From positions 682,001-746,000 of the forward strand of contig JABTUK010000002.1 of NCBI GenBank assembly GCA_015075405.1: a stretch of 64,000 nucleotides of DNA, given 5' to 3'. The notes beneath the pieces were generated by a model. The model saw only the letters and a list, made by a program, of their open reading frames with translations. It was not told the DNA's origin and did no database searches. Shown here one piece after another: positions 1 to 64,000 of this stretch (the stretch's first letter is position 1; every line of letters starts with the position of its first letter). Both the position numbers and the translations under genes were made by a program. This stretch comes from Anaerolineales bacterium. GTDB taxonomy: Bacteria; Chloroflexota; Anaerolineae; 4572-78; J111.

Positions 1-311
1 TGCACGGCCACTGCCACCAAAAAGCGCTGGTGGGGACGGCGCCCAGCAAACGCACCCTGACCCTGCCCGGCCACAGCGTGACCGAAATTGACTCCGGCTG
101 CTGCGGCATGGCCGGCGCCTTTGGCTATGAAGCTGAACATTACGACATCTCACTGGCCATGGCCGAACGCCGTTTGCTGCCGGCCATTCGGCAAAAAAAT
201 CAGGAAACCCTTATCGCCGCCGCCGGAGTCAGTTGCCGCCAGCAGATCAAACACGGCACGGGCCGCCAGGCCTATCATCCGGCGGAAATCTTAAGGGCAG
301 CGTTGAGGTAA
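1..311 (+). CDS. C-terminal end of Fe-S (CCG-domain) oxidoreductase, partial
   Basis: The reading frame is open at the left edge (codons from base 3) and stops with TAA at 309-311, so only about the last 102 residues are visible. It contains HGHCHQKAL followed by DSGCCGMAGAFGYE, the cysteine-rich CCG motif that binds an Fe-S cluster in GlcF/GlpC-type subunits and in FAD-linked oxidases with a fused Fe-S C-terminus (D-lactate or glycolate dehydrogenase-like). The role would be electron transfer from a 2-hydroxyacid flavoenzyme to the respiratory chain. Whether this is a separate subunit or the tail of a fusion cannot be decided because the 5' part is outside the window. The family call is firm, the substrate is not. 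Confidence 0.8.
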   Translation, partial: HGHCHQKALVGTAPSKRTLTLPGHSVTEIDSGCCGMAGAFGYEAEHYDISLAMAERRLLPAIRQKNQETLIAAAGVSCRQQIKHGTGRQAYHPAEILRAALR

Positions 312-313
312 TG

Positions 314-387
314 GAGGACTGGAAGGTTGGAAGAATGGAAGGTTGGGGAGTTTGCAATCTTCCATCCTTCCAGCCTTCCAATCCTCC
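314..387. repeat. Word-palindrome repeat (GGAAGGTTGGA type)
   Basis: The left half repeats words such as GGAAGGTTGGAAGA and the right half repeats the complement (CCTTCCAGCCTTCCAATC), making a long imperfect hairpin. The same word family recurs at 19253-19316 and, diverged, at 37455-37520. It lies between the Fe-S gene and the next promoter and may act as a terminator-like hairpin. Confidence 0.75.
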
Positions 388-410
388 ATTTTTCCAACCA
401 AAATTCCCTC

Positions 411-439
411 TTGACGCGCTGGCTTATAAATGGTATATT
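411..439 (+). promoter_or_regulatory. Sigma-70-type promoter for the squalene/phytoene synthase-like gene
   Basis: TTGACG (411-416), a 17-bp spacer, and TATATT (434-439). Transcription would start near 446, giving a leader of about 36 nt that contains a GAGAGGA ribosome-binding site before the ATG at 482. Confidence 0.65.
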
Positions 440-481
440 CGCAAGTAGCACCAACTTTTACCACCGAGAGGAACAAGCCCT

Positions 482-1495
482 ATGCACCAATACGAGATGC
501 TGCGTCGAGTTAGCCGCACCTTTGCCTTATCAATAGAACAACTGCCCCAAATACTGCGCGACTCGATCACCGTCTCGTACCTGCTGCTGCGCGTGTCTGA
601 TTGCCTGGAAGATAACGAAATTATGGAGGCCAATCAGAAAGCCGACCTGCTGCGCTTGTGGGCGCAGGTGTTGAGCGAGGCCGCCCCGATTGAAAAGTTG
701 ACCCATAATCTGGCCGACCTGGACAGCAGCGATCCTGAACATTACGTGGCCCAAAACGCCCAGGTGGTCATCGAGCATCTGCATAAACTCCCCGACGAAA
801 TTCAGCAGGCCATCGTCGAGCGAGTCAATCGCACCTCACTGGGTATGGCCCGCTGGCAGGAACACGGCCCCTACGTGGACAACGAAGAGGAAATGGACGA
901 CTACATGCATCAGGTGGCCGGGCGAGTGGGCTACCTGCTGACCGACATTTTTGCCTGGTATTCGCCCATTATCCGCGCCCGCAAAGAGCAGTTGATGCCC
1001 CTCTCGCGGGAATACGGTCTGGCCCTGCAAACGGTCAACGTGATTCGGGGCATGCGCAAGGATTACGAGCGGGGCTGGGTTTTTGTCCCCCGCACCTTCT
1101 ACGAACACGTTGGCTTGACCCGTGACGACCTGTTTGCCCCCGAAAATCTGGATAAAGCTATGCAGGTGGTTGACATGCTGGCCGACAAAGCCGAGCGCCA
1201 TCTGTGGCACGGCATGACCTATATTACCGCCTTCCCTCGCCGCCAGCACCGCATTCGCCTGGCCTGCATGTGGCCCCTCTTTTTCGCCGTCAGAACCCTG
1301 GCCGTCAGCCGCAACAACGCCAACGTCCTGCTGGCCGAAGCCAAAATGGGCCGCGATCAGGTCAACATGATTATGCGCCACACCACCTTCTTCGGCTGGT
1401 CGAACCATTGGCTGGTCCGTTACTACCGCTTCCTGGCCCGCCCGCCTCAGGATCCGCTGACCTCACCTAAGCCCCCTCTCACCAACCCAGTTTAA
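482..1495 (+). CDS. Squalene/phytoene synthase family protein
   Basis: 337 aa, the usual size for trans-isoprenyl diphosphate synthases that join two C15 or C20 prenyl diphosphates head to head. The first aspartate-rich motif is intact: SDCLEDNE places D40, E43 and D44. The second motif reads NVIRGMRKDYERGW at about residues 183-197; where most relatives have R-D this protein has R-G, so one of the usual Mg2+-binding acids is missing. The ATG at 482 follows a GAGAGGA site and a good promoter. The gene is GC-rich like the flanking chromosome. The product (squalene, dehydrosqualene or phytoene) cannot be told from sequence alone. Two possible isoprenoid-tailoring genes lie 5-8 kb downstream, but on an AT-rich insert. 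Confidence 0.85.
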   Translation: MHQYEMLRRVSRTFALSIEQLPQILRDSITVSYLLLRVSDCLEDNEIMEANQKADLLRLWAQVLSEAAPIEKLTHNLADLDSSDPEHYVAQNAQVVIEHLHKLPDEIQQAIVERVNRTSLGMARWQEHGPYVDNEEEMDDYMHQVAGRVGYLLTDIFAWYSPIIRARKEQLMPLSREYGLALQTVNVIRGMRKDYERGWVFVPRTFYEHVGLTRDDLFAPENLDKAMQVVDMLADKAERHLWHGMTYITAFPRRQHRIRLACMWPLFFAVRTLAVSRNNANVLLAEAKMGRDQVNMIMRHTTFFGWSNHWLVRYYRFLARPPQDPLTSPKPPLTNPV

Positions 1496-1599
1496 TGAAA
1501 TAAAATCAGGAGTTCAAAATATACAGCTTCAACCTTCTATTTTCAGCTTATGGATCTCTGCTTTTTATAAAGACCATTTTATGTTAGAATAGACTATAC

Positions 1600-1628
1600 T
1601 TGACATTTTTAGCCACAATTAAATAGTA
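1600..1628 (+). promoter_or_regulatory. Candidate promoter for the STAND island
   Basis: TTGACA at 1600-1605 is followed 16-17 bp later by a weak -10 (AATAGT/ATAGTA, 1622-1628). The start codon GTG at 1651 follows an AGGAA site at 1637-1641, so the leader would be very short. Confidence 0.45.
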
Positions 1629-1650
1629 GTGCCTTTAGGAACCAAACAGA

Positions 1651-3051
1651 GTGACAGCACATTCTTCCTCTCACGATAAATTTAATACCCCTACTATTCG
1701 AAAACTGCTAACAGAAGCTTTTAGTGATGAGGATTTTAATATTTTTTGCTATGATTACTTTCCTGATGTGCATAAAAAGTTTTCGACTGGAATGGACTTT
1801 CAATCAAAAATTCAGAGACTTATTGTTTATTGTGATAGCAATAATTTATTTGACAAGTTATTAATGCTTGTAAAGGGGGAAAATCCTGATAAATACGCAG
1901 TATTTAGCTCCTCCTTAATAAAAGCGTACCGAGTGAAGAGTTCAGAAGTTCCTTCAGAAGATTTAGATATAGAGTCATCTCCTCAAACTGATTCAACTAA
2001 GTCCAACGACATTTTTGAAAAACCTCATACAATTTCTAATAAAATTTTTTCTTCTTCTAAATCAATTTTAGGTGATAGTCCCTTTATTTGTGGCGGTGCT
2101 GTGCCGCCAGATTTATTTTATGGTCGTGAGGCTACTCTAAGACTTATTGCACGTCGAATAGGTGCCCGCTCCCTACAGAGTATTTCTATTGTTGGTGAAC
2201 GTCGCATCGGTAAATCATCTTTGTTAAATTATATTGTAACCCGACCAGAACATTTTCTGCCTCAATCTCAACAATACGTCTTTATTTATCTCGATTTAAT
2301 GAAAGGCTACTGTCATACACGCCCTAATTTGTTCAGAGCTATACGACGCGAGTTGCAGAAAGCATTGGGCTGGGAGCCATGGCTAGCTGAGCAAGATGGG
2401 GATTTAGGTGCATTTGATTTTGCCTTAGAGGATATGCTGGATCAAGGGAAAAGCTTAATTTTATGTTTGGATCAAATGGAAAATTTGACTAAACGTCCCC
2501 ACGAATTTGACGAAATTTTAGAAGATTGGCGCGCAAATGGCCAAATGAGCCAAATGGCTATGATCACCTCATCAACACATCCCCTAGCTGATTTGTGTGC
2601 TTCAGGTGGGTTAATATCTCCATTTTACAATATCTTCATTCAAGAGACATTGGGATTGTTAACTAATTCTGAATGGCAGGCACTCCTAAGTGATCAATTT
2701 GAGGTTACTAATGATGATTTGGCCTTTGTTGACAGAGTAGCAGGTGGTCATCCCTTCTTCACTCAAATGGCGGCAGATGCCCTTTGGAGTGCTTATCAAA
2801 ACGGCATTTTTAACTATAATGAACTTTACGAAGATTTGCTAAATCAAATAGAACCACATATGGCAAGTATGTGGCGCAGTCTATCTCAAATTGAACAATC
2901 TACTCTGAGAGAAGCAGCACTTGGACGTACTGCAAGAACTAAACCCGATCAGCGTACTCTAAACTCCTTGAATGAACGTGGTCTACTTCGTGATAATCAT
3001 CCATTTAGCTTGGCTTTCGCTGAAGGAATACGATCCGGGCGATGGAGTTAA
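1651..3051 (+). CDS. Effector-associated-domain STAND-like ATPase
   Basis: 466 aa from a GTG preceded by AGGAA at 9 nt. Residues about 12-95 (RKLLTEAFSDEDF, FPDVHKKFSTGM, IVYCDSNNLFDKLL) match the small all-helical effector-associated domains that act as adaptors in bacterial conflict and signalling systems. A low-complexity linker follows, then an ATPase with the lead-in DLFYGREATL (about 155-164), Walker A GERRIGKSS (about 181-189) and Walker B LILCLDQMEN (about 268-277), as in nSTAND/AAA-type switch ATPases. EADs usually recruit an effector carrying a like domain; none is visible nearby. The gene is AT-rich compared with its upstream neighbour and is followed 150 bp later by a membrane ATPase of similar fold. 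A defence or stress-signalling role is inference. Confidence 0.75.
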   Translation: MTAHSSSHDKFNTPTIRKLLTEAFSDEDFNIFCYDYFPDVHKKFSTGMDFQSKIQRLIVYCDSNNLFDKLLMLVKGENPDKYAVFSSSLIKAYRVKSSEVPSEDLDIESSPQTDSTKSNDIFEKPHTISNKIFSSSKSILGDSPFICGGAVPPDLFYGREATLRLIARRIGARSLQSISIVGERRIGKSSLLNYIVTRPEHFLPQSQQYVFIYLDLMKGYCHTRPNLFRAIRRELQKALGWEPWLAEQDGDLGAFDFALEDMLDQGKSLILCLDQMENLTKRPHEFDEILEDWRANGQMSQMAMITSSTHPLADLCASGGLISPFYNIFIQETLGLLTNSEWQALLSDQFEVTNDDLAFVDRVAGGHPFFTQMAADALWSAYQNGIFNYNELYEDLLNQIEPHMASMWRSLSQIEQSTLREAALGRTARTKPDQRTLNSLNERGLLRDNHPFSLAFAEGIRSGRWS

Positions 3052-3201
3052 AATATTCCCCAATTGCCGCCCACTGTTCATATTTATTTACCTCAATTCC
3101 TAAATTTTTACTCTCGTTGCATTATAGATAATTCTCATAAAATAGGCCTCCAAAATCTAATTGTAAAATTCTTTACAGAAAAGATACTGAAGGAGAAAAA
3201 A

Positions 3202-5907
3202 ATGCCTGTAATGCATCCTAACTTTTGGATAGCTTGTTTACAACTCATCTATTGGGTTTTTCTCAAACCGATTACTTTAAGGCGTTATACTGCTTATTTG
3301 GTGCCTGGTTTGGTAGAGGATTTCACCATCTGGGAAGCTTGGCCACACATTTTAAAAAATAGGGGGTTGCGCCGTTTGCTAGTTCAATCTATAACGGTTA
3401 TGTATGTCTTCCCCCCAATTATTTCCATAATCATTCTATTGGTTGCTACTATTTTTGGTTGGCAAGTCAATTGGATCGCTGCCGGCGTAGGCTTAATAGC
3501 CTGCCTGGGGTACGGTTTAATAGGGGAAACAGCGGGAGTTATTGGTGTAGGTGTAGGTAGCAGCATTGCTCATAGTATCGGAACGAATTTATTTGGGGGA
3601 ATATTAATTCCTATTGCACTAGGTTTGGGAAATATTGGATTAACAAATGATGTATTAGCTGTAATAGAGATGGGAGTCTTATTTGGCATCTCTGCAGCGG
3701 CAGGAATGATTGTGACCTTTATTTTATTGAGGGACAAAGTAAGAGAGTCTATCATAATTGTGAGTTTCAGTATCATAGGTGGCACAGCGGCTGGCATTGG
3801 ATCGTATCTATCGAGCAACACCAGCTTAACTATAGCTATTGTTATCAGCATAGTTGTAGGATTAACTGCTATTTTTATTATAGAGAGAAATGTAGGAGCT
3901 AAAGTTTTTATTTCAATGGCTTTGGGCCTTGCAGTTGGTGTACTTGTTGGTGCAGGTGCGGGCGAGTTATTAAGCTTTGAAAAGAGTCAGTTTAATACGC
4001 TTATTGCCGTTTTGGGAGGGGGTCTCATTGGTACTGGTTTTGCTATGCTTCTTCGAATACCTAAACGGGCAGAAAAGGATATGCTAGCTGGTTTAGTGGC
4101 ATATGCCACTGCAGGTATAGGCGCAATTATTGCCATTCTACAAGTAGCAGGAATAAGTGGTGCATTAGCTGCGGGGGTAGGGTATACAATCATGTTTATT
4201 CTATTTTATTTTCACCTCCTATACTACCCTTTTGAATTTTTATGGCACATATTAATGTTGTATCGAGCTAGTCAAAATGAGAGCCAAGCTATTAAATACT
4301 GTCAGCTTTCCCCAATACATTGGGATGATCATATTTGGTTACCACTCCCATTACTCGACAGTTTACTTTTATTAACTACGCGAGACAATCAGGAAGGCGG
4401 TTTAGCTGAAATTACTTTTGTTGCTCAATCTTTCCGACAACAATGGGCTGCTGGTAATGCTCTAAGAGCATTTACTGCTGAGAAGTTATCCGGATATAAA
4501 ACCGTAACACAAATTTTAAAGATGGAAAATGAAATTTCTTGGTTACCGGATGATCTCAGTGTTTTAGGTAAAGATATTGCTGAGGCCATGCCACGCTTTC
4601 TTTCGATTAGTAGAGATGTCGAAATAGCTACACATTCCGATAGTCTTTATAATCGTAGATTGGGCTTGCGAGAGGCCCTAGAGCGGTTAGAAAATTTAGA
4701 AAAAAGCCTTAATCTGCAAGGGGGTCAAACTTATCAACGCTGGCATCCGGCAGTAGAAAGTTGGCAAAAAATATTACTGGCCGAGTTGGATTCTTCCGAA
4801 ATTTCACAGAATAATGAGGAGATAGTTATTGTTAATCCCTACGTTGTAGGCAATCCTATACGACTGAATAGAAAAGGACTGTTCAAGGGGCGATACGACC
4901 TGCGAGATGCAGTTGCTAAAGCTCTATTAGAACGTGGTCGACAAACCCTGGTTCTCCATGGACCACGTCGTATGGGCAAAACCTCTTTTCTCTTACAGTT
5001 ACCCGCACTTTTATCCGGCAAAACTATTCCCACTTTCATGGACTTACAGCGTCCGGCTTACCTGACCGATGATGCTTCATTTCTTCTAAGTGTAGCTCGT
5101 TCTATCAGTCGTGATGCTCGACCATACCGATTGATAATTCCGGCACCTAGTCAACTTGACTTTCAGGCCGCTCCGTTCTTTGCATTTGATGAGTGGTTAG
5201 AGGAAAAGGCTTTACCGGCTTTGGGAGATTTTAATTTGTTATTAACCTTGGACGAATTTGAGAAACTGGGCGAAGCTGTTAGTGATGGTCAAATTAGTCA
5301 CAAGCTTCTGGATGAAATCAGACACACCATCCAACACCAAGAGAAAATCTCACTTTTGTTTGCTGGAGTACAAACTCTGGAACAGTTAGGCCCAGGTTGG
5401 GCATCTTACTTCATTAATGTTCAACCTCTCGCCATTAGTTACCTTAATCCTTCTGAGGCTGAAGATTTGATTCGCAATCCTGACTCTGAGATTCCATTCA
5501 ATTTGAACTACACCGATAACGCTATAGCCCAAATATTATACGAGACCCACTGTCATCCCTATTTATTACAATTAGTCTGTTTTTCGATTGTAGAATTAGC
5601 TAATGCTCGTCATATTACAAAAGTTGATGGTGATTTGGTCGAAGCAGCTGTTGTGACGGCACTTAAACAAGGACGCCCTTATTTTCAAAATGTTTGGGAT
5701 GAAGCTGTAGGCTTATCTGGGCAAAAGTTGCTTAGTGATATAGCTCAATCCGTAGAAGAAGTTTGTTTAACCCCAACCAACAAAGAGGATCAAGATATTA
5801 TTACTAAGTTAGTTCAATGTTCCATTTTGACTGAAACGAATGGAAGATATGCCATAGAAGTGCCCTTAATCAGACGATGGATCGCAGAACACGCCCCCAC
5901 CCTTTAA
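3202..5907 (+). CDS. Multi-pass membrane protein with C-terminal STAND-like ATPase
   Basis: 901 aa. The frame opens earlier (TTG 3064), but the ATG at 3202 has AGGAG at 3191-3195, so it is taken as the start. Residues about 60-345 hold roughly ten hydrophobic, glycine-rich segments, ending with the aromatic stretch FYFHLLYYPFEFLWHIL. A cytosolic helical region of about 230 residues follows, then NPYVVGNPIRLN and an ATPase with Walker A GPRRMGKTS (about 586-594) and Walker B LLTLDEFEKLGE (about 680-690). The layout suggests a membrane-embedded switch ATPase, perhaps an effector that perturbs the membrane when ATPase-activated or a receptor. It is likely co-transcribed with the EAD ATPase upstream. 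No enzymatic function can be assigned. Confidence 0.7.
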   Translation: MPVMHPNFWIACLQLIYWVFLKPITLRRYTAYLVPGLVEDFTIWEAWPHILKNRGLRRLLVQSITVMYVFPPIISIIILLVATIFGWQVNWIAAGVGLIACLGYGLIGETAGVIGVGVGSSIAHSIGTNLFGGILIPIALGLGNIGLTNDVLAVIEMGVLFGISAAAGMIVTFILLRDKVRESIIIVSFSIIGGTAAGIGSYLSSNTSLTIAIVISIVVGLTAIFIIERNVGAKVFISMALGLAVGVLVGAGAGELLSFEKSQFNTLIAVLGGGLIGTGFAMLLRIPKRAEKDMLAGLVAYATAGIGAIIAILQVAGISGALAAGVGYTIMFILFYFHLLYYPFEFLWHILMLYRASQNESQAIKYCQLSPIHWDDHIWLPLPLLDSLLLLTTRDNQEGGLAEITFVAQSFRQQWAAGNALRAFTAEKLSGYKTVTQILKMENEISWLPDDLSVLGKDIAEAMPRFLSISRDVEIATHSDSLYNRRLGLREALERLENLEKSLNLQGGQTYQRWHPAVESWQKILLAELDSSEISQNNEEIVIVNPYVVGNPIRLNRKGLFKGRYDLRDAVAKALLERGRQTLVLHGPRRMGKTSFLLQLPALLSGKTIPTFMDLQRPAYLTDDASFLLSVARSISRDARPYRLIIPAPSQLDFQAAPFFAFDEWLEEKALPALGDFNLLLTLDEFEKLGEAVSDGQISHKLLDEIRHTIQHQEKISLLFAGVQTLEQLGPGWASYFINVQPLAISYLNPSEAEDLIRNPDSEIPFNLNYTDNAIAQILYETHCHPYLLQLVCFSIVELANARHITKVDGDLVEAAVVTALKQGRPYFQNVWDEAVGLSGQKLLSDIAQSVEEVCLTPTNKEDQDIITKLVQCSILTETNGRYAIEVPLIRRWIAEHAPTL

Positions 5908-5930
5908 TCAGCTATATTTTAATCAGGTTT

Positions 5931-7007
5931 TCAGTAGCCTGCTTTGGTATGCCGACGACGTAAATCCCACAAAGCAATTGGAAAAGCCAAGCGTCGCCAA
6001 GCATTGTACTGGAAAAGTTTATACAAAAATTCTTTGGGGTCTTTGCTACGACGGCCTAAACTTAAGAATAGCCTATAACCTGAATTACCCATATATTCCC
6101 ACATTGCTCGGTTTACCACAGATGCTCGACTACTATCATAAAATAACTTTTTTGCCTCGGCAGCATAATCTTTACCCTCAATGAGGCATCGAGCCGCCAA
6201 ATAACCGGAACGGAGTGCAATCCGAATACCAAAACCCCAGAGTAAATCTTGTAATCCAGCAGCTTCGCCAACATACAGTTGGCGACCTTTGACAAAGGTA
6301 TTTTTGGTGGAAAAGTTTCCATAGCCACCGACTATAGAGGGTTTTATAATCTTTATATTCGTTATCTGCTCAAAGGTTTCTCGAACTAGAGCGAATTGTT
6401 GATGAATTTCAGAAAACTTATCAAACAGAACTGTACACATGCAACCATATCCTTTAGTAATTAGCAGGTATGAGTAGCCCTTATAAGAATTTGCATCGTC
6501 TAGCATACCATATGCCATATCTTCTGCATCAGTTTCAAATATAATACCCGTATCAATCGCGCAGAGTCTTTTTGGTACTGGGCCAGAAGCTACGATATCC
6601 ACTTCATCTTCGTGAACTCGTGTATTAAATCTAATATCAATCCCTAATTCAAGGGCTTGTTCTTTTAACCCCTGATCCAAGGTACCAGGTAAATAGCCAC
6701 GTTTAACTAGATAGAAGAATGGTTGCTGGCTGCGGAATTTAGTAGTTTGCCGTTTTGAATCAACGCCGATTAAGGAGCAAAAAGGGTCACAATCAAAATT
6801 GGTTTCAATTCCAAAATTGATTATCTCATCAAGAACGTTTACTCTTGATGACCAATTCTCTAACCCTTGCAAATCTCCTTTAAATCGCATGCCACACTCT
6901 TTATTTTTCTCGTAAACGGTCACTTCGTAATTTTCTCTAGCTAAGGTGATCGCTGCTATCAAACCTGCTGGTCCAGCTCCCATAATTTTGAAATGTTTAT
7001 ACATCAC
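5931..7007 (-). CDS. Geranylgeranyl-reductase-like FAD-dependent oxidoreductase
   Basis: 358 aa. The N-terminus (IMGAGPAGLIAAITLA, residues about 8-23, then VTVYEKN) is the FAD-binding Rossmann motif with the acidic end of strand 2. The second FAD motif appears as LYVGEAAGLQDLLWGFGIR in the C-terminal half, typical of the geranylgeranyl reductase/halogenase-like group. Members reduce isoprenoid double bonds or modify polyketides; the substrate is unknown. The ATG at 7007 (or 7004) follows TTAGGAAA. The gene faces the membrane ATPase tail to tail with a 23-bp gap, and is divergent from the methyltransferase with a 96-bp shared AT-rich promoter region. AT-rich base use links it to the island. 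Confidence 0.75.
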   Translation of the reverse strand: MMYKHFKIMGAGPAGLIAAITLARENYEVTVYEKNKECGMRFKGDLQGLENWSSRVNVLDEIINFGIETNFDCDPFCSLIGVDSKRQTTKFRSQQPFFYLVKRGYLPGTLDQGLKEQALELGIDIRFNTRVHEDEVDIVASGPVPKRLCAIDTGIIFETDAEDMAYGMLDDANSYKGYSYLLITKGYGCMCTVLFDKFSEIHQQFALVRETFEQITNIKIIKPSIVGGYGNFSTKNTFVKGRQLYVGEAAGLQDLLWGFGIRIALRSGYLAARCLIEGKDYAAEAKKLFYDSSRASVVNRAMWEYMGNSGYRLFLSLGRRSKDPKEFLYKLFQYNAWRRLAFPIALWDLRRRHTKAGY

Positions 7008-7103
7008 AATTTTCCTAATTCAAGAGACGTTATGTTTCAATGAATTACTAAGTAGATTATGTTGTAGAGCATGTTATGACCCTTAACATAAAGGAAAAAT
7101 CTT

Positions 7104-8156
7104 ATGAAAAAATCAACCTATGAATCAATCTATTCGACCGAAGCACTTAGCTCCCTGGAGGATCATTACGGTTCTGGCTCAGGTCTATACAAAATGTGGG
7201 CAAGTCCTCACTCCATCATTACTGCCATTCTATTTGGGTGGGAAAAATCTGATCATCCTGCTCAGTTGCACCACGCTTGGGACATCAAAAAATTCAAATC
7301 ACTTAACGAGGCTATCAAACAATCAGTTAGAGAAGCACTAAAATTACTGGAACTACCAAATAATGTTGACAATCCCAATATTCTTGAAGCTGGTTGTGGA
7401 ATTGGTGGTTGTACCACACAGTTAGCAAAAGAAAATCCGCACATAACCGTGACTGGCATATCATTAATACAAAAACAAATTGAAATTGCAAATAAACTAA
7501 AACGAACTCGGCAAACTAATAGTGCTAGATTCCTTGTCGGCAATTATCTTCGTATGCCCATAGCTAGCGATACTTATAACGGTATTTTTGCCATTGAAAC
7601 ATTCTGTCACATCCCTCCACATGAAAAACCATCTCTATTTGAAGAAATGTTCAGAGTTCTAAAACCAGAGTGCAAATTAGTCATATTTGACGGTTATCCA
7701 ATTAGAGAGCCACAAGGAAGTGAAAAGATATTATTTGAAAAATTCAAACGAGGATGGACGCTACCTGAAATGATAACCCCATTTACTCTCACAACATATG
7801 CTCAAAAAGCAGGATTTAAAGTAATCTCAGTTAAAGATATTACTCCTAGGGTCATAGACTCAACACCCTACGTTTATAGAAATGCTAGTATCCTAAGACA
7901 GATAATAAAAGCGATTAGATTCCTTGATGATAGAAAAGTAAAACTGCCCTATGTAGATAATTTATTCAAATCCTTAGGCTTTTCTACTAAAAATGCTGAA
8001 ATTTTTATTGAAGCTTGTCAAGCTGGAAAGCCTCTTGTTGAGTCAGGCTTAGGGAAATATTATATGCATGTCTTAGAAAAACCAAACCCGTCTCAAAGAT
8101 ATAAAAACAAGACTTATGAAACTTTTTACCCAAAACTTAAGCGTATTGATTGTTGA
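7104..8156 (+). CDS. Class I SAM methyltransferase, sterol/isoprenoid C-methyltransferase-like
   Basis: 350 aa, ATG with AAAGGA 8 nt upstream. The SAM motif I is ILEAGCGIGGCTTQLA (about residues 93-108), followed by TVTGISLIQKQIEIA. The stretch GIFAIETFCHIPPHEK followed by FEEMFRVLKPE resembles the AIE-x-x-CH segment of sterol C24- and related triterpene or tocopherol methyltransferases. The N-terminal MWASPHSIITAILFGW also fits that group. With the divergent geranylgeranyl-reductase-like gene it could form a small isoprenoid-tailoring pair; this is inference. Its 3' end overlaps the convergent thyX by 20 nt, where AT-rich sequence meets GC-rich chromosome. Confidence 0.7.
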   Translation: MKKSTYESIYSTEALSSLEDHYGSGSGLYKMWASPHSIITAILFGWEKSDHPAQLHHAWDIKKFKSLNEAIKQSVREALKLLELPNNVDNPNILEAGCGIGGCTTQLAKENPHITVTGISLIQKQIEIANKLKRTRQTNSARFLVGNYLRMPIASDTYNGIFAIETFCHIPPHEKPSLFEEMFRVLKPECKLVIFDGYPIREPQGSEKILFEKFKRGWTLPEMITPFTLTTYAQKAGFKVISVKDITPRVIDSTPYVYRNASILRQIIKAIRFLDDRKVKLPYVDNLFKSLGFSTKNAEIFIEACQAGKPLVESGLGKYYMHVLEKPNPSQRYKNKTYETFYPKLKRIDC

Positions 8157-8847
8157 GCACATACTTCTCAAACGCCTCCGCCGTCCAGGGTAGGGCCGGT
8201 TTGAGAAAATGCTCATAGATCGCCTGGGCGTAAACGCGGATTTCCTCCTGGGCGTCGGGGGCCATGCGCAGGCTCAGAAAATGGAGCAGGTTGTGCGCGT
8301 CCACTTTTGTCACCCAGGTATAATACAGCGAGAAGCCCGGCAAAAAGAGGCGAGCCTGTTCCCTGGCAACCCCGACGGCTAACGCCTGTTCGTAGAGAGC
8401 AAAGCCTTTTTCATAGTGGGCTATCAACTCCCGCGTCAATTCCTCGCCGGTCTGCCGGTCAACTTGCCCTTCACTGGCCTGTTTATTGTCTTTGGCCTGT
8501 TTGCGCCAGACCTGGGGCGTATAAAAATCATTTTCTTGAAAAGGGGTATAGCGGCCGCTTTGGGCATTAAAATTCCAGGTGCGATGGCGCGCCCACTGCC
8601 ACCAGGTAATCACCGGAGCGCGCACCCGAAACTTGAACTCGACCATCTCAAAAGGCGAGGTGTGGCGGTGGCGCAGCAAATAAAACAGCAGCTTTTTATC
8701 GGCCTCGCCCCCTTTGCTTTCCCCCAAAAACGACACCCGCGCCGCGTTGACAATCGCCAAGTCATCTCCCATGATATCCTGTAACTCGACCCAGCCCTGG
8801 TCCAGCACCTCGACTCGTTTGCCCAGCAATTCATTTTTTGTGGACAT
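8137..8847 (-). CDS. thyX: FAD-dependent thymidylate synthase ThyX
   Basis: 236 aa. ThyX makes dTMP from dUMP using methylene-tetrahydrofolate, NADPH and FAD and replaces ThyA. The signature is present as RHRTWNFNAQSGRY (RHR-x7-S), with an earlier RHRHTSPFEMVEF and a C-terminal region typical of the homotetrameric family. Start ATG at 8847 has GGGAG 7 nt upstream. The last 20 nt overlap the 3' end of the methyltransferase on the other strand, so the island boundary lies at or inside the thyX terminator region. Confidence 0.95.
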   Translation of the reverse strand: MSTKNELLGKRVEVLDQGWVELQDIMGDDLAIVNAARVSFLGESKGGEADKKLLFYLLRHRHTSPFEMVEFKFRVRAPVITWWQWARHRTWNFNAQSGRYTPFQENDFYTPQVWRKQAKDNKQASEGQVDRQTGEELTRELIAHYEKGFALYEQALAVGVAREQARLFLPGFSLYYTWVTKVDAHNLLHFLSLRMAPDAQEEIRVYAQAIYEHFLKPALPWTAEAFEKYVLNNQYA

Positions 8848-8937
8848 ACTTCAACTCCCATTTTCTGATTTTGCCGGCGCATTATACACGTTAAAATAGT
8901 GACGCAGCAAGGTGTTGATGTCTCCTTCGTAAATAGC

Positions 8938-9020
8938 CCTCACCCCCGGCCCCTCTCCCAAAGGGCGAGGGGGGCAAGTCAAAGATTCCCTCTCCCAGAG
9001 GGAGAAGGTTAGGGTGAGGG
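8938..9020. repeat. CTCACCC-type palindromic repeat
   Basis: Imperfect hairpin: CTCACCCCCGGCCCCTCTCC on the left against GAGAAGGTTAGGGTGAGGG on the right. A related copy is at about 40908-40970. Both copies are directly followed by the TTTTCAT hub repeat. Confidence 0.75.
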
Positions 9021-9023
9021 CAA

Positions 9024-9067
9024 ATTTTCATCATCGGTGGTGTAACATAGGTTCGTGATGACTCCTC
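9024..9067 (+). repeat. ATTTTCAT...CTCGTGA hub repeat
   Basis: About 45 bp matching the consensus ATTTTCATC, GGTGGTGT, then GGYTCGTGA and ACTCC. Other copies: 17904-17962, 18018-18070 and 23451-23505 (reverse), about 26336-26365, 36109-36152, 40972-41016 and 43451-43495. Unrelated palindromes repeatedly abut its ATTTTC end. Confidence 0.7.
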
Positions 9068-9126
9068 CGCCAATATTTTGAACGACATCAATGAGCTTAA
9101 GAAATGTAGCCCATTATTTTAATGCG

Positions 9127-9135
9127 TGCTATAAT
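9127..9135 (+). promoter_or_regulatory. Extended -10 promoter for the chaperone operon
   Basis: TGCTATAAT (TGN plus a perfect TATAAT at 9130-9135) without a good -35. The 364-bp space between thyX and the TPR gene otherwise holds the two repeats listed above. Translation starts at ATG 9212 after GGTGAG. Confidence 0.5.
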
Positions 9136-9211
9136 TTTGGTTTGAGTACGGCTTTCCAGATTGCCCTCAAACTTTAGCGGCAAAGCCGCAATTACGAACC
9201 GGTGAGCATTT

Positions 9212-11548
9212 ATGTCGAAACGAAGCAGCCGCCGCAAACGGCAAGAACATCAGAAAAAAGTAGAAGCTCGTCTGACCGCGCCGGTGCTTTTTCAACAAGG
9301 CAGCCAGGCTTTTCGCCAGGCCGATTACAACGGCGCGATTAAAGCCTGGGAACAGGCTCGCGGCAAGCCCAACACCCCCACTACAGTGGCGGTAGCCCTG
9401 GCCGAAGCCTATTTTCGGCGCGGAGTCAGCCAGCCCTCGTCCGGTTTCTCTGATCTACAGCAGGCCGCTAAATTGCAGCCCCGTGACCAATGTTACCGTT
9501 ATCACCTGGCTTTGGCTCATCACCGCCAGGGCAACTTGACCCAGGCTGAACCCATCTACCGCCAACTTCTGGCCGAGTCGCCGCCGTTCAGCCGGGCAGC
9601 GGTCCCATTGGCCCAATTGTTGATCGAACAGAAAAGGCCCATTGCTAAAGACCCGGTTTGGGAACAATTAAACGCAGCCGAGAAAACCGAACTGACTGCG
9701 GCGGAAGCCCTGATTAGAGGCAAAGCGCCTTCAACCCTGAATCGGCTGGCCGCCGAACCACTGCATCCCTTATGGCAGGGCTTGGTCGCTGTGGCGCTAA
9801 ACGACAGAGCCGCAGCGCAACAAAATCTGCAACCGCTGGCTGATGCGGCCAGTTCGTTACCTTCCCAGGCGCGCAGCGTCGCTCGTTACTACCTGGGAAG
9901 CCTGGCCGCCGCAGCCGGTCAAACCGAAGCGGCCCTGGCCCATTGGCAGGCAGCTCAGGCCGACGGTCTGGACACCTATCACCTACGTCACAACCTGTCG
10001 GCCCTGGCCTATGAGCAGGCCATCAAGGCCCAGCAGGCCGGACAGCCGGGTAAGGCCCTTGAGTGGTTGGATCAGGTGCGCGTTAGCGGGGATAACCGCG
10101 ATGAGGTTCGACAGTTTTACCACCAACTCAAATGGGATTTGGCTTACACGGCCGCCCAAAAAGGCGACTGGCAGCAAGCACTGCTTTATTGGCAGCAGGT
10201 TGAGCAAGCCGGAGATGACAGCCGCCGACTCACCCTAAACCTGGCCCTGGCTTATCAACATCAGGGCCACTACTGGGAAGCTGCCGAACATTGGCGCACC
10301 TTGCTGCGCCGCCGGCCGCGCAAAGCCGACCATCCCGACGCGCTGACCGATCAACAGGTGGCCCGCATCTGGCAAAATATTGCCGAAAATTACAGCAAAG
10401 TCGAAGATTACGAAGAGGCGATTACCACTTACAAAAATGCGGTCAAGTGGGACCCCGAAAACATTGATTTGCGCCTGCAACTGGTTGAAGCGTACCAGAG
10501 TGAAGGCCGCTGGCAAGCCGCCGAAAATGAGCTAAATCGCATCCTTGATAAAAACCCGAATCACATCAAGGCGCTGACCCTGCTGGCCGAAAGCTACAGC
10601 GACGATTATTTCCCTGGTCAAGCTCGAAAACTGTGGCTGCGTATTTTGGAACTGGAGCCGGATAACCCTGTTGCCCGGCAGCAGTTAGCTCACAGTTATG
10701 TTCAAGAAGGTAGCCGGTATACCATGTGGGGCGACTACCAACGAGCGATCAACATTTTCAACGAGGGCTTAAAACAAGCGCCCAACAACCAGCAGTTGCT
10801 GACCGTGATCGGCGGGACTTATGCCGATTGGCATAAATTTAAGGAGGCGCGAACCTATCTGGAACAGGCCAGGGCCATTAACCCCACCGATTTGCAAACG
10901 CTGCATACCATCTTTATGATCTGGTTAAGCAACAACGCCATGCCTGAGATACAGCAAACCCTTGAACACATCAACGCCGTGCCCGGACCTGTGCCTGGGG
11001 GCTTATTCCTCGACTTGTTTGAGCGCTGCCGCCAATTTAAGCAGGACGCCCTGGCCGAAAAAATTCTCGTTTTGACCAAAGAGCGTTATAGAGATGACGA
11101 CGAGGTTATGATCGGCGTGGCCGTTGGCTACTCTCACCTGGATCAGGATAATCAGGCCGCCGCCATTCTGCGCCACGTGGTCCAGCATAACCCCACCCAT
11201 ATCGAAGCCAATATGCAGTTGGGGATTGTCTACTACCATCTGGATCAAACCCGGCTGGCGAAACGTCATTGGGACAAGGCCGAAGCCCAGGCTCGCAAAG
11301 AAAACAACCAGATGCTATTGTACAAGATCAAGCTGGTTAAAGATGATCTGCTTTATGGCAAAGCGCCGCCCAGCAGCCCGCGCGAACTGTTTAAAAACCT
11401 GCCGCCGCAGGTCCTGCAAGAAATGCTGAAAGACGCCCCGCCCGAAGTCGCGGCCATGCTGCGGAATATGTCGCCGGACATGTTGGATATGATCCTCAGT
11501 ATGAGCGGTTTGGATGACGATCTTGAGGATGAGGAGGACTTTTTCTAA
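9212..11548 (+). CDS. Large TPR protein with a STI1-like tail, first gene of the Hsp70 operon
   Basis: 778 aa. A very basic N-terminus (KRSSRRKRQEHQKK) precedes an array of TPR-like helix pairs along residues about 25-700, for example NYSKVEDYEEAITTYKNA and DYQRAINIFNEGLKQAPNN. The C-terminus changes character: ELFKNLPPQVLQEMLKDAP, then EVAAMLRNMSPDMLDMIL and an acidic tail. Those amphipathic helices with L-P, A-P and S-P turns resemble the DP/STI1 helices of Hop/Sti1 co-chaperones. The stop TAA overlaps the next ATG by one base (TAATG), so translation is coupled to the J protein. Likely a client or Hsp70 scaffold; inferred from context. Confidence 0.75.
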   Translation: MSKRSSRRKRQEHQKKVEARLTAPVLFQQGSQAFRQADYNGAIKAWEQARGKPNTPTTVAVALAEAYFRRGVSQPSSGFSDLQQAAKLQPRDQCYRYHLALAHHRQGNLTQAEPIYRQLLAESPPFSRAAVPLAQLLIEQKRPIAKDPVWEQLNAAEKTELTAAEALIRGKAPSTLNRLAAEPLHPLWQGLVAVALNDRAAAQQNLQPLADAASSLPSQARSVARYYLGSLAAAAGQTEAALAHWQAAQADGLDTYHLRHNLSALAYEQAIKAQQAGQPGKALEWLDQVRVSGDNRDEVRQFYHQLKWDLAYTAAQKGDWQQALLYWQQVEQAGDDSRRLTLNLALAYQHQGHYWEAAEHWRTLLRRRPRKADHPDALTDQQVARIWQNIAENYSKVEDYEEAITTYKNAVKWDPENIDLRLQLVEAYQSEGRWQAAENELNRILDKNPNHIKALTLLAESYSDDYFPGQARKLWLRILELEPDNPVARQQLAHSYVQEGSRYTMWGDYQRAINIFNEGLKQAPNNQQLLTVIGGTYADWHKFKEARTYLEQARAINPTDLQTLHTIFMIWLSNNAMPEIQQTLEHINAVPGPVPGGLFLDLFERCRQFKQDALAEKILVLTKERYRDDDEVMIGVAVGYSHLDQDNQAAAILRHVVQHNPTHIEANMQLGIVYYHLDQTRLAKRHWDKAEAQARKENNQMLLYKIKLVKDDLLYGKAPPSSPRELFKNLPPQVLQEMLKDAPPEVAAMLRNMSPDMLDMILSMSGLDDDLEDEEDFF

Positions 11549-11937
11549 TGACTGCTGCCCCTCAAAGCGCCCGTCTCTTCGAGGCTGAACCCGACTTAAC
11601 CGCCAGCGATCCCTACCGGGTGCTGGGCCTGCCGCCGACCGTCGGGCAGGCTGACATCAAGCAAGCCTATTTCGCCCTGATTCGCCAGTACCCGCCCGAA
11701 ACTGAACCCGAAAAGTTCAAAATTATTCGGGGCGCTTATGAAAAACTAAAAGATGTCCGCCGCCGGACAGAAACCGACATCTTTCGTCCCCAGCCCTCGC
11801 CTCCCTGGCAGCCGCCCTCCATAAAATTGGCGCTGGATACTACCTTTCATCCCGGCGATGCGCTAACGGTGCTGCGCGGCTGGGGCGAGTTAGGCCGCAC
11901 CGATTTTCAAGAAGATTTCAGAGAGATCGAGTGGTGA
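11548..11937 (+). CDS. Degenerate J-domain protein
   Basis: 129 aa. Residues about 21-75 are a J-domain (DPYRVLGLPPTVGQADIKQA, then FKIIRGAYEKLKD), but the HPD tripeptide that triggers Hsp70 ATP hydrolysis is replaced by P49-P50-E51 in RQYPPETEP. Canonical DnaJ zinc-finger and C-terminal client domains are absent. It overlaps the TPR gene by 1 nt and the GrpE-like gene by 7 nt, so it belongs to a tight co-chaperone operon. Either it docks on the operon's own Hsp70 without stimulating it, or the partner has co-evolved; sequence alone cannot decide. Confidence 0.8.
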   Translation: MTAAPQSARLFEAEPDLTASDPYRVLGLPPTVGQADIKQAYFALIRQYPPETEPEKFKIIRGAYEKLKDVRRRTETDIFRPQPSPPWQPPSIKLALDTTFHPGDALTVLRGWGELGRTDFQEDFREIEW

Positions 11938-12698
11938 ACAAGAAAAAAAGTTTTAGCGAAAAACTCAATAACTTTATCTGGGGCGAGCCGATCCCGGTAT
12001 TGAGCGCCCACGACCTGGATACGGTTCAACAGTTGGACGGCAAGTTGAACGAACTGCTGGCCTTACTCAAAACCCCACCTTCCGCGGCGGGACCGGTCAA
12101 TTTTCAGCCGGGTCTAGTCTCGTCACCCCCAGCCCTGTCGCCCGATCAAAATGGGGACGGCGACCTGGCCGAACAGGTGCGCAAATTGGCTAAAACTCAG
12201 TTCAAGGCCAACACCCTGCAAGAGAAGCAGCTTGCCCAGCAAGAAGAAACGATAGCCAGCCTGCAAAAAGCGCTAGAACGACAAGAAAAACAGGCCGCCG
12301 AGTTGGCCCAGCAGCGCCAACAAGCCGTAGACGCCGCCCAGGAAGAGCTGATCAAAAGCCTGTTGCCGGTTCTCGATGGTCTGGATGCCGCCTTTGAGAG
12401 CGGCCGGGGGCAGGTTTTAAAGCAGCCCATGCCCGCCGATACCCGCCGCGCCATCATTGCCTGGCTGGATGGGGTTCGTCTGGCCCGCATGCGGCTGCTG
12501 GATGTCTTAAAAACTTACAATGTAACGCCCATTCCCACCATCGGCCAGGCCTTCGACCCGCATCGCCACGTGGCTGTGGCCGCCGATACGAGCGGGCGCG
12601 CCCCCGAAGGCGTGATCCTCAGCGAGGACCGGCGCGGTTACGCCACCCCCGATAAAGTGCTGCGTTTTGCCGAAGTTGTGGTGGCGCGGTCAAAGTAA
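11931..12698 (+). CDS. GrpE-like nucleotide exchange factor
   Basis: 255 aa from GTG 11931 (GTG 11934 also possible), overlapping the J gene. Residues about 80-130 form a Gln/Glu-rich coiled coil, as in the GrpE dimer stalk. The C-terminal half has SLLPVLDGLDAAFESG and the beta-domain hallmarks IGQAFDPHRHVAVA and VILSEDRRGYATPDKVLRFA. The N-terminal 75 residues (KLNNFIWGEPIPVLSAHD) are longer than in standard GrpE. It should release ADP from the Hsp70 encoded 130 bp downstream. Confidence 0.85.
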   Translation: MVNKKKSFSEKLNNFIWGEPIPVLSAHDLDTVQQLDGKLNELLALLKTPPSAAGPVNFQPGLVSSPPALSPDQNGDGDLAEQVRKLAKTQFKANTLQEKQLAQQEETIASLQKALERQEKQAAELAQQRQQAVDAAQEELIKSLLPVLDGLDAAFESGRGQVLKQPMPADTRRAIIAWLDGVRLARMRLLDVLKTYNVTPIPTIGQAFDPHRHVAVAADTSGRAPEGVILSEDRRGYATPDKVLRFAEVVVARSK

Positions 12699-12714
12699 AT
12701 AAGGACGATAAATA

Positions 12715-12812
12715 CTCAGCCCATGTCATTGCGAGGCTGTAGGCCGAAGCAATCCCCCTATCACAACCTGGAGATCGCTTTGCTTCGCTCGCAATGACAC
12801 TGGAGCGGTTAC
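12715..12812. mobile_element. MITE-like element between grpE and dnaK genes, 15-bp flanking duplication
   Basis: A 98-bp element with terminal inverted TGTCATTGCGAG and CTCGCAATGACA, flanked by identical TAAGGACGATAAATA at 12700-12714 and 12813-12827. The duplicated sequence contains the AAGGA ribosome-binding site of the Hsp70 gene. No ORF or transposase is inside. Confidence 0.8.
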
Positions 12813-12827
12813 TAAGGACGATAAATA

Positions 12828-14570
12828 ATGAGTGAAATCATCGTCGGTATTGATCTGGGGACAACCAATTCCGCCGTGGCTGTTGTCCAGGATGGACAGC
12901 CCCGTATTCTGCCCAAAGGCGATCAAAGAATCATCCCCTCGGTTGTCGGCTGGTCTAAAGAAAGCGGCTGGCTGGTGGGCCGGCCGGCGCTCAACCAATA
13001 CGCCCTCAACCCTGATCAGACTATCCGCTCGATTAAGCGGAAAATGGGCAGCAATGAACGGGTCGCCATCGGCAACCGCGAATTTACCCCGCAGGAAATC
13101 TCGGCTTTCATCCTGCGCGAACTCAAAACCATCGCCGAAAAGAATCTGGGCCAGCCGGTCAATAAAGCCGTCATCACCGTACCGGCCTATTTTACCAATG
13201 CCCAACGCCAGGCCACCAAAGAAGCCGGCGAAATTGCCGGCCTGGAAGTGGTGCGGATTATCAACGAACCCACCGCCGCAGCCCTGGCTTATGGTCTGGA
13301 CCACGAAGAGGACCAGCTTGCCCTGGTGTACGATCTGGGCGGCGGCACCTTTGATGTGTCGCTGGTCGAGATGACCGGCGGCGTGGTCGAAGTGCGAGCC
13401 AGCCACGGCGACACCCACCTGGGCGGCGACGATTTTGACCATATCCTGGCCGAACACGCCAGCAAGCTCTTTTACAAAAAGCACCAAATTTCGCTAAAAG
13501 ACAACCGGGTGGCCCTGGCCCGGCTCAACCGCGCCGCCGAGGCCGCCAAAGTCCATCTGTCCGATTTCCCGGAAACGCACCTGCGGGAAGAGTACCTGGC
13601 GGAGCAAAACGGCGTGCCGCGCCATCTCGATGAAACGGTCAGCCGCCTTGAATTTGAGGAGATGACCGAGGAGCTGCTGGATAAAACCATCGCGTCAATG
13701 GAGCGGGTTTTCAAGGATGCCGAACTGAACGCCGAAGAACTCGACCGGGTGCTGCTGGTGGGCGGAGCCACCCGCATGCCTGCCGTGTGGACATTGGTCG
13801 CCAATTACACCGGCCTGGAACCGGATGTCGAAATCAATCCCGATGAGGTGGTCGCGCTGGGCGCAGCCGTGCAGGCCGCGATCATTGCCGGTCAGCCGGT
13901 GGAGTCGATCCTGGTGGATGTCACCCCTTACTCGCTGGGCATTGAAGCCGCTACGGTCATGGGCGGCCAGCTTATCCCCGATATTTACAGTGTGCTCATT
14001 CACCGCAATACCACCATCCCGGTGACCAAGGAAGAAGTTTTCCAAACCCTCCACCCCAACCAGAAAGCAGTCCATATCAAAGTGTATCAGGGCGAACAGC
14101 CGGTTGCTTCGGCCAACACCCTGTTGGGAGATTTTTTGATCGAGGGCCTGAAACCCGCCGCCCCCGGCGAACATCCCAGCGTGAATGTGCGCTTTGACTT
14201 TGATGTGAACGGCATGCTGCGCGTTTCTGCGGTTGACCATATTGGCGGCTCTCAAAAAAGCCTGAGCGTCCAGGCTACTCAGGCTCGTCTCACCCCCCAC
14301 GAAATTGCCGAGGCGCGCGAACGGCTGCCTGAACTTGAGCTGGCCCCCGCCGCCGAATATTTAAGCGCCAACGGCAACCAGCCGGTGATAGATGAAGAAA
14401 CCCAGGCCTTGCTCACCCGCGCCCAAGCCCTGCTGGCCGGCGGCGCCCTGACCGAAGCACAATCAGCAGAGCTGGCCGAGCTGGTCCAGGATATTTTCGA
14501 TGCCACGACCCAGGATGAACTGGATGAACTGGCCGAAGAACTGCTTGATATGCTCTTTGACTTGGAGTAG
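12828..14570 (+). CDS. Hsp70/DnaK family chaperone
   Basis: 580 aa, somewhat shorter than the usual 610-640. The ATPase domain is intact: VGIDLGTTNSAVAV (residues about 5-18), INEPTAAALAYG, VYDLGGGTFDVSL and LLVGGATRMPAV. A substrate domain follows (VDVTPYSLGIEA, linker about residue 365), with a short C-terminal helical lid ending in an acidic LAEELLDMLFDLE. As the last gene of a TPR/J-like/GrpE-like operon it is likely a dedicated, second Hsp70 rather than the housekeeping DnaK. The ribosome-binding site AAGGA is a copy made by the MITE target duplication just upstream. Confidence 0.92.
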   Translation: MSEIIVGIDLGTTNSAVAVVQDGQPRILPKGDQRIIPSVVGWSKESGWLVGRPALNQYALNPDQTIRSIKRKMGSNERVAIGNREFTPQEISAFILRELKTIAEKNLGQPVNKAVITVPAYFTNAQRQATKEAGEIAGLEVVRIINEPTAAALAYGLDHEEDQLALVYDLGGGTFDVSLVEMTGGVVEVRASHGDTHLGGDDFDHILAEHASKLFYKKHQISLKDNRVALARLNRAAEAAKVHLSDFPETHLREEYLAEQNGVPRHLDETVSRLEFEEMTEELLDKTIASMERVFKDAELNAEELDRVLLVGGATRMPAVWTLVANYTGLEPDVEINPDEVVALGAAVQAAIIAGQPVESILVDVTPYSLGIEAATVMGGQLIPDIYSVLIHRNTTIPVTKEEVFQTLHPNQKAVHIKVYQGEQPVASANTLLGDFLIEGLKPAAPGEHPSVNVRFDFDVNGMLRVSAVDHIGGSQKSLSVQATQARLTPHEIAEARERLPELELAPAAEYLSANGNQPVIDEETQALLTRAQALLAGGALTEAQSAELAELVQDIFDATTQDELDELAEELLDMLFDLE

Positions 14571-14585
14571 GACCTCTCTGCATCC

Positions 14586-14669
14586 TCAGTAGATCCAATT
14601 TTCGAGGGGTGAGGTATGCCCTCGTGCCAAACGGAGCCGCACGAGGGCGTGCTGGCTCCTCAATCCACT
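14586..14669. repeat. TCAGTAGATCC-type palindromic element
   Basis: Starts with TCAGTAGATCCAATTTTCG, contains the inner inverted pair CCTCGTGCC / CACGAGGGCG and ends near GGCTCCTCAATCCACT. Related copies are at 54592-54684 (complete, ends TCAGTGGATTC and GGTCTACTGA) and 29810-29880 (right part lost). Confidence 0.7.
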
Positions 14670-14698
14670 ATCTTCTATCCTCTATCTTCCATCCTCAT

Positions 14699-14727
14699 GG
14701 AACCCCTTCCAACGGAGCGGTGTATAT
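14699..14727 (+). promoter_or_regulatory. ECF-type promoter of the sigma factor gene
   Basis: GGAACC (14699-14704), a 15-bp spacer and GTGTATAT (14720-14727). The same two blocks with the same spacing occur at 16236-16264 upstream of the cytochrome gene. Expected transcription start is about 14733, downstream of a possible ATG at 14732, which supports ATG 14801 as the sigma factor start. Confidence 0.65.
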
Positions 14728-14800
14728 TAGCATGAAAGAACCTCTCCGGAGAGGCTCACGTGAGCGAATTGAAATCGGTCGGGGGCAAGGGTTTCCTCTG

Positions 14801-15394
14801 ATGAGTGAACGCCTCCAGCCAACCGACCATGAACAACAAACCTTAATTTCCCAGGCCCGCCAGGGCGATGCGGCGGCGTGGGAAACGCTGGTCAGCCAGC
14901 ACCAGGAAGCGGTTTTTCGGCTGGCTTATTTGCTGCTGTACGACGCCGACGAAGCCAAAGATGCGGCCCAGGAAGCGTTTATCCGGGCCTTTCGGGCGCT
15001 GCATCAGTTTGATCCGGCCCGGCCCATGCGCCCCTGGCTGCTGCGGATTACCACCAACCTGGTCTACAACCGCCGCCGGGCGGTAGGCCGTTATCTGGCG
15101 GCGCTGCAGCGGCTGGTCCGGCTGACCCCAGAGCCGGTCATGTCCCCCGCGCCGGAGGCCAGCCTGCCCTCGGAAGAGAGCGCCCTCCTCTGGCAGGCAG
15201 TACGCCGTTTGAACCCCGCCGATCAGGAAATCATTTATTTGCGCTATTTTCTGGAACTGTCGGTGGCGGAGACGGCGGAGGCTGCCAACATTGCGCCGGG
15301 CACGGTCAAATCACGGCTGAGTCGGGCTTTGGGGCGACTGCGACAGGTGATCGCACGGGAGTTTCCGGGTTTATGGAAGGAACATGTCGCATGA
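14801..15394 (+). CDS. ECF-family RNA polymerase sigma factor
   Basis: 197 aa. Region 2 is clear (QHQEAVFRLAYLLLYDADEA and DAAQEAFIRAFRALHQF), followed by PWLLRITTNLVYNRRR, and region 4 with LNPADQEIIYLRYFLELSVA plus the recognition helix IAPGTVKSRLSRALGRLR. The frame extends upstream to 14609, but that part runs through a repeat and the promoter, so ATG 14801 is used. The stop overlaps the start of the anti-sigma gene (ATGA). An ECF-like promoter immediately upstream matches one before the cytochrome gene, suggesting autoregulation. Confidence 0.9.
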   Translation: MSERLQPTDHEQQTLISQARQGDAAAWETLVSQHQEAVFRLAYLLLYDADEAKDAAQEAFIRAFRALHQFDPARPMRPWLLRITTNLVYNRRRAVGRYLAALQRLVRLTPEPVMSPAPEASLPSEESALLWQAVRRLNPADQEIIYLRYFLELSVAETAEAANIAPGTVKSRLSRALGRLRQVIAREFPGLWKEHVA

Positions 15395-16203
15395 GTGAGC
15401 GGTTCTTTGGCCGCACCGGCGGCAATCACAATGAAGCTTGGGAAGCCCGGCTGCGCGACGCGGCCCGCGCCTTCCCCTATCCGCCGACTCCCCCTATTGC
15501 CGGCGCCGTCCGAGCGCAACTGGCCCAGGAAGCCGGACAAAAAGCTGGACTCCCAGTCAGTCGCCGCCTGGTTTGGGCTGGCCTGATCGTGCTGCTCATC
15601 CTCGGTGGGCTGCTGGCTGTGCCCCAGGTACGAGCCAAAGTGGTCGAGTTTTTACAAATTGGGGCAATCCGCATCTTCCTGGTCGAACCGACGCCCACAT
15701 CCACGCCACTTCCCTCGACCGCCACGGCCCAGCCTACCCCCACCCCAATTGCTTCAGTGTTAGACCTGGCCGGTGAGACGACACTGGCGGAAGCCAGTCA
15801 GCAAGTGGATTTCCCCATCCGCCTGCCCACCTATCCGGCCGATTTGGGCCAGCCCGATGCAGTCTTTGTGCAGGAGCTTGGCGGGCCGGTGGTGGTGCTG
15901 GTCTGGCTGGATGAGGCCGATCCTAGCCGCGTCGGGCTCAGCCTGCACCAGTTGGGGCCGGGCACATTTGGCGAGAAGGGCGATCCGGGGCGGGTTGAAG
16001 AAACCACAGTGAACGGCCGGCGAGCCATTTGGGCCAAAGGGCCATACATACTGCAATTTCGGCACGGCAGCCGCGTGGATTACGATCTCCGGCGACTGGT
16101 CGAGGGGCGGGTGTTGATTTGGACGGAAGGCGGAATCACCTACCGCCTGGAAACCGATCTATCGCTGGCTGAGGCCGTGCAGATAGCCGAGTCGCTGCGT
16201 TAA
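15391..16203 (+). CDS. Membrane anti-sigma factor-like protein
   Basis: 270 aa from ATG 15391, which overlaps the sigma factor stop (ATGA) and has GGAAGGA upstream; an ATG at 15373 in the same frame is less likely. The N-terminal about 65 residues are cytoplasmic and helical. A single membrane helix (LVWAGLIVLLILGGLLAVP, about 69-87) follows, then a Thr/Pro-rich linker and an extracellular domain with VDFPIRLPTYPADLGQPDAV, similar to domains found in Chloroflexota anti-sigma factors. No zinc-binding HxxxCxxC motif is visible. Translational coupling to the ECF gene is the main argument for the role. Confidence 0.75.
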   Translation: MSERFFGRTGGNHNEAWEARLRDAARAFPYPPTPPIAGAVRAQLAQEAGQKAGLPVSRRLVWAGLIVLLILGGLLAVPQVRAKVVEFLQIGAIRIFLVEPTPTSTPLPSTATAQPTPTPIASVLDLAGETTLAEASQQVDFPIRLPTYPADLGQPDAVFVQELGGPVVVLVWLDEADPSRVGLSLHQLGPGTFGEKGDPGRVEETTVNGRRAIWAKGPYILQFRHGSRVDYDLRRLVEGRVLIWTEGGITYRLETDLSLAEAVQIAESLR

Positions 16204-16235
16204 TCCTGCTTTTGCTGGCAGACATTTTTTCAACA

Positions 16236-16264
16236 GGAACCTTCTTTTGAGAAACGGTGTATAT
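16236..16264 (+). promoter_or_regulatory. ECF-type promoter of the cytochrome gene
   Basis: GGAACC (16236-16241), 15-bp spacer, GTGTATAT (16257-16264). The block sequences and spacing equal those of the promoter at 14699-14727, so the adjacent ECF sigma factor is the likely reader. The 5' leader of about 140 nt includes a palindromic repeat. Confidence 0.65.
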
Positions 16265-16292
16265 AAAGTGAATTGCTGAGAATCAAATAAAA

Positions 16293-16377
16293 ATGTCATT
16301 GCGAGGCCGTAGGCCGAAGCAATCTCCTGCTCTGGGAGAGGACGCTGCGCGGCTTCGCCTGCGGCTCGCAGTGACGT
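16293..16377. repeat. TGTCATTGCGAG palindromic element in the cytochrome 5' leader
   Basis: Begins ATGTCATTGCGAGGCCGTAG and ends GGCTCGCAGTGACGT, a relative of the element at 12715-12812 but without an obvious flanking duplication. It would fold in the mRNA leader between the ECF promoter and the start codon at 16410. Confidence 0.65.
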
Positions 16378-16409
16378 AAACCAAGCTATTTGCGAAGGAG
16401 GTTACTTTT

Positions 16410-17288
16410 ATGCTGTTGACTAATTTCAAACGACTGAGTGTGGGGCTGATGGTGGCGCTGAACCTCATCCTTTTGAGCGGATCGGTGGCGTTCGCCGGGG
16501 GCTGGGCCGTGATTACCCTGGATGAGCTGCCGGTGCAGGTGGTTGCCGAAAAGCCGGTCACGATTGGCTTTGTGGTCCGTCAACATGGGCAAACGCCTAT
16601 GGGCAGGCTGACCCCCCAAATTAAGGCGACGCACGAAGAAACAGGGGAGAGTTTTACCACATCGGCCAAAGCTCAAGGCAAGGTGGGGCATTACACAGCG
16701 GCGTTGACCTTCCCGCAGCCGGGCATCTGGAATTGGACGATTAATGCTTTTTCAATAGACCAACCCATGCCCACGCTCGACGTAGTGGCGACCTCCCCTG
16801 CCAAGGAGCCAGAAACCCCTACCCCGGCCTCGTGGCCGCTGCTACTGGGAGTGATCGGCCTGGTTGGAGCGGTTGGAACCTCGCTGCTGTGGCAGCGCAA
16901 ACGGGCCTGGTGGGCTGCCGCTCCGGTGATTGCCGCCCTGCTGGTCAGCGGCTTTGGCTTTGCCAGCGCCGCCACTTCGACGGTAGAGCAGAAAACGCAG
17001 GATGTTTCGCCGGCCCGTGCCGCTTTGGGCCAGGAGCTGTTTGTAGCCAAAGGCTGTATTGTCTGCCATCACCACGCCGAGCTGAGCGAAGTCCGGCGGG
17101 GTTTCAGCGATCTACGAGTCGGCCCTGATTTGCCCAGTGTCACCACCCTCACCGCCGACCCCGTTCAATTGGCAACCTGGCTCAAAGGCCCGACCGAAAT
17201 AAAAGCCGATACCCAGATGCCTAATCTGGAGCTGAAGGAGGCTGAAATCGAAGCGCTGGTCGCGTTTTTAACCAGTTCCCGGAAATAG
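16410..17288 (+). CDS. Membrane-bound monohaem cytochrome c with N-terminal beta domain
   Basis: 292 aa, ATG preceded by GCGAAGGAGG. A signal sequence (LMVALNLILLSGSVAFA) leads into an extracytoplasmic domain (residues about 30-130: VVAEKPVTIGFVVRQHGQTP, WNWTINAF) like the FixH/YtkA-type beta domains. Two membrane helices come next (about 142-160 and 167-187). The C-terminal domain binds one haem c: C216-I-V-C219-H220, with M270 in TQMPNL the likely axial ligand. It would pass electrons at the outer face of the membrane. The upstream promoter matches that of the neighbouring ECF sigma factor. Confidence 0.85.
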   Translation: MLLTNFKRLSVGLMVALNLILLSGSVAFAGGWAVITLDELPVQVVAEKPVTIGFVVRQHGQTPMGRLTPQIKATHEETGESFTTSAKAQGKVGHYTAALTFPQPGIWNWTINAFSIDQPMPTLDVVATSPAKEPETPTPASWPLLLGVIGLVGAVGTSLLWQRKRAWWAAAPVIAALLVSGFGFASAATSTVEQKTQDVSPARAALGQELFVAKGCIVCHHHAELSEVRRGFSDLRVGPDLPSVTTLTADPVQLATWLKGPTEIKADTQMPNLELKEAEIEALVAFLTSSRK

Positions 17289-17291
17289 CTC

Positions 17292-17633
17292 TTAACGCAA
17301 AAGCTTCAACTCCCCGGTTAGCTCATCAAGTACGATGTCGCTGGCAGGGTCGAGTCCCAGGCAGGTGATGGTACCGGCGGGGATAACGGTTCTGCCGGCG
17401 TCTCTTATTAATCGAGCCGGAATACCTCGGTTCACCGCTGCCTCGTAGAGGCGGGTCAACTCAACTTCCTGGTCCACTTTTAAGACAATTTTGGCCATAC
17501 CGCTATCAATCCAGCTTTGTTTCGCCGCTTCGTCAGCCTCAAGAAACGCTCCCACTGAAGCATGCGCCACCTGAGCCGCCAATTTACCCCGCGGCAGCTT
17601 TAAACTTTCATTGACCACAATCGTTTGCTTCAT
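17292..17633 (-). CDS. pth2: Peptidyl-tRNA hydrolase, Pth2 type
   Basis: 113 aa, the typical size for archaeal/eukaryotic-type Pth2, which frees tRNA from prematurely released peptidyl-tRNA. Hallmarks are MKQTIVVNESLKLPRGKLAA, QVAHASVGAF, then KIVLKV and GRTVIPAGTITCLGLDPAS near the C-terminus. It ends 4 nt from the end of the convergent cytochrome gene. Pth2 in bacteria is uncommon but is known in Chloroflexota. A strong 16-bp hairpin lies just upstream of its start. Confidence 0.9.
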   Translation of the reverse strand: MKQTIVVNESLKLPRGKLAAQVAHASVGAFLEADEAAKQSWIDSGMAKIVLKVDQEVELTRLYEAAVNRGIPARLIRDAGRTVIPAGTITCLGLDPASDIVLDELTGELKLLR

Positions 17634-17644
17634 CTCAATAAATC

Positions 17645-17679
17645 CAGACCCTAAAGGTCTTTGAGACCTTTAGGGTCTG
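17645..17679. repeat. Perfect 16-bp hairpin upstream of pth2
   Basis: CAGACCCTAAAGGTCT at 17645-17660 and its exact complement AGACCTTTAGGGTCTG at 17664-17679, separated by TTG. No T-run follows on either strand, so it is more likely a repeat unit than a terminator. Confidence 0.8.
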
Positions 17680-17865
17680 CCCAGGTGCTTTAAATCACAA
17701 TTTTACTGTGGCGCAAGGCACAGACGGTCAGGTACAAAAGGGTTAAGATAAAGACAGTTCTTTAACCCGCCATTCCCAACCAATCAACCACGCCCTATAA
17801 AAACCAAAGCATCTATTATTGCCTTTATGGACGCCAAAATAAGGCCTATGCCCTACTGATGAAAA

Positions 17866-18120
17866 CGGAGTCCAAAAGCTATGCTTTTGGACTCCGGCAA
17901 AGTTATTTTCAAAGGAGTGTTTACGAGTCTAGCGGCACACTACCGGCGCGAAGCGTGAAAATGGAGTGCAAGGCTTGCCTTGCGACTTGGCAAAGCAAGC
18001 TTTGCACTCCAACAGTCTATTTTCAAAGGAGTGTTCACGAGCCAGAGCACGCCACCAGGAATGAAAATATCTTTCTGACTACTGACTACTGACTATTGAT
18101 TACTATTTTCAAAGGAGGAG
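17866..18120. repeat. Composite repeat block (hairpin, two hub repeats, AAGCTTGC palindrome, GACTACT words)
   Basis: In order: a perfect 14-bp hairpin (17866-17879 / 17883-17896, CGGAGTCCAAAAGC); a reverse hub repeat (17904-17962); a palindrome GGAGTGCAAGGCTTGCC / AGCAAGCTTTGCACTCC (17963-18010); a second reverse hub repeat (18018-18070); then GACTACTGACTACTGACT words ending in TATTTTCAAAGGAGG. The last motif serves as ribosome-binding site for the next ORF. Nothing coding is seen in 17680-17865. Confidence 0.7.
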
Positions 18121-18125
18121 CCAAA

Positions 18126-18410
18126 ATGAGTATCAAGGAGGACATTGAAGCCATGTGCAAATCGCTCAAAACCGACAAAGTGTATTACCAAACTTCGCCT
18201 CACCTGCCTAAAAGGGATGAGGCCGGCCAGGAAAATTTTTCTAAGATGAAGGTTGATAACGTGCTGGAAGTCTGGCTGATGCACCCTGATTTGCTGCCCC
18301 AATTTGAACAAATTGCGCAAAATTTGGGCAAGCATCTCCAGGAGTTCGATTTAGCCGAATATCTGAACTCGCCGCAATCCGCCTTGCCCAAGAAGCTCTT
18401 TTTTGATTAA
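18126..18410 (+). CDS. Small hypothetical protein upstream of the pst locus
   Basis: 94 aa, ATG at 18126 with AAAGGAGGAG ending 5 nt before it, a very strong site. The sequence (SIKEDIEAMCKSLKTDKVYY, LEVWLMHPDLLPQFEQIAQN) is soluble, mixed charged and helical, with no membrane segment or recognised motif. Its leader closely matches the leader of phoU (23451-23559). It ends 70 bp from the convergent pstB1; a hairpin repeat lies between. Function unknown. Confidence 0.6.
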   Translation: MSIKEDIEAMCKSLKTDKVYYQTSPHLPKRDEAGQENFSKMKVDNVLEVWLMHPDLLPQFEQIAQNLGKHLQEFDLAEYLNSPQSALPKKLFFD

Positions 18411-18420
18411 CAGTACGTTT

Positions 18421-18465
18421 GCCATCTCATTCCCAAACTGACGCGAAGCGTGGGAACGAGATGGC
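18421..18465. repeat. Palindrome between convergent genes
   Basis: GCCATCTCATTCCCA on the left and TGGGAACGAGATGGC on the right, with a GACGCGAAGCG loop. It sits between the convergent small ORF and pstB1 and may serve as a two-way transcription stop, although there is no U-tract. Confidence 0.7.
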
Positions 18466-18480
18466 GCAGGTAAGCGCGTT

Positions 18481-19236
18481 TTAGCCGTACCGTCCGGTAA
18501 TATAGTTTTCAGTTTGTTCTTCTTTAGGCCGGGTAAAAATTCGGCCCGATTTGCCATATTCCACCAGTTCCCCCAGCCAGAAGAATCCGGTAAAATCGGA
18601 GACTCGTGCCGCCTGCTGCATATTGTGAGTGACGATGACAATGGTGTAGTTCTCTTTCAGCGTGCGCATCAAATCTTCTATCTTCAAGGTGGCGATAGGG
18701 TCCAGGGCTGAACATGGCTCGTCCATTAAGATAACCTCTGGCCCCACCGCCACCACGCGGGCCAGGCACAAACGCTGCTGCTGGCCCAGCGAGAGTTCCA
18801 GCGCATTCTGCTTGAGTTGGTCTTTCACCTCGTCCCACAAACCCACCTGCTGCAAACTTTCCTCCACCAGGTCATCCAGCTTCACCTGGCGGGTCTGGCC
18901 CATCACGCGCGGGCCAAAAGCCACATTGTTATAAATGGATTGCGGAAACGGGTTAGGCCGTTGAAAAACCATCCCCACCCGCTGGCGTAATAACACCACA
19001 TCCATTTTAGGGTCATAAATATCCTGACCGTCCAACAGAATTTTTCCCTCGGCCCGAGCGCCGGGGATCGTGTCGTTCATGCGGTTAAGGCAGCGCAAAA
19101 AGGTGCTTTTGCCGCAGCCCGAAGGGCCAATCAAGGCCGTAATTTGGTACTTTCTGATGGGTAGAGTAATATTTCTAAGGGCCTGTTTTTGACCGTAGTA
19201 AAAATTTAACGATTCGACCTCGATTTTATTCTTCAT
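18481..19236 (-). CDS. pstB: Phosphate ABC transporter ATPase PstB (copy 1, degenerate signature)
   Basis: 251 aa, typical PstB length. Walker A is canonical, GPSGCGKST (37-45), and the Q-loop Q92 ([12 protein letters not shown]), Walker B VILMDEP and H-loop VTHNMQQA are present. The ABC signature is altered: LSLGQ at 148-152 instead of LSGGQ. The second PstB in this locus has the opposite defects, so the two may pair. The gene is divergent from pstS, separated by a word-palindrome and the pstS promoter. It would energise inorganic phosphate import with PstC-PstA. Confidence 0.93.
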
Positions 19237-19252
19237 AGCCGCGTCCGGTTAA

Positions 19253-19316
19253 TGGAAGGTTGGAAGATTGGACAGTCACCAACCTTCCAGCCTTCCAATC
19301 TTCCACTCCTCCAATC
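19253..19316. repeat. Word-palindrome repeat in the pstB1/pstS divergent region
   Basis: TGGAAGGTTGGAAGATTGGA on the left, AACCTTCCAGCCTTCCAATC on the right; same family as 314-387. It separates the pstB1 start from the pstS promoter. Confidence 0.75.
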
Positions 19317-19344
19317 CGCCAATTTTACCATAAGCCCTAACATC

Positions 19345-19373
19345 TTGCGAAAGCCTGATGAGGATGTTATAAT
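19345..19373 (+). promoter_or_regulatory. Promoter of the pstS operon
   Basis: TTGCGA (19345-19350), 17-bp spacer, TATAAT (19368-19373) with the extended TGT. Transcription would start near 19380, just before a GAGGG site and the TTG at 19400. A PHO box was not recognised. Confidence 0.6.
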
Positions 19374-19399
19374 GCCAGCCAGGACTGAGGGATAAACAA

Positions 19400-20428
19400 T
19401 TGGATACAGACGACTCCGCAGTAGCGGCCAGGGCATCGCTAAGGGGCTGTCTGAAAAGTAGCTCTACATCCCTATGCAGAGCGGGCGACATAGGGATGTC
19501 ACCCTACCCTTTCAGACAGTTTCTAAGGGCTGGGGGGGAGAGGCTAAGTTTTAGCTTGTCCCTTTTTATTTTTATAGCCCTCTTGTTGTCGGGTTGCAGC
19601 CCTGCCCCTAGCAGCGCCAACGCTCCGGCCGACACCCCTTTTGAGACAATCGAAAACAAAGGCTCGGATACCATGGTCAATCTGGCCCTGGCCTGGGCCG
19701 AAGCCTACATGGCCCAAAATCCCCAGGTGCGTATTTCCGTCACCGGCGGCGGCTCCGGCACCGGCATTGCCGCCCTGATTAACGGCACGGTGGATATTGC
19801 CAACGCCTCGCGGGCCATCAAGCCGGAAGAGCTAGAAGAAGCCCACGCCAAGGGTGTCGAAGCGGTTGAAATTGCCGTTGCCCAGGATGCTATTGCCGTC
19901 GTGGTCAATCCGGCTAACCCGGTTGACCGGTTGACCATGCCCCAAATCTCTGCCATTTACACCGGCCAAATTACCAACTGGCAAGAAGTCGGCGGAGAGG
20001 ACCGTCCGATTGTGCTGCTTTCACGCGAGTCCAACTCCGGCACCTATGTTTTCTTTCTGGAGGAGGTTATCCGGCAGGGCGACAGTGACAGTGACCTGCT
20101 CTTTTCGCCCGACACGTTGCTACTGCCCTCCTCTGAAGGCATCTCGGCGGAGATTCGGCAGAATCCCAATGCCGTTGGCTACGATGGCCTCGGCTATGTC
20201 ACCCCCGACCAAAAAACCCTGGCTGTTGCTGTTTCTCCTGACAGTCCGGCGGTCAAACCGAGCATTGCTACAGTCGTAGATGGCAGTTATCCCATCTCAC
20301 GCCCGCTCTTTATGTATACACCCGGTCCGCCCACCGGAGCAGTCAAAACTTACCTCGATTGGATTATGACAGCCGGCCAGCAGCAAGTCAAAGAGTTGGG
20401 CTTTGTCCCATTAGCAAGCACCGATTAA
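19400..20428 (+). CDS. pstS: Phosphate-binding lipoprotein PstS-like
   Basis: 342 aa from TTG 19400 (GAGGG 8 nt upstream, promoter just before). A hydrophobic stretch and lipobox (SLFIFIALLLSGC) indicate a lipid-anchored binding protein. The mature part has NKGSDTMVNLALAWAEAY, ISVTGGGSGTGIAALINGT and DIANASRAIK, the phosphate-contacting loops of PstS, and later LSRESNSGTY. A 77-bp palindromic element with 7-bp flanking repeats sits in frame inside the signal region, adding 28 codons, and offers ATG 19496 as another start. Without the insertion the signal would read ASLRAGGERLSF directly. The real start needs protein data. Confidence 0.88.
   Translation: MDTDDSAVAARASLRGCLKSSSTSLCRAGDIGMSPYPFRQFLRAGGERLSFSLSLFIFIALLLSGCSPAPSSANAPADTPFETIENKGSDTMVNLALAWAEAYMAQNPQVRISVTGGGSGTGIAALINGTVDIANASRAIKPEELEEAHAKGVEAVEIAVAQDAIAVVVNPANPVDRLTMPQISAIYTGQITNWQEVGGEDRPIVLLSRESNSGTYVFFLEEVIRQGDSDSDLLFSPDTLLLPSSEGISAEIRQNPNAVGYDGLGYVTPDQKTLAVAVSPDSPAVKPSIATVVDGSYPISRPLFMYTPGPPTGAVKTYLDWIMTAGQQQVKELGFVPLASTD
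19446..19522. mobile_element. Palindromic MITE-like insertion in the pstS signal-peptide region
   Basis: The ends CTGTCTGAAA (19448-19457) and TTTCAGACAG (19510-19519) are exact inverted repeats, with an inner pair CATCCCTATG / CATAGGGATG. CTAAGGG flanks both sides (19439-19445, 19523-19529), an 84-bp step that keeps the reading frame. Confidence 0.75.
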
Positions 20429-20463
20429 AGAGTAAGAATGAGTTTCAAGAATCCACAGAATTT

Positions 20464-20664
20464 GCTCACGGATAGATACAGATGACACGGATACGAATAA
20501 AAACAAGGTAACTGCTCAGCCATGTCATTTCGACCGAAGGGAGAAATCCCCGAGGCCGATGTAGCGCGGTAGGGATTTCTCGGCCTACGGCCTCGAAATG
20601 ACATGAGGGCTGAGTAGTTACAAAACAAGGAGAAATCTGTGTTTACCTGTGTTTATCCGTGAGC
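20464..20664. repeat. Older palindrome split by a MITE
   Basis: GCTCACGGATAGATACAG near 20464 and CTGTGTTTATCCGTGAGC ending at 20664 are imperfect complements. The MITE at 20509-20621 is inserted inside, so the outer palindrome predates it. Confidence 0.6.
20509..20621. mobile_element. MITE-like element with 9-bp duplication, between pstS and pstC
   Basis: 113 bp, flanked by AAAACAAGG at 20500-20508 and 20622-20630. The ends are TAACTGCTCAGCCATGTCAT and the complement of GTAACTACTCAGCCCTCATG. It is nearly identical to the element at 39722-39833. Confidence 0.85.
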
Positions 20665-20680
20665 TACCCCTTTTGAAAAA

Positions 20681-21577
20681 ATGAAAAAAACAGCCAACCT
20701 TCCCCTGAGCGAATTTTTTATTGAAAGTATCGTCAAGGTCATGGGCTTCTCGACGATTGGCTTTGTGGCGCTCATTTTCTTTTTTCTGCTGCGCGAAGGG
20801 CTGCCCACCTTTAGTGAAGTCGAGTGGTCCAATCTTTTTGGGCTGCGCTGGTACCCCACCTTTGACCTGTTTGGCCTGATGCCGCTGCTGTTAGGCTCAG
20901 TTTTAATTACCGTTGTCGCCATTTTGATTGCGCTGCCGTTGGGCGTGGCCAGCGCCATTTTTGTGCGCGAGGTTGCCCCCTCATGGGCGCGGGACATCCT
21001 CAAGCCGCTCATCGAAGTTTTGGCCGGGATTCCTTCGGTGGTCCTGGGCTTTTTTGGGCTGACCACCCTGGCGCCCCTGGTGCGGATTTACCTGGGCGCT
21101 CCCACCGGCCTGACGGCTCTGACCGGGGCGCTGCTGTTGGGCTACATGGCCCTGCCGACCATCATCAGCGTGGCTGAAGACGCCCTGGATGCGGTGCCCA
21201 AAAGTTACCGGGATGCTTCGCTGGCTATGGGCGCGACCCGCTGGCAGACCATCTGGATGGTGGTGGTTCCGGCGGCCAAAGCCGGCATTGTCACCGCTGT
21301 AATGCTGGGCATGGGCCGGGCCATCGGCGAGACGATGGCGGTGATGATGGTCACCGGAAATGCTGCCCGGCTGCCGCTGGAGTGGGACGCGGTGCTCCGG
21401 CCGGTGCGGACCATGACTGCCACTATTGCCGCCGAAATGGGCGAGGTGGCCCAGGGCAGCACTCACTATCACGTTCTTTTTGGGGCAGGCATCATCCTGT
21501 TTGTGTTAACCTTTCTGATTAACCTGGCCGCCACTTCAGCCTTGTTCCAAAGACGCCAGGGCCGGGGGCTGCGCTGA
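20681..21577 (+). CDS. pstC: Phosphate ABC transporter permease PstC
   Basis: 298 aa with six hydrophobic segments. It carries the inner-membrane permease EAA-type loop (DALDAVPKSYRDASLAMGAT, RWQTIWMVVVPAAKAGI) that contacts the PstB ATPase, and GRAIGETMAVMMVTGN, a PstC hallmark. It forms the phosphate channel with PstA. The TGA overlaps the pstA ATG by one base. A MITE and an older palindrome separate it from pstS, so the mRNA leader between the two genes is structured. Confidence 0.95.
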   Translation: MKKTANLPLSEFFIESIVKVMGFSTIGFVALIFFFLLREGLPTFSEVEWSNLFGLRWYPTFDLFGLMPLLLGSVLITVVAILIALPLGVASAIFVREVAPSWARDILKPLIEVLAGIPSVVLGFFGLTTLAPLVRIYLGAPTGLTALTGALLLGYMALPTIISVAEDALDAVPKSYRDASLAMGATRWQTIWMVVVPAAKAGIVTAVMLGMGRAIGETMAVMMVTGNAARLPLEWDAVLRPVRTMTATIAAEMGEVAQGSTHYHVLFGAGIILFVLTFLINLAATSALFQRRQGRGLR

Positions 21578-22422
21578 TGAACCACTGGACCGTGCAGCGC
21601 CTGGGTTTTGGACTGCTACTGCTGGCGACCCTGGTGGTGGTGGTCCCCATTTTACTGGTCATTGGTCTGGTCGTCATCCGCGGGTTGCCCGCTCTTAGTT
21701 GGGAATTTATCAGCACGGCCCCGCGCAGCGGCATGAAAGAGGGCGGCATTTTTCCGGCTATCGTCGGGACAGTGCTGCTAACCCTGGGCACGGCCGTGGT
21801 CGCCATTCCGGTGGGAGTCGGTGGGGCGGTTTATTTGGCCGAATACGCCCGCGATACCAAACTGACGCGGGCCATTCGCCTGGCTATTTTGAATCTGGCC
21901 GGGATTCCCTCGGTGGTTTATGGCCTGTTTGGGTTGGGTTTGTTTGTCCTGTTCCTTCAATTCGGCACCTCAATTATCGCCGGGGCCTTAACCTTAGCCA
22001 TCATGACTCTGCCCATTATCATCAGCACCTCTGAAGAGGCGCTGCGGGCGGTGCCGGTCGAGTTTCGGACGGTTAATGTTAGCCTGGGTGGGACCAAGTG
22101 GCAGGGCATCCAGCGGATTGTGCTGCCGCAGGCGCTGCCGGGAATTATTACCGGGGTCATTCTGGGCCTGCTGCGCGCCGCCGGCGAAACCGCGCCCATC
22201 CTTTTCACCGTAGCCGCCTTTTTTCTGCCACGCTTGCCGCAGTCGCTGTTCGACCAGGTGATGGCCCTGCCCTACCATCTCTATGTTATCAGCACCCAGG
22301 TGCCAGGCATGCCCGAAACACAGCAGTATGGCACGGCGCTGGTTTTGCTCATTTTTGTGCTGTCGCTGAATGTATCGGCTACCCTCATTCGCAGCTACTT
22401 CCGCCGCCGCCGCCAGTGGTGA
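21577..22422 (+). CDS. pstA: Phosphate ABC transporter permease PstA
   Basis: 281 aa with six membrane segments. The coupling loop EEALRAVPVEFRTVNVSLGG followed by TKWQGIQRIVLPQALPGI and the later GLLRAAGETAPILFT are typical of PstA. It overlaps pstC by one base, indicating coupled translation. The long non-identical permease pair PstC/PstA makes an asymmetric channel, which matches the asymmetric ATPase pair proposed here. Confidence 0.95.
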   Translation: MNHWTVQRLGFGLLLLATLVVVVPILLVIGLVVIRGLPALSWEFISTAPRSGMKEGGIFPAIVGTVLLTLGTAVVAIPVGVGGAVYLAEYARDTKLTRAIRLAILNLAGIPSVVYGLFGLGLFVLFLQFGTSIIAGALTLAIMTLPIIISTSEEALRAVPVEFRTVNVSLGGTKWQGIQRIVLPQALPGIITGVILGLLRAAGETAPILFTVAAFFLPRLPQSLFDQVMALPYHLYVISTQVPGMPETQQYGTALVLLIFVLSLNVSATLIRSYFRRRRQW

Positions 22423-22480
22423 GAGGGAGATGGGGAGGCAAGGCGGCTCTGAGAAAATGATTATTCGGTTTCGTAAATAT

Positions 22481-22518
22481 GATGCGTGATGCGTAAAAAT
22501 TTTCACGCATCACGCATC
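22481..22518. repeat. GATGCGT word-palindrome between pstA and pstB2
   Basis: GATGCGTGATGCGT (22481-22494) is exactly complementary to ACGCATCACGCATC (22505-22518). Each arm is itself a tandem repeat of a 7-mer. It lies in the transcript 32 nt before the pstB2 ATG at 22550. Confidence 0.8.
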
Positions 22519-22549
22519 ACGTATCAGCATGCTTTTTTCGGAATTTTAA

Positions 22550-23320
22550 ATGGACGATCATCAAGGTCCGGCCAAAATTTATCTCGAACACGTCACTTTT
22601 GCTTATGGGGATAAAGTCGCCCTGAATGATGTCACCCTGGCTGTGCCGCCGCGCAGCATTACGGTTCTGCTGGGGCCGGCCGGCGGCGGCCGGACAACCT
22701 TGCTACGCCTGATCAACCGGCTGAATGATCTGGTCGAAGGGGTGACGCTGTCGGGGCGAATTTTGATAGACGACCGGGATATTTACGCGCCCGACCTCGA
22801 TGTGATCCAACTGCGCCGCCGGGTCGGCATGGTCTTTGCCCTGCCCCTGCCCCTACCCGGCACCATTCGCCAGAATTTAACCTACGGCCCCACCCTGGCC
22901 GGCATCCGCCAGCGCTCGCGCCTGAACGAACTGGTCGAGCAAACCCTGCGCCAGGCAGCCCTGTGGGATGAAGTTAAAGACCGGCTGGATGACCCGGCTA
23001 TGGCCCTCTCCGGCGGACAGCAGCAGCGGTTATGCCTGGCTCGCACCCTGGCCCTGGAGCCGGATATTATCCTGCTCGACGAGCCGACCTCCGGCCTTGA
23101 CCCTATTTCCACGGCCAAAGTGGAAGACTCGCTGCAAGCCTTAAAAAATCAGTACACCATTGTCATTGTGCCGCACAGCATCCAGCAAGGCGCCCGCGTG
23201 GCCGATTATGCTGCTTTTCTCCTCTCCGGCGAATTGGTCGAAAGTGGTCCACCTACCCAGGTATTTGATCACCCCATCGATCAGCGGACTGAAGATTATA
23301 TTACCGGGCGTTTTGGTTAG
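22550..23320 (+). CDS. PstB-like ATPase (copy 2, degenerate Walker A and Q-loop)
   Basis: 256 aa, clearly PstB-derived (LYRLINRLND-like start, DIYAPDLDVIQLRRRVGMVF, ending RTEDYITGRFG as in PstB1). Walker A reads GPAGGGRTT (42-50): the catalytic lysine is R48. The Q-loop glutamine is A97 (VGMVFALPLPLP). In contrast the signature LSGGQ (153-157), Walker B IILLDEP and the H-loop histidine (VIVPHSIQQ) are kept. Alone it should hydrolyse ATP poorly; paired with PstB1, which has a good Walker A and a damaged signature, it would build one consensus and one degenerate site. Follows pstA by 127 bp. Confidence 0.9.
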   Translation: MDDHQGPAKIYLEHVTFAYGDKVALNDVTLAVPPRSITVLLGPAGGGRTTLLRLINRLNDLVEGVTLSGRILIDDRDIYAPDLDVIQLRRRVGMVFALPLPLPGTIRQNLTYGPTLAGIRQRSRLNELVEQTLRQAALWDEVKDRLDDPAMALSGGQQQRLCLARTLALEPDIILLDEPTSGLDPISTAKVEDSLQALKNQYTIVIVPHSIQQGARVADYAAFLLSGELVESGPPTQVFDHPIDQRTEDYITGRFG

Positions 23321-23348
23321 CCCCTTTAAATGAAAGTTCTTTGCTGGT

Positions 23349-23505
23349 GATGACCGAAGACCGGAGATCGAGGACCGGCTGTTTACTCGCCTGACCTGTA
23401 ACCGGTCCCACAGGGAGGCTTCGCACTCTCCCGTCCCCGGTCTTCGGTCGTATTTTTTAAGGAGTCGTCACGAGCCTGACAGCACACCACCGACGATGAA
23501 AATAT
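23349..23505. repeat. GACCGG word-palindrome plus reverse hub repeat upstream of phoU
   Basis: GACCGAAGACCGGAGATCGA on the left is answered by CCGTCCCCGGTCTTCGGTCG ending at 23450, enclosing a GGTCCCACAGGGAGG region. The reverse hub repeat (23451-23505) follows directly, then GACTACT words and AGAGGAGG before phoU. Confidence 0.65.
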
Positions 23506-23559
23506 CTTTTCTGACTACTGGCTACTGACGACTGACTACTATTTTCAGAGGAGGATTGT

Positions 23560-24234
23560 ATGACCACACGTGTCGCTTTTAATCAGGCACTCAACGAGCT
23601 GCGGGACGATGTGCTGCGCATGGGCAGCATGGTTGACGATGCCATCAATAATGCTGTGCGCGCCCTCAAAGAGAGCGATTTGGCCCTGGCCGGCCAGATC
23701 ATTGCCGAAGATGAGAAAATCAACGAGTTGCGCTTTGAGGTCGAGGAGCGCACCGTTAAACTGATTGCCCGCCAGCAGCCCGTTGCCGGCGATTTGCGGA
23801 CGATCATAGCGGCCATGAACATTGCCCTCGATCTGGAACGCATGGGCGACCACGCCAAGGGCATTGCCGTGATTGTCCAGCGGATGGGTGGCGAGCCGCC
23901 GGTCAAACCGTTGATTGACATCCCCCGCATGGCCGTCATCTCGCGCGAGATGCTGCGCCAAAGCCTGGATGCCTTTGTAGCCGGCGATACCGACCAGGCC
24001 CAGGCCGTTGCCCAACGCGACGACGAGGTAGACCACCTTTACACCGAAATTTTTCAAGAATTGATCGGGATTATTGCCGCCGATACCAGCCTCATCACCC
24101 GGGCCATGTTTTTACTGTTTGCCGCCCATAATCTGGAGCGCATCGCCGACCGGGTCACCAACATCTGCGAGCGGGTTATCTTTCTCCGCACCGGCCGGCT
24201 CAACGAGTTTCCCAGCGAGTCACCTAACATTTAA
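23560..24234 (+). CDS. phoU: Phosphate signalling protein PhoU
   Basis: 224 aa. The two three-helix PhoU repeats are clear: LRDDVLRMGSMVDDAINNAV with GDLRTIIAAMNIALDLERMG in the first, and LLFAAHNLERIADRVTNICE in the second, carrying the E-R-x-x-D metal-binding pattern in each. PhoU restrains phosphate uptake and the PhoR-type kinase when phosphate is sufficient. ATG 23560 follows AGAGGAGG. Its leader nearly duplicates that of the small ORF at 18126. No adjacent PhoR/PhoB genes are seen. Confidence 0.95.
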   Translation: MTTRVAFNQALNELRDDVLRMGSMVDDAINNAVRALKESDLALAGQIIAEDEKINELRFEVEERTVKLIARQQPVAGDLRTIIAAMNIALDLERMGDHAKGIAVIVQRMGGEPPVKPLIDIPRMAVISREMLRQSLDAFVAGDTDQAQAVAQRDDEVDHLYTEIFQELIGIIAADTSLITRAMFLLFAAHNLERIADRVTNICERVIFLRTGRLNEFPSESPNI

Positions 24235-24295
24235 GCAGAGAACCGAACAGGTAGTCGGTTATCAGTAATCAGTGACCAGTGATCAGTCAAATGCC

Positions 24296-24430
24296 TACCG
24301 CGCCGCTTATCTACCCATCGCCGCCGGGGTGATCGAAATGGACACGCCCGGCCTGTGCAGCGCCAACCTGGGCCGCTTTCCTTACCGGCATTTGAGCCGG
24401 CCTATTGTTCCGTTAGATGAGGTGGGTTGA
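24296..24430 (+). pseudogene. C-terminal remnant resembling an MlrC/M81-type protein
   Basis: The frame reads YRAAYLPIAAGVIEMDTPG and then SANLGRFPYRHLSRPIVPLD before TGA. This looks like the end of MlrC-like (M81) proteins. The upstream part is missing: the frame runs back into a TCAGTAATCAGTGACCAGTG word repeat at about 24256-24289. No start or catalytic domain is present, so it is a gene fragment. Confidence 0.45.
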
Positions 24431-24522
24431 AATAAGAAATCAGAGTTGAAATCTTAGAATTAGCTGGTAGAATTCAGAGAGTCATCAAATCAACCCCCAC
24501 CAACATAAGGAGAAAACAAGGT

Positions 24523-25134
24523 ATGTTCAAGAAACTGGCTTCCGATGCGCTGGGCTTGAGCGATATTGGTTCGGTCATCAAACCGGCCGATTACGACAAG
24601 GTCGAGTCCGACGACTACGTGATGCACGAAGATGGCGAAAAAATTATCTTTCTGATCAAATCCCGCACCGACGAATACTGCTTTACCAACAAAGCCCTGA
24701 TCCACGTGGATGGCACCTCGGCCGTGAGCAAAAAGCGCACCCTCCGCCGCTTCGACTACTTCAAATACGCCATTCGTGATGTCATGCTGGAAACTGCCGG
24801 CACAGTGGACATGGACATCGAAATCAAGTTTAGTATGGGCGAACACAGCTATTCGATTGACGTGAACAAAAAGTTTATGGAAGAGCTGAAAGACCTGTAT
24901 AAAGCCCTGATCAAAATCGGCTCAATTCAGCTTGAAAACGCCAAGATGCTCCAATATGCCCAGAACAGCCTGGAAACAGCCTCCAACACGGTCAACCGTT
25001 CCACCAGTTCCACCACTCTCGAAGAACAGTTCAAGGCCGTCAACCAATATGCCTTTAGCTGGCTCAAACAGGCCCACGAAACCTACGTCCCCAAGGATTT
25101 TGGGCCGGTTTTTGAAAAGTTCATCAAAAACTAA
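24523..25134 (+). CDS. PH-domain protein (bacterial PH_1-like) with helical tail
   Basis: 203 aa, ATG preceded by AAGGAGAAAACAAGGT. The N-terminal about 120 residues (EKIIFLIKSRTDEYCFTNKA, LIHVDGTSAVSKKRTLRRFD) match the bacterial pleckstrin-homology fold found in YvbH/PH_1 proteins; the C-terminal helices (ALIKIGSIQLENAKMLQYAQ) form a small coiled domain. No signal sequence, so cytoplasmic. Such proteins are of unknown function, with suggested membrane or stress roles. It is transcribed alone: upstream is the MlrC-like remnant, downstream a palindromic element and a convergent gene. Confidence 0.75.
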   Translation: MFKKLASDALGLSDIGSVIKPADYDKVESDDYVMHEDGEKIIFLIKSRTDEYCFTNKALIHVDGTSAVSKKRTLRRFDYFKYAIRDVMLETAGTVDMDIEIKFSMGEHSYSIDVNKKFMEELKDLYKALIKIGSIQLENAKMLQYAQNSLETASNTVNRSTSSTTLEEQFKAVNQYAFSWLKQAHETYVPKDFGPVFEKFIKN

Positions 25135-25147
25135 GCTACATAACTTG

Positions 25148-25252
25148 GACATGTCATTCCGACCCGCTTCGCAGGGAGGAATCCCCCGCACCAGTGGCTT
25201 ATTACCCACATTGCGGGGATTTCTTGACCTTCGGTCTCGAAATGACATGTCC
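25148..25252. repeat. TGTCATT palindromic element between convergent genes
   Basis: GGACATGTCATTCCGACC on the left and the complement of CGAAATGACATGTCC on the right. Same family as the 20509, 29917 and 39722 elements but without a clear flanking duplication. Confidence 0.7.
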
Positions 25253-25254
25253 TG

Positions 25255-26256
25255 TTACAATCTTACCACTTCTCCCGTTTCCAGCGACCGGCGGGCAGCT
25301 AAAGAACTCTGCACGGCCAGGCGGCCCTCTTCGGCGGTGGCCCGGTCGGGGGGGCGGCCGGTACGGACACACTCGACAAAAGCGGTCACTTGATTTTCAT
25401 AGCCATCGCCCGGTGTGCTGGCCAGGGCACGGGCTTCTTTTCCAGCTTCGTAGACCATCAAACTGGTCCCAGAGGCCGTGCCGGTTTCCACCCCAGTCCC
25501 GCTGGCCCGAAAGCTGTACTCCACCGAGCCGTTCTCGCACAGCACCGCCAGGGTCATGGTAAAGGGGTAGCCCGCCGGCATCAGGATGGTGCCCTCGGCA
25601 AAAGCTTTGACCTCGCCGTAATCGAGCAGTGTCAGGGCATGGTCCCAGCCGCCGAACATACCTTTCTGTCCTCGCGCATAGACCGTTTGCGGCGTCCCAA
25701 ACAGCCAGTTCAACATATCCAAGTCGTGAACCTGCAAATCGAGCACCGCCCCGCCGGTCCATTCCGGGTTGGCAAACCAGTCGCCCCAGGTAGGCCGGGC
25801 CGACAACCGCTTCGCTGTCGCCGAAAGTGGCCGGCCCAACGCGCCGCTCTTGACAAACTCCACCAGGGCAACATACTCCGGCCAGAAGCGCAGCACGTGG
25901 GCCAGCATCAGCAGCCGCCCGTTTTGCTTGGCGGCAGCAATCATGGCCTCACACTCGGCCACGCTCAAACCCATCGGCTTTTCCAAAAAGACGTGCTTAC
26001 CGGCGTCGAGCGCAGCAACAGTCAATTCTTGATGCAGATGGGTCGGCAGGGTGTTGCTGATGACATCAACTCGCGGGTCGGTCGCCAAGGCCAGGTGGTC
26101 GGTGGTTGCTTCCGCCCCCACCTCCTGAGCCAGCGCTGTCGCCTTTTCCGGCGAACGGGATGAAATGGCGACAATTTGCGTATCCATCTGTTTGGCAAAA
26201 GCGCGGGCGTGAGTGCTGCCCATAAATCCCGCGCCGAGGATGCCTACTTTGAGCAT
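25255..26256 (-). CDS. Gfo/Idh/MocA-family dehydrogenase 1
   Basis: 333 aa. The N-terminal NAD(P)-binding motif is VGILGAGFMGSTHARAF; HVFLEKPMGLS supplies the EKP catalytic lysine region, and the C-terminal half is the alpha/beta substrate domain (GGAVLDLQVHDLDMLNWLFG with the usual H-D). These enzymes oxidise sugar or cyclitol hydroxyls. It is one of five paralogues here. The stop lies 2 nt from the palindromic element at 25148-25252. Upstream are tandem hub repeats and the URO-D gene on the same strand. Confidence 0.9.
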   Translation of the reverse strand: MLKVGILGAGFMGSTHARAFAKQMDTQIVAISSRSPEKATALAQEVGAEATTDHLALATDPRVDVISNTLPTHLHQELTVAALDAGKHVFLEKPMGLSVAECEAMIAAAKQNGRLLMLAHVLRFWPEYVALVEFVKSGALGRPLSATAKRLSARPTWGDWFANPEWTGGAVLDLQVHDLDMLNWLFGTPQTVYARGQKGMFGGWDHALTLLDYGEVKAFAEGTILMPAGYPFTMTLAVLCENGSVEYSFRASGTGVETGTASGTSLMVYEAGKEARALASTPGDGYENQVTAFVECVRTGRPPDRATAEEGRLAVQSSLAARRSLETGEVVRL

Positions 26257-26287
26257 CGCCTCTCTCCTCTGATAATAGACTGCTGCT

Positions 26288-26440
26288 GGAGTGCAAAGCT
26301 TGCTTTGCTATGTCGCAAGGCAAGCCTTGCACTCCATTTTCATTCTTGGTGGTGCTCAAGAGCCAGAGGGCACATATTTCGGTGCCCACCCCGGAGATGG
26401 CTCACTTGCACTCCATTTTCATTCTTGGTGGTACTCAAGA
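26288..26440. repeat. AAGCTTGC palindrome with two hub-repeat ends
   Basis: GAGTGCAAAGCTTGCTTTGC and GCAAGGCAAGCCTTGCACTC form the palindrome. GCACTCCATTTTCATTCTTG then occurs twice (from about 26329 and 26408). The second copy contains the TGA stop of the URO-D gene on the minus strand. Confidence 0.7.
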
Positions 26441-27472
26441 GAGCGGATATCGCCCATACGTTTTCGCCGCCTGCACAAAAGCCTCAAGGTTTTCCGGCGG
26501 GGTATCACGCGGAACTTCGCAGCCGGGGCTTAAAATAAAGCCGCCGCCAGGGCCGCCGATTTCGATACAGTGGCGCACCGCCTCGGTAATGCTCTCCGGC
26601 GTGCCGTTGAGCAGGATCCGCACCGGGTCGAGGTTGCCCTTGATGCAGACCTGATCGCCCATTGTTTCCTTCACCTCGGCCAAATCTACCAGCGAGTCGA
26701 GATTGAGAATGTCAGCCCCCAGTTGACTAAAGAGAGGCAGCAAGGCTTTGGTATTACCGCAGGCGTGATATTTGACCCGCGCCCCGGCTTTTTGTAATCT
26801 GGCAATCAGTTCAGCCACATAGGGAAAGTTGAACTTTTCGAAATGTTTGGGCGAAATCAATGTGGCGATAGCATCGCCCACGCCGATAAAGCGCGCCCCG
26901 GCCTCGATCTGGGCCAGGCCAAATTCCAGTTCCATCTCCATGCTAAAGCGCATCAAATCATGCACCAACGCCGGGTCGTCGTAAACATCGGTCATCAGGT
27001 AGTTGATGTTGCGCAGCATGGCCGACTCCTGGAAGGGCGCTTCCACCCAGCCATAAACAACTTCGCCTTCACCCAACTCCTGCTGCAAAATTCTGAGGGC
27101 CTTGATCTGCTCGTGCATGCGGTTGTCGCCCAGCGGGTCGGGCAGGTGCAGCTTTTTCAGGTCGTCCCGGCTTTTGATAAACGGCTCCTCCGAGCCGGCG
27201 GGCACGTCATCCTCCTGCCAGAAAACCGGCGCGCCCAGCGTTTGCGACTCGCGCACCGCATCGGAGGTAACGTTAACGCTGTCATAGCCAAAGCGGCGGA
27301 TGCACTCCAGTTGCGCCTGGGCCATCAATTCGCCATGCAGACAGTACTGGCCGTAAGAAATGCCGGCCAATTTGGCCGCAAAGGTCATAATCAGTGGGCT
27401 AACCGGCGTCCGATCCGGCTCGCGCAGCTCGCACACGGCCAGGTAGCGTTCGGAGGAGGTCATTTCGGTCAT
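26435..27472 (-). CDS. Uroporphyrinogen-decarboxylase-family protein (methyltransferase-like)
   Basis: 345 aa from ATG 27472 (GGAG upstream); the longer frame to 27637 runs through a repeat and is rejected. The URO-D fold is shown by ERYLAVCELREPDRTPVSP, YDSVNVTSDAVRE, ARVKYHACGNTKALLPLF, DILNLDSLVDLAEVKE and IGGPGGGFILSPGCEVPRDT. The H-x-C-G segment and late cysteine resemble zinc-binding MtaA/CmuA-type corrinoid methyltransferases rather than HemE. No corrinoid protein gene is adjacent, so the substrate is unknown. In this block it may serve demethylation of methoxylated compounds; inference. Confidence 0.8.
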   Translation of the reverse strand: MTEMTSSERYLAVCELREPDRTPVSPLIMTFAAKLAGISYGQYCLHGELMAQAQLECIRRFGYDSVNVTSDAVRESQTLGAPVFWQEDDVPAGSEEPFIKSRDDLKKLHLPDPLGDNRMHEQIKALRILQQELGEGEVVYGWVEAPFQESAMLRNINYLMTDVYDDPALVHDLMRFSMEMELEFGLAQIEAGARFIGVGDAIATLISPKHFEKFNFPYVAELIARLQKAGARVKYHACGNTKALLPLFSQLGADILNLDSLVDLAEVKETMGDQVCIKGNLDPVRILLNGTPESITEAVRHCIEIGGPGGGFILSPGCEVPRDTPPENLEAFVQAAKTYGRYPLS

Positions 27473-27496
27473 AATTTGTCTATCTCCAAAAAGAAA

Positions 27497-27558
27497 CGGG
27501 GGACGGGAGACCGAGGACCGGGCAATTATCTCAGTCTCCCGTCCCCGGTCCCCGGTCA
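27497..27558. repeat. GACCGGGG word-palindrome overlapping a stop codon
   Basis: GGACGGGAGACCGAGGACCG and TCCCGTCCCCGGTCCCCGGT are complementary arms. Read on the minus strand, the right end begins TGACCGGGG, and that TGA (27556-27558) is the stop codon of the PIG-L gene. Confidence 0.7.
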
Positions 27559-28260
27559 TTCTGGCAGCAGCCGCTTCACTGGAATACGGCCCCAGGCGCG
27601 GGCGCTCTGGAAGCCTTCGGCGTAGCGCGCGCCGCATTGCAGCCCGCGAAAACGGGCCATTGTTTCAATAAAATCCAGAATATCGGTGGCGTGATGCTCT
27701 TTGAGCCAGGTAATCTGGCTTACGTGCTGGGCCATCGCTTGTTTTTTCAACTCTAGGGTCTCGCCGATGTCCACATATTCGGTCGGGGTAAAGTCAATCC
27801 CGGCCAGGGTGTCCATAAAATAAATCGGCGGGGCCAGAGGATGGGGCGGCTGAGCGGTGACGTAATAGGGTAGGGTGGCTAAAAAACTGGCGTCGAGGGT
27901 CAATTTGGTCACGGCGTTGTGGTCGCCGTGATAATCGTCGGGGTGGTGGGTGATAATCAGGTCGGGCTTGGTGATGCGGATCATCTCGACAAAGCGGATC
28001 ATGGCTTCCTCGGTGGCGTAAATTTCGCCATCCAGAAAATCCAGGCACATGGCTTCGGCCCCAATCACCGCGGCGGCAGACTTGGCTTCATGATCGCGCA
28101 CCATACCGACTTCATGGTGTAGAATCTCGCCGTGCCCCTTGTCGCCCCGGCAGGCATGCACCATCGTCACGTGATGGCCCTGGGCCACATAGCGGGCCAG
28201 GGTACCGGCACACAAAATTTCCAGGTCATCCGGATGCGCCCCGACGGCTAAAATACGCAT
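27556..28260 (-). CDS. PIG-L/LmbE-family N-deacetylase
   Basis: 234 aa from ATG 28260, which follows GGAGAGAAAGAG; the upstream extension to 28335 is not needed. MRILAVGAHPDDLEILCAGT carries the HPDD zinc motif and DLIITHHPDDYHGDHNAV the second metal/catalytic block. Family members deacetylate N-acetylglucosamine-containing substrates or mycothiol/bacillithiol precursors. In a sugar-catabolism neighbourhood an N-acetyl sugar substrate is plausible. Follows the ROK repressor gene on the same strand. Confidence 0.88.
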   Translation of the reverse strand: MRILAVGAHPDDLEILCAGTLARYVAQGHHVTMVHACRGDKGHGEILHHEVGMVRDHEAKSAAAVIGAEAMCLDFLDGEIYATEEAMIRFVEMIRITKPDLIITHHPDDYHGDHNAVTKLTLDASFLATLPYYVTAQPPHPLAPPIYFMDTLAGIDFTPTEYVDIGETLELKKQAMAQHVSQITWLKEHHATDILDFIETMARFRGLQCGARYAEGFQSARAWGRIPVKRLLPE

Positions 28261-28311
28261 ACTCTTTCTCTCCAAGCATATAGTCTTCCAGAAAAGTTTT
28301 TGCTGCGGAAA

Positions 28312-28458
28312 CAGGTAGCACGCCCTTCGGCGCACCCGAAGGGGTGAAGTAACAGAGTAGCAAATTTTTTACCTGCTACCTTGCTACTTGCTACCCTAAT
28401 TGTAAAAATTCAATCTTCCACCCTTCTTCATCCTTCCGCCTTCATCCTTCTGCCTTCA
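28312..28458. repeat. GTAGCAGGTAGCA and GAAGGATGAAGG word repeats
   Basis: From 28312 CAGGTAGCACGCC, AGAGTAGCAAA and CTGCTACCTTGCTACTTGCT form an imperfect palindrome; 28416-28458 holds CTTCATCCTTCCGCCTTCAT words. On the minus strand the last unit begins TGAAGG, whose TGA is the stop codon of the ROK gene. Confidence 0.65.
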
Positions 28459-29670
28459 AGAAATAATCCGCTGACGCTGCACAAACAACCCATCACTGGT
28501 CTGACTTAGAGCAGTAGCGACAGCCCCCAACACCGCGGCATCCAGCCCCAAATCCGACAGCCGGATATCCGGCGTGACCGGGATGAGGCCGTCCAGACGA
28601 GCGCGGATCGGTTCAATAAACAACTCCCCAAACTCGGCCAAATCACCGCCAATGATAATCCGGTCGGGGTCAATGATGCAGGCCATATTGGCTACGGCAA
28701 TGCTCAGATAATCTACCGTTTCTTGCACCACCGTTTGAGCCAGAGTATCGCCCGCAGAAGCAGCAGCCAACACTTGTTCGACAGTCAGGCTATTAAGTTC
28801 GGTTTGGGCCAAAATGGATGGCTGACCGGTCTGCAAACGTTGCCAGGCGCGTTGAACAATGCCCGAACTGCCGGCTAATCCTTCCAGACAGCCATAACCA
28901 TCGTAAGTTTGGCCCAGGTAGCGCTCGTTGGGGATGATGTAGCCTACCTCGCCGGCGGCGTAGTGGGAGCCTCGATAAAGTTGGCCGTTGAGAATGAGGC
29001 CGGCCCCAATGCCATCGCCAAACTGGATACACAACAGGTTACGCAGGCCCTGCCCGGCCCCGCGCCAACTTTCACCCAAAGCAATCAAGTTGACCGAATT
29101 TTCAATAAAAACGGGTAAATCGAGCGCTTCTTGAAGCCGCTGTTTAAGTGGCAGGTTACGCCAGCCAAAGCTGGGCGCCCATGTGATAATCCCATCCTCC
29201 AGCACTGTAATGGAAGGTATTCCCACCCCAACGCCCCGTAACGGCACGCCAAAGGGAGCGGCGGCCTGGCATAACTCCTTGATAAAGTCAATCAAGCGCT
29301 GGACCCCTTCTTCACCCGGCAAGGAGGGCAGGGTGCGGCGCTCAAAAATTTCGCCATTCAGGTCGGCCAGGGCGCCGACAATATTCTGGCCCACATAAAC
29401 GCCGACAATCAGGCTGGCCTGAGCGTTGAAGGTTAGCATAATCGGCCGGCGGCCGCCTTTAGAATCGCCGGCGCTGCCTTCGCGAACCAGACCGGCTTCG
29501 ATGAGCGGATTAACAATGCGGGTAATGGTGGGGGGGCTAAGACGTAGCAAACGAGCCAGGTCGGAGCGCGAGATGGGGCCTCGCTCGCGGATCAGCTCCA
29601 AAATGGCTGACTCATTAACTTTGCGCAGGAGCGTGGCATCGCCGGTGTGGTTTGGGTAATCTTTATCCAC
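28456..29670 (-). CDS. ROK-family transcriptional repressor
   Basis: 404 aa. An N-terminal MarR-like winged helix (residues about 17-75: ESAILELIRERGPISRSDLA, LLRLSPPTITRIVNPLIEAG) precedes a ROK sugar-kinase-like domain (FGDGIGAGLILNGQLYRGSH, AAGEVGYIIPNE). The ROK zinc motif CxCGxxGCxE is reduced to DGYGCLEGLAG, so the zinc site looks lost. The phosphate-binding DxGGT at the N-terminus of the kinase domain is also absent (VGVYVGQNIVGA), fitting a sugar-sensing regulator, not a kinase. It likely controls the neighbouring catabolic genes. A strong promoter lies at 29759-29788. Confidence 0.88.
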   Translation of the reverse strand: MDKDYPNHTGDATLLRKVNESAILELIRERGPISRSDLARLLRLSPPTITRIVNPLIEAGLVREGSAGDSKGGRRPIMLTFNAQASLIVGVYVGQNIVGALADLNGEIFERRTLPSLPGEEGVQRLIDFIKELCQAAAPFGVPLRGVGVGIPSITVLEDGIITWAPSFGWRNLPLKQRLQEALDLPVFIENSVNLIALGESWRGAGQGLRNLLCIQFGDGIGAGLILNGQLYRGSHYAAGEVGYIIPNERYLGQTYDGYGCLEGLAGSSGIVQRAWQRLQTGQPSILAQTELNSLTVEQVLAAASAGDTLAQTVVQETVDYLSIAVANMACIIDPDRIIIGGDLAEFGELFIEPIRARLDGLIPVTPDIRLSDLGLDAAVLGAVATALSQTSDGLFVQRQRIIS

Positions 29671-29758
29671 AATTCACCTTTGCCAATCTTGCCCCTGGCT
29701 CTGCGCCGAGCAGAAGAGTAATAACGACCCAATAGAGTTAGTTACTTACTGTAAGAAA

Positions 29759-29788
29759 ATATTAACACGAGGGGTACGGTTTTGTCAA
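29759..29788 (-). promoter_or_regulatory. Promoter of the ROK regulator gene
   Basis: On the minus strand TTGACA (29788-29783), 18-bp spacer and TAATAT (29764-29759). Just downstream, TTACAGTAAGTAACTAA is a candidate operator for self-regulation. The 421-bp gap up to 30092 also contains the repeat at 29810-29880 and the MITE at 29917-30059. Confidence 0.6.
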
Positions 29789-29809
29789 AAACCCAGATCA
29801 TTCTCAGAC

Positions 29810-29880
29810 TCAGTAGATCCAATTTTCCGAGGACGCGAAGCGGGCACGCCCACGTGCCGAACACCGCCGCACGTCCTGCC
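29810..29880. repeat. Truncated TCAGTAGATCC-type element
   Basis: Starts TCAGTAGATCCAATTTTCCG and contains GGGCACGCCCACGTGCCG; the right end seen in the 14586 and 54592 copies is missing. Confidence 0.6.
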
Positions 29881-29916
29881 CAGTTTAGCTTAAAGCCAGC
29901 CAATCTACAAATTTTT

Positions 29917-30059
29917 GGAACTGTTCATCCCATGTCATTTCGAGGCCAAAAACCGAGAAATCTCCAGGGCGCAACCTGCAAAAGTAAGGTTTGGGGATTT
30001 CTCCCTGCGGTCGAAACCTGTCCTGAGCCTGTCGAAGGATGACATGGCTAAGCAGTTAC
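29917..30059. mobile_element. MITE-like element with 8-bp duplication
   Basis: 143 bp, flanked by AAATTTTT at 29909-29916 and 30060-30067. The ends GGAACTGTTCATCCCATGTC and GACATGGCTAAGCAGTTAC are degenerate inverted repeats of the TGTCATTTCG family; the interior differs from the 20509 and 39722 copies. Confidence 0.8.
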
Positions 30060-30083
30060 AAATTTTTAATGATCTGGTATAAT
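30055..30083 (+). promoter_or_regulatory. Promoter of the TPR gene, -35 from the MITE end
   Basis: GTTACA (30055-30060) spans the MITE end and the first base of its duplication; after 17 bp comes TATAAT (30078-30083) with extended TGG. Start of transcription near 30090 puts the ATG (30092) at or next to the 5' end: a leaderless mRNA is likely. Confidence 0.55.
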
Positions 30084-30091
30084 CTAAACCT

Positions 30092-31471
30092 ATGAGTCAA
30101 GACAAATCCTCTGTGGCCGATTTTACAAGGGCCATCGAACGCAATCCTGATGATATCCACGCCTACCTGGAGCGCGGCCAGCTTTACGAAAAAGCCGGCC
30201 AATACGAACAGGCCATTGAGGACTACAGTCAGATTATCCGGCTCGATCCCGCAAAAGCCGAGGCTTTCTACCGGCGCGGCAATCTTTACCGCAAAATAAA
30301 AGCCTTTGAGCCGGCCCTGGCCGACTTTGACCAGGCGATTAGCCTCGACCCGGAGACGGCCCGGAATTGGGTGGGGCGAGGCAACACCCATTTCGACCGG
30401 CAAGCGTTTGAGCCGGCCATTGCCGATTACAGCGCCGCCTTGCGCCTTGACCCAACCTACTTGGCTGCCTTATACAATCGCGGCAAATGTTACGCCGAAA
30501 TCGAGCAAGACGAGGCGGCCTTGGCCGACTTTACAACAGTGTTGCAGCTCGACCCTCAAGATGCCGCTGCCTGGCTGAGCCGGGGCCGGCTCTATGCCAA
30601 AAAAGGATTTTATGAGATAGCTATTGATGATTATACGAAGGTCATCACCTTCGATACCACCGACTCTCTGGCCTTTGTCGGTCGAGGCGGCAGCTACACC
30701 GAAATAGGTGAAGATACGGCGGCGCGGGCCGATTTTGAAACGGCGCTCCAGCTCGATCCTCACGAAGCCAAAGCTTATATTGGCCGGGGCTTGCTCCGGG
30801 CCAAACAAGATGATTTGGCCGGCGCTGTGGCCGATTTTGACCAGGCGATCCGCTTGAGTTCGGCGGACATTGAAGCCTGGATTATGCGCGGCATGTTACA
30901 CTATCGTCAAGGTCGGGCGGAATCGGCCCTGGCCGACTTTACCGAAGCAATCCGGCTGGACCCACAGGATGCGCGGGGAGCATTTGGCCGGGCGCTGGTT
31001 TACGCCGGGCAGGGCGATCATGGCCGGGCAGTGGTCAACTTTAGCCAGGCGCTCCGGCACAACCAGGAGTTTGGCGCGGCTCTGGTTGGCCGCGCCAACA
31101 GTTTTCACAAGTTGGGTGAGGTGGAACCGGCCCTGGCCGATTACGAGCAAGCCCTCCAGTTAAACCCCTTCGATGCTGCTGTTTTCTACAACCGGGGTCT
31201 GCTCTATCACCACCTGGGGCAAGTTGAAGCGGCCCTGGCCGACTACGGTGAAGCCGCCCGGCTGAATCCCCACGACAGCGCCGCCTGGTATAACCGAGCT
31301 TGCCTTTTAGCCGGGCAAAATCGGCCCGACGAGGCGCTGGCTGATTTACGACAGGCGCTAACCGTAGATCAAACCGGAACTGTGTTAGCCAATGCCCCTA
31401 CCGACCCTGACTTTGAACCACTGCGGGCTGACCCGCGCTTTCAAATCTTGTTGGCTGAGTTCTCGACCTGA
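30092..31471 (+). CDS. TPR-repeat protein
   Basis: 459 aa made almost wholly of 34-residue TPR units, about twelve, with consensus such as AIEDYSQIIRLDPAKAEAFY and RRGNLYRKIKAFEPALADFD, starting near residue 15 and ending near 430. There is no signal peptide or membrane helix, so it is a cytoplasmic scaffold for protein contacts. The DNA of the repeats is similar among units, suggesting growth by internal duplication. No Shine-Dalgarno site is visible and the -10 is only 8 bp before the ATG. Partner unknown; the neighbouring gene is a HAD hydrolase. Confidence 0.85.
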   Translation: MSQDKSSVADFTRAIERNPDDIHAYLERGQLYEKAGQYEQAIEDYSQIIRLDPAKAEAFYRRGNLYRKIKAFEPALADFDQAISLDPETARNWVGRGNTHFDRQAFEPAIADYSAALRLDPTYLAALYNRGKCYAEIEQDEAALADFTTVLQLDPQDAAAWLSRGRLYAKKGFYEIAIDDYTKVITFDTTDSLAFVGRGGSYTEIGEDTAARADFETALQLDPHEAKAYIGRGLLRAKQDDLAGAVADFDQAIRLSSADIEAWIMRGMLHYRQGRAESALADFTEAIRLDPQDARGAFGRALVYAGQGDHGRAVVNFSQALRHNQEFGAALVGRANSFHKLGEVEPALADYEQALQLNPFDAAVFYNRGLLYHHLGQVEAALADYGEAARLNPHDSAAWYNRACLLAGQNRPDEALADLRQALTVDQTGTVLANAPTDPDFEPLRADPRFQILLAEFST

Positions 31472-31479
31472 ACCATAAT

Positions 31480-31507
31480 TTGACCATTCCTGCCGCTGGT
31501 TTATAAT
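31480..31507 (+). promoter_or_regulatory. Promoter of the HAD hydrolase gene
   Basis: TTGACC (31480-31485), 16-bp spacer, perfect TATAAT (31502-31507). The TTGACC lies only 9 nt after the TPR stop codon. Confidence 0.65.
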
Positions 31508-31579
31508 GGGGTCCGCAAGGGGCTATCCCGTTTATCCTCCCTGTGGCTTAAAAATCATTTCCGAGAAAGTTGTCAGCCT

Positions 31580-32275
31580 GTGGCCCAGAATCGTCGTTAC
31601 CACACGGTTATCTTTGATATTGGCGGCACGCTGGTCGGCTTTGAGGACGATGCGCCTTTTGCCGAATTTTTGAACAGCGTGGACGCGCCGCATCGTTTTG
31701 TCTCACCCGCCGATCTGCGTTTGAGCATGCTGCATACCCTATCTCTGCGCCGCCACGAGGCGGTGGGCCTGGGTCTGGACGATGACAGCGTCAACAACTG
31801 GTGGCTGACCATTTTCAACGACCTATTTCCTCACAGCCCGCACGTGGCCCGGCGGATGTGGGAACTGTTCAAGCGCAACTACTTCGACAGCCTTTTCCCC
31901 GACAGCCTGCCCATTTTAGAAACGCTGAAGCGGCGCGGTGTGCCGCTGGGGGTGGTTTCTAATTACGGGACACACCTGCTCGACTTGCTGCCCAAGCTCA
32001 ACATTTTTGATTACTTTGATTTTATTATCGTTTCGGCGATTGTCGGCGTTACCAAGCCACACCCGCGCATCTTTCAGATGGCGATTGAGGAAGCGGGCGT
32101 GCCGGCCAGCCAACTGCTCTATGTAGGCGACAATCCGGTGGATGATGTGGAGGGGGCCAATCGAGTCGGGATTGATGCCATCCTCATCAACCGGCCCGGC
32201 CGCGAGCCAAACATCGCTCCCCGGATGATTGAAAGCCTGTTAGAGTTAGAGCGGATTGTGTTTCCAGAGGGATAA
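31580..32275 (+). CDS. HAD-superfamily hydrolase (phosphatase-like)
   Basis: 231 aa from GTG 31580 (weak ribosome site). Motif I is modified: VIFDIGGTLVGF has D-I-G where most enzymes have D-x-D, so the general acid aspartate is a glycine. Motif II is GVVSNYG, motif III lysine is VGVTKPHPRIF and motif IV is LYVGDNPVDDVEGA. The cap insert lies between motifs I and II. Related proteins hydrolyse small phosphates; the altered motif I suggests another reaction or reduced activity. Confidence 0.82.
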   Translation: MAQNRRYHTVIFDIGGTLVGFEDDAPFAEFLNSVDAPHRFVSPADLRLSMLHTLSLRRHEAVGLGLDDDSVNNWWLTIFNDLFPHSPHVARRMWELFKRNYFDSLFPDSLPILETLKRRGVPLGVVSNYGTHLLDLLPKLNIFDYFDFIIVSAIVGVTKPHPRIFQMAIEEAGVPASQLLYVGDNPVDDVEGANRVGIDAILINRPGREPNIAPRMIESLLELERIVFPEG

Positions 32276-32294
32276 AGTCAAAGCCCGGCCTGGT

Positions 32295-33239
32295 TCAAGG
32301 CATGCCCCCAATTCGGGCCAGGGCCAGGCGAGCCATGACAATGATTTCGCTGTCACCGCTGGCGATGGCCAGTTCATTGGCTTTCTGGTAGGCCAGCAGG
32401 GCGTCGGCCATTTTTTGTTGATTCTCCAAAGTTTGTCCCAATAAAAGCCAGACCGAGGCCCGGTTGTCGTCCAACTCCAGCGCCGTCCTGGCGTCTGTTT
32501 CAGCCTGGCCGGGTTGCCCCAGGCGCAAATAGAGCTGGCTGCGAGCAAGGTAAAAATCGAGGGGATTATTCAATCGGGCCTGAGCCTGATCAAAACTGGC
32601 GGCGGCGGATGTTTTGTCATCCCCCATTTCCTGCACGACGCCTTGCAACAGCAGCAGGTTTGGCTCGCCCGGTACTTTTTGCAGTCCCTGCCGAATAAAA
32701 GCCAACGCTGCCTCATATTGCCCGGCTTCAATCGCCTCAAAAGCGCTGTTTTCAGCCTCCAAACGGGCCGCTACCTCCGGCGAGGGGGCCAGCACCGTAT
32801 TGAAAAGCAAAATAACACCCCCAATGACGGCTAAAATAATCACGCCAATAAGCGCAATCTGCCGCTTCAACTGCCGCTGCCGCTCCGCAACCAGGTGGTC
32901 AAGATACCACCACCAATTTTCGGGCGGGGGCGCTGGCGCAGGGCGTTGAGTTTGGAGGACGGTGGCTCCCCCTAACGATTGCAGCAGTGGGCCAGCCTGT
33001 TTTCGCAAGCGGGCCTGTAGCGAGTGAAAGCGGCCCCGCTCCGGCAGCAAATCCAGGCCAGCCGACTCAAGTTGCTGAAAAAGCGCGTCCAGCCGGTCCA
33101 AATCTAGCAGCAGATCGAGGGCAGGTTGGGCTGCCAGGGTTTTAATGGTGGGCAGCGTCTCTTCCAACCGGCCCAAAATTGCGCGCAGTTCATCGGCCGG
33201 ATTTAACTTTTTCTGCTGTAAATAGTCGAGTTTCGGCAT
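32295..33239 (-). CDS. Membrane-anchored TPR protein
   Basis: 314 aa from ATG 33239 (MPKLDYLQQKKLNPADELRA). An N-terminal helical cytoplasmic part (residues 1-135) is followed by one membrane helix (LIGVIILAVIGGVILLFNTV, about 145-164) and a C-terminal set of four to five TPR units (YEAALAFIRQGLQKVPGEPN, DFYLARSQLYLRLGQPGQAE). The topology places TPRs outside if the N-terminus is inside. The frame to 33284 starts within a GTAGCA repeat and is not used. Convergent with the HAD gene with a 19-bp gap. Function unknown. Confidence 0.75.
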   Translation of the reverse strand: MPKLDYLQQKKLNPADELRAILGRLEETLPTIKTLAAQPALDLLLDLDRLDALFQQLESAGLDLLPERGRFHSLQARLRKQAGPLLQSLGGATVLQTQRPAPAPPPENWWWYLDHLVAERQRQLKRQIALIGVIILAVIGGVILLFNTVLAPSPEVAARLEAENSAFEAIEAGQYEAALAFIRQGLQKVPGEPNLLLLQGVVQEMGDDKTSAAASFDQAQARLNNPLDFYLARSQLYLRLGQPGQAETDARTALELDDNRASVWLLLGQTLENQQKMADALLAYQKANELAIASGDSEIIVMARLALARIGGMP

Positions 33240-33249
33240 AGGACGGGTT

Positions 33250-33340
33250 GCAGGGTAGCAAGTAGCAGGGTAGCAAAGTAGCATTTTTCTGCTACCTGCT
33301 ACTCTGTTACCCGCTATTTTGTGACCTGCTACCTTGTGAC
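33250..33340. repeat. GTAGCAGGTAGCA word-palindrome overlapping a stop codon
   Basis: GGGTAGCAAGTAGCAGGGTA on the left, CTGCTACCTGCTACTCTGTT on the right. On the minus strand its edge encodes the last residues of the deaminase and AGGTAG, whose TAG (33331-33329) is the stop codon. Confidence 0.75.
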
Positions 33341-34756
33341 CCCCGCTCGCTGCATCATCTCACGGCTGAGTTGATTGTGCCGGTCAATCACCGGGCGCAG
33401 GTCGAAGGGTAAAAATTGGCCGTCTTCAACCACTATCCGGCCGTTGATAACCGACAACCAGGCGCGGGGCGGAGCGCAGGTCAACAGCGCCGCCACCGGG
33501 TCGGCCAGGCTGCCGGCGTGAGGCAGGTCATCCACCCGAAAGGCTACAAAATCAGCGGCTTTGCCGGGGGAAAGTTCGGCAATGTCGTCACGGCGCAGCA
33601 CGTTGGCCCCACCCACCGTCGCTATGGACAAAGCTTCCCGCGCCGTCAGACGGTCGGCCCGCGATTCAAAGCCGGGCCAGCCGACACGCTGCAAGAGCAT
33701 GGCCTGGCGGGCCTCGCCCAGCATGTGGTTGCCATCGTTGCTGGCCGAGCCGTCCACGCCCAGGCCAACCCGCACGTTTTTATCGAGCATCTGCCGCACC
33801 GGGGCAATACCGGAAGCCAACAGCATGTTGCTGGTGGGGCAGTGACACACTCCGGAATGGGTTTGGGCCAGCCAATCAACTTCGGCCTCGTTGGGGTGAA
33901 CCATGTGGGCAAACCAGACATCCTCGCCGGCCCAATTGAGCGACTCGGCATACTCCAGGGGACGTTTGCCAAACATCTCCAGGCAAAAGCGCTCTTCGTC
34001 TTTGGTTTCGGCCAGGTGGGTGTGCAAATTGACCAGCGGATACTGGCGGGCCAGTTCCACCGACTCGCGCATGAGCGCCTCGGTGACGCTGAAGGGTGAG
34101 CAGGGGGCCACGCCGATACGCAGCATCGAAAGCGGGTTGGGGTCGTGAAAGGTTTCAATAGCCCGGATACAATCTTTGATGATGTCCGGCTCGGTATCGC
34201 AGACCCGGTCGGGCGGCAAGCCGCCTTGACTTTGCCCCAGGCTCATGCTGCCGCGGGTGGGATGGAAGCGCACCCCGACTTCTTGAGCCGCCCGGATTTC
34301 GTCGTCAATTTTGCTGCCGTTGGGGTAAAGATAGAGATGGTCGGCGACGGTGGTGCAGCCGCTCAAGACCAGTTCGCTCAGGCCGATTTTGGCGCTGACA
34401 TAGACCGCTTCGGGGGTCATCTCGGCCCAGATGGGGTAGAGAAATTTAAGCCAATCAAATAGGACCATACCCGTGCCGGTGCCAACGGTGCGGGTGAGGG
34501 TCTGGTAGAGGTGGTGATGGCAGTTAACCAGGCCGGGGATGACCACGCAGCCGCTGGCGTCCACCGTTTGGTTGAAGCCGTCCCGAGCCAGGTCAGGCCG
34601 GGTTTCAGCCAGGTATCGCTCAAGCTCAGCCGTCGGGCCGACCCATACAATACGATTGTTCTCAACAAGGATAGCCCCTTGTTTAATTTCAGCAGAGGTG
34701 GGACCGTCACATTTGGTTACAAGTACATCGGTATTCTTGATCAGGAGTGTCGTCAT
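33329..34756 (-). CDS. 8-oxoguanine deaminase/AtzB-like amidohydrolase
   Basis: 475 aa. Metal-dependent amidohydrolase of the cytosine deaminase branch: VVIPGLVNCHHHLYQTLTRT (H-x-H), LVNLHTHLAETKDEE, WFAHMVHPNEAEVDWLAQTH, and VGLGVDGSASNDGNHM (metal aspartate). This set with FDWLKFLYPIWAEMTPE closely resembles 8-oxoguanine deaminase, which makes urate from 8-oxoguanine; hydroxydechloroatrazine-type hydrolases are relatives. ATG 34756 follows GAGG. The last codons and stop lie in a repeat unit. Its presence among sugar genes may be scavenging of damaged purines or an unrelated amine substrate. Confidence 0.85.
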   Translation of the reverse strand: MTTLLIKNTDVLVTKCDGPTSAEIKQGAILVENNRIVWVGPTAELERYLAETRPDLARDGFNQTVDASGCVVIPGLVNCHHHLYQTLTRTVGTGTGMVLFDWLKFLYPIWAEMTPEAVYVSAKIGLSELVLSGCTTVADHLYLYPNGSKIDDEIRAAQEVGVRFHPTRGSMSLGQSQGGLPPDRVCDTEPDIIKDCIRAIETFHDPNPLSMLRIGVAPCSPFSVTEALMRESVELARQYPLVNLHTHLAETKDEERFCLEMFGKRPLEYAESLNWAGEDVWFAHMVHPNEAEVDWLAQTHSGVCHCPTSNMLLASGIAPVRQMLDKNVRVGLGVDGSASNDGNHMLGEARQAMLLQRVGWPGFESRADRLTAREALSIATVGGANVLRRDDIAELSPGKAADFVAFRVDDLPHAGSLADPVAALLTCAPPRAWLSVINGRIVVEDGQFLPFDLRPVIDRHNQLSREMMQRAGVTR

Positions 34757-34831
34757 TAATATAGCCTCACATTTTAATGGGGTGGATTATTATACTTTTT
34801 GGTTAATTCGTCAAGACGGTCTCCTGATACC

Positions 34832-35998
34832 TTAAGCCTCGACCCCGACCACCTCTAACACCCGGCGCATGCGTGATACTGCCAACTCGGGATTAACGAG
34901 CAGGCCAGCCTGGTCGGCCAGAATAAACAACTGGGCCAGATGGATCACCGAGCGGGCGCTCTCCAAACCGCCGACCATACGGAAGTGGGACTGGTGACCG
35001 TTGAGATAAGCCATGAAGACCACACCCGTTTTGTAGTAATAGGTGGGGGCTTGAAAGATATGGCGCGACAGCGGGACGGTTGGCGCTAAAATTGCCTCGT
35101 AGCGGTCCAACTGACCGGCATCCAACATCTGCAGGGCCAGCGAGGCGGCCGGGGCAATCGCATCGAAGATGCCCAGCAGGGCGTGGCTGTAGCCCAACTC
35201 ATCCCCGCGAATAAGGTCCGGGTAGTTAAAATCATCGCCGGTGTACATGCGCACCCCGCGGGGCAGACGGCGGCGCATTTCAACCTCAAGGCGATGGTCC
35301 AGCAGCGAAATCTTGACTCCATCCACCTTGTCGGCGTGATCACCGATAAGGTGGAGACAGACATCCATCGCCCTGGCGATGTCAGATGCGCCCCAATAAC
35401 CGGCCAGCGCCGGATCGAACATCTCGCCCAGCCAGTGGATAATCACCGGCTGGGCGGCCTGGGTCAGAATCCGGCTGTAGACCTGAAGGTAATCCTCCGG
35501 CCCTCTGGCGCAGGCTGCCAGAGCCCGGCTGGCCATGAGAATAACCCGCCCGCCCACACGTTCGACGTAGCCGACCTGTTCTTCATAAGCCGTCTCTACT
35601 TCTCGCAAGGTCAGGCCGGGGTGGGCGGCCAGATGGTCGGTTCCCGCGCCGCAGGCAATAACGCCACCCACCGCCTTCGCCTCGGCCACAGCGCGGCGAA
35701 TGAGTTCTTGGGCGGTCGGCCAGGTCAGCCCCATGCCGCGTTGGGCTGTATCCATCGCCTCGGCCACCGCCAGCCCCAGCGACCAGAGATAGCGCCGGTA
35801 GGCCAGGGTCGCTTCCCAATCTATGGCTGTCTCCAGGGTCGGGTTGATGTCGGCCAAAGGATTGCAGACCACGTGCGCGGCGGTGTAAGCAATGCGGCTT
35901 TGCAAGGGCGCGCTGGGCGGCGTGAAGCGCGCGGGCGGGCCAGGGGTATAGGGTTTTAAAGTTCCATCGGGATAGGGCAGTAGCAGGGAAAGAGACAT
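34832..35998 (-). CDS. DUF993-family protein (TIM-barrel, aldolase-like)
   Basis: 388 aa. Recognised as DUF993 from YTPGPPARFTPPSAPLQSRI, RIAYTAAHVVCNPLAD, ERVGGRVILMASRALA, PVIIHWLGEMFDPALAGYWG and DHADKVDGVKISLLD; the lysine in VDGVKIS corresponds to the Schiff-base position of dihydrodipicolinate-synthase-like barrels. DUF993 genes commonly accompany Gfo/Idh/MocA dehydrogenases and sugar isomerases, which is also the case here, suggesting a late retro-aldol step. The exact reaction is not known. ATG 35998 follows a purine-rich AGGAGAAAG. Confidence 0.85.
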   Translation of the reverse strand: MSLSLLLPYPDGTLKPYTPGPPARFTPPSAPLQSRIAYTAAHVVCNPLADINPTLETAIDWEATLAYRRYLWSLGLAVAEAMDTAQRGMGLTWPTAQELIRRAVAEAKAVGGVIACGAGTDHLAAHPGLTLREVETAYEEQVGYVERVGGRVILMASRALAACARGPEDYLQVYSRILTQAAQPVIIHWLGEMFDPALAGYWGASDIARAMDVCLHLIGDHADKVDGVKISLLDHRLEVEMRRRLPRGVRMYTGDDFNYPDLIRGDELGYSHALLGIFDAIAPAASLALQMLDAGQLDRYEAILAPTVPLSRHIFQAPTYYYKTGVVFMAYLNGHQSHFRMVGGLESARSVIHLAQLFILADQAGLLVNPELAVSRMRRVLEVVGVEA

Positions 35999-36019
35999 CG
36001 CTTTCTCCTTAGAGCATAC

Positions 36020-36154
36020 GACCGGGGACCGGGGACGGGAGACCGGTTATATACCAAACGAGTAACCCCCGGTCCTCGGTCTCCGGTCTCCGGTCAGCGC
36101 CGGCAAAAGATTTTCGTTATTAGCGGTGTACTACAGGCTCGTGAACACGCCTGA
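36020..36154. repeat. GACCGGGG word-palindrome plus hub repeat
   Basis: GACCGGGGACCGGGGACGGG and GGTCCTCGGTCTCCGGTCTC are complementary arms (36020-36096), then CGCCGGCAAAAG leads into the hub repeat (36109-36152). The hub end lies next to the TAG stop of the next gene (36155-36157). Confidence 0.7.
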
Positions 36155-37360
36155 CTATCTCGTAATCTCGACTCTTTGGCCGGTGACCGCAGCCACATAG
36201 GCTGCATAAACTACCTGGATGACCTCCAGTCCCAGGTTGCCGTCCGCTTGAGCCGGGCGGTTCTCGGCTACGGCGGCCACAAAATCCTGGCACATGGCCA
36301 GGTGGCCGGAACTCCAATCCTCATTGGGCAGAGGGGTGCTCCAGCCGGCGCTGGTGCTGGCTTTTTCCATGATGTATTCCGTCCCAAAAATGTCGGGGTG
36401 AGGGGCATAAGCCTGGACCATGTTATGGGGGCTGAGATTACACTTGAACTGGCTGTTCGACAAAAAGATTTCCAAACGGCTCTCCATGCCGCCCAACACG
36501 GCGTCCGAAGCATAAACCACCGCCCGGCTGCCATCGTCGAAGGTCAGGATGAGCGCCGCCCAGTTCTCAACATCCTGCCAGCCGGTCACAATCCAGGGTT
36601 TTTCGGCCTCGCCCACACCGGGAACCCGGCTCAAGTTGCCGACTTCGGCGCTGACCGCAACCGGCAGGATGGGCTGCCCGGCGCGGGCCAGCCCTTCCTG
36701 CTGTTTGAGGTAAAGCATGGCCCCGATGGGGTGCGCCCCCAGGCGCAGCAAAGCGCCGCCGCCGGTATAACGCCAAATTTTGGAGTAAGGCGAGTGCGAG
36801 CCGCTGTGACACTCGCCGCCGCGCATCTCCAAAATGGCGCCCCCGGAAGCCTTGATTAAACCGGCGGCGCGGGTGATGGCCGGGGCATAAATCCAGTTTT
36901 CGCCATACATCAGGTACACCCCAGCCCGGCGGGCCGCCTCGACCATGGCCTGGGCATCCGCCGTAGCGACAGCCAGCATATGGCGGCGGTCTACCTGGGC
37001 AATTTCCTGCTCGCCGGCTCCGGCGGGTAAATCCTGGCCCACATAAGCGGTGAGCGGTTTGGTGCAGACAATGTGCTTGCCTGCCGCCGCCGCTGCCTCA
37101 GCAATGGGCCGGTGCAGGTGATTGGGGACGCATAAATCAACCATATCCACTTCAGGCAAAGCCAGTAACTCGTGGTAGTTGGTAAAGCTCTTGGGGACAC
37201 TGTGGCGTTGAGCATAACTAGCCGCACTAGCCTCGGTACGGGCAGCGACCGCCACCAGCCGGGCATGATAACCACTGACCTGGGCATAACAGCGGGCGCG
37301 AGTTTCGGCCAGAAAGCCGGCGCCAATGATGCCGATGCCAACTTGTTTTTGTCTATCCAT
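36155..37360 (-). CDS. Gfo/Idh/MocA-family dehydrogenase 2
   Basis: 401 aa from ATG 37360 with AAGGAG 6-7 nt upstream. NAD(P) motif VGIGIIGAGFLAETRARCYA. The usual EKP is TKP here (HIVCTKPLTAYVGQ), so the acidic residue is lost while the lysine stays. The protein is longer than its paralogues because of an insert after that motif (DLPAGAGEQEIAQVDRRHML). The C-terminal domain contains GGGALLRLGAHPIGAMLYLK. One of four paralogues in a row with the same orientation. Substrate unknown. Confidence 0.88.
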   Translation of the reverse strand: MDRQKQVGIGIIGAGFLAETRARCYAQVSGYHARLVAVAARTEASAASYAQRHSVPKSFTNYHELLALPEVDMVDLCVPNHLHRPIAEAAAAAGKHIVCTKPLTAYVGQDLPAGAGEQEIAQVDRRHMLAVATADAQAMVEAARRAGVYLMYGENWIYAPAITRAAGLIKASGGAILEMRGGECHSGSHSPYSKIWRYTGGGALLRLGAHPIGAMLYLKQQEGLARAGQPILPVAVSAEVGNLSRVPGVGEAEKPWIVTGWQDVENWAALILTFDDGSRAVVYASDAVLGGMESRLEIFLSNSQFKCNLSPHNMVQAYAPHPDIFGTEYIMEKASTSAGWSTPLPNEDWSSGHLAMCQDFVAAVAENRPAQADGNLGLEVIQVVYAAYVAAVTGQRVEITR

Positions 37361-37379
37361 AAGGGTCTCCTTGAAAATA

Positions 37380-37520
37380 AGTGTCAAGTGTCACGTGTCA
37401 AGTGTCAGGTCAAGATTTTGTTAGGGGGGGTGCTAATGCAAATTCGGTAATGTATCTGGAGGGCTGGAGGATCGGAAGGTTTTGGGTACCTCTTTATCCA
37501 GCTCTCCAGCCTTCCAGGTT
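37380..37520. repeat. GTGTCAAGTGTCA and GGAAGG word repeats
   Basis: 37380-37413 repeats AGTGTCAAGTGTCACGTGTC, a self-complementary word array. 37455-37520 has GGAGGGCTGGAGGATCGGAA against CAGCTCTCCAGCCTTCCAGG, a diverged member of the 314-387 family. Confidence 0.6.
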
Positions 37521-37553
37521 ATTTACCTAAGTGGCCTGCGACTTGCTACCCTG

Positions 37554-38630
37554 CTACCTGTTCTGTTTTGGCTGCCAGCCGGCATATTTGGGATGATCGT
37601 TGCTCAGGGGTAATTCCACCCCCTGGCCTGTCTCGGCGGAATGGTAGAGGGCAGTGAGCAGTTCGAGGGCCACGCGAGCGTCGGCCAACGTGACCGGAAG
37701 TTCGGTATTATCGCCGAGAGCTTGATGATAGCGATAAAACTGCCCGGCGTAACCTTCGGGCAGCGGTTTGAAACCGGCCAGGGCAGTTTCGATCTCGGTC
37801 TGAATCTCCGGCGAATCGCCGGTGAAGGTCCAGGGATCGGCGGTGTTGGTGTAGGGTTGGGTGTTGCTTTCGGCGGTGAGCCGGCTAAAGCAGAAGCGGT
37901 GCCGGCTAATCTGGGCCGGTGAGCCGGTGGTGGCCGACAGCGAAGCCAGGGAGCCATCGGCCATTTCCAACGAGGCCGACACGCAATCATCCACTTCAAT
38001 CGGATTGACCAGCGTTTTGGCGCGGGCAAAGACGCTCTTGACCGGCCCCAGGACGTAATAGAGCAAATCGTGGGCGTGAATAGCCATTGAAGTAAGCACG
38101 CCGCCCAATTCGGTGGCCCATTTGCCCCGCCAAGGAACGGCGTAGTAATCCTCTCCGCGCCGCCAGGATGTTTCAACGGTGGTCAGATAGGCTCGCCCGG
38201 CCAGGCCAGCGGCGATGAGCAGCTTGAGCTTCTGTAGGCCATGCCCATAACGATATTGAAAAACCGGCATAATTCGCTGGTTTGATTCTGCTTCCAGGGC
38301 TATCAAACGGTCAACTTCTTGCAGCGAGCCGACATGCGGCTTTTCCAGGATGATGTGTTTTCCGGCAGCCAGCGCCTCCTGGGCCTGGTCAAAATGGAGG
38401 TAGGGTGGGGTGCATAGGTCCACTACATCCAGCTCGCTTAGCCGGCACAGGTCGGTGAGGCTGGTGGTCGCGTGCGGAATATGATAGGTTTCGGCCAGGC
38501 TTTTGGCTCTGGCTTCATCAATATCACAAATGGCTGCAACCTCGAACTGCTCCGGCAAGGTTTGAAAGGCGCGGATGTGGTAACTGCCAATTCCCCCGCC
38601 GACGATGCCAACTTGTAATTTTTTAGTCAT
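37554..38630 (-). CDS. Gfo/Idh/MocA-family dehydrogenase 3
   Basis: 358 aa. VGIVGGGIGSYHIRAFQTLP binds NAD(P) and HIILEKPHVGS carries the EKP catalytic lysine. The C-terminal half includes GGVLTSMAIHAHDLLYYVLG, with the conserved H-x-x-D-type pair. It overlaps the upstream paralogue by 8 nt (ATG 38630 inside the end of the 38623 gene), so the two are translated together. The final codons AAC AGG TAG merge with a GTAGCAGG repeat unit. Probably oxidises or epimerises a sugar intermediate with its neighbours. Confidence 0.9.
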   Translation of the reverse strand: MTKKLQVGIVGGGIGSYHIRAFQTLPEQFEVAAICDIDEARAKSLAETYHIPHATTSLTDLCRLSELDVVDLCTPPYLHFDQAQEALAAGKHIILEKPHVGSLQEVDRLIALEAESNQRIMPVFQYRYGHGLQKLKLLIAAGLAGRAYLTTVETSWRRGEDYYAVPWRGKWATELGGVLTSMAIHAHDLLYYVLGPVKSVFARAKTLVNPIEVDDCVSASLEMADGSLASLSATTGSPAQISRHRFCFSRLTAESNTQPYTNTADPWTFTGDSPEIQTEIETALAGFKPLPEGYAGQFYRYHQALGDNTELPVTLADARVALELLTALYHSAETGQGVELPLSNDHPKYAGWQPKQNR

Positions 38631-39663
38631 TTTTCAAATTCCCCAATCTTTGCGCCTGAGCCTGGGCGGTCAGGCTGAGTTCGGAAACCAAAAAACAGTG
38701 GGCCTGGGTCATGGCGGTTTCGGTGCGGTTAAAGATATCACTGATTAATTGGCGGCCATAGGGCAGGTCGAGCTTGGCGCAGTCAAAATAATGGACGCCG
38801 CTGCCGTCAACCAGAAAGAGATGATTGCCGCCGGGCCGCCCGGCCAGGTCGCAATATTTACGCACTTCAATGTAGCCTTCAGTGCCCAAAATAGTCAGGC
38901 GGCCATCGCCCCAGGTGTCTAAACCGTCGGGGGTGTACCAATCCACCCGAATGTAGCCGGTCCCCCCGTTGCCGCGCAGCACCAGATCGCCAAAATCTTC
39001 CAGTTCCGGGTACTGGGGATGTTCGTAGTTAGCCACCTGCGCTGCCACCACCTCGGCCTGGGTGGAGCCGGTGAAGGTGAGAAACTGGTCCACCTGATGC
39101 GAGCCGATGTCGGTCAGGATGCCGCCGTACTGCGCCCGGCGAAAGAACCAATCAGGGCGGCTGGATAGGTTGGTCCGGTGCGGCCCCAGGCCAATTGTCT
39201 GGACTACCCGGCCAATCGCGTCCGACTGAACCAGCTCGACGGCTTTGACCGTAGCCGGGTTTTCAAAGCGCTCGCTGAAACAGATGGAGTAGATGCGCCC
39301 GGTTTCGGCCTGCACCCGACGGGCCTCGGCTAGTTGGTCTAGGCTGGTAAAGCCCGGTTTGTCGCTCATAAAATCCTTGCCGTGCTGCATCGCGGCGATG
39401 CCGAGTGGGGCGCGCTCGTTGGCGATGGCGGCGCTAACGATGAGCTGAAGCGACTCGTCGGCCAGGATTTCCTCGGCGCTGCCGGCCTGCCGGGCCTGGG
39501 GATAGGTTCGGGCGAACGGGCCGGTCAGTTCAGGCTCGGCAGCGTAAAATGAAACCAGTTCCGCCCCGGCCCGCAGCAATAAGTTGGTTTGGCCGTAGAT
39601 GTGGTTGTGATTGAGACCAATCACCCCAAAACGAAGTTTGGGGATGTTCACAGGTGTCGTCAT
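38623..39663 (-). CDS. Gfo/Idh/MocA-family dehydrogenase 4
   Basis: 346 aa. The nucleotide-binding start is unusual: FGVIGLNHNHIYGQTNLLLR, with G-L-N-H-N-H in place of GxGxxG. The catalytic motif is DKP (DFMSDKPGFTSLDQL). The substrate domain includes YGGILTDIGSHQVDQFLTFT. This shape is known from Gfo-family members acting on larger or acidic sugars. It is the first gene of an overlapping pair with the 37554 gene; a MITE lies just upstream at 39722-39833. Confidence 0.87.
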   Translation of the reverse strand: MTTPVNIPKLRFGVIGLNHNHIYGQTNLLLRAGAELVSFYAAEPELTGPFARTYPQARQAGSAEEILADESLQLIVSAAIANERAPLGIAAMQHGKDFMSDKPGFTSLDQLAEARRVQAETGRIYSICFSERFENPATVKAVELVQSDAIGRVVQTIGLGPHRTNLSSRPDWFFRRAQYGGILTDIGSHQVDQFLTFTGSTQAEVVAAQVANYEHPQYPELEDFGDLVLRGNGGTGYIRVDWYTPDGLDTWGDGRLTILGTEGYIEVRKYCDLAGRPGGNHLFLVDGSGVHYFDCAKLDLPYGRQLISDIFNRTETAMTQAHCFLVSELSLTAQAQAQRLGNLKND

Positions 39664-39721
39664 CTTGATAATTTTCTCCGACGCTGAATTAGCCGGGGTT
39701 GGGGGATTAGAGGAAAAAATT

Positions 39722-39833
39722 GTAACTACTCAGGCATGTCATTTCGACCGAAGGGAGAAATCTCTGAGGCCGATGTAGCGGTAGGGATTTCTCGGCCTAC
39801 GGCCTCGAAATGACATGAGGGCTGAGCAGTTAC
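39722..39833. mobile_element. MITE-like element with 8-bp duplication
   Basis: 112 bp, flanked by AAAAAATT at 39714-39721 and 39834-39841. Ends GTAACTACTCAGGCATGTCA and TGACATGAGGGCTGAGCAG plus TTAC. The interior is almost the same as in the 20509-20621 element, so both moved recently. Confidence 0.87.
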
Positions 39834-39879
39834 AAAAAATTAAAGAAAAATCCCCTAATCTCCCAATCCCGGCAAAAAC

Positions 39880-40887
39880 TTAGCGGCGCTGTTGAGCGCC
39901 CAGGATAAAGTCATAGGGGTAAGGCAAGGGCTGGTTGCCGGCCTGGGTGAGCCGGGCCAGGTGTTCATCGCTGAGAGACCAACCGGCAGCGCCCAGGTTA
40001 CTTTCCAACTGCTCCATGTTGCGCGCCCCGATGATGGGAGCCGTCACGCCGGGCCGTTGCAGCAGCCAGTTGATGGCCACCTGGGCCGGGGTTTTGCCGG
40101 ACTCCTCGGCCACAGCAAAGAGCGTATCGAGTACGTTCCAGGTATGCTCATTGTTGTAGGCGCTCCATGATTCGCTCCAGCCCTGTTCTTCGGCTATCTT
40201 GACCCGCGTCCCTTCCGGCGGCGCGCTCATGCCCCGACGGAATTTGCCACTCAGCCAGCCGCCACGCAGCGGACTCCAGGGGATGATACCCAAGCCTTCA
40301 TTCTGACAAACAGGCAGCAGTTCCCATTCCAGGGAGCGGTCGAGCAAATTGTACAACGGCTGTAGACAGGTAAAGGCTTCCCAGCCCATGCCCCGGCTCA
40401 GGTCAATGGCCTTTTGCAACTGCCAGCCACTGTAGTTACTGGCCCCCAGATAGCGGACTTTACCGCTGCGGACTAAATCGTTGAGGGTGCTCAGGGTTTC
40501 GGTCAGCGGCGTGGCCCCATCCCAGCAGTGAACCTGGTACAGGTCAATATAATCGGTCCCCAGGCGGCGCAGGCTGGCTTCCACCCCGGCCAAAATATGT
40601 TTGCGGCTAAGGCCGACGTCGTTAGGAGCCTGCCCCATCGGGAAGCGGACTTTGGTGGCGATAATAAACTCGTCCCGATTCTTGCCCTGCAACCAGCGCC
40701 CGACAATTTCCTCGGAAGCCCCTTGAGTATAGACATCGGCGGTATCAATAAAATTCCCGCCCGCTTCGACAAAGCGGTCCAGGATGCGGCGGCTGGTGGC
40801 TTCATCGGCCTCGCGGCCAAAGGTCATCGCCCCCAGACAAAGTTCGCTTACTTTTAAGCCGGTGTTGCCCAGAAAACGGTATTGCAT
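39880..40887 (-). CDS. Aldo/keto reductase
   Basis: 335 aa, NADPH-dependent (alpha/beta)8 barrel. [20 protein letters not shown] begins the barrel; the catalytic tetrad is visible as D and Y in [15 protein letters not shown] in [11 protein letters not shown] and H in [10 protein letters not shown]. The end [20 protein letters not shown] binds the cofactor phosphate. This belongs to the AKR11/12-like bacterial group (YajO/YghZ relatives). With four Gfo-type dehydrogenases on the same strand it likely handles keto or aldo sugar intermediates. Confidence 0.92.
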
Positions 40888-40904
40888 TAGGTTACTCCTC
40901 GCTA

Positions 40905-41016
40905 TAAATAGCCCTCACCCCCAACCCCTCTCCCAATGGGAGAGGGGAGTTGCGCCAGCGACGGGGTGAGGACTTTTCATCGCTGGTTGTACGCTCCAGA
41001 TTTATAAACACACCTT
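40905..41016. repeat. CTCACCC palindrome plus hub repeat
   Basis: CCTCACCCCCAACCCCTCTC and its partner GAGAGGGGAG and GACGGGGTGAG form the palindrome, followed directly by the hub repeat (ACTTTTCATCGCTGGTTGT, to 41016). Same arrangement as 8938-9067. Confidence 0.7.
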
Positions 41017-41021
41017 TAAAA

Positions 41022-42173
41022 TCAGATTTCCAGCGGCGGCACCTCGACCCAGCGCCGGTTGGCCCAGCTTTGCAGGGCGAGTTCGGCCAGTTGGACGCCT
41101 TTGGCCCCTTCGCGCAGGTTCCAGGGGAAGGGGGTGTCACAAACAACATGCTTAAGAAACAGTTCCCACTGCACTTTGAAGGCATTATCATAAATTTTAT
41201 TGTTAGGCATGCGCGTCCAACCGGCATAGAAGTCAATGGGACTGTCTACATCGGGGTTCCAGACAGGCCGGGGGGTCATGCTGTCGTGCTGGATAACACA
41301 ATCACGCAAGCCGGCTACGGCGCTGCCCTGGGTCCCGTCCACCTGTAAGGTCAGCAAATCGTCGCGCCGGACGCGGACAGCCCAGGAGGAGTTGAAGTGA
41401 CAGATAACGCCACTGGCCAGTTCAAAAGTGCCGTAAGCGGCGTCGTCGGCGGTACAGGCGTATTCCTGCCCGGTTTCGTCTACCCGCCGGTCAATATGCC
41501 TGGCCCCCAGGCAGGAGAGCGATTTGATGGGCCCGAACAGGTTGTCAATCACGTAACGCCAATGGCAGAACATATCTACAATAATACTCCCACCTTCCTC
41601 TTTTTTATAATTCCACGAAGGCCGCTGGCAGGGCTGACTTTTGCCGTCAAAAACCCAGTAGCCAAACTCGCCCCGCACTGACAGGACGCGGCCAAAAAAG
41701 TTGGTGTCTAGCAGATATTTCAATTTCAACAACCCTGGCAGAAAGAGCTTGTCCTGCACCACCCCATTTTTCACCTGAGCCGCCTCAGCTTCACGGCAGA
41801 GAGTCAGGGCGTCAGCCAGGGTGTCGGCCACCGGCTTTTCACAATAGACCGCCTTACCGGCGGCAATGGCCTTACGCACCGCCTCGACCCGCAGGTTGGT
41901 CAACTGGGCGTCAAAGTAGACCGGGTAAGCCGGGTCTGACAGGCAAGCATCCAGGTCGGTGGTGTAACGGGTCAGACCATGCTCGGCCGCCAGCGCTCGC
42001 AGCTTATGCTCGTTGCGGCCTACCAGGATGGGTTGCGGCACAATCACTTCACCGGGGCTGATTTTAAGGCCGCCTTCCTTGATAATCGCCATCATCGAGC
42101 GAGCCAGATGCTGGTTGGTCCCCATCCGTCCGGTGACGCCGTTCATAATGATACCGATTTTGTGTTCTTTCAT
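41022..42173 (-). CDS. Gfo/Idh/MocA-family dehydrogenase 5
   Basis: 383 aa. The N-terminus GIIMNGVTGRMGTNQHLARS shows a G-x-x-G-x-x-G variant nucleotide loop; VYCEKPVADTLADAL carries EKP. The C-terminal domain has GGSIIVDMFCHWRYVIDNLF. Members with the GVTGRMG start are found in sugar and inositol-type clusters. The gene is followed by the sugar isomerase gene upstream on the same strand with a short repeat between. Substrate not assignable from sequence. Confidence 0.88.
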   Translation of the reverse strand: MKEHKIGIIMNGVTGRMGTNQHLARSMMAIIKEGGLKISPGEVIVPQPILVGRNEHKLRALAAEHGLTRYTTDLDACLSDPAYPVYFDAQLTNLRVEAVRKAIAAGKAVYCEKPVADTLADALTLCREAEAAQVKNGVVQDKLFLPGLLKLKYLLDTNFFGRVLSVRGEFGYWVFDGKSQPCQRPSWNYKKEEGGSIIVDMFCHWRYVIDNLFGPIKSLSCLGARHIDRRVDETGQEYACTADDAAYGTFELASGVICHFNSSWAVRVRRDDLLTLQVDGTQGSAVAGLRDCVIQHDSMTPRPVWNPDVDSPIDFYAGWTRMPNNKIYDNAFKVQWELFLKHVVCDTPFPWNLREGAKGVQLAELALQSWANRRWVEVPPLEI

Positions 42174-42214
42174 AGGATTATATCCATAATGAGGTTTCTG
42201 GGACTACTCATCTA

Positions 42215-42273
42215 AGCGCACCCTTCGATACGTTCTTCGCTTCGCTCAGAACTACTCAGGGTGCGCTGAATTA
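42215..42273. repeat. GCACCCTTCGATACG palindrome
   Basis: AGCGCACCCTTCGATACGTT and ACTACTCAGGGTGCGCT; related longer elements lie at 47335-47455. The GCGCACCC/GGGTGCGC ends are exact inverted repeats. Confidence 0.65.
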
Positions 42274-42279
42274 AAAGAG

Positions 42280-43113
42280 TCAAACGTGACGCAGATAAGC
42301 AGTTTTGATGGCTTGCAGAAACTCCTGCTGATCCATGGCCCAATATTTGTTGGAAAAAATTTCAACCTCGTTGAAGCCGCTAAAGCCGGCCTCTTCCACC
42401 CAGCCCCGAATCTGGCGAATAGGAATACAGCCCTCGCCCATCAAACCCCGGTCGTTGAGCAAATCCTCGGTCGGCGTTTTCCAATCGCTTACGTGGAAGG
42501 CAAACAGGCGTCTGGCCTGGGCGCAGCGCCGAATTTCGGCTTCCAGATGGGGGTCCCACCACAGATGATAAACATCTACGGCAACCCCCACCAGCGGTGA
42601 AGCCAGTTCCGCGCAGATATCGTTGGCCTGGGCCAGGGTATTAATCGCTGAACGCGAATCGGCGTACATGGGATGGAGCGGTTCAACCGCCAGCCTGACC
42701 CCATACCGCTCTGCGTCGGGCAGGACAGCCATGATCCCCTCTTTGATTTGGCGGCGCGACTCTTCGAGTGGTTGGCCGGGGACAGCCCCGCAAACCAGCA
42801 CCACCAGCGGCGCGCCCAGGGCGGCTGCCTCCTCTATCGCCCGGCGGTTGTCGGCGATAGCCGCCTGGCGACCTGCCGGGTCGGGGGCGGGAAAGAAACC
42901 ACCCCGGCAAAGCGAAACGATAGATAGACCGGCGGCTCGAATCTGCTCACCCACTCGGGCTGGGTCGCGCCCGGTTAGAGCTTGCCGCCAGACGGTCATC
43001 CCGGCCACCCCGGCCTGAACGTAGCGCTCAATGGCCTCTTCAACAGGCCAGGGTTGGGTGGTGATGGTATGCACGCAGAGGCGCGAGGTATCGAGAAGCG
43101 GACTGGCTGCCAT
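42280..43113 (-). CDS. Sugar phosphate isomerase/epimerase (AP-endonuclease-2 fold)
   Basis: 277 aa TIM barrel of the xylose-isomerase-like family. The metal ligands can be followed: E in RLAVEPLHPMYADSRSAI, D and H in GVAVDVYHLWWDPHLEAEI, H in LFAFHVSDWKTPTED and the closing E in GFNEVEIFSNKYWAM. Such enzymes interconvert keto sugars (tagatose/psicose 3-epimerase, hydroxypyruvate isomerase, inosose dehydratase). The neighbourhood of dehydrogenases makes a ketose or inosose step likely. It lies 16 nt after the end of a truncated epimerase gene. Confidence 0.88.
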   Translation of the reverse strand: MAASPLLDTSRLCVHTITTQPWPVEEAIERYVQAGVAGMTVWRQALTGRDPARVGEQIRAAGLSIVSLCRGGFFPAPDPAGRQAAIADNRRAIEEAAALGAPLVVLVCGAVPGQPLEESRRQIKEGIMAVLPDAERYGVRLAVEPLHPMYADSRSAINTLAQANDICAELASPLVGVAVDVYHLWWDPHLEAEIRRCAQARRLFAFHVSDWKTPTEDLLNDRGLMGEGCIPIRQIRGWVEEAGFSGFNEVEIFSNKYWAMDQQEFLQAIKTAYLRHV

Positions 43114-43129
43114 AGACCATTCCTATAAG

Positions 43130-43357
43130 TTATAAATGATCCCGCCAGGAGGCCAGGTGGACGACACCATCGGCTCCTTGCAGCGCCTCAAAGGTCTGGC
43201 CCAAGTCGGTCAGGTCAATCCTCAGAAAAGGAGCCAGCGCTTCTCGCGGGGGCGCTATGTCTACATTCAAGACCTCATAATTGTGTTCAAGCAGCTCGCG
43301 TACAACCGCTCGGCCCGCTTTGCCGCTGCCGCCGGTAACGACGATTTTTTTTAGCAT
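43130..43357 (-). pseudogene. Truncated NAD-dependent epimerase/dehydratase (SDR) remnant
   Basis: 75 aa: KKIVVTGGSGKAGRAVVREL is a typical extended-SDR glycine motif, followed by VLNVDIAPP and VVHLASW. It stops at WRDHL, whereas extended SDRs run to about 300 residues, so the Y-x-x-x-K active site and the substrate domain are missing. The ATG and a CAGGAGATAACCTG ribosome site remain. The rest has probably been deleted when the isomerase gene came to lie 16 nt downstream. Either a dead remnant or a small nucleotide-binding domain. Confidence 0.7.
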
Positions 43358-43379
43358 GACAGGTTATCTCCTGTGAGAA

Positions 43380-43600
43380 TAGACCGGGGACCGGAGACCG
43401 ATGACCGGGTATTTATCATCGGTCTCCGGTCCCCGGTCATCACCGGCAAGAATTTTTCATTGTCAATAGTGTACCAGAGGCTCAATGACACTCCCCTAGT
43501 GATTGTCCAAAAATAAGTTCCCCCAAGTTCCTACGAGTTCCCAGGGAACTAAGGGAACTCAGAGCCGAAGGCCCCCTGTGGGTAGGAACTCAAAACGGGA
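43380..43600. repeat. GACCGG word-palindrome, hub repeat and GTTCCC hairpins
   Basis: 43382-43440 holds CCGGGGACCGGAGACCGATG and ATCGGTCTCCGGTCCCCGG. The hub repeat follows (43451-43495). 43518-43600 contains AAGTTCCC, GAGTTCCC, GGGAACT and GGAACTC words that can fold on each other. No gene is seen in this 263-bp gap. Confidence 0.65.
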
Positions 43601-43620
43601 AGTAAATTTTAGGCGTTCAC

Positions 43621-44466
43621 TTAGCTCAGTCTATAAAAGGCGCAGGCATTTTGGTAGAAGAGCTTTTCTTTCGTTGTAGCCGATAGCTCCCCGGTAGCGG
43701 CGTTGAGGGTTTTAAGCCAGGCTTGATAGGTTGTCGCCAGCAGAGAAACAGGCCAATCGCCACCGTACATCACCCGGTCAGGCCCAAAAGATTCAAGAAC
43801 GTGGTCAATATAGGGCTGTAAATCAGCCGGCATCCAGTGCTGCCAATCAGCTTCGGTGACGGCCCCAGAAAGTTTGCAGGCCACATTGGGGAAAGATGCC
43901 AGTATTTTGATTTCCTCGCGCCAGGGATCGAGTAAGTGGGCTTTAATCGCCGGCTTGCCCAGGTGATCCAGCACAAAAGATACCTGCGGGCACTGCTCAA
44001 CCAGCTTAATGACGTCGCTCAGTTGATAATGAAAAATACAAAGGTCGAAGCTATAGTTGAACTCGGCCAGCAGTTGCACGCCTGTGACAAAACCCGGTTG
44101 GAGGCAAAAACCGGCCCCTTCCGATTGGATCAACCGGCGCACCCCTTTAACGAGGGGATAAGCCGTAAGCGCCTGTAAATGTTCTCTGGCGGCTGCGCCT
44201 TTTTCCAGGGGAGCAAAGGCGACAATTGCTTGAATACGGGGTTCTGCTTGAGCCAGGTCTGTCACCCATTCGACCTCTTTCAAGCTATGCGCGGGAATGC
44301 AGTCGCACTGCACAAATACAATTTTTTGCAGGTTTACTGTGGTAGACTGCTCAGCCAAATCGGAGGGCAAAAAGGGCCGATTGATAGCGGGGATGCTGGT
44401 CAACCAATCATACTGTAACTCATGGGGGTTCCAAAAGTGAATGTGACTGTCAACGACGGCGTTCAT
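43621..44466 (-). CDS. Amidohydrolase-2 (L-fuconolactonase-like)
   Basis: 281 aa from ATG 44466; a GTG at 44505 would add 13 residues and lies closer to the tRNA. The N-terminus VVDSHIHFWNPHELQYDWLT and SFVLDHLGKPAI show the metal-dependent lactonase/decarboxylase fold; VMYGGDWPVSLL contains the catalytic aspartate. This subgroup opens sugar lactones (for example L-fuconate pathway). Together with sugar dehydrogenases, which produce lactones, it gives a credible two-step oxidation. Transcribed toward the sugar cluster. Confidence 0.85.
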   Translation of the reverse strand: MNAVVDSHIHFWNPHELQYDWLTSIPAINRPFLPSDLAEQSTTVNLQKIVFVQCDCIPAHSLKEVEWVTDLAQAEPRIQAIVAFAPLEKGAAAREHLQALTAYPLVKGVRRLIQSEGAGFCLQPGFVTGVQLLAEFNYSFDLCIFHYQLSDVIKLVEQCPQVSFVLDHLGKPAIKAHLLDPWREEIKILASFPNVACKLSGAVTEADWQHWMPADLQPYIDHVLESFGPDRVMYGGDWPVSLLATTYQAWLKTLNAATGELSATTKEKLFYQNACAFYRLS

Positions 44467-44587
44467 AAGTATTCCCGATGAAGCTACAGAATTAAAAGAG
44501 CGCACTTTGACCTAATGCGCTCTTTTGTCCTAACGTTGGGCCGGGTGGGAGTCGAACCCACACGAGGGTTAAGCCTCGGGGGATTTT

Positions 44588-45289
44588 CTTACTACTATGG
44601 CTTTCGCCACCCTTTACAGGTTTGTAGTCTGGACTTTCTCTTGACCTTAGGTGTCCGCCGTAGGTCTCGACCGTCAAGTCTCTACACCTTTTTCTTGCCG
44701 CCTCTATAATTGTCAGTTAAAGCGTGACAATTAGGACACAAAAGTTCGATATTGGGCAGTGTATTATTTGTCCTGTCCCCATCCTTGTGATGGAGTTCCA
44801 GGGATATGGGTTGACCTAGCCACTCTGTATTCCCACAACACTCACATTGGTATTTCTTGAGGCCACTACGAAGAAGTCTATTCTTTAGTCTCCAAGTGTT
44901 CTCTAACTTCTTGTGGACTAAAACTTCTTCCAAAGGTCGTATACCGTAAGTATGTGTTTTTCCTCTAAGGATGGCCTGTCCGAGAAAATGAGAGGTATCC
45001 AGATTAAGCACCCGGATACGTTTCTCTATGGCCTCATAATTTCCACCAGAGGGAGTCAAACCTATTCTTTTAAGAACTGCCCTTATCGAGCGACTACTCT
45101 TGACAGCATCTTCCAATTGTTCATCGGTATATTTTCTTGATTTCACAAATTACCGCAATTTGAAGAGGTAGCCAAATTGTCGCCGACAAAAAATTTGGCT
45201 CGGGGTTGCCACTATCATTGTCTGCTGAGGTTTCCCCGAATTTGGCCGAATTCACTCAGGAAGTTTCCTACCCTGGTGCTCAAACGCTT
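44588..45289 (-). ncRNA. Group I self-splicing intron (IC3-like) in tRNA-Leu(UAA)
   Basis: 702 nt on the minus strand. Conserved core elements are visible: P (TTCGGGGAAACC, 45240-45229), Q (GGCAACCCCGAGCC, 45210-45197), R (GTAGAGACTTGACGG, 44685-44671) and S (AAGAGAAAGTCC, 44642-44631), followed by GGGTGGCGAAAGCCA and the terminal G at 44588. The 5' exon CTT can pair with GAG in TTTGAGC for P1 with a U-G pair at the splice site. The order and sequences resemble the cyanobacterial tRNA-Leu intron. The P6 region is enlarged by an HNH ORF. Confidence 0.92.
44682..45146 (-). CDS. Intron-encoded HNH homing endonuclease
   Basis: 154 aa from GTG 45146 (no clear Shine-Dalgarno site). The N-terminal about 60 residues (YTDEQLEDAVKSSRSIRAVL) look like a helix-turn-helix DNA-binding module. 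The C-terminal half is an HNH nuclease: CECC, then SLELHHKDGDRTNNTLPNIE and LLCPNCHALT, giving two zinc Cys pairs and the H-N-H catalytic residues. It lies in the P6 loop of the intron and its TAG stop (44684-44682) is inside the ribozyme R element. It would cut intronless tRNA-Leu alleles to drive homing; the cut site is not known. Confidence 0.88.
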   Translation of the reverse strand: MKSRKYTDEQLEDAVKSSRSIRAVLKRIGLTPSGGNYEAIEKRIRVLNLDTSHFLGQAILRGKTHTYGIRPLEEVLVHKKLENTWRLKNRLLRSGLKKYQCECCGNTEWLGQPISLELHHKDGDRTNNTLPNIELLCPNCHALTDNYRGGKKKV

Positions 45290-45370
45290 AAGTCCCCTGC
45301 GTCTGCCATTCCGCCACCGGCCCATAATTTTGCGCAGAATATTACAATAAATGCGGGAGATAGTCAAGGT

Positions 45371-45441
45371 AGAGGCGAAGAGGCGAGGACACGAGGAGGC
45401 GAAAGTTTTCCTCGCCTCACGCGCCTTCGCCTCTTTCATCG
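45371..45441. repeat. GAGGCGAAGAGGCG word-palindrome upstream of the kinase
   Basis: AGAGGCGAAGAGGCGAGGAC repeats a 9-mer-like word; GCGCCTTCGCCTCTTTC is the matching right arm. It lies between the tRNA 5' end and the kinase promoter. Confidence 0.65.
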
Positions 45442-45458
45442 TGGTTAAAAAGTAGCAC

Positions 45459-45488
45459 TTGACAGCGGCATGAACCTTGTGATAGGAT
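45459..45488 (+). promoter_or_regulatory. Promoter of the Ser/Thr kinase gene
   Basis: TTGACA (45459-45464), 18-bp spacer and TAGGAT (45483-45488). The start codon at 45530 is preceded by CAGGAG. Confidence 0.5.
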
Positions 45489-45529
45489 GGGGGCGTCCCT
45501 ATTTCTCTCACCCTCAGGAGTGAACTATT

Positions 45530-47311
45530 ATGGATGATTTACAAGGGCTTATTGGTCAAACGCTCGGCCAGTACCGCATTATCGAGCAGATTGGCGCAGG
45601 CGGGATGGCCGCAGTCTTTAAGGCTTATCAGCCTGGACTCAATCGTGAAGTTGCCCTCAAAGTTTTGCCGCCTTATTTTGCCAAAAAAGAGGATTTTGTC
45701 GAGCGGTTCACCCGCGAAGCACAGGCTATTGGCAATTTACACCACCCCAATATTTTACCCGTTTACGACACCGGCCAGGATAAAGGTTTTAGTTACATTG
45801 CCATGCGCTATATTCCTAATGCCCGCACCCTGAGCGATGAGATGAAATCCCCCCTCTCCACAGAACGGATTATCGAGTTAATTGCTCAAATTGGTGGGGC
45901 GCTCGATCAGGCCCATAAAGCCGGCATTATCCACCGTGATGTGAAGCCGAGCAATGTTTTGCTCGACGGGCAATGGGCCTTACTCAGCGATTTTGGCCTG
46001 GCTAAAATGGTTGAAGGGTCTTCGGAGTTGACCGGCACCGGCGTGGGCATGGGCACCCCGGCTTACATGTCGCCGGAACAGGGTATGGGGAAAAGGGTAG
46101 ACCATCGCACCGATATCTATGCGCTGGGTATTATGCTGTATGAGATGCTGACCGGCGTAGTACCCCATCGCGCCGAGACGCCCATTGCTACCGTGATGAA
46201 ACGGCTTAACGAGCCGCTGCCGATGCCGCGCAGCCTCAACCCCAACATTCCAGAAGCAGTCGAGCGGGTTTTGCTGAAGGCGCTGGCGACAGACCCGGCT
46301 GACCGCTTTGACAGTACCGGAGCTATGGCCGTCGCCTTGAAGGAAGCGTTTGGTCCTAATCCCAACCAAGTTTTAGCCGGCGTGTCGGCCGGGTTGGTGA
46401 CGCCCCAAAAAACGGCCCCGGCTACGCCGGAACCCACCCGCGTGTCCAGCCAGCCGGTGGCTGTTCCAGTCCCCGCCAAATCCGGGCTGCCGCTCAATAT
46501 TTTGGGGTTTGGCGCAATTGGCGTATTAATTTTTCTGGTGCTGATTGGCATCGGCATCCTGATTTTTTTACAACTCCGTCCGGGTGATAATCAAGTAGCT
46601 CAAAATACGCCGGGGGTTGAAACACCCGCTACTGCAATTGTCGCTGCGGCCACGGCTGCCTCAACGCCGACAACGGCTCCCACCGAAGCGCCGACTTCTA
46701 CCCCCACCTCAGAGCCAACCGTCGCGCCTACGGCTGAGTCGGACACGATTTCGATACCTACGGAAGCAGAGCCAACCACCGCAGCCACTACTGTCGAAGC
46801 TGCACCCGCTGCGGGCAACACCCCCGAAGTTGCCGCAGCCATGACCGGCCAGGAAATGGTTGATCTGGCCCTGGTCGAAGCCCAAAAGTGGCAGCCCGAT
46901 GCTGTGCTCAGCGAAATTGCCACCAGTGGCTTAGGCCCGCTGGATGCCGAGGGCAAATCTACCGATTGGATCCTCAAATTCTGGTCGCCCACCACCAAAG
47001 GGTTGAATACAATCATATTTATGAATGGAACCTTTACCACTTCGCCCACCGACCTGCCTACTCCCAAAACCACCGTTCTCGACGGGGTGATACTGGATAC
47101 CAAACATTTAGTTGAGATTGGCGACCAGGCCGGGGCGGCCAAATACACCGCCGAAGGCTATCGGCCTATGGCAGCGATTACGCCCTATCCGCTGGATAAC
47201 AACCGGCTCACCTGGTATCTCAATTATGCCGGGGGTGATTTCCGGGTAGTGTTTACGGTGATTATTGATGCCAAAACCGGCGAGGTTATCCAGGCCATTT
47301 CACTGGAATAA
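45530..47311 (+). CDS. Membrane Ser/Thr protein kinase (PknB-type)
   Basis: 593 aa. The kinase domain covers residues about 13-275: glycine loop IGAGGMAAVFKA, VAIK-type lysine in EVALKVLP, catalytic HRDVKPSNVLL, DFG in LSDFGLAKM, and MGTPAYMSPEQ. A single membrane helix (LIFLVLIGIGILIFLQL, about 333-349) is followed by a Thr/Pro/Ala-rich linker (about 360-440) and an extracellular domain (about 450-593) with no PASTA repeats, of unknown fold but rich in TFTTSPTDLPTPKTTVLDG-like segments. It may sense an outside signal. A bidirectional terminator follows. Confidence 0.92.
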   Translation: MDDLQGLIGQTLGQYRIIEQIGAGGMAAVFKAYQPGLNREVALKVLPPYFAKKEDFVERFTREAQAIGNLHHPNILPVYDTGQDKGFSYIAMRYIPNARTLSDEMKSPLSTERIIELIAQIGGALDQAHKAGIIHRDVKPSNVLLDGQWALLSDFGLAKMVEGSSELTGTGVGMGTPAYMSPEQGMGKRVDHRTDIYALGIMLYEMLTGVVPHRAETPIATVMKRLNEPLPMPRSLNPNIPEAVERVLLKALATDPADRFDSTGAMAVALKEAFGPNPNQVLAGVSAGLVTPQKTAPATPEPTRVSSQPVAVPVPAKSGLPLNILGFGAIGVLIFLVLIGIGILIFLQLRPGDNQVAQNTPGVETPATAIVAAATAASTPTTAPTEAPTSTPTSEPTVAPTAESDTISIPTEAEPTTAATTVEAAPAAGNTPEVAAAMTGQEMVDLALVEAQKWQPDAVLSEIATSGLGPLDAEGKSTDWILKFWSPTTKGLNTIIFMNGTFTTSPTDLPTPKTTVLDGVILDTKHLVEIGDQAGAAKYTAEGYRPMAAITPYPLDNNRLTWYLNYAGGDFRVVFTVIIDAKTGEVIQAISLE

Positions 47312-47334
47312 CCCGGGGTCGAAATTAAGCCTAA

Positions 47335-47455
47335 AATCACCCTTCGATACACCCACCCCCTTCGGTCGGGGCTACTCAGAATGATTTTAGGCTTATAAAC
47401 GCATCCTGAGTAGCTCTGAGCAAAGCGAAGGGCATATCGAAGGATGCGTTTACAA
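47335..47455. repeat. CACCCTTCGATAC palindromic element
   Basis: TCACCCTTCGATACACCCAC, GGGGCTACTCAGAATG, GCATCCTGAGTAGCTCTGAG and CATATCGAAGGATGCG form nested arms. Related to 42215-42273. Confidence 0.6.
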
Positions 47456-47467
47456 ATTCGATTAGCA

Positions 47468-47502
47468 AAAGGGGCCGGCGGTTTAAGCCGGCCCCTTTTT
47501 TG
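47468..47502. terminator. Bidirectional intrinsic terminator
   Basis: GGGGCCGGC (47472-47480), loop GGTTTAA, GCCGGCCCC (47488-47496), with AAAA before and TTTTTT after. It can stop transcription from the kinase gene (+) and from the convergent gene at 47503 (-). Confidence 0.85.
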
Positions 47503-48612
47503 TCAGGAGTTTTTCCGAAAGAGCACAAAATCCCAGACCCATTTTTCCGGGTCGGCGGAATAAGAGAGGGGAACCACCGGCGAGAGGGGGGTACCGCTCT
47601 GGTCGGCCAGGTAAATATTCCAGACGCCATCCTCAAAAGTTCCCGGCTCGAATTTGACATTTCCCTGCTTGATATAATCACACTCCAAACAGTTAACGGC
47701 GCTCCAGTTCCAATCGCTGGGGCCGCTCTCGGCGTGCCGGCCGGAGGGAACATGGTCGCCCACCACTTTTATCCCGCCGATAGGAACGTTGCCGGCGCTT
47801 ACCGCCGCTACATAAATAGTAATCACGTGATAGTTGGTGCGCTGAAATTCTCGATTACCCTGCTCGACCATTGCAAAGGGAAATTCGGGCGCAGGCGGCG
47901 CAACGGTCGGTTCTGGTTCTGGCGTAGAAGCGACCGCTACGGGAGCGGCGGCGGGCGCAGCCGGCGCTGCGGGTGCGACGGCCGGTTGGGCGGCTACAAC
48001 GGACGGAGGCTCTGGTTCAAGCGAGATAGGTTCAGGGGTATCGGTTGGCAAGGGCGCTGCCGTAGGCGGCACGGTGGCGCTTGGAGTTAAAGTGGGGACA
48101 GGCGTGGGCACTTCGGTGGCTACCTCGCCGGGTGTAGGGAGGTAGGTAGTGCTATCAGAGGCTCCTTCGGTCAACAACGGCTGATTGGGATTAGATGTGG
48201 GGGTAAAAGTTGGTCGCAGTGTAGGAACAGCGGGGTCAGCAGGGTTGACGTAGGCCAAAGGGGCTTGAACCGGCACACGAGGACGGGTTCTGACATAAGC
48301 GGCAAAAACTATCGAGCCAAACAAAAATACCAGGCCGATAAAGGCAATGGTGGCAATGGCGTCTTTGGTCGGCCCCGACAATTGTCCAAACTCCCAAAAA
48401 TGGGCCTGGGATTTCTTTTTTTTGAGGGAACGCTTTTTAACAGGCGGCGTGGCCCGGGTCTTGTCGGCCTTAGTTAGCCGCTGAAGTTCAGCTTCAAGAT
48501 CATTAATTTCGACAATAACCGGATAAGGGGTGTTGGGGCCGTAGTAGGCTTGATATTTTTTCAACTCTTCCAGGCGATATTTTTTGGCCTGAATAAGTTC
48601 ATCTACTGCCAT
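47503..48612 (-). CDS. Membrane-anchored protein with Pro/Thr-rich stalk
   Basis: 369 aa from ATG 48612 (TTG 48627 would add five residues). An N-terminal charged helical part (VDELIQAKKYRLEELKKYQA) ends in a very basic KKRSLKKKKS patch, then one membrane helix (DAIATIAFIGLVFLFGSIVF, about 85-104), a long Pro/Thr/Ala stalk (about 110-265) and a C-terminal globular domain (about 270-369; WNIYLADQSGTPLSPVVPLS). The domain is like bacterial carbohydrate- or protein-contact domains but I cannot name it. Convergent with the kinase gene. Possibly an outer surface protein or kinase substrate. Confidence 0.65.
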   Translation of the reverse strand: MAVDELIQAKKYRLEELKKYQAYYGPNTPYPVIVEINDLEAELQRLTKADKTRATPPVKKRSLKKKKSQAHFWEFGQLSGPTKDAIATIAFIGLVFLFGSIVFAAYVRTRPRVPVQAPLAYVNPADPAVPTLRPTFTPTSNPNQPLLTEGASDSTTYLPTPGEVATEVPTPVPTLTPSATVPPTAAPLPTDTPEPISLEPEPPSVVAAQPAVAPAAPAAPAAAPVAVASTPEPEPTVAPPAPEFPFAMVEQGNREFQRTNYHVITIYVAAVSAGNVPIGGIKVVGDHVPSGRHAESGPSDWNWSAVNCLECDYIKQGNVKFEPGTFEDGVWNIYLADQSGTPLSPVVPLSYSADPEKWVWDFVLFRKNS

Positions 48613-48808
48613 AATACCCACCCACAATTGTTAGTTAGAACTCAACATAATGATACAGTTACTATCATAGCACAGGTAGAGCAAAAGCACAAAATTCAGA
48701 TGACATAATACAGAGACTCGTCTCACAAACACTATCAGTAGTAGGTTGCTTGCCCTGCTACACAATATATAGGAACTCTGTTTCTAACTAATTAGTCGAA
48801 ATTTCCTG

Positions 48809-48837
48809 TTGCAGCGATAAGCAGCCCGTGTTATACT
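48809..48837 (+). promoter_or_regulatory. Promoter of the first histidine kinase gene
   Basis: TTGCAG (48809-48814), 17-bp spacer, TATACT (48832-48837) with an extended TGT. The remaining 48628-48800 segment is AT-rich and shows no gene. Confidence 0.55.
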
Positions 48838-48905
48838 TTTAGGGCAATGTGTTTTTGCTAAGGACTTTGGAACAGTTCAGGGAAATCAATTTTTGACAGG
48901 CGCCG

Positions 48906-51749
48906 ATGGTAATTTCAAACGCGCTCAAGCCCAACCCCAATTCAATAATTGTAGCCCCCACGGAGTTATCCTCTCAAATTATCCTGATTGACTCAGACAG
49001 TCAGCCGCTGCGTCCGCTGCACGAAGCCTTAAAGTTACGAGGCTACTCCACGCGCCTATTTTATAACGCCGACGAAGCTTTGGCGCATCTCTCCAAAACT
49101 GATATACTGTTAACCCACATTTCGATATTGAACCAGCCGAAAGCCGGCGAGTTCGTTAAAGCGGCAAAAATGCTTGTGTTGGCCGACAAGCAGATAGAGA
49201 CGCTCCCGGTCGAATTTCAAGCCGATCATATTTTTTTGCTGAAGTATTCAAAGGATACCCACAAATTGATTGACCGCTTAAGCAATTTTATTGCGCCCCC
49301 CCTTCTCGACCCCGAAACCAAAGCGGACAATATTGAACACCTGGCCCTGCTCTTTAATATCAATCAATCCTTAAGCGGCCAACTTGAAATCAATGCTCTT
49401 TTCGAGCGGATTTTGGCTCTGGCCGCCGAGCTTAAAGCAGATTTTGCTGCCCTGCTGGTCCAAGAAGGCGATGAAACTATTTACTACCGTTCTACCCAGC
49501 CCGGCCGCGAAGAACTGATTGGGTTAACCGGGCGACGTTTTGCCCAGAGATTGCTCAAGGATGGCCTGGAAGGGTGGGTGCTGCGCCACAATCAGGCGGC
49601 TGTCATTAGCAATACAATGAATGACTCGCGCTGGTTTCGCGCATCTTACCTGCCCGAAGAAGAGCACTGTGTTATTGCCCTACCCTTTACCCTGGAACGG
49701 GTAGGAGCCAGGGGCGTTTATCTGGTGGGCCACAAACAGCCGGGCTACTTTACCAAAGAAGATGTACCCCTGATGGAAGCGGTCATTATCCAGATTGGCA
49801 TGGCCATTGAAAATGCGATGCTCTTTAAAAATCAATCAGAGCGTTCGGTGCAGCTTTCGCTGATCAATGAAGTGAGCCGGGCAGCCACTTCGATTCTTAA
49901 CCTGGATGTGATGCTGCGGACGGTAGTGCAAGCAATTCGGCGCAGCTTTGTTTTTTACAGCGTGTCTATTCATTTGTACAGCCCGGCCACCCACCTGGTC
50001 GAACTGCGGGCCAGAGATTCGCTGGACCGCTTTAGCCTGACCGCGCCTATTCCGTCCACAACCCACAAATTGCGGCAAGGGTTGATTGGCTGGTCAGCCG
50101 CCACCAATAAAACCATTGTAGCCAATGATGTTACCCAGGACCCGCGCTATATTGCCGGCAAAAATAACAAAGAGGTCCGGGCCGAGTTATGTGTCCCCAT
50201 CAGGCTGGGCACAAAAACAATCGGGGTGCTGGATATTCAAAGCACCCAGTTGGAAGCCTTCGACAAATATCACATCTCGGCCCTGGAAACCCTGGCCGAC
50301 CAGTTAGCCATCGCCATTGAAAATGCCCGGCTCTATGATGAAATCAACCAGCGCCTCAAAGAGCTGCAATCGCTCAACGATATTGGTCAGGCCATCACCT
50401 CGACCCTTGACCTGCAAAAAACGCTGACCCTCATCACCGACCATACCACCCAATTGATGAACGTAGCTGCTGCTTCGGTGGTACTGCGCGACGACGAAGC
50501 CGGGGAAGTCTGGTTTGCGGCGGCTTCCGGCGAAGGTTCGGAGGCGGTTATTGGGCTGCATATGGCCCTGGGACAGGGCTTAGCCGGCTGGGTGGCCGAC
50601 AAAGGCGAGGCGGTGATAGTGCCCGATGTTTATGCCGACCAGCGCTTTTTTCCCGATATGGATAAAACCAGCGGCTTCACCACGCAATCTATTTTATGCG
50701 TTCCCCTGCAAACCAAAGGGCATACCATCGGCGCAATTGAGGTGATGAACAAAAAGAGCGGTGAGTTTAACAAGGAAGATTTGGCGCTGTTACAAGCTCT
50801 GGCTGCCCCCGCCGCCGCCGCCATCGAAAACGCTCAACTATACGAAGAGCAGAGTTGGGCCATCAAACGGCTGGCCGAAACCCAGCGGCAGTTGGTTCAG
50901 AGCGCCAAGCTGGCCGGTGTGGGTGAACTGGCGGCGGGTATTGCCCACGAAATCAACAATCCCTTGACCACAATTATTGGCCTGACCAGTTTGTTACTGG
51001 ACACCAAGGCGCCAACCACTCAGCGTGAGCAGATTGAAGACCTGCAAATGGTCAACCGAGAAGCCCGGCGGGCGCGTGATATTGTGCGCGGCCTGCTCAA
51101 TTTTGCCCGGGCCGACACCCCCAAACGCGAAGTTACCAATCTGAACCGGCTGATTGAAGAGTGCATCTTTTTGGTTTATACTAAAAGCATCAGCCATAAA
51201 ATTGAACTGCGAAAGTCGTTGGAGCCGCTGCCGGAAATGTCGCTGGATGTTAACCAGATGAAACAGGTTATTGTTAATCTGTTGAATAACGCTATCCAGG
51301 CCATGCAAAATAATGGAGACCGGCCGGCCATCTTAACCGTAAGCACCACTTTTGTTAACCCCCTCACTGCCGCTCCGGCGAGTCAACCCCCAAACAGCAA
51401 TGGGCGCAAAAAACGAAAACGAATTCTAACGGATACAACGCCTCTCATCACCAGCCAGCAAGACAGCCTGGATTTAAAGGCAGGAGAAGAGACTGAACCC
51501 ACCGTTGTTTGTAAAATAAGCGACACCGGCCATGGCATTCAACCGGAACATATAGATAAAATCTTTGACCCTTTTTTCACCACCAAAGAGGTTGGCCAGG
51601 GCACAGGTTTGGGTTTATCCATCAGCTACGGCATTATGGAAAAACACGGCGGCCATATTACTGTGGAGAGTACCCGTGGAGAAGGAACTATCTTCTCTCT
51701 GACGTTTCCAATCTCGGCAGTGTCATCGGTCAAAACTCAGCTTTCTTAA
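48906..51749 (+). CDS. Histidine kinase with pseudo-receiver and three GAF domains
   Basis: 947 aa. Residues about 23-135 look like a receiver domain (QIILIDSDSQPLRPLHEALK), but the phosphate-accepting aspartate is H71 (DILLTHISIL). Three GAF-like domains follow (about 150-310, 315-480, 485-650), then HisKA with LAAGIAHEINNPLTTIIGL and a HATPase (VIVNLLNNAIQAMQN, DTGHGIQPEHIDKIF, GTGLGLSISYGIM). A basic insert of about 40 residues (NSNGRKKRKRILTD) splits the ATPase between the N- and G1-boxes. No transmembrane segment, so it is a cytoplasmic sensor. It is likely co-transcribed with the next kinase gene 54 bp downstream. Confidence 0.9.
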   Translation: MVISNALKPNPNSIIVAPTELSSQIILIDSDSQPLRPLHEALKLRGYSTRLFYNADEALAHLSKTDILLTHISILNQPKAGEFVKAAKMLVLADKQIETLPVEFQADHIFLLKYSKDTHKLIDRLSNFIAPPLLDPETKADNIEHLALLFNINQSLSGQLEINALFERILALAAELKADFAALLVQEGDETIYYRSTQPGREELIGLTGRRFAQRLLKDGLEGWVLRHNQAAVISNTMNDSRWFRASYLPEEEHCVIALPFTLERVGARGVYLVGHKQPGYFTKEDVPLMEAVIIQIGMAIENAMLFKNQSERSVQLSLINEVSRAATSILNLDVMLRTVVQAIRRSFVFYSVSIHLYSPATHLVELRARDSLDRFSLTAPIPSTTHKLRQGLIGWSAATNKTIVANDVTQDPRYIAGKNNKEVRAELCVPIRLGTKTIGVLDIQSTQLEAFDKYHISALETLADQLAIAIENARLYDEINQRLKELQSLNDIGQAITSTLDLQKTLTLITDHTTQLMNVAAASVVLRDDEAGEVWFAAASGEGSEAVIGLHMALGQGLAGWVADKGEAVIVPDVYADQRFFPDMDKTSGFTTQSILCVPLQTKGHTIGAIEVMNKKSGEFNKEDLALLQALAAPAAAAIENAQLYEEQSWAIKRLAETQRQLVQSAKLAGVGELAAGIAHEINNPLTTIIGLTSLLLDTKAPTTQREQIEDLQMVNREARRARDIVRGLLNFARADTPKREVTNLNRLIEECIFLVYTKSISHKIELRKSLEPLPEMSLDVNQMKQVIVNLLNNAIQAMQNNGDRPAILTVSTTFVNPLTAAPASQPPNSNGRKKRKRILTDTTPLITSQQDSLDLKAGEETEPTVVCKISDTGHGIQPEHIDKIFDPFFTTKEVGQGTGLGLSISYGIMEKHGGHITVESTRGEGTIFSLTFPISAVSSVKTQLS

Positions 51750-51803
51750 AAGCGCCAGCTTTTTCTTTTTCGAATAAGAGACCTGTACCAGAAGGGTGTT
51801 ACC

Positions 51804-53807
51804 GTGATAAACCAAAGAATTTTAGTGGTTGATGATGAAAAAGGGGTGGTCCATTCCTGTGTGCGAATTTTGGAGCGACAAGGTTTTACCGTATCCGGCT
51901 TAACCGACAGCCAGGCTGCGCTTGATTTGCTGCGGCAAGAGAGTTTTGACCTGCTCCTGACCGACATCAAAATGCCCCGCTTAGACGGGTTAGAACTGCT
52001 CCGTCTGGCTAAAGAAATTGATCCGCATTTAACGGTAGTGCTCATTACCGGCTACGGTACAATGGAAGATGCCATCAATGCTATCCGGCTGGGGGCGCAG
52101 GGCTTTTTGATGAAACCCTTCGAGCCGGAGGAGTTGGTTTCAACCATTAAGAATAACCTGGCTCGCCGGGCGCAGTTGCAAGACAGCTTGCGTCTGCAAA
52201 CCTTGCTGCCGCTGCTGGAAATCAACCAAATCTTGCAGGTCGCTGGCGGCGAAGCCTCGCTGGTGCGGCGGGTTCTGGAAATAGCCCGGCATGAAACCGG
52301 CGCCGCCCGGCTAACCTGGCTAAGCTGCCAACCCCGCGCCTTTAAATCCTCTTTCCACTCCCCTACGATCAATGAGCCAGACACCCGACCCAAACCTGAA
52401 GTTGTCGAGATGGCTGTTGTTTGCCAAAATGGATTCCCGGCTTCGCAGTTACCACGGAGGGCAATTTATAGGGTTTTGGCAGAAAGACAGCCAAGCTGGC
52501 TTCTGGCCGATGGAACCCTGGCCGCAACCCTGGAAGGTCAATCGAATATTATCGGCGCCGTGCTGCCGTTGGTCATCAAAGGCCAGGTGGTCGGCCTGCT
52601 TACGGCTGAAACGGGCAGCGGGGGGCGCAGTGGCCCTTTCAATCAAATTAGCCTGGACCTGCTGTCGGTGCTGGCCGGACAGCTGGCAATTATGCTGGAA
52701 AATGTGCAGTTGTTTCAACAAACCGAAGCCCTGCGTATGTTTAATGAAGACATCATCCGAAATATGACCAACGGTTTGATAGCCATTGACCAAGACGGTC
52801 ATGTTACTGCTTTTAATCCGGCCGCTTCGATCATGCTGGGCTATCAGGCCGAAGAAGCGCTCTGGCAGCCGCTGCATCGGCTTACCCCACAAAGCGAAGA
52901 ATTGATTAGAATATTTAATGAAACACTGACCAGCGGAAAATCCTATGCCCACCAGGAAATTGTCCTACACCATCGCACAGGCACGATACTGCCTGTTTCG
53001 GTTAGCACTGCGCCCCTGGGAACCGGCGCTACGGTTGACCGCCCGGTTGGCGTGGTGGGGGTACTTGAAGATTTGAGCGAGATCAAAGCAATGGAGGCGG
53101 AGCGGCGGCGACTCGATCGGCTGGCCGCCCTGGGCGAAATGTCGGCGGTGGTGGCCCATGAGATTCGCAACCCCATTGCCGGAATTGCCGCCGGTATTGA
53201 TTACGTCACCCGCCACGCACCCAAAGACTCGCCGGAGTATGAAGGGGCGGCGATGATGCGGGGCGAAATCCAACGGGTTAACCGTATTTTAGAGGATATT
53301 CTGTTCGTCGCCCGCCCGACTCGGCTGCGCTTATCGAGCGAAGATATAAGCCAAATTCTTGAAAGCGTGCTCAAACGCTGCCAGGTCCAGGTCAAAGAGA
53401 GCCAGGTCAAAGTTATATCTCACTATGGCGAAAATCTTCCTCACCTGAGAGTAGACCGGCAGCGCCTGGAACAGGTTTTTACCAATTTAATTATCAACGC
53501 CACTCAGGCCATGCCCCAGGGGGGAGAACTCTCTCTTCAAACTGATTTAGCGCCAGGGCAAAACGGCGCGGCGGTGGAACAGGTCAGGGTGGTGATTGCC
53601 GATACCGGGCCGGGTATTCCTGCCGAGGCTCAACAACAGATTTTTGAACCTTTCTTTACTACCAAGACCAGAGGCACCGGCCTGGGCCTGACGGTAGCTC
53701 GACGCATTGTTGAGGAGCACGGCGGCGCCATCAAGGTCCAAAGCGAAGCCGCTCAGGGAACCTGTTTTGTGATTAGCTTACCTGTTACCCAAAGGGCAGC
53801 CGTATGA
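51804..53807 (+). CDS. Hybrid receiver-GAF-PAS histidine kinase
   Basis: 667 aa from GTG 51804 (AGAAGGG upstream). Receiver at residues about 5-120 with [19 protein letters not shown] (phospho-aspartate) and [13 protein letters not shown]-like domain (about 135-305), a PAS domain (about 315-425, [20 protein letters not shown]), HisKA ([20 protein letters not shown]) and HATPase ([52 protein letters not shown]) follow. The N-terminal receiver suggests that it takes phosphate from another kinase, possibly the 48906 product. It overlaps the response regulator gene (ATGA). Confidence 0.92.
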
Positions 53808-54511
53808 GTCATCGGGTGTTGGTCATAGACGATGAGAAGACCCTGCGCCATTTCTTGCGGCTTAATTTGCAGGAGCAGGGGTATGAAGTTGCCGAAGCTG
53901 CCGACGGTCAGGCTGCGCTTAACTTAATTGAACAGCACCATTTTGATGTCGCCCTGGTTGATTTGCGGCTAACCGACATGGATGGCCTGGAGATTGTCCG
54001 CCGGCTGCGGCAGCTTGCTCCCACGACCAGCGTGATTATCTTGACGGCTTATGCCACCCTCGATTCTGCGGTGGAGGCGCTGCGCCAGGGTGCGCACGAC
54101 TATCTCACCAAACCCTTCGACACCAGTGAACTGCTGGCCAGTGTGGCCGATGGCATCGCCCGCCAGTCGGCGGAGCCAACGCCGCCGGGTAAAAACAGTG
54201 AGGCAGTTCTGGAAATAAAGGGGCTTAGACTTAACCTGGGCAATCGCCAGGTGAGCCGGCAGGGTGAAGTCATTAATTTAACGCCTACTGAATTTGATAT
54301 TCTGGCAACACTGATGGCTCAGCCAAACATTGCCCTGGACTCCATTACTTTAATCAAACACGTCCGGGGTTATGAAGCCACGGAAGCCGACGCCCGCGCT
54401 ATTGCTCGAGTCCACATTCATCGCCTGCGTCACAAATTAGAAACAGACCCAACCCACCCTCAATATATCACCACTATTGCCGGCGGGCGGTATTTAATCA
54501 GTCCTGATTAA
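53804..54511 (+). CDS. OmpR/PhoB-type response regulator
   Basis: 235 aa. Receiver (residues 1-120) has VLVIDDEKTL, DVALVDLRLTDMDGLEIV with the phosphate-accepting aspartate and DYLTKPFDTSEL. The C-terminal winged helix (about 140-235) reads INLTPTEFDILATLMAQPNI, DARAIARVHIHRLRHKLET and TTIAGGRYLIS. ATG 53804 overlaps the stop of the hybrid kinase by four bases, so kinase and regulator are produced together. It should be the DNA-binding output of the pathway. Targets unknown. Confidence 0.95.
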   Translation: MSHRVLVIDDEKTLRHFLRLNLQEQGYEVAEAADGQAALNLIEQHHFDVALVDLRLTDMDGLEIVRRLRQLAPTTSVIILTAYATLDSAVEALRQGAHDYLTKPFDTSELLASVADGIARQSAEPTPPGKNSEAVLEIKGLRLNLGNRQVSRQGEVINLTPTEFDILATLMAQPNIALDSITLIKHVRGYEATEADARAIARVHIHRLRHKLETDPTHPQYITTIAGGRYLISPD

Positions 54512-54591
54512 TGCTCCCACGACGCGCCCTGTTATTAATAATTGTAATCATCCTGTAACCACAACTTAACCCGTTTTGTGTTATATTAGCA

Positions 54592-54684
54592 TCAGTGGAT
54601 TCGATTTTCGCGGAGCGAGGCACGCCCACGTGCCGCACGGAGCCGTACGTGGGCGTGCTGGCTCCTCAAATTTGGGTCTACTGA
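54592..54684. repeat. TCAGTRGATYC-type palindromic element, complete copy
   Basis: Ends TCAGTGGATTCGATTTTCGC and CAAATTTGGGTCTACTGA. The interior pair GGCACGCCCACGTGCC / GGAGCCGTACGTGGGCGTGC is strongly self-complementary. Upstream is an extended -10 (TGTTATATT, 54579-54587). Confidence 0.7.
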
Positions 54685-54723
54685 GCATAAACAAGCAACT
54701 TTTAGGCTAAAGGAGCAATACTT

Positions 54724-55170
54724 ATGCTAAATCAGCACAGCCGGCCTAAACGTATCCTCATTGTTGATGATGAACCAACCCTGGTCTTTTTTCTTAAGCA
54801 GGGCCTGCAAGAGGCCCAACTGGCCTATGTGGTTGATGGAGCTTCATCGGGTGAGGAAGCGCTAACCAAGCTGACTTATAACATATATGATCTCCTGGTA
54901 ACCGACTTAAAGATGCCCGGTATCAGCGGCTTCACTTTAGTCGAAGTCGCTCGCTCTCTCCACCCCACGATCAACGTTATTTTGATGACCGCTTTTGGAT
55001 CGCGTGAAGTTCAAGATGAGAGCGAACAATTGAAGGTGAACGGCTACCTCATCAAGCCTTTTCCCATGGCCCAGCTTCAGGAAATGATCCAGGAAATTCT
55101 TATGACCAAAGAGCCTCCCTCGCCTAACTTAACCGCTGAGCGAAACTATCCCCCGCTTTCGCCCCGCTAG
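54724..55170 (+). CDS. Stand-alone receiver protein 1
   Basis: 148 aa. Receiver motifs RILIVDDEPTLVFFLKQ, DLLVTDLKMPGISGFTLVE and GYLIKPFPMAQL are intact. The remaining 20 residues are a Pro/Ser-rich tail without an output domain, so it is a single-domain CheY-like relay. ATG 54724 after AAAGGAGCAA. First of three such genes in a row, between a classical two-component pair and a giant GAF protein. Confidence 0.9.
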   Translation: MLNQHSRPKRILIVDDEPTLVFFLKQGLQEAQLAYVVDGASSGEEALTKLTYNIYDLLVTDLKMPGISGFTLVEVARSLHPTINVILMTAFGSREVQDESEQLKVNGYLIKPFPMAQLQEMIQEILMTKEPPSPNLTAERNYPPLSPR

Positions 55171-55216
55171 CGAAAGCAGAAATGAGACAAGAGAGTCTGT
55201 TTCAAGGAGAGATTTT

Positions 55217-55606
55217 ATGGGTAAAGCCAAAATTCTTTATATCGAGGATAACCTCGATAATATGACCCTGGTTAAACGGGTCCTGGAAATTGAAGGTTAT
55301 GAAGTCATCGAGGCGGATAACGGCCGGGAGGGATTGGCCAAGGCCATGAGCCGGCGACCGGATATTATCATTACCGACATCAACCTGCCTGATATTGATG
55401 GCTATGAAATTACCGATACCCTCAAAAAAGCCAAAGAAACCGCTCATATCCCGGTTATAGCCATGACCGCCAATGTTATGAAAAAAGATCGAGAAAATGT
55501 GCTGCAAGCCGGCTGTGATGGTTACATTTCCAAACCTATTGATATTGATGAACTGCCCAATCAAATTGAAAACTTTTTGAAAGGTAAATCGCGATGGAAC
55601 AAATAG
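55217..55606 (+). CDS. Stand-alone receiver protein 2
   Basis: 129 aa, ATG with AAGGAGAGA upstream. Motifs KILYIEDNLDNMTLVKRVLE, DIIITDINLPDIDGYEI, VIAMTANVM and DGYISKPIDIDELP make a complete receiver of the DivK/CheY-like type with no output domain. It overlaps receiver 3 by 13 nt, so both are translated together and may act in one phosphorelay with the nearby hybrid kinase. Confidence 0.92.
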   Translation: MGKAKILYIEDNLDNMTLVKRVLEIEGYEVIEADNGREGLAKAMSRRPDIIITDINLPDIDGYEITDTLKKAKETAHIPVIAMTANVMKKDRENVLQAGCDGYISKPIDIDELPNQIENFLKGKSRWNK

Positions 55607-56043
55607 TTGCGGAAACTGCAAAGTCTAAAAAAGCAATTGACCCCAAAGATGCTTATGTGCTGGTTGTCGAAGATAACCTGCAAAACCTGGTCCTCATTGC
55701 CCGGCTGTTGGCTTTTATTGGGGTACGCCGGTACGAGTGGAAAGCCTCCGGCTGGCAGGTTTTGGAATTTGCCGACACCATGCCCCGCGTGGATTTGGTT
55801 TTGATGGACCTGCACCTACCTTACGAGGATGGCTACGATGCCCTGGCAAAATTACGCAGCGATGCTCGTTTTGCCGAAACACGAGTGGTGGCCGTTACCG
55901 CTGACTCTAACTCAACCACCATGGAGAAAGCCAAAAAAGCTGGTTTTGATGGTTTTCTGGGCAAACCCATTGACCCTGATAAATTTCCTGATCAAATCAT
56001 TAGCATCTTGCAGGGAAATATGGTTTGGGAATTGGGCTACTAA
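55594..56043 (+). CDS. Stand-alone receiver protein 3
   Basis: 149 aa starting inside the end of receiver 2. Acidic pocket VLVVEDNLQNLVLIARLL, phospho-aspartate in VDLVLMDLHLPYEDGYDAL, threonine VVAVTADSN and lysine GFLGKPIDPDKFP. Between helix 1 and strand 3 it has an extra GVRRYEWKASGWQVLEFAD segment, unlike receiver 2. No output domain. The next gene encodes a multi-GAF sensor. Confidence 0.9.
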   Translation: MEQIVAETAKSKKAIDPKDAYVLVVEDNLQNLVLIARLLAFIGVRRYEWKASGWQVLEFADTMPRVDLVLMDLHLPYEDGYDALAKLRSDARFAETRVVAVTADSNSTTMEKAKKAGFDGFLGKPIDPDKFPDQIISILQGNMVWELGY

Positions 56044-56122
56044 TTATCTTAACCTGATAAGATAATTTCAAAAGCCTGACAAAACCAAAAGATGTAATTT
56101 AAAATACAAAAGAGGTTGAAGG

Positions 56123-59100
56123 ATGACCCTTGCGGAAACTATCGCCGCCCATGACCGGGTAAGGCTGCTGCATGAAATCAGCGTGGCCTTGAATGATGAC
56201 CTTGACTTAGACGCTATCCTCACCACTGCCATCGCGTTTGCTGACCGTTTGGGTACTGGTTTGTGCGAGATTTATTTACAAGCCGATACAGGTGAGGTTT
56301 ATTTTAAAGGGTCTCAATCGGCGCGAGGCAATCTGCCCGACACAGCCTTACAAAATCTGGTAGTTGAAGTTTTAACCAAAAGTGTCGCCGCCGAGGTTTT
56401 GCAAACGGGTCAAGCTGCCCTGATTGCAGATACAACCTCTCACCCCCACCAATGGCCGGCCGCGCCTTTTTTTCGAACAGACTCAATTGGCAACGGTGAC
56501 TCGATTCCGGTTCGCTCGCTTATTTGCGCCCCTATTGTCGCAGGCGCTCACGATCTTCGGGGGGTTATTGCCATCTTTCAACCCCAGCCCCATCAATTTG
56601 ATGAACAAGACCTTGTTTTTTTACAAGCTTTTGCTACCCAAATTGCTATCGCCCTTAAAAATACAACTTTCCTCAGCAATCTCCAAAGCAGTCTCCGTGA
56701 AACCCACCTGATTCTGGATATGAGCCGGCGGCTCTCTGGCACGTTAAATCTCAATGATGTTTACCCCGCTCTAACCCAGAGCATTATGGCCACCGGAGCA
56801 GACCGATGCGCGCTGCATTTATGTGATGAGATTGATGCTCATAATCTACCTACCCGCAGCGAAATTGTAGCGGTGGGTGATAAAAACCCGGCCATCCAAA
56901 ATGAGGGCCTGGGGTATTTGTTTCTGTTAAAGCAATATCCTGTGCTGAGCGATCTGGTTTTTACTCAAGAAACATTAATTATTGAAGACATTGCCACCGA
57001 TGAACGTCTGACCAGCGATGAACGTGAATTTCTACAAAAATTTGGGGCGCGTAGTCTGGTGATTAACCCGCTTATTAGCCGGGTCTATGTGATTGGCCTC
57101 ATTTTTATTGAGTATCGAGACAGGCACACCTTTACTGAGCGCGAACTGGCGCTTTACCGTACCTTATGTAACCAAACCACCCTGGCTATCGAACACGCTC
57201 GCCAGGTTCAGCGTACTGAAATGGCTTTGGCTGAAACCCAAACCCTTTATCGGGCAGGTCGTGTTTTGGCCGGCGCAGCTGATTTACAGGAAATTTTGCA
57301 AGAGGCCCTGGTGGAATATGTTTATAGCTTGGGCCTTGATCAAGGCGGCGTCACCCTGGTTAGCCCTGATAGACAGTCCTGCCAGGTAATGGCTTATGTT
57401 CAAGATGGTCAACTGCAAAACGTAGAGAAACTAAAATTTCCGCTTAACGATAGCTTTGTTTATCAACAAGTTCTCCTCTCGGGTCGCCCTTTTGTCAGCG
57501 TGGATGCCCCTAACGATCCCGATCTGGTGGGCTTTCACAGCTTCAATCAACAAGGTATGCCTAAATCATTGCTCGAAGCCCCCATGATTATCCGGGGCGA
57601 GACAATCGGTTGGATTGGCGCGGACTCGGTAAAAGAACACCGTAACTTCACCCAACAAGAAATTGACCTAGCCAGGGCGATGGCCGACCAGATAGCTATC
57701 ACCATTCAAAACCGCCGCCTGCTAGAGCAAACAGAGCGCCGGGCTACCCGTTTAAAAACCGTCGCCAGAGTTGGCGAGTCGGTTTCCCGTATGCTTGACT
57801 TAAACGAGATTTTCGACACCACTGTAGACCTGATTAGAGATCGTTTTGGTTTTTATCACGTTTCAATCTTTCTCCTCGATGAGGCCCGTGAGTGGGCTGT
57901 GGTGCATGCTTCAACCGGCGAAGTGGGCAAAATTATGGTCTCGACCCCGCACCGCTTGAAAGTGGGCAGCAATTCAATTGTCGGCTATGTCACCGCCCGT
58001 GCCCAACCGCGCATTGCGCTGGATGTCGGCGAAGATGCCGTCCACTTTCAAAATCCACTTTTGCCCGATACGCGCTCAGAAATGGCCCTGCCACTGCTTT
58101 CGCGAGGTATTGTGATTGGCGCTCTGGATGTGCAAAGTACCGAGGTCAACGCTTTTAGCGATGAAGATGTTGACACGCTGCAAATTATGGCCGACCAACT
58201 CGCCAATGCGATCGAAAATGCCCGGCTGCTCCGCAATGCCCAGGACAGCCAGAATTTTCTCAACTCGATCATTGACAATATTCCCACACCTATTTTTGTC
58301 AAAGAAGCGAAAGATTTACGTTTTGCCCGCTGGAATCGGGCCAGCGAAGAGTTGTTTGGCCTCAAACAAAAAGATGTCCTGAACAAAAGCGACTATGACT
58401 TCTTTCCAAAAGAAGAAGCCGATTTTTTTACCAACAAGGATCGGGAAGTGTTGGCCAGTGGCAAGTTACTGGATATTCCCGAAGAACCCGTCCACATAGG
58501 AGACGGGGTACGGATATTACACACCCGAAAAATCCCGGTTCTGGGCGCAGATGGCGCTCCCAGATATTTGCTGGCAATCTCAGAAGACATCACCGACCGT
58601 AAACGAGATGAAGAGACGCTGCGAGAGACTTTTGCCAGAACTCAAGCCCTTTACCGGATCAGCGGCGCCTTAGCCACAGCCACCGACCAGCAAACCGCCG
58701 CCGAGGTAGTATTGGGCGAATATTTACGCTTGCTTAACCTCAAACAGGGGGCAATTTTGCTGTTGGATAAAACCGGTCATTCTCACGCAGCCAAGGCCGT
58801 GTATCACAACGGAACAGCGGTAGCGCCAAATCTGGTTATTCCGGCCAAAGAAGATACAATCCTTCAGCGTTTGCAGCAAGATCAAACACCTTTGGTCATT
58901 GACAATATCCAAACCCATCCCCTGACCAAAAATATGTTAAAACACCTGCGCAGAGCCCAGGCTATGCTGGTCCTGCCACTTGTCCTGCGAGATAGAGTCG
59001 CAGGCGCGCTCGCTGCCAGTTCAACCGAAGAAGGATACACTTTTTCTGAGAGCAGCATTGAAATTGGGCAAGCGATTGCCGGCCAATTGAGTATTTGGCT

Positions 59101-60415
59101 GGAAAACCGCCAACTTCTTGACGAAGCCCAGTACCGCTCTGAACATTTGCAAACAGCCGCCGAAGTTTCTCGCGCCGCCAGTTCTATCCTCGACGTAAAT
59201 GACCTGATTAACAATTCGGTCAACCTTATCCGCGATCAGTTTGATTTTTACTATGTGGGTCTGTTCATGGTTGATGAGGCCAAAGAATGGGCTGTTCTGC
59301 GGGCCGGTACCGGCGAGGCGGGTCGTATCCAGCTTGAAAACCAACACAAACTCAAAATCGGCGGTGGCTCGATGATTGGCTGGTGTATTCAAAACCGTCA
59401 GGCCCGCATTGCCCTCGATGTGGGGCAAGAGGCGGTACGTTTCCACAACCCTTACTTACCCGATACCCACTCAGAAATGGCGCTACCCTTAATTAGCCGG
59501 GATGAGGTCATTGGGGCCTTAACCGTGCAGAGCGTCGAACAGGCCGCCTTCTCAACTGAAGATATTACCTTATTACAGACAATGGCCGACCAACTGGCTA
59601 ATGCGATTGAAAATGCGATTTTGTTTGAACAAACGCAAGAGGCTCTGGCCGAAACGGAAAACCTGTACCAGATTACTCAGGACTTACTCTCGGCTCACGA
59701 TGAAGAAACAGTTTATCAATTGGCTATAAAAGCTGTTTCCCAATCCGGAGTGGATACTGCTACCATCTATATGTATGTGTACAGTCCTGATACAGACCCT
59801 AATGAACAACTTTTGGAACAAAAAGCAGTTTGGGTAGCTGTTGGAGAGCCAACTTTTGCTAATGGCGCCCGTTTCCATTCTAAGGAATTAATATTTGAAC
59901 AGTTAATCCCCCACCATGACCCCCTCCTGATCGAAGATGTGACTGCGAGTATCAGTCCTTTAACCGAAAATCTTCGCCGTATCCTGGAGCAAATCGGTAT
60001 AAAATCTCTGGTAGCGCTTCCTCTTTCAACGTCTCAAGGCCGACTGGGCTTTTTGTTGGTCACTTATAAAACCAGAGAGAAAATTTTTACGCCGCAGCAG
60101 ATGAGATTTTATCAGACCGTTGCCCAACAGATGGTTATTGCCCTGGAAAACTTGCGCCTGCTCGATGCCTCGCAGCGACGGCTGCGCCGCGAGGAAATAA
60201 TCCGGGAAATCACCAGCAAAATTAGAAGCGGGACTAATGTTGAAGACATTTTAAAGACGACCGTTACAGAATTGGGCAAAGTCGTGGGGGCTTCACGGGG
60301 GGGCATCACCCTGGCGCTCAAAACGGCAGCTCGTCCCGGCCAACTTCCGGCAAAAGATGAGGCTGAATATGGTTCAGCCAACAAACTGGCCGTGACAGAA
60401 AATAGAGAAAGTTAA
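56123..60415 (+). CDS. Giant GAF/PAS sensor without a recognised output domain
   Basis: 1430 aa, ATG 56123 (weak purine-rich site GAGGTTGAAGG). Seven GAF-like domains at about 10-185, 190-370, 375-535, 541-725, 845-1010, 1015-1180 and 1185-1355, with one PAS domain at about 725-840 (FLNSIIDNIPTPIFVKEAKD, GAPRYLLAISEDITDRK). The repeats share blocks such as QPRIALDVGEDAVHFQNP and SEMALPLLSRG. The final 75 residues (REEIIREITSKIRSGTNVED) begin a further GAF-like unit that is cut short by the stop. No HisKA, HATPase, GGDEF, PP2C or HTH is seen, so output must occur via partners. Confidence 0.85.
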   Translation: MTLAETIAAHDRVRLLHEISVALNDDLDLDAILTTAIAFADRLGTGLCEIYLQADTGEVYFKGSQSARGNLPDTALQNLVVEVLTKSVAAEVLQTGQAALIADTTSHPHQWPAAPFFRTDSIGNGDSIPVRSLICAPIVAGAHDLRGVIAIFQPQPHQFDEQDLVFLQAFATQIAIALKNTTFLSNLQSSLRETHLILDMSRRLSGTLNLNDVYPALTQSIMATGADRCALHLCDEIDAHNLPTRSEIVAVGDKNPAIQNEGLGYLFLLKQYPVLSDLVFTQETLIIEDIATDERLTSDEREFLQKFGARSLVINPLISRVYVIGLIFIEYRDRHTFTERELALYRTLCNQTTLAIEHARQVQRTEMALAETQTLYRAGRVLAGAADLQEILQEALVEYVYSLGLDQGGVTLVSPDRQSCQVMAYVQDGQLQNVEKLKFPLNDSFVYQQVLLSGRPFVSVDAPNDPDLVGFHSFNQQGMPKSLLEAPMIIRGETIGWIGADSVKEHRNFTQQEIDLARAMADQIAITIQNRRLLEQTERRATRLKTVARVGESVSRMLDLNEIFDTTVDLIRDRFGFYHVSIFLLDEAREWAVVHASTGEVGKIMVSTPHRLKVGSNSIVGYVTARAQPRIALDVGEDAVHFQNPLLPDTRSEMALPLLSRGIVIGALDVQSTEVNAFSDEDVDTLQIMADQLANAIENARLLRNAQDSQNFLNSIIDNIPTPIFVKEAKDLRFARWNRASEELFGLKQKDVLNKSDYDFFPKEEADFFTNKDREVLASGKLLDIPEEPVHIGDGVRILHTRKIPVLGADGAPRYLLAISEDITDRKRDEETLRETFARTQALYRISGALATATDQQTAAEVVLGEYLRLLNLKQGAILLLDKTGHSHAAKAVYHNGTAVAPNLVIPAKEDTILQRLQQDQTPLVIDNIQTHPLTKNMLKHLRRAQAMLVLPLVLRDRVAGALAASSTEEGYTFSESSIEIGQAIAGQLSIWLENRQLLDEAQYRSEHLQTAAEVSRAASSILDVNDLINNSVNLIRDQFDFYYVGLFMVDEAKEWAVLRAGTGEAGRIQLENQHKLKIGGGSMIGWCIQNRQARIALDVGQEAVRFHNPYLPDTHSEMALPLISRDEVIGALTVQSVEQAAFSTEDITLLQTMADQLANAIENAILFEQTQEALAETENLYQITQDLLSAHDEETVYQLAIKAVSQSGVDTATIYMYVYSPDTDPNEQLLEQKAVWVAVGEPTFANGARFHSKELIFEQLIPHHDPLLIEDVTASISPLTENLRRILEQIGIKSLVALPLSTSQGRLGFLLVTYKTREKIFTPQQMRFYQTVAQQMVIALENLRLLDASQRRLRREEIIREITSKIRSGTNVEDILKTTVTELGKVVGASRGGITLALKTAARPGQLPAKDEAEYGSANKLAVTENRES

Positions 60416-60420
60416 GTAAT

Positions 60421-63400
60421 ATGGTCAACGAAACCCTGCAAAACGTTCAAACTAAACTCGCGGGCCTGTCTCAGGCTTACCCTCACCTCCAAACAACCCC
60501 GCAATGGACCGAAATTCTGACCGAATTGAACGGGTTATCACAAAAGACACAGCGCCAGGAATTGCTACTGGAGACGGTGGCCGCCCTCTCCGATGCAGCC
60601 AGCTCTATTTTGGAGGTAGATGACCTACTCCGGGTAGCGGTTAACCTGATCCGGGATTACTTTGATTTATATCATGTGGGTATCTTTCTAACAGATGAGA
60701 CAACCGAATGGGCAACATTTCGTGCTGGTAGCAATGAAAGTGGTCACTTATTAAAAACATGGAATCGCCTAAGAATTGGTGGAGAATCAATTGTTGGGTG
60801 GTGTATTCAAAATCGTCAGCCTCGTATTGCTTTGGATTTAGAGGAAGAAGCGGTCCGTTTTCAAAATCCGCAATTGCCCGACACCCGCTCTGAAATGGCC
60901 TTACCCCTTATCAACCGCGGCCAGGTGATTGGCGCATTGGATTTGCAGAGTTCGGAAGCGGCTGCTTTTTCTGAAAACGACATTTGGTTATTCCAAACTC
61001 TGGCCGATCAACTGGCTAATTCTATCCAGAATGCTCAACTTTTCTCGGAAAATGCGCGGCTGTTGGAGCAGGCCGAAAACAGCCGGCGCTTCCTTAAAAC
61101 CGTTATCGAACATATCCCCGATCCGATCTTTATCAAAGATAAAAATCATACGCTGTTGGAGATGAATCAGGCCAACGCTCAGGTGATTGGCCAGCCGCCC
61201 CAGGCGTTACTGGGCAAAACAGATCAGGAGCTTTTTCCCCCAGAGTTGGTCCAGCGGTTTCACCGGCGCGACAGCCAGGTTTTTACCACCAATCAAATTT
61301 TAGAAGCTGAAGACAGAACTGTTTGGGCCGACGGACAGGAACATATCGCCTATACCCGGCTCATTCCCATTCCCAACACCGCCGGCCAACCTGAGTATAT
61401 GCTGGGTATCAGTCACGATGTGACCGAGCGACGAGCGCAAGAGGCTGAACGTGAACGCCTTTTAGCCGAGACAGCCGCGCTTTACCTGGGAAGTCAAGCC
61501 ATTACCAAAGCCTTGAGTGAACGGCAAATTTTTGAAGCCATCTTTGACCAGATCCGGCGGAGTGATCCCTGCGAAATAACCGCATTTCGATTTAGCCTGG
61601 TAGATAATGAGCCAACCTGGGCCGAACTGCGCTTCAACTGGCAAAAGCAAAACAATCCATCCTATCCGGTTGGAACCCGCTTTTATCTGCCAGAGTTTGC
61701 CCAGCGAGAGTTATTGACTGGCGGCCGGTCACTTTTTATTGACGATATCAACACCGATGACAGACTGTCGGAGGTGGAACGGGCCAGCTTTACCCCCACT
61801 GGGGCCTGTTCAGCGGCAATATTGCCCTTAATGACCGGCCATCAACCTTTGGGCGCTATCCTGGTCTATTTTACCCAGCCCCATACCTTTACCGAAGATA
61901 GCCAGCGCCTCTGGCTGGCCATGGCCGATCAGGTCTCTATTGCGCTGATCAATCGCCATTTGATCGAAGAGGCTGCCTACCGGGTCACCCGTATGGAAGC
62001 AGCAGCGGAGGTAGCGCGGGCGGCCAGTTCAATCCTGGAAGTTCAAGAACTGCTTAACTCCGCTGTCGCTTTAATTTGCGACCGCTTTGAGCTATATTAC
62101 GTGGGCGCTTTTCTGGTGGATGAGGCCGGCGAGTGGGCTGTTTTGAAAGCCGGTACAGGTGAAGCCGGTCAAATCCAGTTAAAGAAAAACCATCGTTTGA
62201 GAATAGGCGGTGAATCAATGATTGGTTGGAGTGTTGCTCATCGCCAGCCTCGGATTGCCCTGGATGTGGGTAAAGAGGCAGTCCGGTTTCAAAACCCCGA
62301 CCTGCCTAAAACTCGGTCTGAAATTGCCCTACCGCTGATTTATCACAATGAACTTATCGGCGCATTAACCGTCCAGAGCGAAGAACAAGCCGCTTTCAGC
62401 CGCGAAGATATTATCGTTTTGCAAACAATGGCCGACCAATTGGCTAATGCGGTTAAAAACGCGCAACTCTATGAGCAGGCTCAGCAAGAGCTGGCTGAAC
62501 GCAAAAAAGCCGAAGAAGCCTTGCGAGCCTCCGAAGCGCTTTACCAATCTTTGGTAGATAATATTCCCCAATATATTCTACGCAAAGACCGAGAAGGTCG
62601 CTTTGTTTTTGGCAACAAAAGTTTCTGCAAAATTTTGGGCGTTTCTTTGAGCGAATTAGCCGGTAAAACCGACTTTGACTTTTATCCCCCTGCGGCGGCG
62701 GAAAAATACCGGCAAGACGATCAAAGGGTTCTGGAAACAGGCGAGATTTTTGAAACCGTTGAAGAGAATATAGCGACGACAGGCGACAAAAGGTATGTCC
62801 GGGTGGTGAAATCACCCATCTTTGATGCTGCCGGCGAAGTTGTAGGAACTCAAAATATTTTTTGGGATATTACTGAACGCAGAAAGGCTGAAGAAGTCCT
62901 ACGACAAAGCCAACAACAGCTTGAACTGGCGCTCAGAGGCGCCGACCTGGGTCTATGGAACTACAATCTGCGGACAGGTTTAGATATCGTTGATGAACGG
63001 GCTGCGGCGATGCTGGGCTACATGCCCGATGAGATTGAGCCGAGCGTTACCTGGTGGGACGAGCGCACCCACCCCGATGATTTGCCCTCAGTCCAGGCAG
63101 TCTGGGCTGATCACCTGGCTGGTAAAACGCCTTTCTATGAATGTGAATACCGGGTTCAGACCAAATCGGGCGAGTGGCGCTGGGTTCTGGATCGGGGCAA
63201 AATTGTTGAGTGGGACGAGGAGGGCCAACCCTTACGAGTCTCCGGGACGCATTTGGACATTACCGAGCGCAAACGAGCCGAAACCTTGTTAGCCGGACAG
63301 CAGCGCGTTTTTCAGATGATTGCTACGGATGCTGCCCTGCCGGATATTTTGCATGTTCTGGCTGAGTTTAGCGAGAGCCTGTCCGATAATTCATTCCATG

Positions 63401-64000
63401 CCTCCATTATGTTATTGGACGCCGATGGGATTCACTTGCGTAGCGCCGCAACCCCCAGCCTACCCCCCAGCTTTGCGCAAGCCATTGATGGCCTGGTAAT
63501 TGGATCGCAGGTTGGCTCTTGTGGTACAGCGGCCTACCGGGGTGAACAGGTTATTTCTTCAGATATTGCTCAAGATCCGCTGTGGGTAGATTATGCTGAC
63601 TGGATTATCTCTAATTATAATTTGCGCGCCTGTTGGTCTACCCCTATTCTGGCGACTGAGGGCCGGGTGTTGGGCACATTTGCCATGTACCACACCGAAC
63701 CTCGCGCCCCCAGCCCCACCGATCTTGAACTTATGGGCACGGCGGTTCAACTGGCCGGGGTTGCTATCGAGCGCAAACAGGCCGAAGAAGCCTTGCAAAA
63801 AGCATTGGCCAGAACCCAGTTGCTCTTTAATATCAGTGAAGCTCTGGCCACCCTGATGAACCAGCGGGCAGCTTTTGAAACCGTTCTGGGCGAGTATTTG
63901 CTCTTGCTCAATGTTAGCCAGGGCAGCATCGTGTTAACTGACCCTGACCGTGAGTATAACACTCTGGAAGCCTTGTATGTGGATCATAAGGTTGTTGAGC
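60421..64000 (+). CDS. Giant GAF/PAS sensor, 3' end beyond window
   Basis: Open from ATG 60421, five bases after the preceding stop, to the window end (1193 residues visible). Order: GAF (about 45-215), PAS (219-345, IEHIPDPIFIKDKNHTLLEM), GAF (350-515), GAF (520-690), PAS (695-825, LYQSLVDNIPQYILRKDREG), PAS (830-955, with a W-rich RVQTKSGEWRWVLDRGK), GAF (960-1120) and the start of another GAF (LLFNISEALATLMNQRAAFE). The same QPRIALDVGKEAVRFQNP block occurs as in the upstream gene. A histidine kinase domain may follow outside the window. It is translated in tandem with the 1430-aa protein. Confidence 0.85.
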   Translation, partial: MVNETLQNVQTKLAGLSQAYPHLQTTPQWTEILTELNGLSQKTQRQELLLETVAALSDAASSILEVDDLLRVAVNLIRDYFDLYHVGIFLTDETTEWATFRAGSNESGHLLKTWNRLRIGGESIVGWCIQNRQPRIALDLEEEAVRFQNPQLPDTRSEMALPLINRGQVIGALDLQSSEAAAFSENDIWLFQTLADQLANSIQNAQLFSENARLLEQAENSRRFLKTVIEHIPDPIFIKDKNHTLLEMNQANAQVIGQPPQALLGKTDQELFPPELVQRFHRRDSQVFTTNQILEAEDRTVWADGQEHIAYTRLIPIPNTAGQPEYMLGISHDVTERRAQEAERERLLAETAALYLGSQAITKALSERQIFEAIFDQIRRSDPCEITAFRFSLVDNEPTWAELRFNWQKQNNPSYPVGTRFYLPEFAQRELLTGGRSLFIDDINTDDRLSEVERASFTPTGACSAAILPLMTGHQPLGAILVYFTQPHTFTEDSQRLWLAMADQVSIALINRHLIEEAAYRVTRMEAAAEVARAASSILEVQELLNSAVALICDRFELYYVGAFLVDEAGEWAVLKAGTGEAGQIQLKKNHRLRIGGESMIGWSVAHRQPRIALDVGKEAVRFQNPDLPKTRSEIALPLIYHNELIGALTVQSEEQAAFSREDIIVLQTMADQLANAVKNAQLYEQAQQELAERKKAEEALRASEALYQSLVDNIPQYILRKDREGRFVFGNKSFCKILGVSLSELAGKTDFDFYPPAAAEKYRQDDQRVLETGEIFETVEENIATTGDKRYVRVVKSPIFDAAGEVVGTQNIFWDITERRKAEEVLRQSQQQLELALRGADLGLWNYNLRTGLDIVDERAAAMLGYMPDEIEPSVTWWDERTHPDDLPSVQAVWADHLAGKTPFYECEYRVQTKSGEWRWVLDRGKIVEWDEEGQPLRVSGTHLDITERKRAETLLAGQQRVFQMIATDAALPDILHVLAEFSESLSDNSFHASIMLLDADGIHLRSAATPSLPPSFAQAIDGLVIGSQVGSCGTAAYRGEQVISSDIAQDPLWVDYADWIISNYNLRACWSTPILATEGRVLGTFAMYHTEPRAPSPTDLELMGTAVQLAGVAIERKQAEEALQKALARTQLLFNISEALATLMNQRAAFETVLGEYLLLLNVSQGSIVLTDPDREYNTLEALYVDHKVVE

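Follow-up and report, generated by a model that had tools for sequence, protein, structure and literature searches.

The window, viz. the whole stretch of 64,000 nucleotides of DNA from an Anaerolineales bacterium that was analysed here, contains on its minus strand (44537-45323) a tRNA-Leu(UAA) gene which is interrupted at U34|A35 by a 702-nt group I intron. The intron of tRNA-Leu(UAA) serves in textbooks as the "ancient" intron, one that is usually regarded as immobile. In the present case, it has a conserved nuclease and a patchy presence, and it lies in the sole detected gene for a UUA-reading tRNA. Based on the sequence comparisons described below, we consider it likely that this is a mobile group I intron residing in the only detected tRNA-Leu(UAA) gene, whose homing would be driven by an HNH endonuclease encoded in its L6 loop, and that this enzyme belongs to an HNH family of phages, with phages acting as the vehicle.

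The interrupted tRNA-Leu(UAA) gene and its boundaries

All features of this locus are located on the minus strand. The 5' exon (45290..45323) comprises nucleotides 1-34 of the tRNA, with U34 as its last base, and it terminates in ...GGGGACTT, whereas the 3' exon (44537..44587) begins with AAAATCCCC and extends from A35 to A73, the CCA not being encoded. The CUU| end of the 5' exon faces the GAG of the intron sequence UUUGAGC, and the intron (44588..45289), whose terminal base is a G, has the 3' end GUAGUAAG|. Both exons were assigned by reading of the sequence, by comparison with empty sites and from the cloverleaf of the joined exons, and the intron from its match to the Rfam model RF00028 and the empty sites. 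An uninterrupted tRNA-Leu(UAA) gene is present in 15 of the 25 genomes of the order and the intron in 3 of them, and the intronless gene of one genome (G005) is letter for letter the same as the joined exons of an intron carrier of the same genus (G001). Due to these natural empty sites, the boundaries of the intron are proved and the insertion is placed at U34|A35. The joined exons give a well-formed class II cloverleaf, with a folding energy of -41.3 kcal/mol, and they match the intronless tRNAs of related genomes. An earlier reading of this DNA, made from its letters alone (hereafter the sequence-only reading), had placed the split between U34 and A35 and had claimed full exon pairing and a functional tRNA if spliced; the former is exact to the base and the latter agrees with the cloverleaf and with the intronless relatives.

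Among the 46 other tRNAs identified in the 9-Mb genome, there is no uninterrupted tRNA-Leu(UAA), the leucine isoacceptors in this set being CAA, UAG, CAG and GAG only, and due to this it is very likely that the organism depends on splicing for reading UUA. A GC-rich inverted repeat is also seen just upstream of the tRNA gene (window 45363-45442), for which the Rfam miRNA matches are at chance level only.

The ribozyme core

The covariance search with the Rfam group I model, which the sequence-only reading had proposed as a check, gives a match to RF00028, the one general group I model in Rfam, spanning its full length (local Rfam search, E = 1.9e-6), with a score of 33.1 bits that is below the gathering score of 50 bits, as the core is divided by an ORF of 465 nt. 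For this reason, a default Rfam search of the window reported no group I intron, and ARAGORN run without introns reported no tRNA at the locus. With default searches missing both the tRNA and the intron, UUA-decoding tRNAs of this kind may be annotated as missing.

In a covariation alignment of 113 bacterial and phage introns, from which L6 was removed and in which the pairings were defined from the window sequence, every position of P3, P4, P7, P8 and P9 forms a standard pair in 107 or more of 111-113 introns, and compensatory exchanges are many (e.g. C-G, G-C and U-A in P3 and C-G and G-C in P7). The P3 5' strand UCGGCC (45244..45249) has as its partner the 3' strand GGUCGA (44667..44672), and this helix is paired in 108-111 of 111 introns with many compensatory changes. 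The same alignment identifies the two strands of P4, viz. UCGGG (45235..45239) and CCCGA (45200..45204), those of P7, viz. GACUU (element R; 44676..44680) and AAGUC (element S; 44632..44636), and the P8 stem-loop GACC...GGUC (44643..44666), while the P9 hairpin UGGC-GAAA-GCCA (44598..44609) is paired in 113 of 113 introns. The full-model match and the covariation together reveal a P3/P7 pseudoknotted core with P4, P8 and P9, and the group I intron with an intact core described in the sequence-only reading is thus upheld. From these characteristics, we infer that the window intron is self-splicing.

An HNH endonuclease encoded in L6

Although the sequence-only reading gave the core elements of the intron, absent from it was an ORF of 465 nt that fills two thirds of the intron. 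This ORF (44682..45146, minus strand) lies in L6 between P6 and P7, on the same strand as the tRNA; it starts with GTG and its stop codon is located just 5' of P7. The 154-aa protein encoded by it matches the profile of PHROG 10822 (phrog_10822; E 2e-46), and the residues C101, C104, H120, N132, C137, C140 and H141, representing the HNH and zinc positions, are invariant. In the predicted structure (mean pLDDT 88), a helical N-terminal part is followed by an HNH fold, and a Foldseek comparison with the PDB gave weak HNH matches only, the best being EcoKMcrA (E 0.027). Comparison of the ORF with that of G001 gives a dN of 0.056 and a dS of 1.18, and with that of G019 a dN of 0.098 with dS saturated; judged by these rates the ORF is under purifying selection. 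The identification of this protein as an HNH homing endonuclease is based upon the profile match, the conserved residues, the structure model and the selection, and it is probable from its sequence that it is a DNA-cutting homing enzyme. In the HNH copy of G001, which is from the same genus, the middle of the protein has been lost by an in-frame deletion, the homologue in G665 contains an internal stop, and the Litorilinea introns, which belong to the same clade as the window intron, are without a recognisable ORF. As read from the sequences, these states form the usual decay series of homing endonucleases.

Association of the nuclease family with phage tRNA genes

Relatives of the HNH protein are encoded at 70 viral loci in IMG/VR. 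At 52 of these loci, a tRNA with the UAA anticodon either has the homologue in its intron or lies no more than 60 nt away from it, compared with 3.7 expected from random placement within the same viral loci, which is a local null. Clustering of the homologues at 70% identity leaves 30 clusters, of which 18 are associated with UAA tRNAs and a further 8 lie at other tRNAs. In a contrast set consisting of one small unrelated nuclease family, a UAA tRNA was present within 60 nt at none of the 10 loci; for a second control nuclease there was 1 locus only.

Different arrangements of the HNH gene were counted over 75 viral and phage loci. In the most common of these (27 loci), the gene abuts the 3' end of the UAA tRNA on the opposite strand and the tRNA itself carries an ORF-less intron of about 200 nt; at 15 loci the gene is inside the UAA-tRNA intron, and at 12 loci it abuts an uninterrupted UAA tRNA. 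At phage UAA tRNAs, the sites taken by members of the family are L6, the 5' part of the intron and the position abutting the 3' end of the tRNA. Several of the phage tRNA introns (L203, L206, L216, L218 and L221) are recognised as group I introns by Rfam, with scores exceeding the cut-off. The HNH-family gene is wedged among tRNA genes in both Gordonia phage GodonK and Rhodococcus phage Francesca. The closest phage protein (59% identity) is from a 595-kb phage (LR756511.1), where the L6 layout is identical to that in the window. Judged by these locations, the nuclease family is a phage HNH family specialised on tRNA genes, chiefly those with the UAA anticodon, and at phage tRNA genes it occurs in the free-standing, the collaborating and the intron-captured state. 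According to a 2014 review, all phage introns then known were in protein genes, despite the many tRNA genes of phages. In our literature search, where most subscription journals were outside the coverage, no publication describing group I introns in the tRNA genes of phages was found, nor anything relevant to HNH ORFs in tRNA-Leu introns.

Some of the phage loci show other unusual features. In L272 (Dulem virus 42, PP511876.1), the HNH ORF is inside a tRNA-Leu-like gene with a non-ORF insert of only about 60 nt, which is too little for a ribozyme, and it may represent either a broken tRNA or a ribozyme-free insertion. In L265, a tRNA-like sequence is apparently nested in the P9 region, in the 3' part of an 822-nt phage tRNA(UAA) intron. 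Further, the UAA tRNAs in L206, L208, L218, L221, L231 and similar viral loci have a short, class I-like variable loop, in contrast to the long arm expected of tRNA-Leu.

Distribution in bacteria

Within the class, an HNH homologue is present in 11 of the 396 genomes sampled, and those examined either reside in the intron of a tRNA-Leu(UAA) gene or are neighbours of tRNA-Leu(UAG), tRNA-Thr or tRNA-Tyr. The ORF is in L6 in the sense orientation in the window and in G001, G019, G087, G591, G623 and L086; in G368 (L072) it is in L6 but antisense, whereas in Bacteroidales and Flavobacteriales it is found between the 5' splice site and P2. A stringent RF00028 search in relatives missed the Leu introns, as an ORF in L6 breaks the score, and a pattern search was used in its place, which gives an undercount: the intron of G087, with a variant T-loop, was found only via the protein.

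The occurrence of the intron outside the cyanobacteria was the main surprise of the sequence-only reading. However, a pattern scan of 84,980 species genomes, from which the usual cyanobacterial 3' end was excluded by design, matched at least 120 stretches, and the matches listed include same-site tRNA-Leu introns from Pseudomonadota, Bacteroidota, Acidobacteriota, Bdellovibrionota, Spirochaetota and Chloroflexota. An interrupted tRNA-Leu(TAA) with a putative group I intron has also been reported for the gammaproteobacterial Beggiatoa and Thiomargarita (PMC4853749). As such introns occur in several phyla and are published, this surprise falls away. Beta- and gammaproteobacterial same-site introns are also seen in apparent tRNA-Leu(CAA) genes (L101, L104, L144, L145, L152, L169 and others), in which the 5' exon ACTC| precedes AAAA.

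Phylogeny of the introns and the nucleases, and alternative explanations

In the tree based on intron cores, the window intron groups with those of G001, G019 and Litorilinea in one clade (99/92), and a further tree, in which the positions of L303 and L304 are disregarded, places G000, G001, G019, G087 and Litorilinea in one clade; the Litorilinea sister group is consistent with the Chloroflexota assignment of the genome. The intron of L072, from another genome of the class, groups with Acidobacteriota, Myxacorys and phage introns (100/99), the Bacteroidota introns adjoin those phage introns in which the ORF occupies the same position (91/93), and the ordinary cyanobacterial introns are set apart as a clade of their own. 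In AU tests, a cyanobacterial sister group of the window-side introns is not rejected (p = 0.36) and a single clade of these introns with L072 is not formally rejected (p = 0.076), the approximately 200 alignment columns of the cores being insufficient to resolve a deep origin. Tests of a grouping of the window intron with that of the 595-kb phage, or with the tRNA-Ile intron of the same genome, gave no decision for or against either grouping. The term "cyanobacterial-type" used in the sequence-only reading is not specifically supported, since the ordinary cyanobacterial introns are a clade apart and the supported sisters of the window intron are those of related genomes and Litorilinea. In the tree of the nucleases, the protein of phage LR756511.1 falls in one clade with the proteins that the related genomes encode in L6 in the sense orientation (99/94; 100/92); the antisense L072 protein groups with those of phages in which the gene abuts the tRNA on the opposite strand (96/94). 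The arrangement labels require 26-27 changes on this tree versus a minimum of 8, and at the level of these trees repeated relocation of the nuclease is shown.

These results have a bearing on the possibility that the intron is an ancient one, vertically inherited and common with the cyanobacteria, with the HNH ORF being a recent or decaying passenger that is irrelevant to its distribution. We regard this as unlikely, since the site is empty in 15 of the 25 genomes of the order, the L072 intron from the same class falls with introns of other phyla and phages, and the ORF is under purifying selection; on its side are the insertion site, which is as in cyanobacterial introns, the single clade formed by the related genomes and Litorilinea, and the cyanobacterial sisterhood that is not rejected. 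A reading of the HNH protein as now mainly a maturase or splicing helper, instead of a mobility enzyme, is more doubtful still. Although the low dN/dS pattern holds even versus the truncated ORF of G001, and such a role of intron nucleases is discussed in PMC3984707, this reading is at odds with the invariance of the HNH and zinc residues, with the many members of the same intron that have no ORF and with the free-standing relatives beside uninterrupted tRNAs. Least probable by far is an artefact of assembly or binning, by which the intron-bearing contig would be foreign to the genome, as its 1.96-Mb length, the presence of the same intron beside the same upstream gene in G001 and the match of the exons to the order's own tRNA all speak against this, while an estimated contamination of 6.38% is what can be cited for it.

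A probable mobile intron and its possible route of spread

Of the two origins offered in the sequence-only reading, viz. very old or horizontal, our results do not lend equal support to old inheritance; we favour mobility, to which the patchy presence of the intron and its phage-linked nuclease point. We predict that the L6-encoded HNH protein cuts or nicks uninterrupted tRNA-Leu(UAA) genes close to the anticodon, and repair from an intron-bearing copy would then lead to insertion of the intron. The HNH family has invaded the same intron at several positions, and phages are the likely vehicle between bacteria. As close relatives of the enzyme are located in or beside the UAA tRNA genes of many phages, this suggests that phages help spread the classic tRNA-Leu intron. 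However, the free-standing HNH genes beside uninterrupted tRNA(UAA) must be counted against a mobile intron, for they raise the question of how the target avoids cleavage.

The nuclease of another known tRNA group I intron is a PD-(D/E)XK enzyme, and we know of no family of that nuclease across phage tRNA genes. That intron is similar to the one described here in encoding a nuclease aimed at the anticodon region, but both the tRNA and the nuclease family are different. The SegB enzyme of phage T4 is a GIY-YIG nuclease. Like the HNH family, SegB is described, in a passage of PMC10448857 citing Brok-Volchanskaya et al. 2008, as a free-standing phage homing endonuclease which spreads a tRNA gene region; it differs in its nuclease family and in having no intron. 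Collaborative homing of phage introns, e.g. in cyanophage psbA (Zeng et al. 2009, as cited in PMC3984707 and PMC10448857), is proposed in passages of the same two sources as a route to composite mobile introns. The pattern seen here is, by analogy, best read as a tRNA-gene version of this process, with cleavage predicted at the insertion site. At the 27 phage-relative loci noted earlier, the target gene has an ORF-less intron and next to it a free-standing gene of the family, with several of these introns confirmed by Rfam, and the window represents the captured state, the nuclease ORF being within the intron. The known cases treated in those passages of PMC3984707 and PMC10448857 concern protein genes, whereas here the gene is that of a tRNA and the cleavage is a prediction, and in contrast to cases of the cyanophage psbA type the free-standing and captured states of the nuclease both occur, in phages as well as in bacteria. 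The cyanobacterial and plastid trnL introns share with the window intron the tRNA, the U34|A35 site and the core order P3-P4-P6-P7-P3'-P8-P7'-P9, but they are ORF-less and a few hundred nt long, unlike the window intron with its HNH ORF. The Beggiatoa and Thiomargarita introns are similar in being putative group I introns in tRNA-Leu(UAA) outside the cyanobacteria; however, the interrupted gene spans some 350 nt only, which leaves no room for an HNH ORF as large as that seen here, and that report describes no phage link (PMC4853749). Both the formation of composite mobile introns and the crossing of phyla by this intron can be addressed directly by experiments on a single protein and an 85-bp target.

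Further introns and free-standing nucleases in related genomes

In related bacterial genomes, two free-standing members of the HNH family (L199 in G001:C5 and L307 in G044) are immediate neighbours of tRNA-Leu(UAG). The genome of the window itself has a second group I intron (L001:1096-1712; G000:C3, ~1258.3-1258.9 kb; RF00028, 76 bits), which interrupts the only tRNA-Ile(CAU) gene detected in it. The HNH ORF in this intron is a different one and lies on the opposite strand, and the phage protein most closely related to it (L276) abuts a tRNA with the CAU anticodon. In addition, related genomes contain group I introns in other tRNA genes and in 23S rRNA genes (L035, L036, L042, L046, L038, L039 and L041); one of the tRNAs in this set reads as Arg-UCU, and some of these introns have ORFs.
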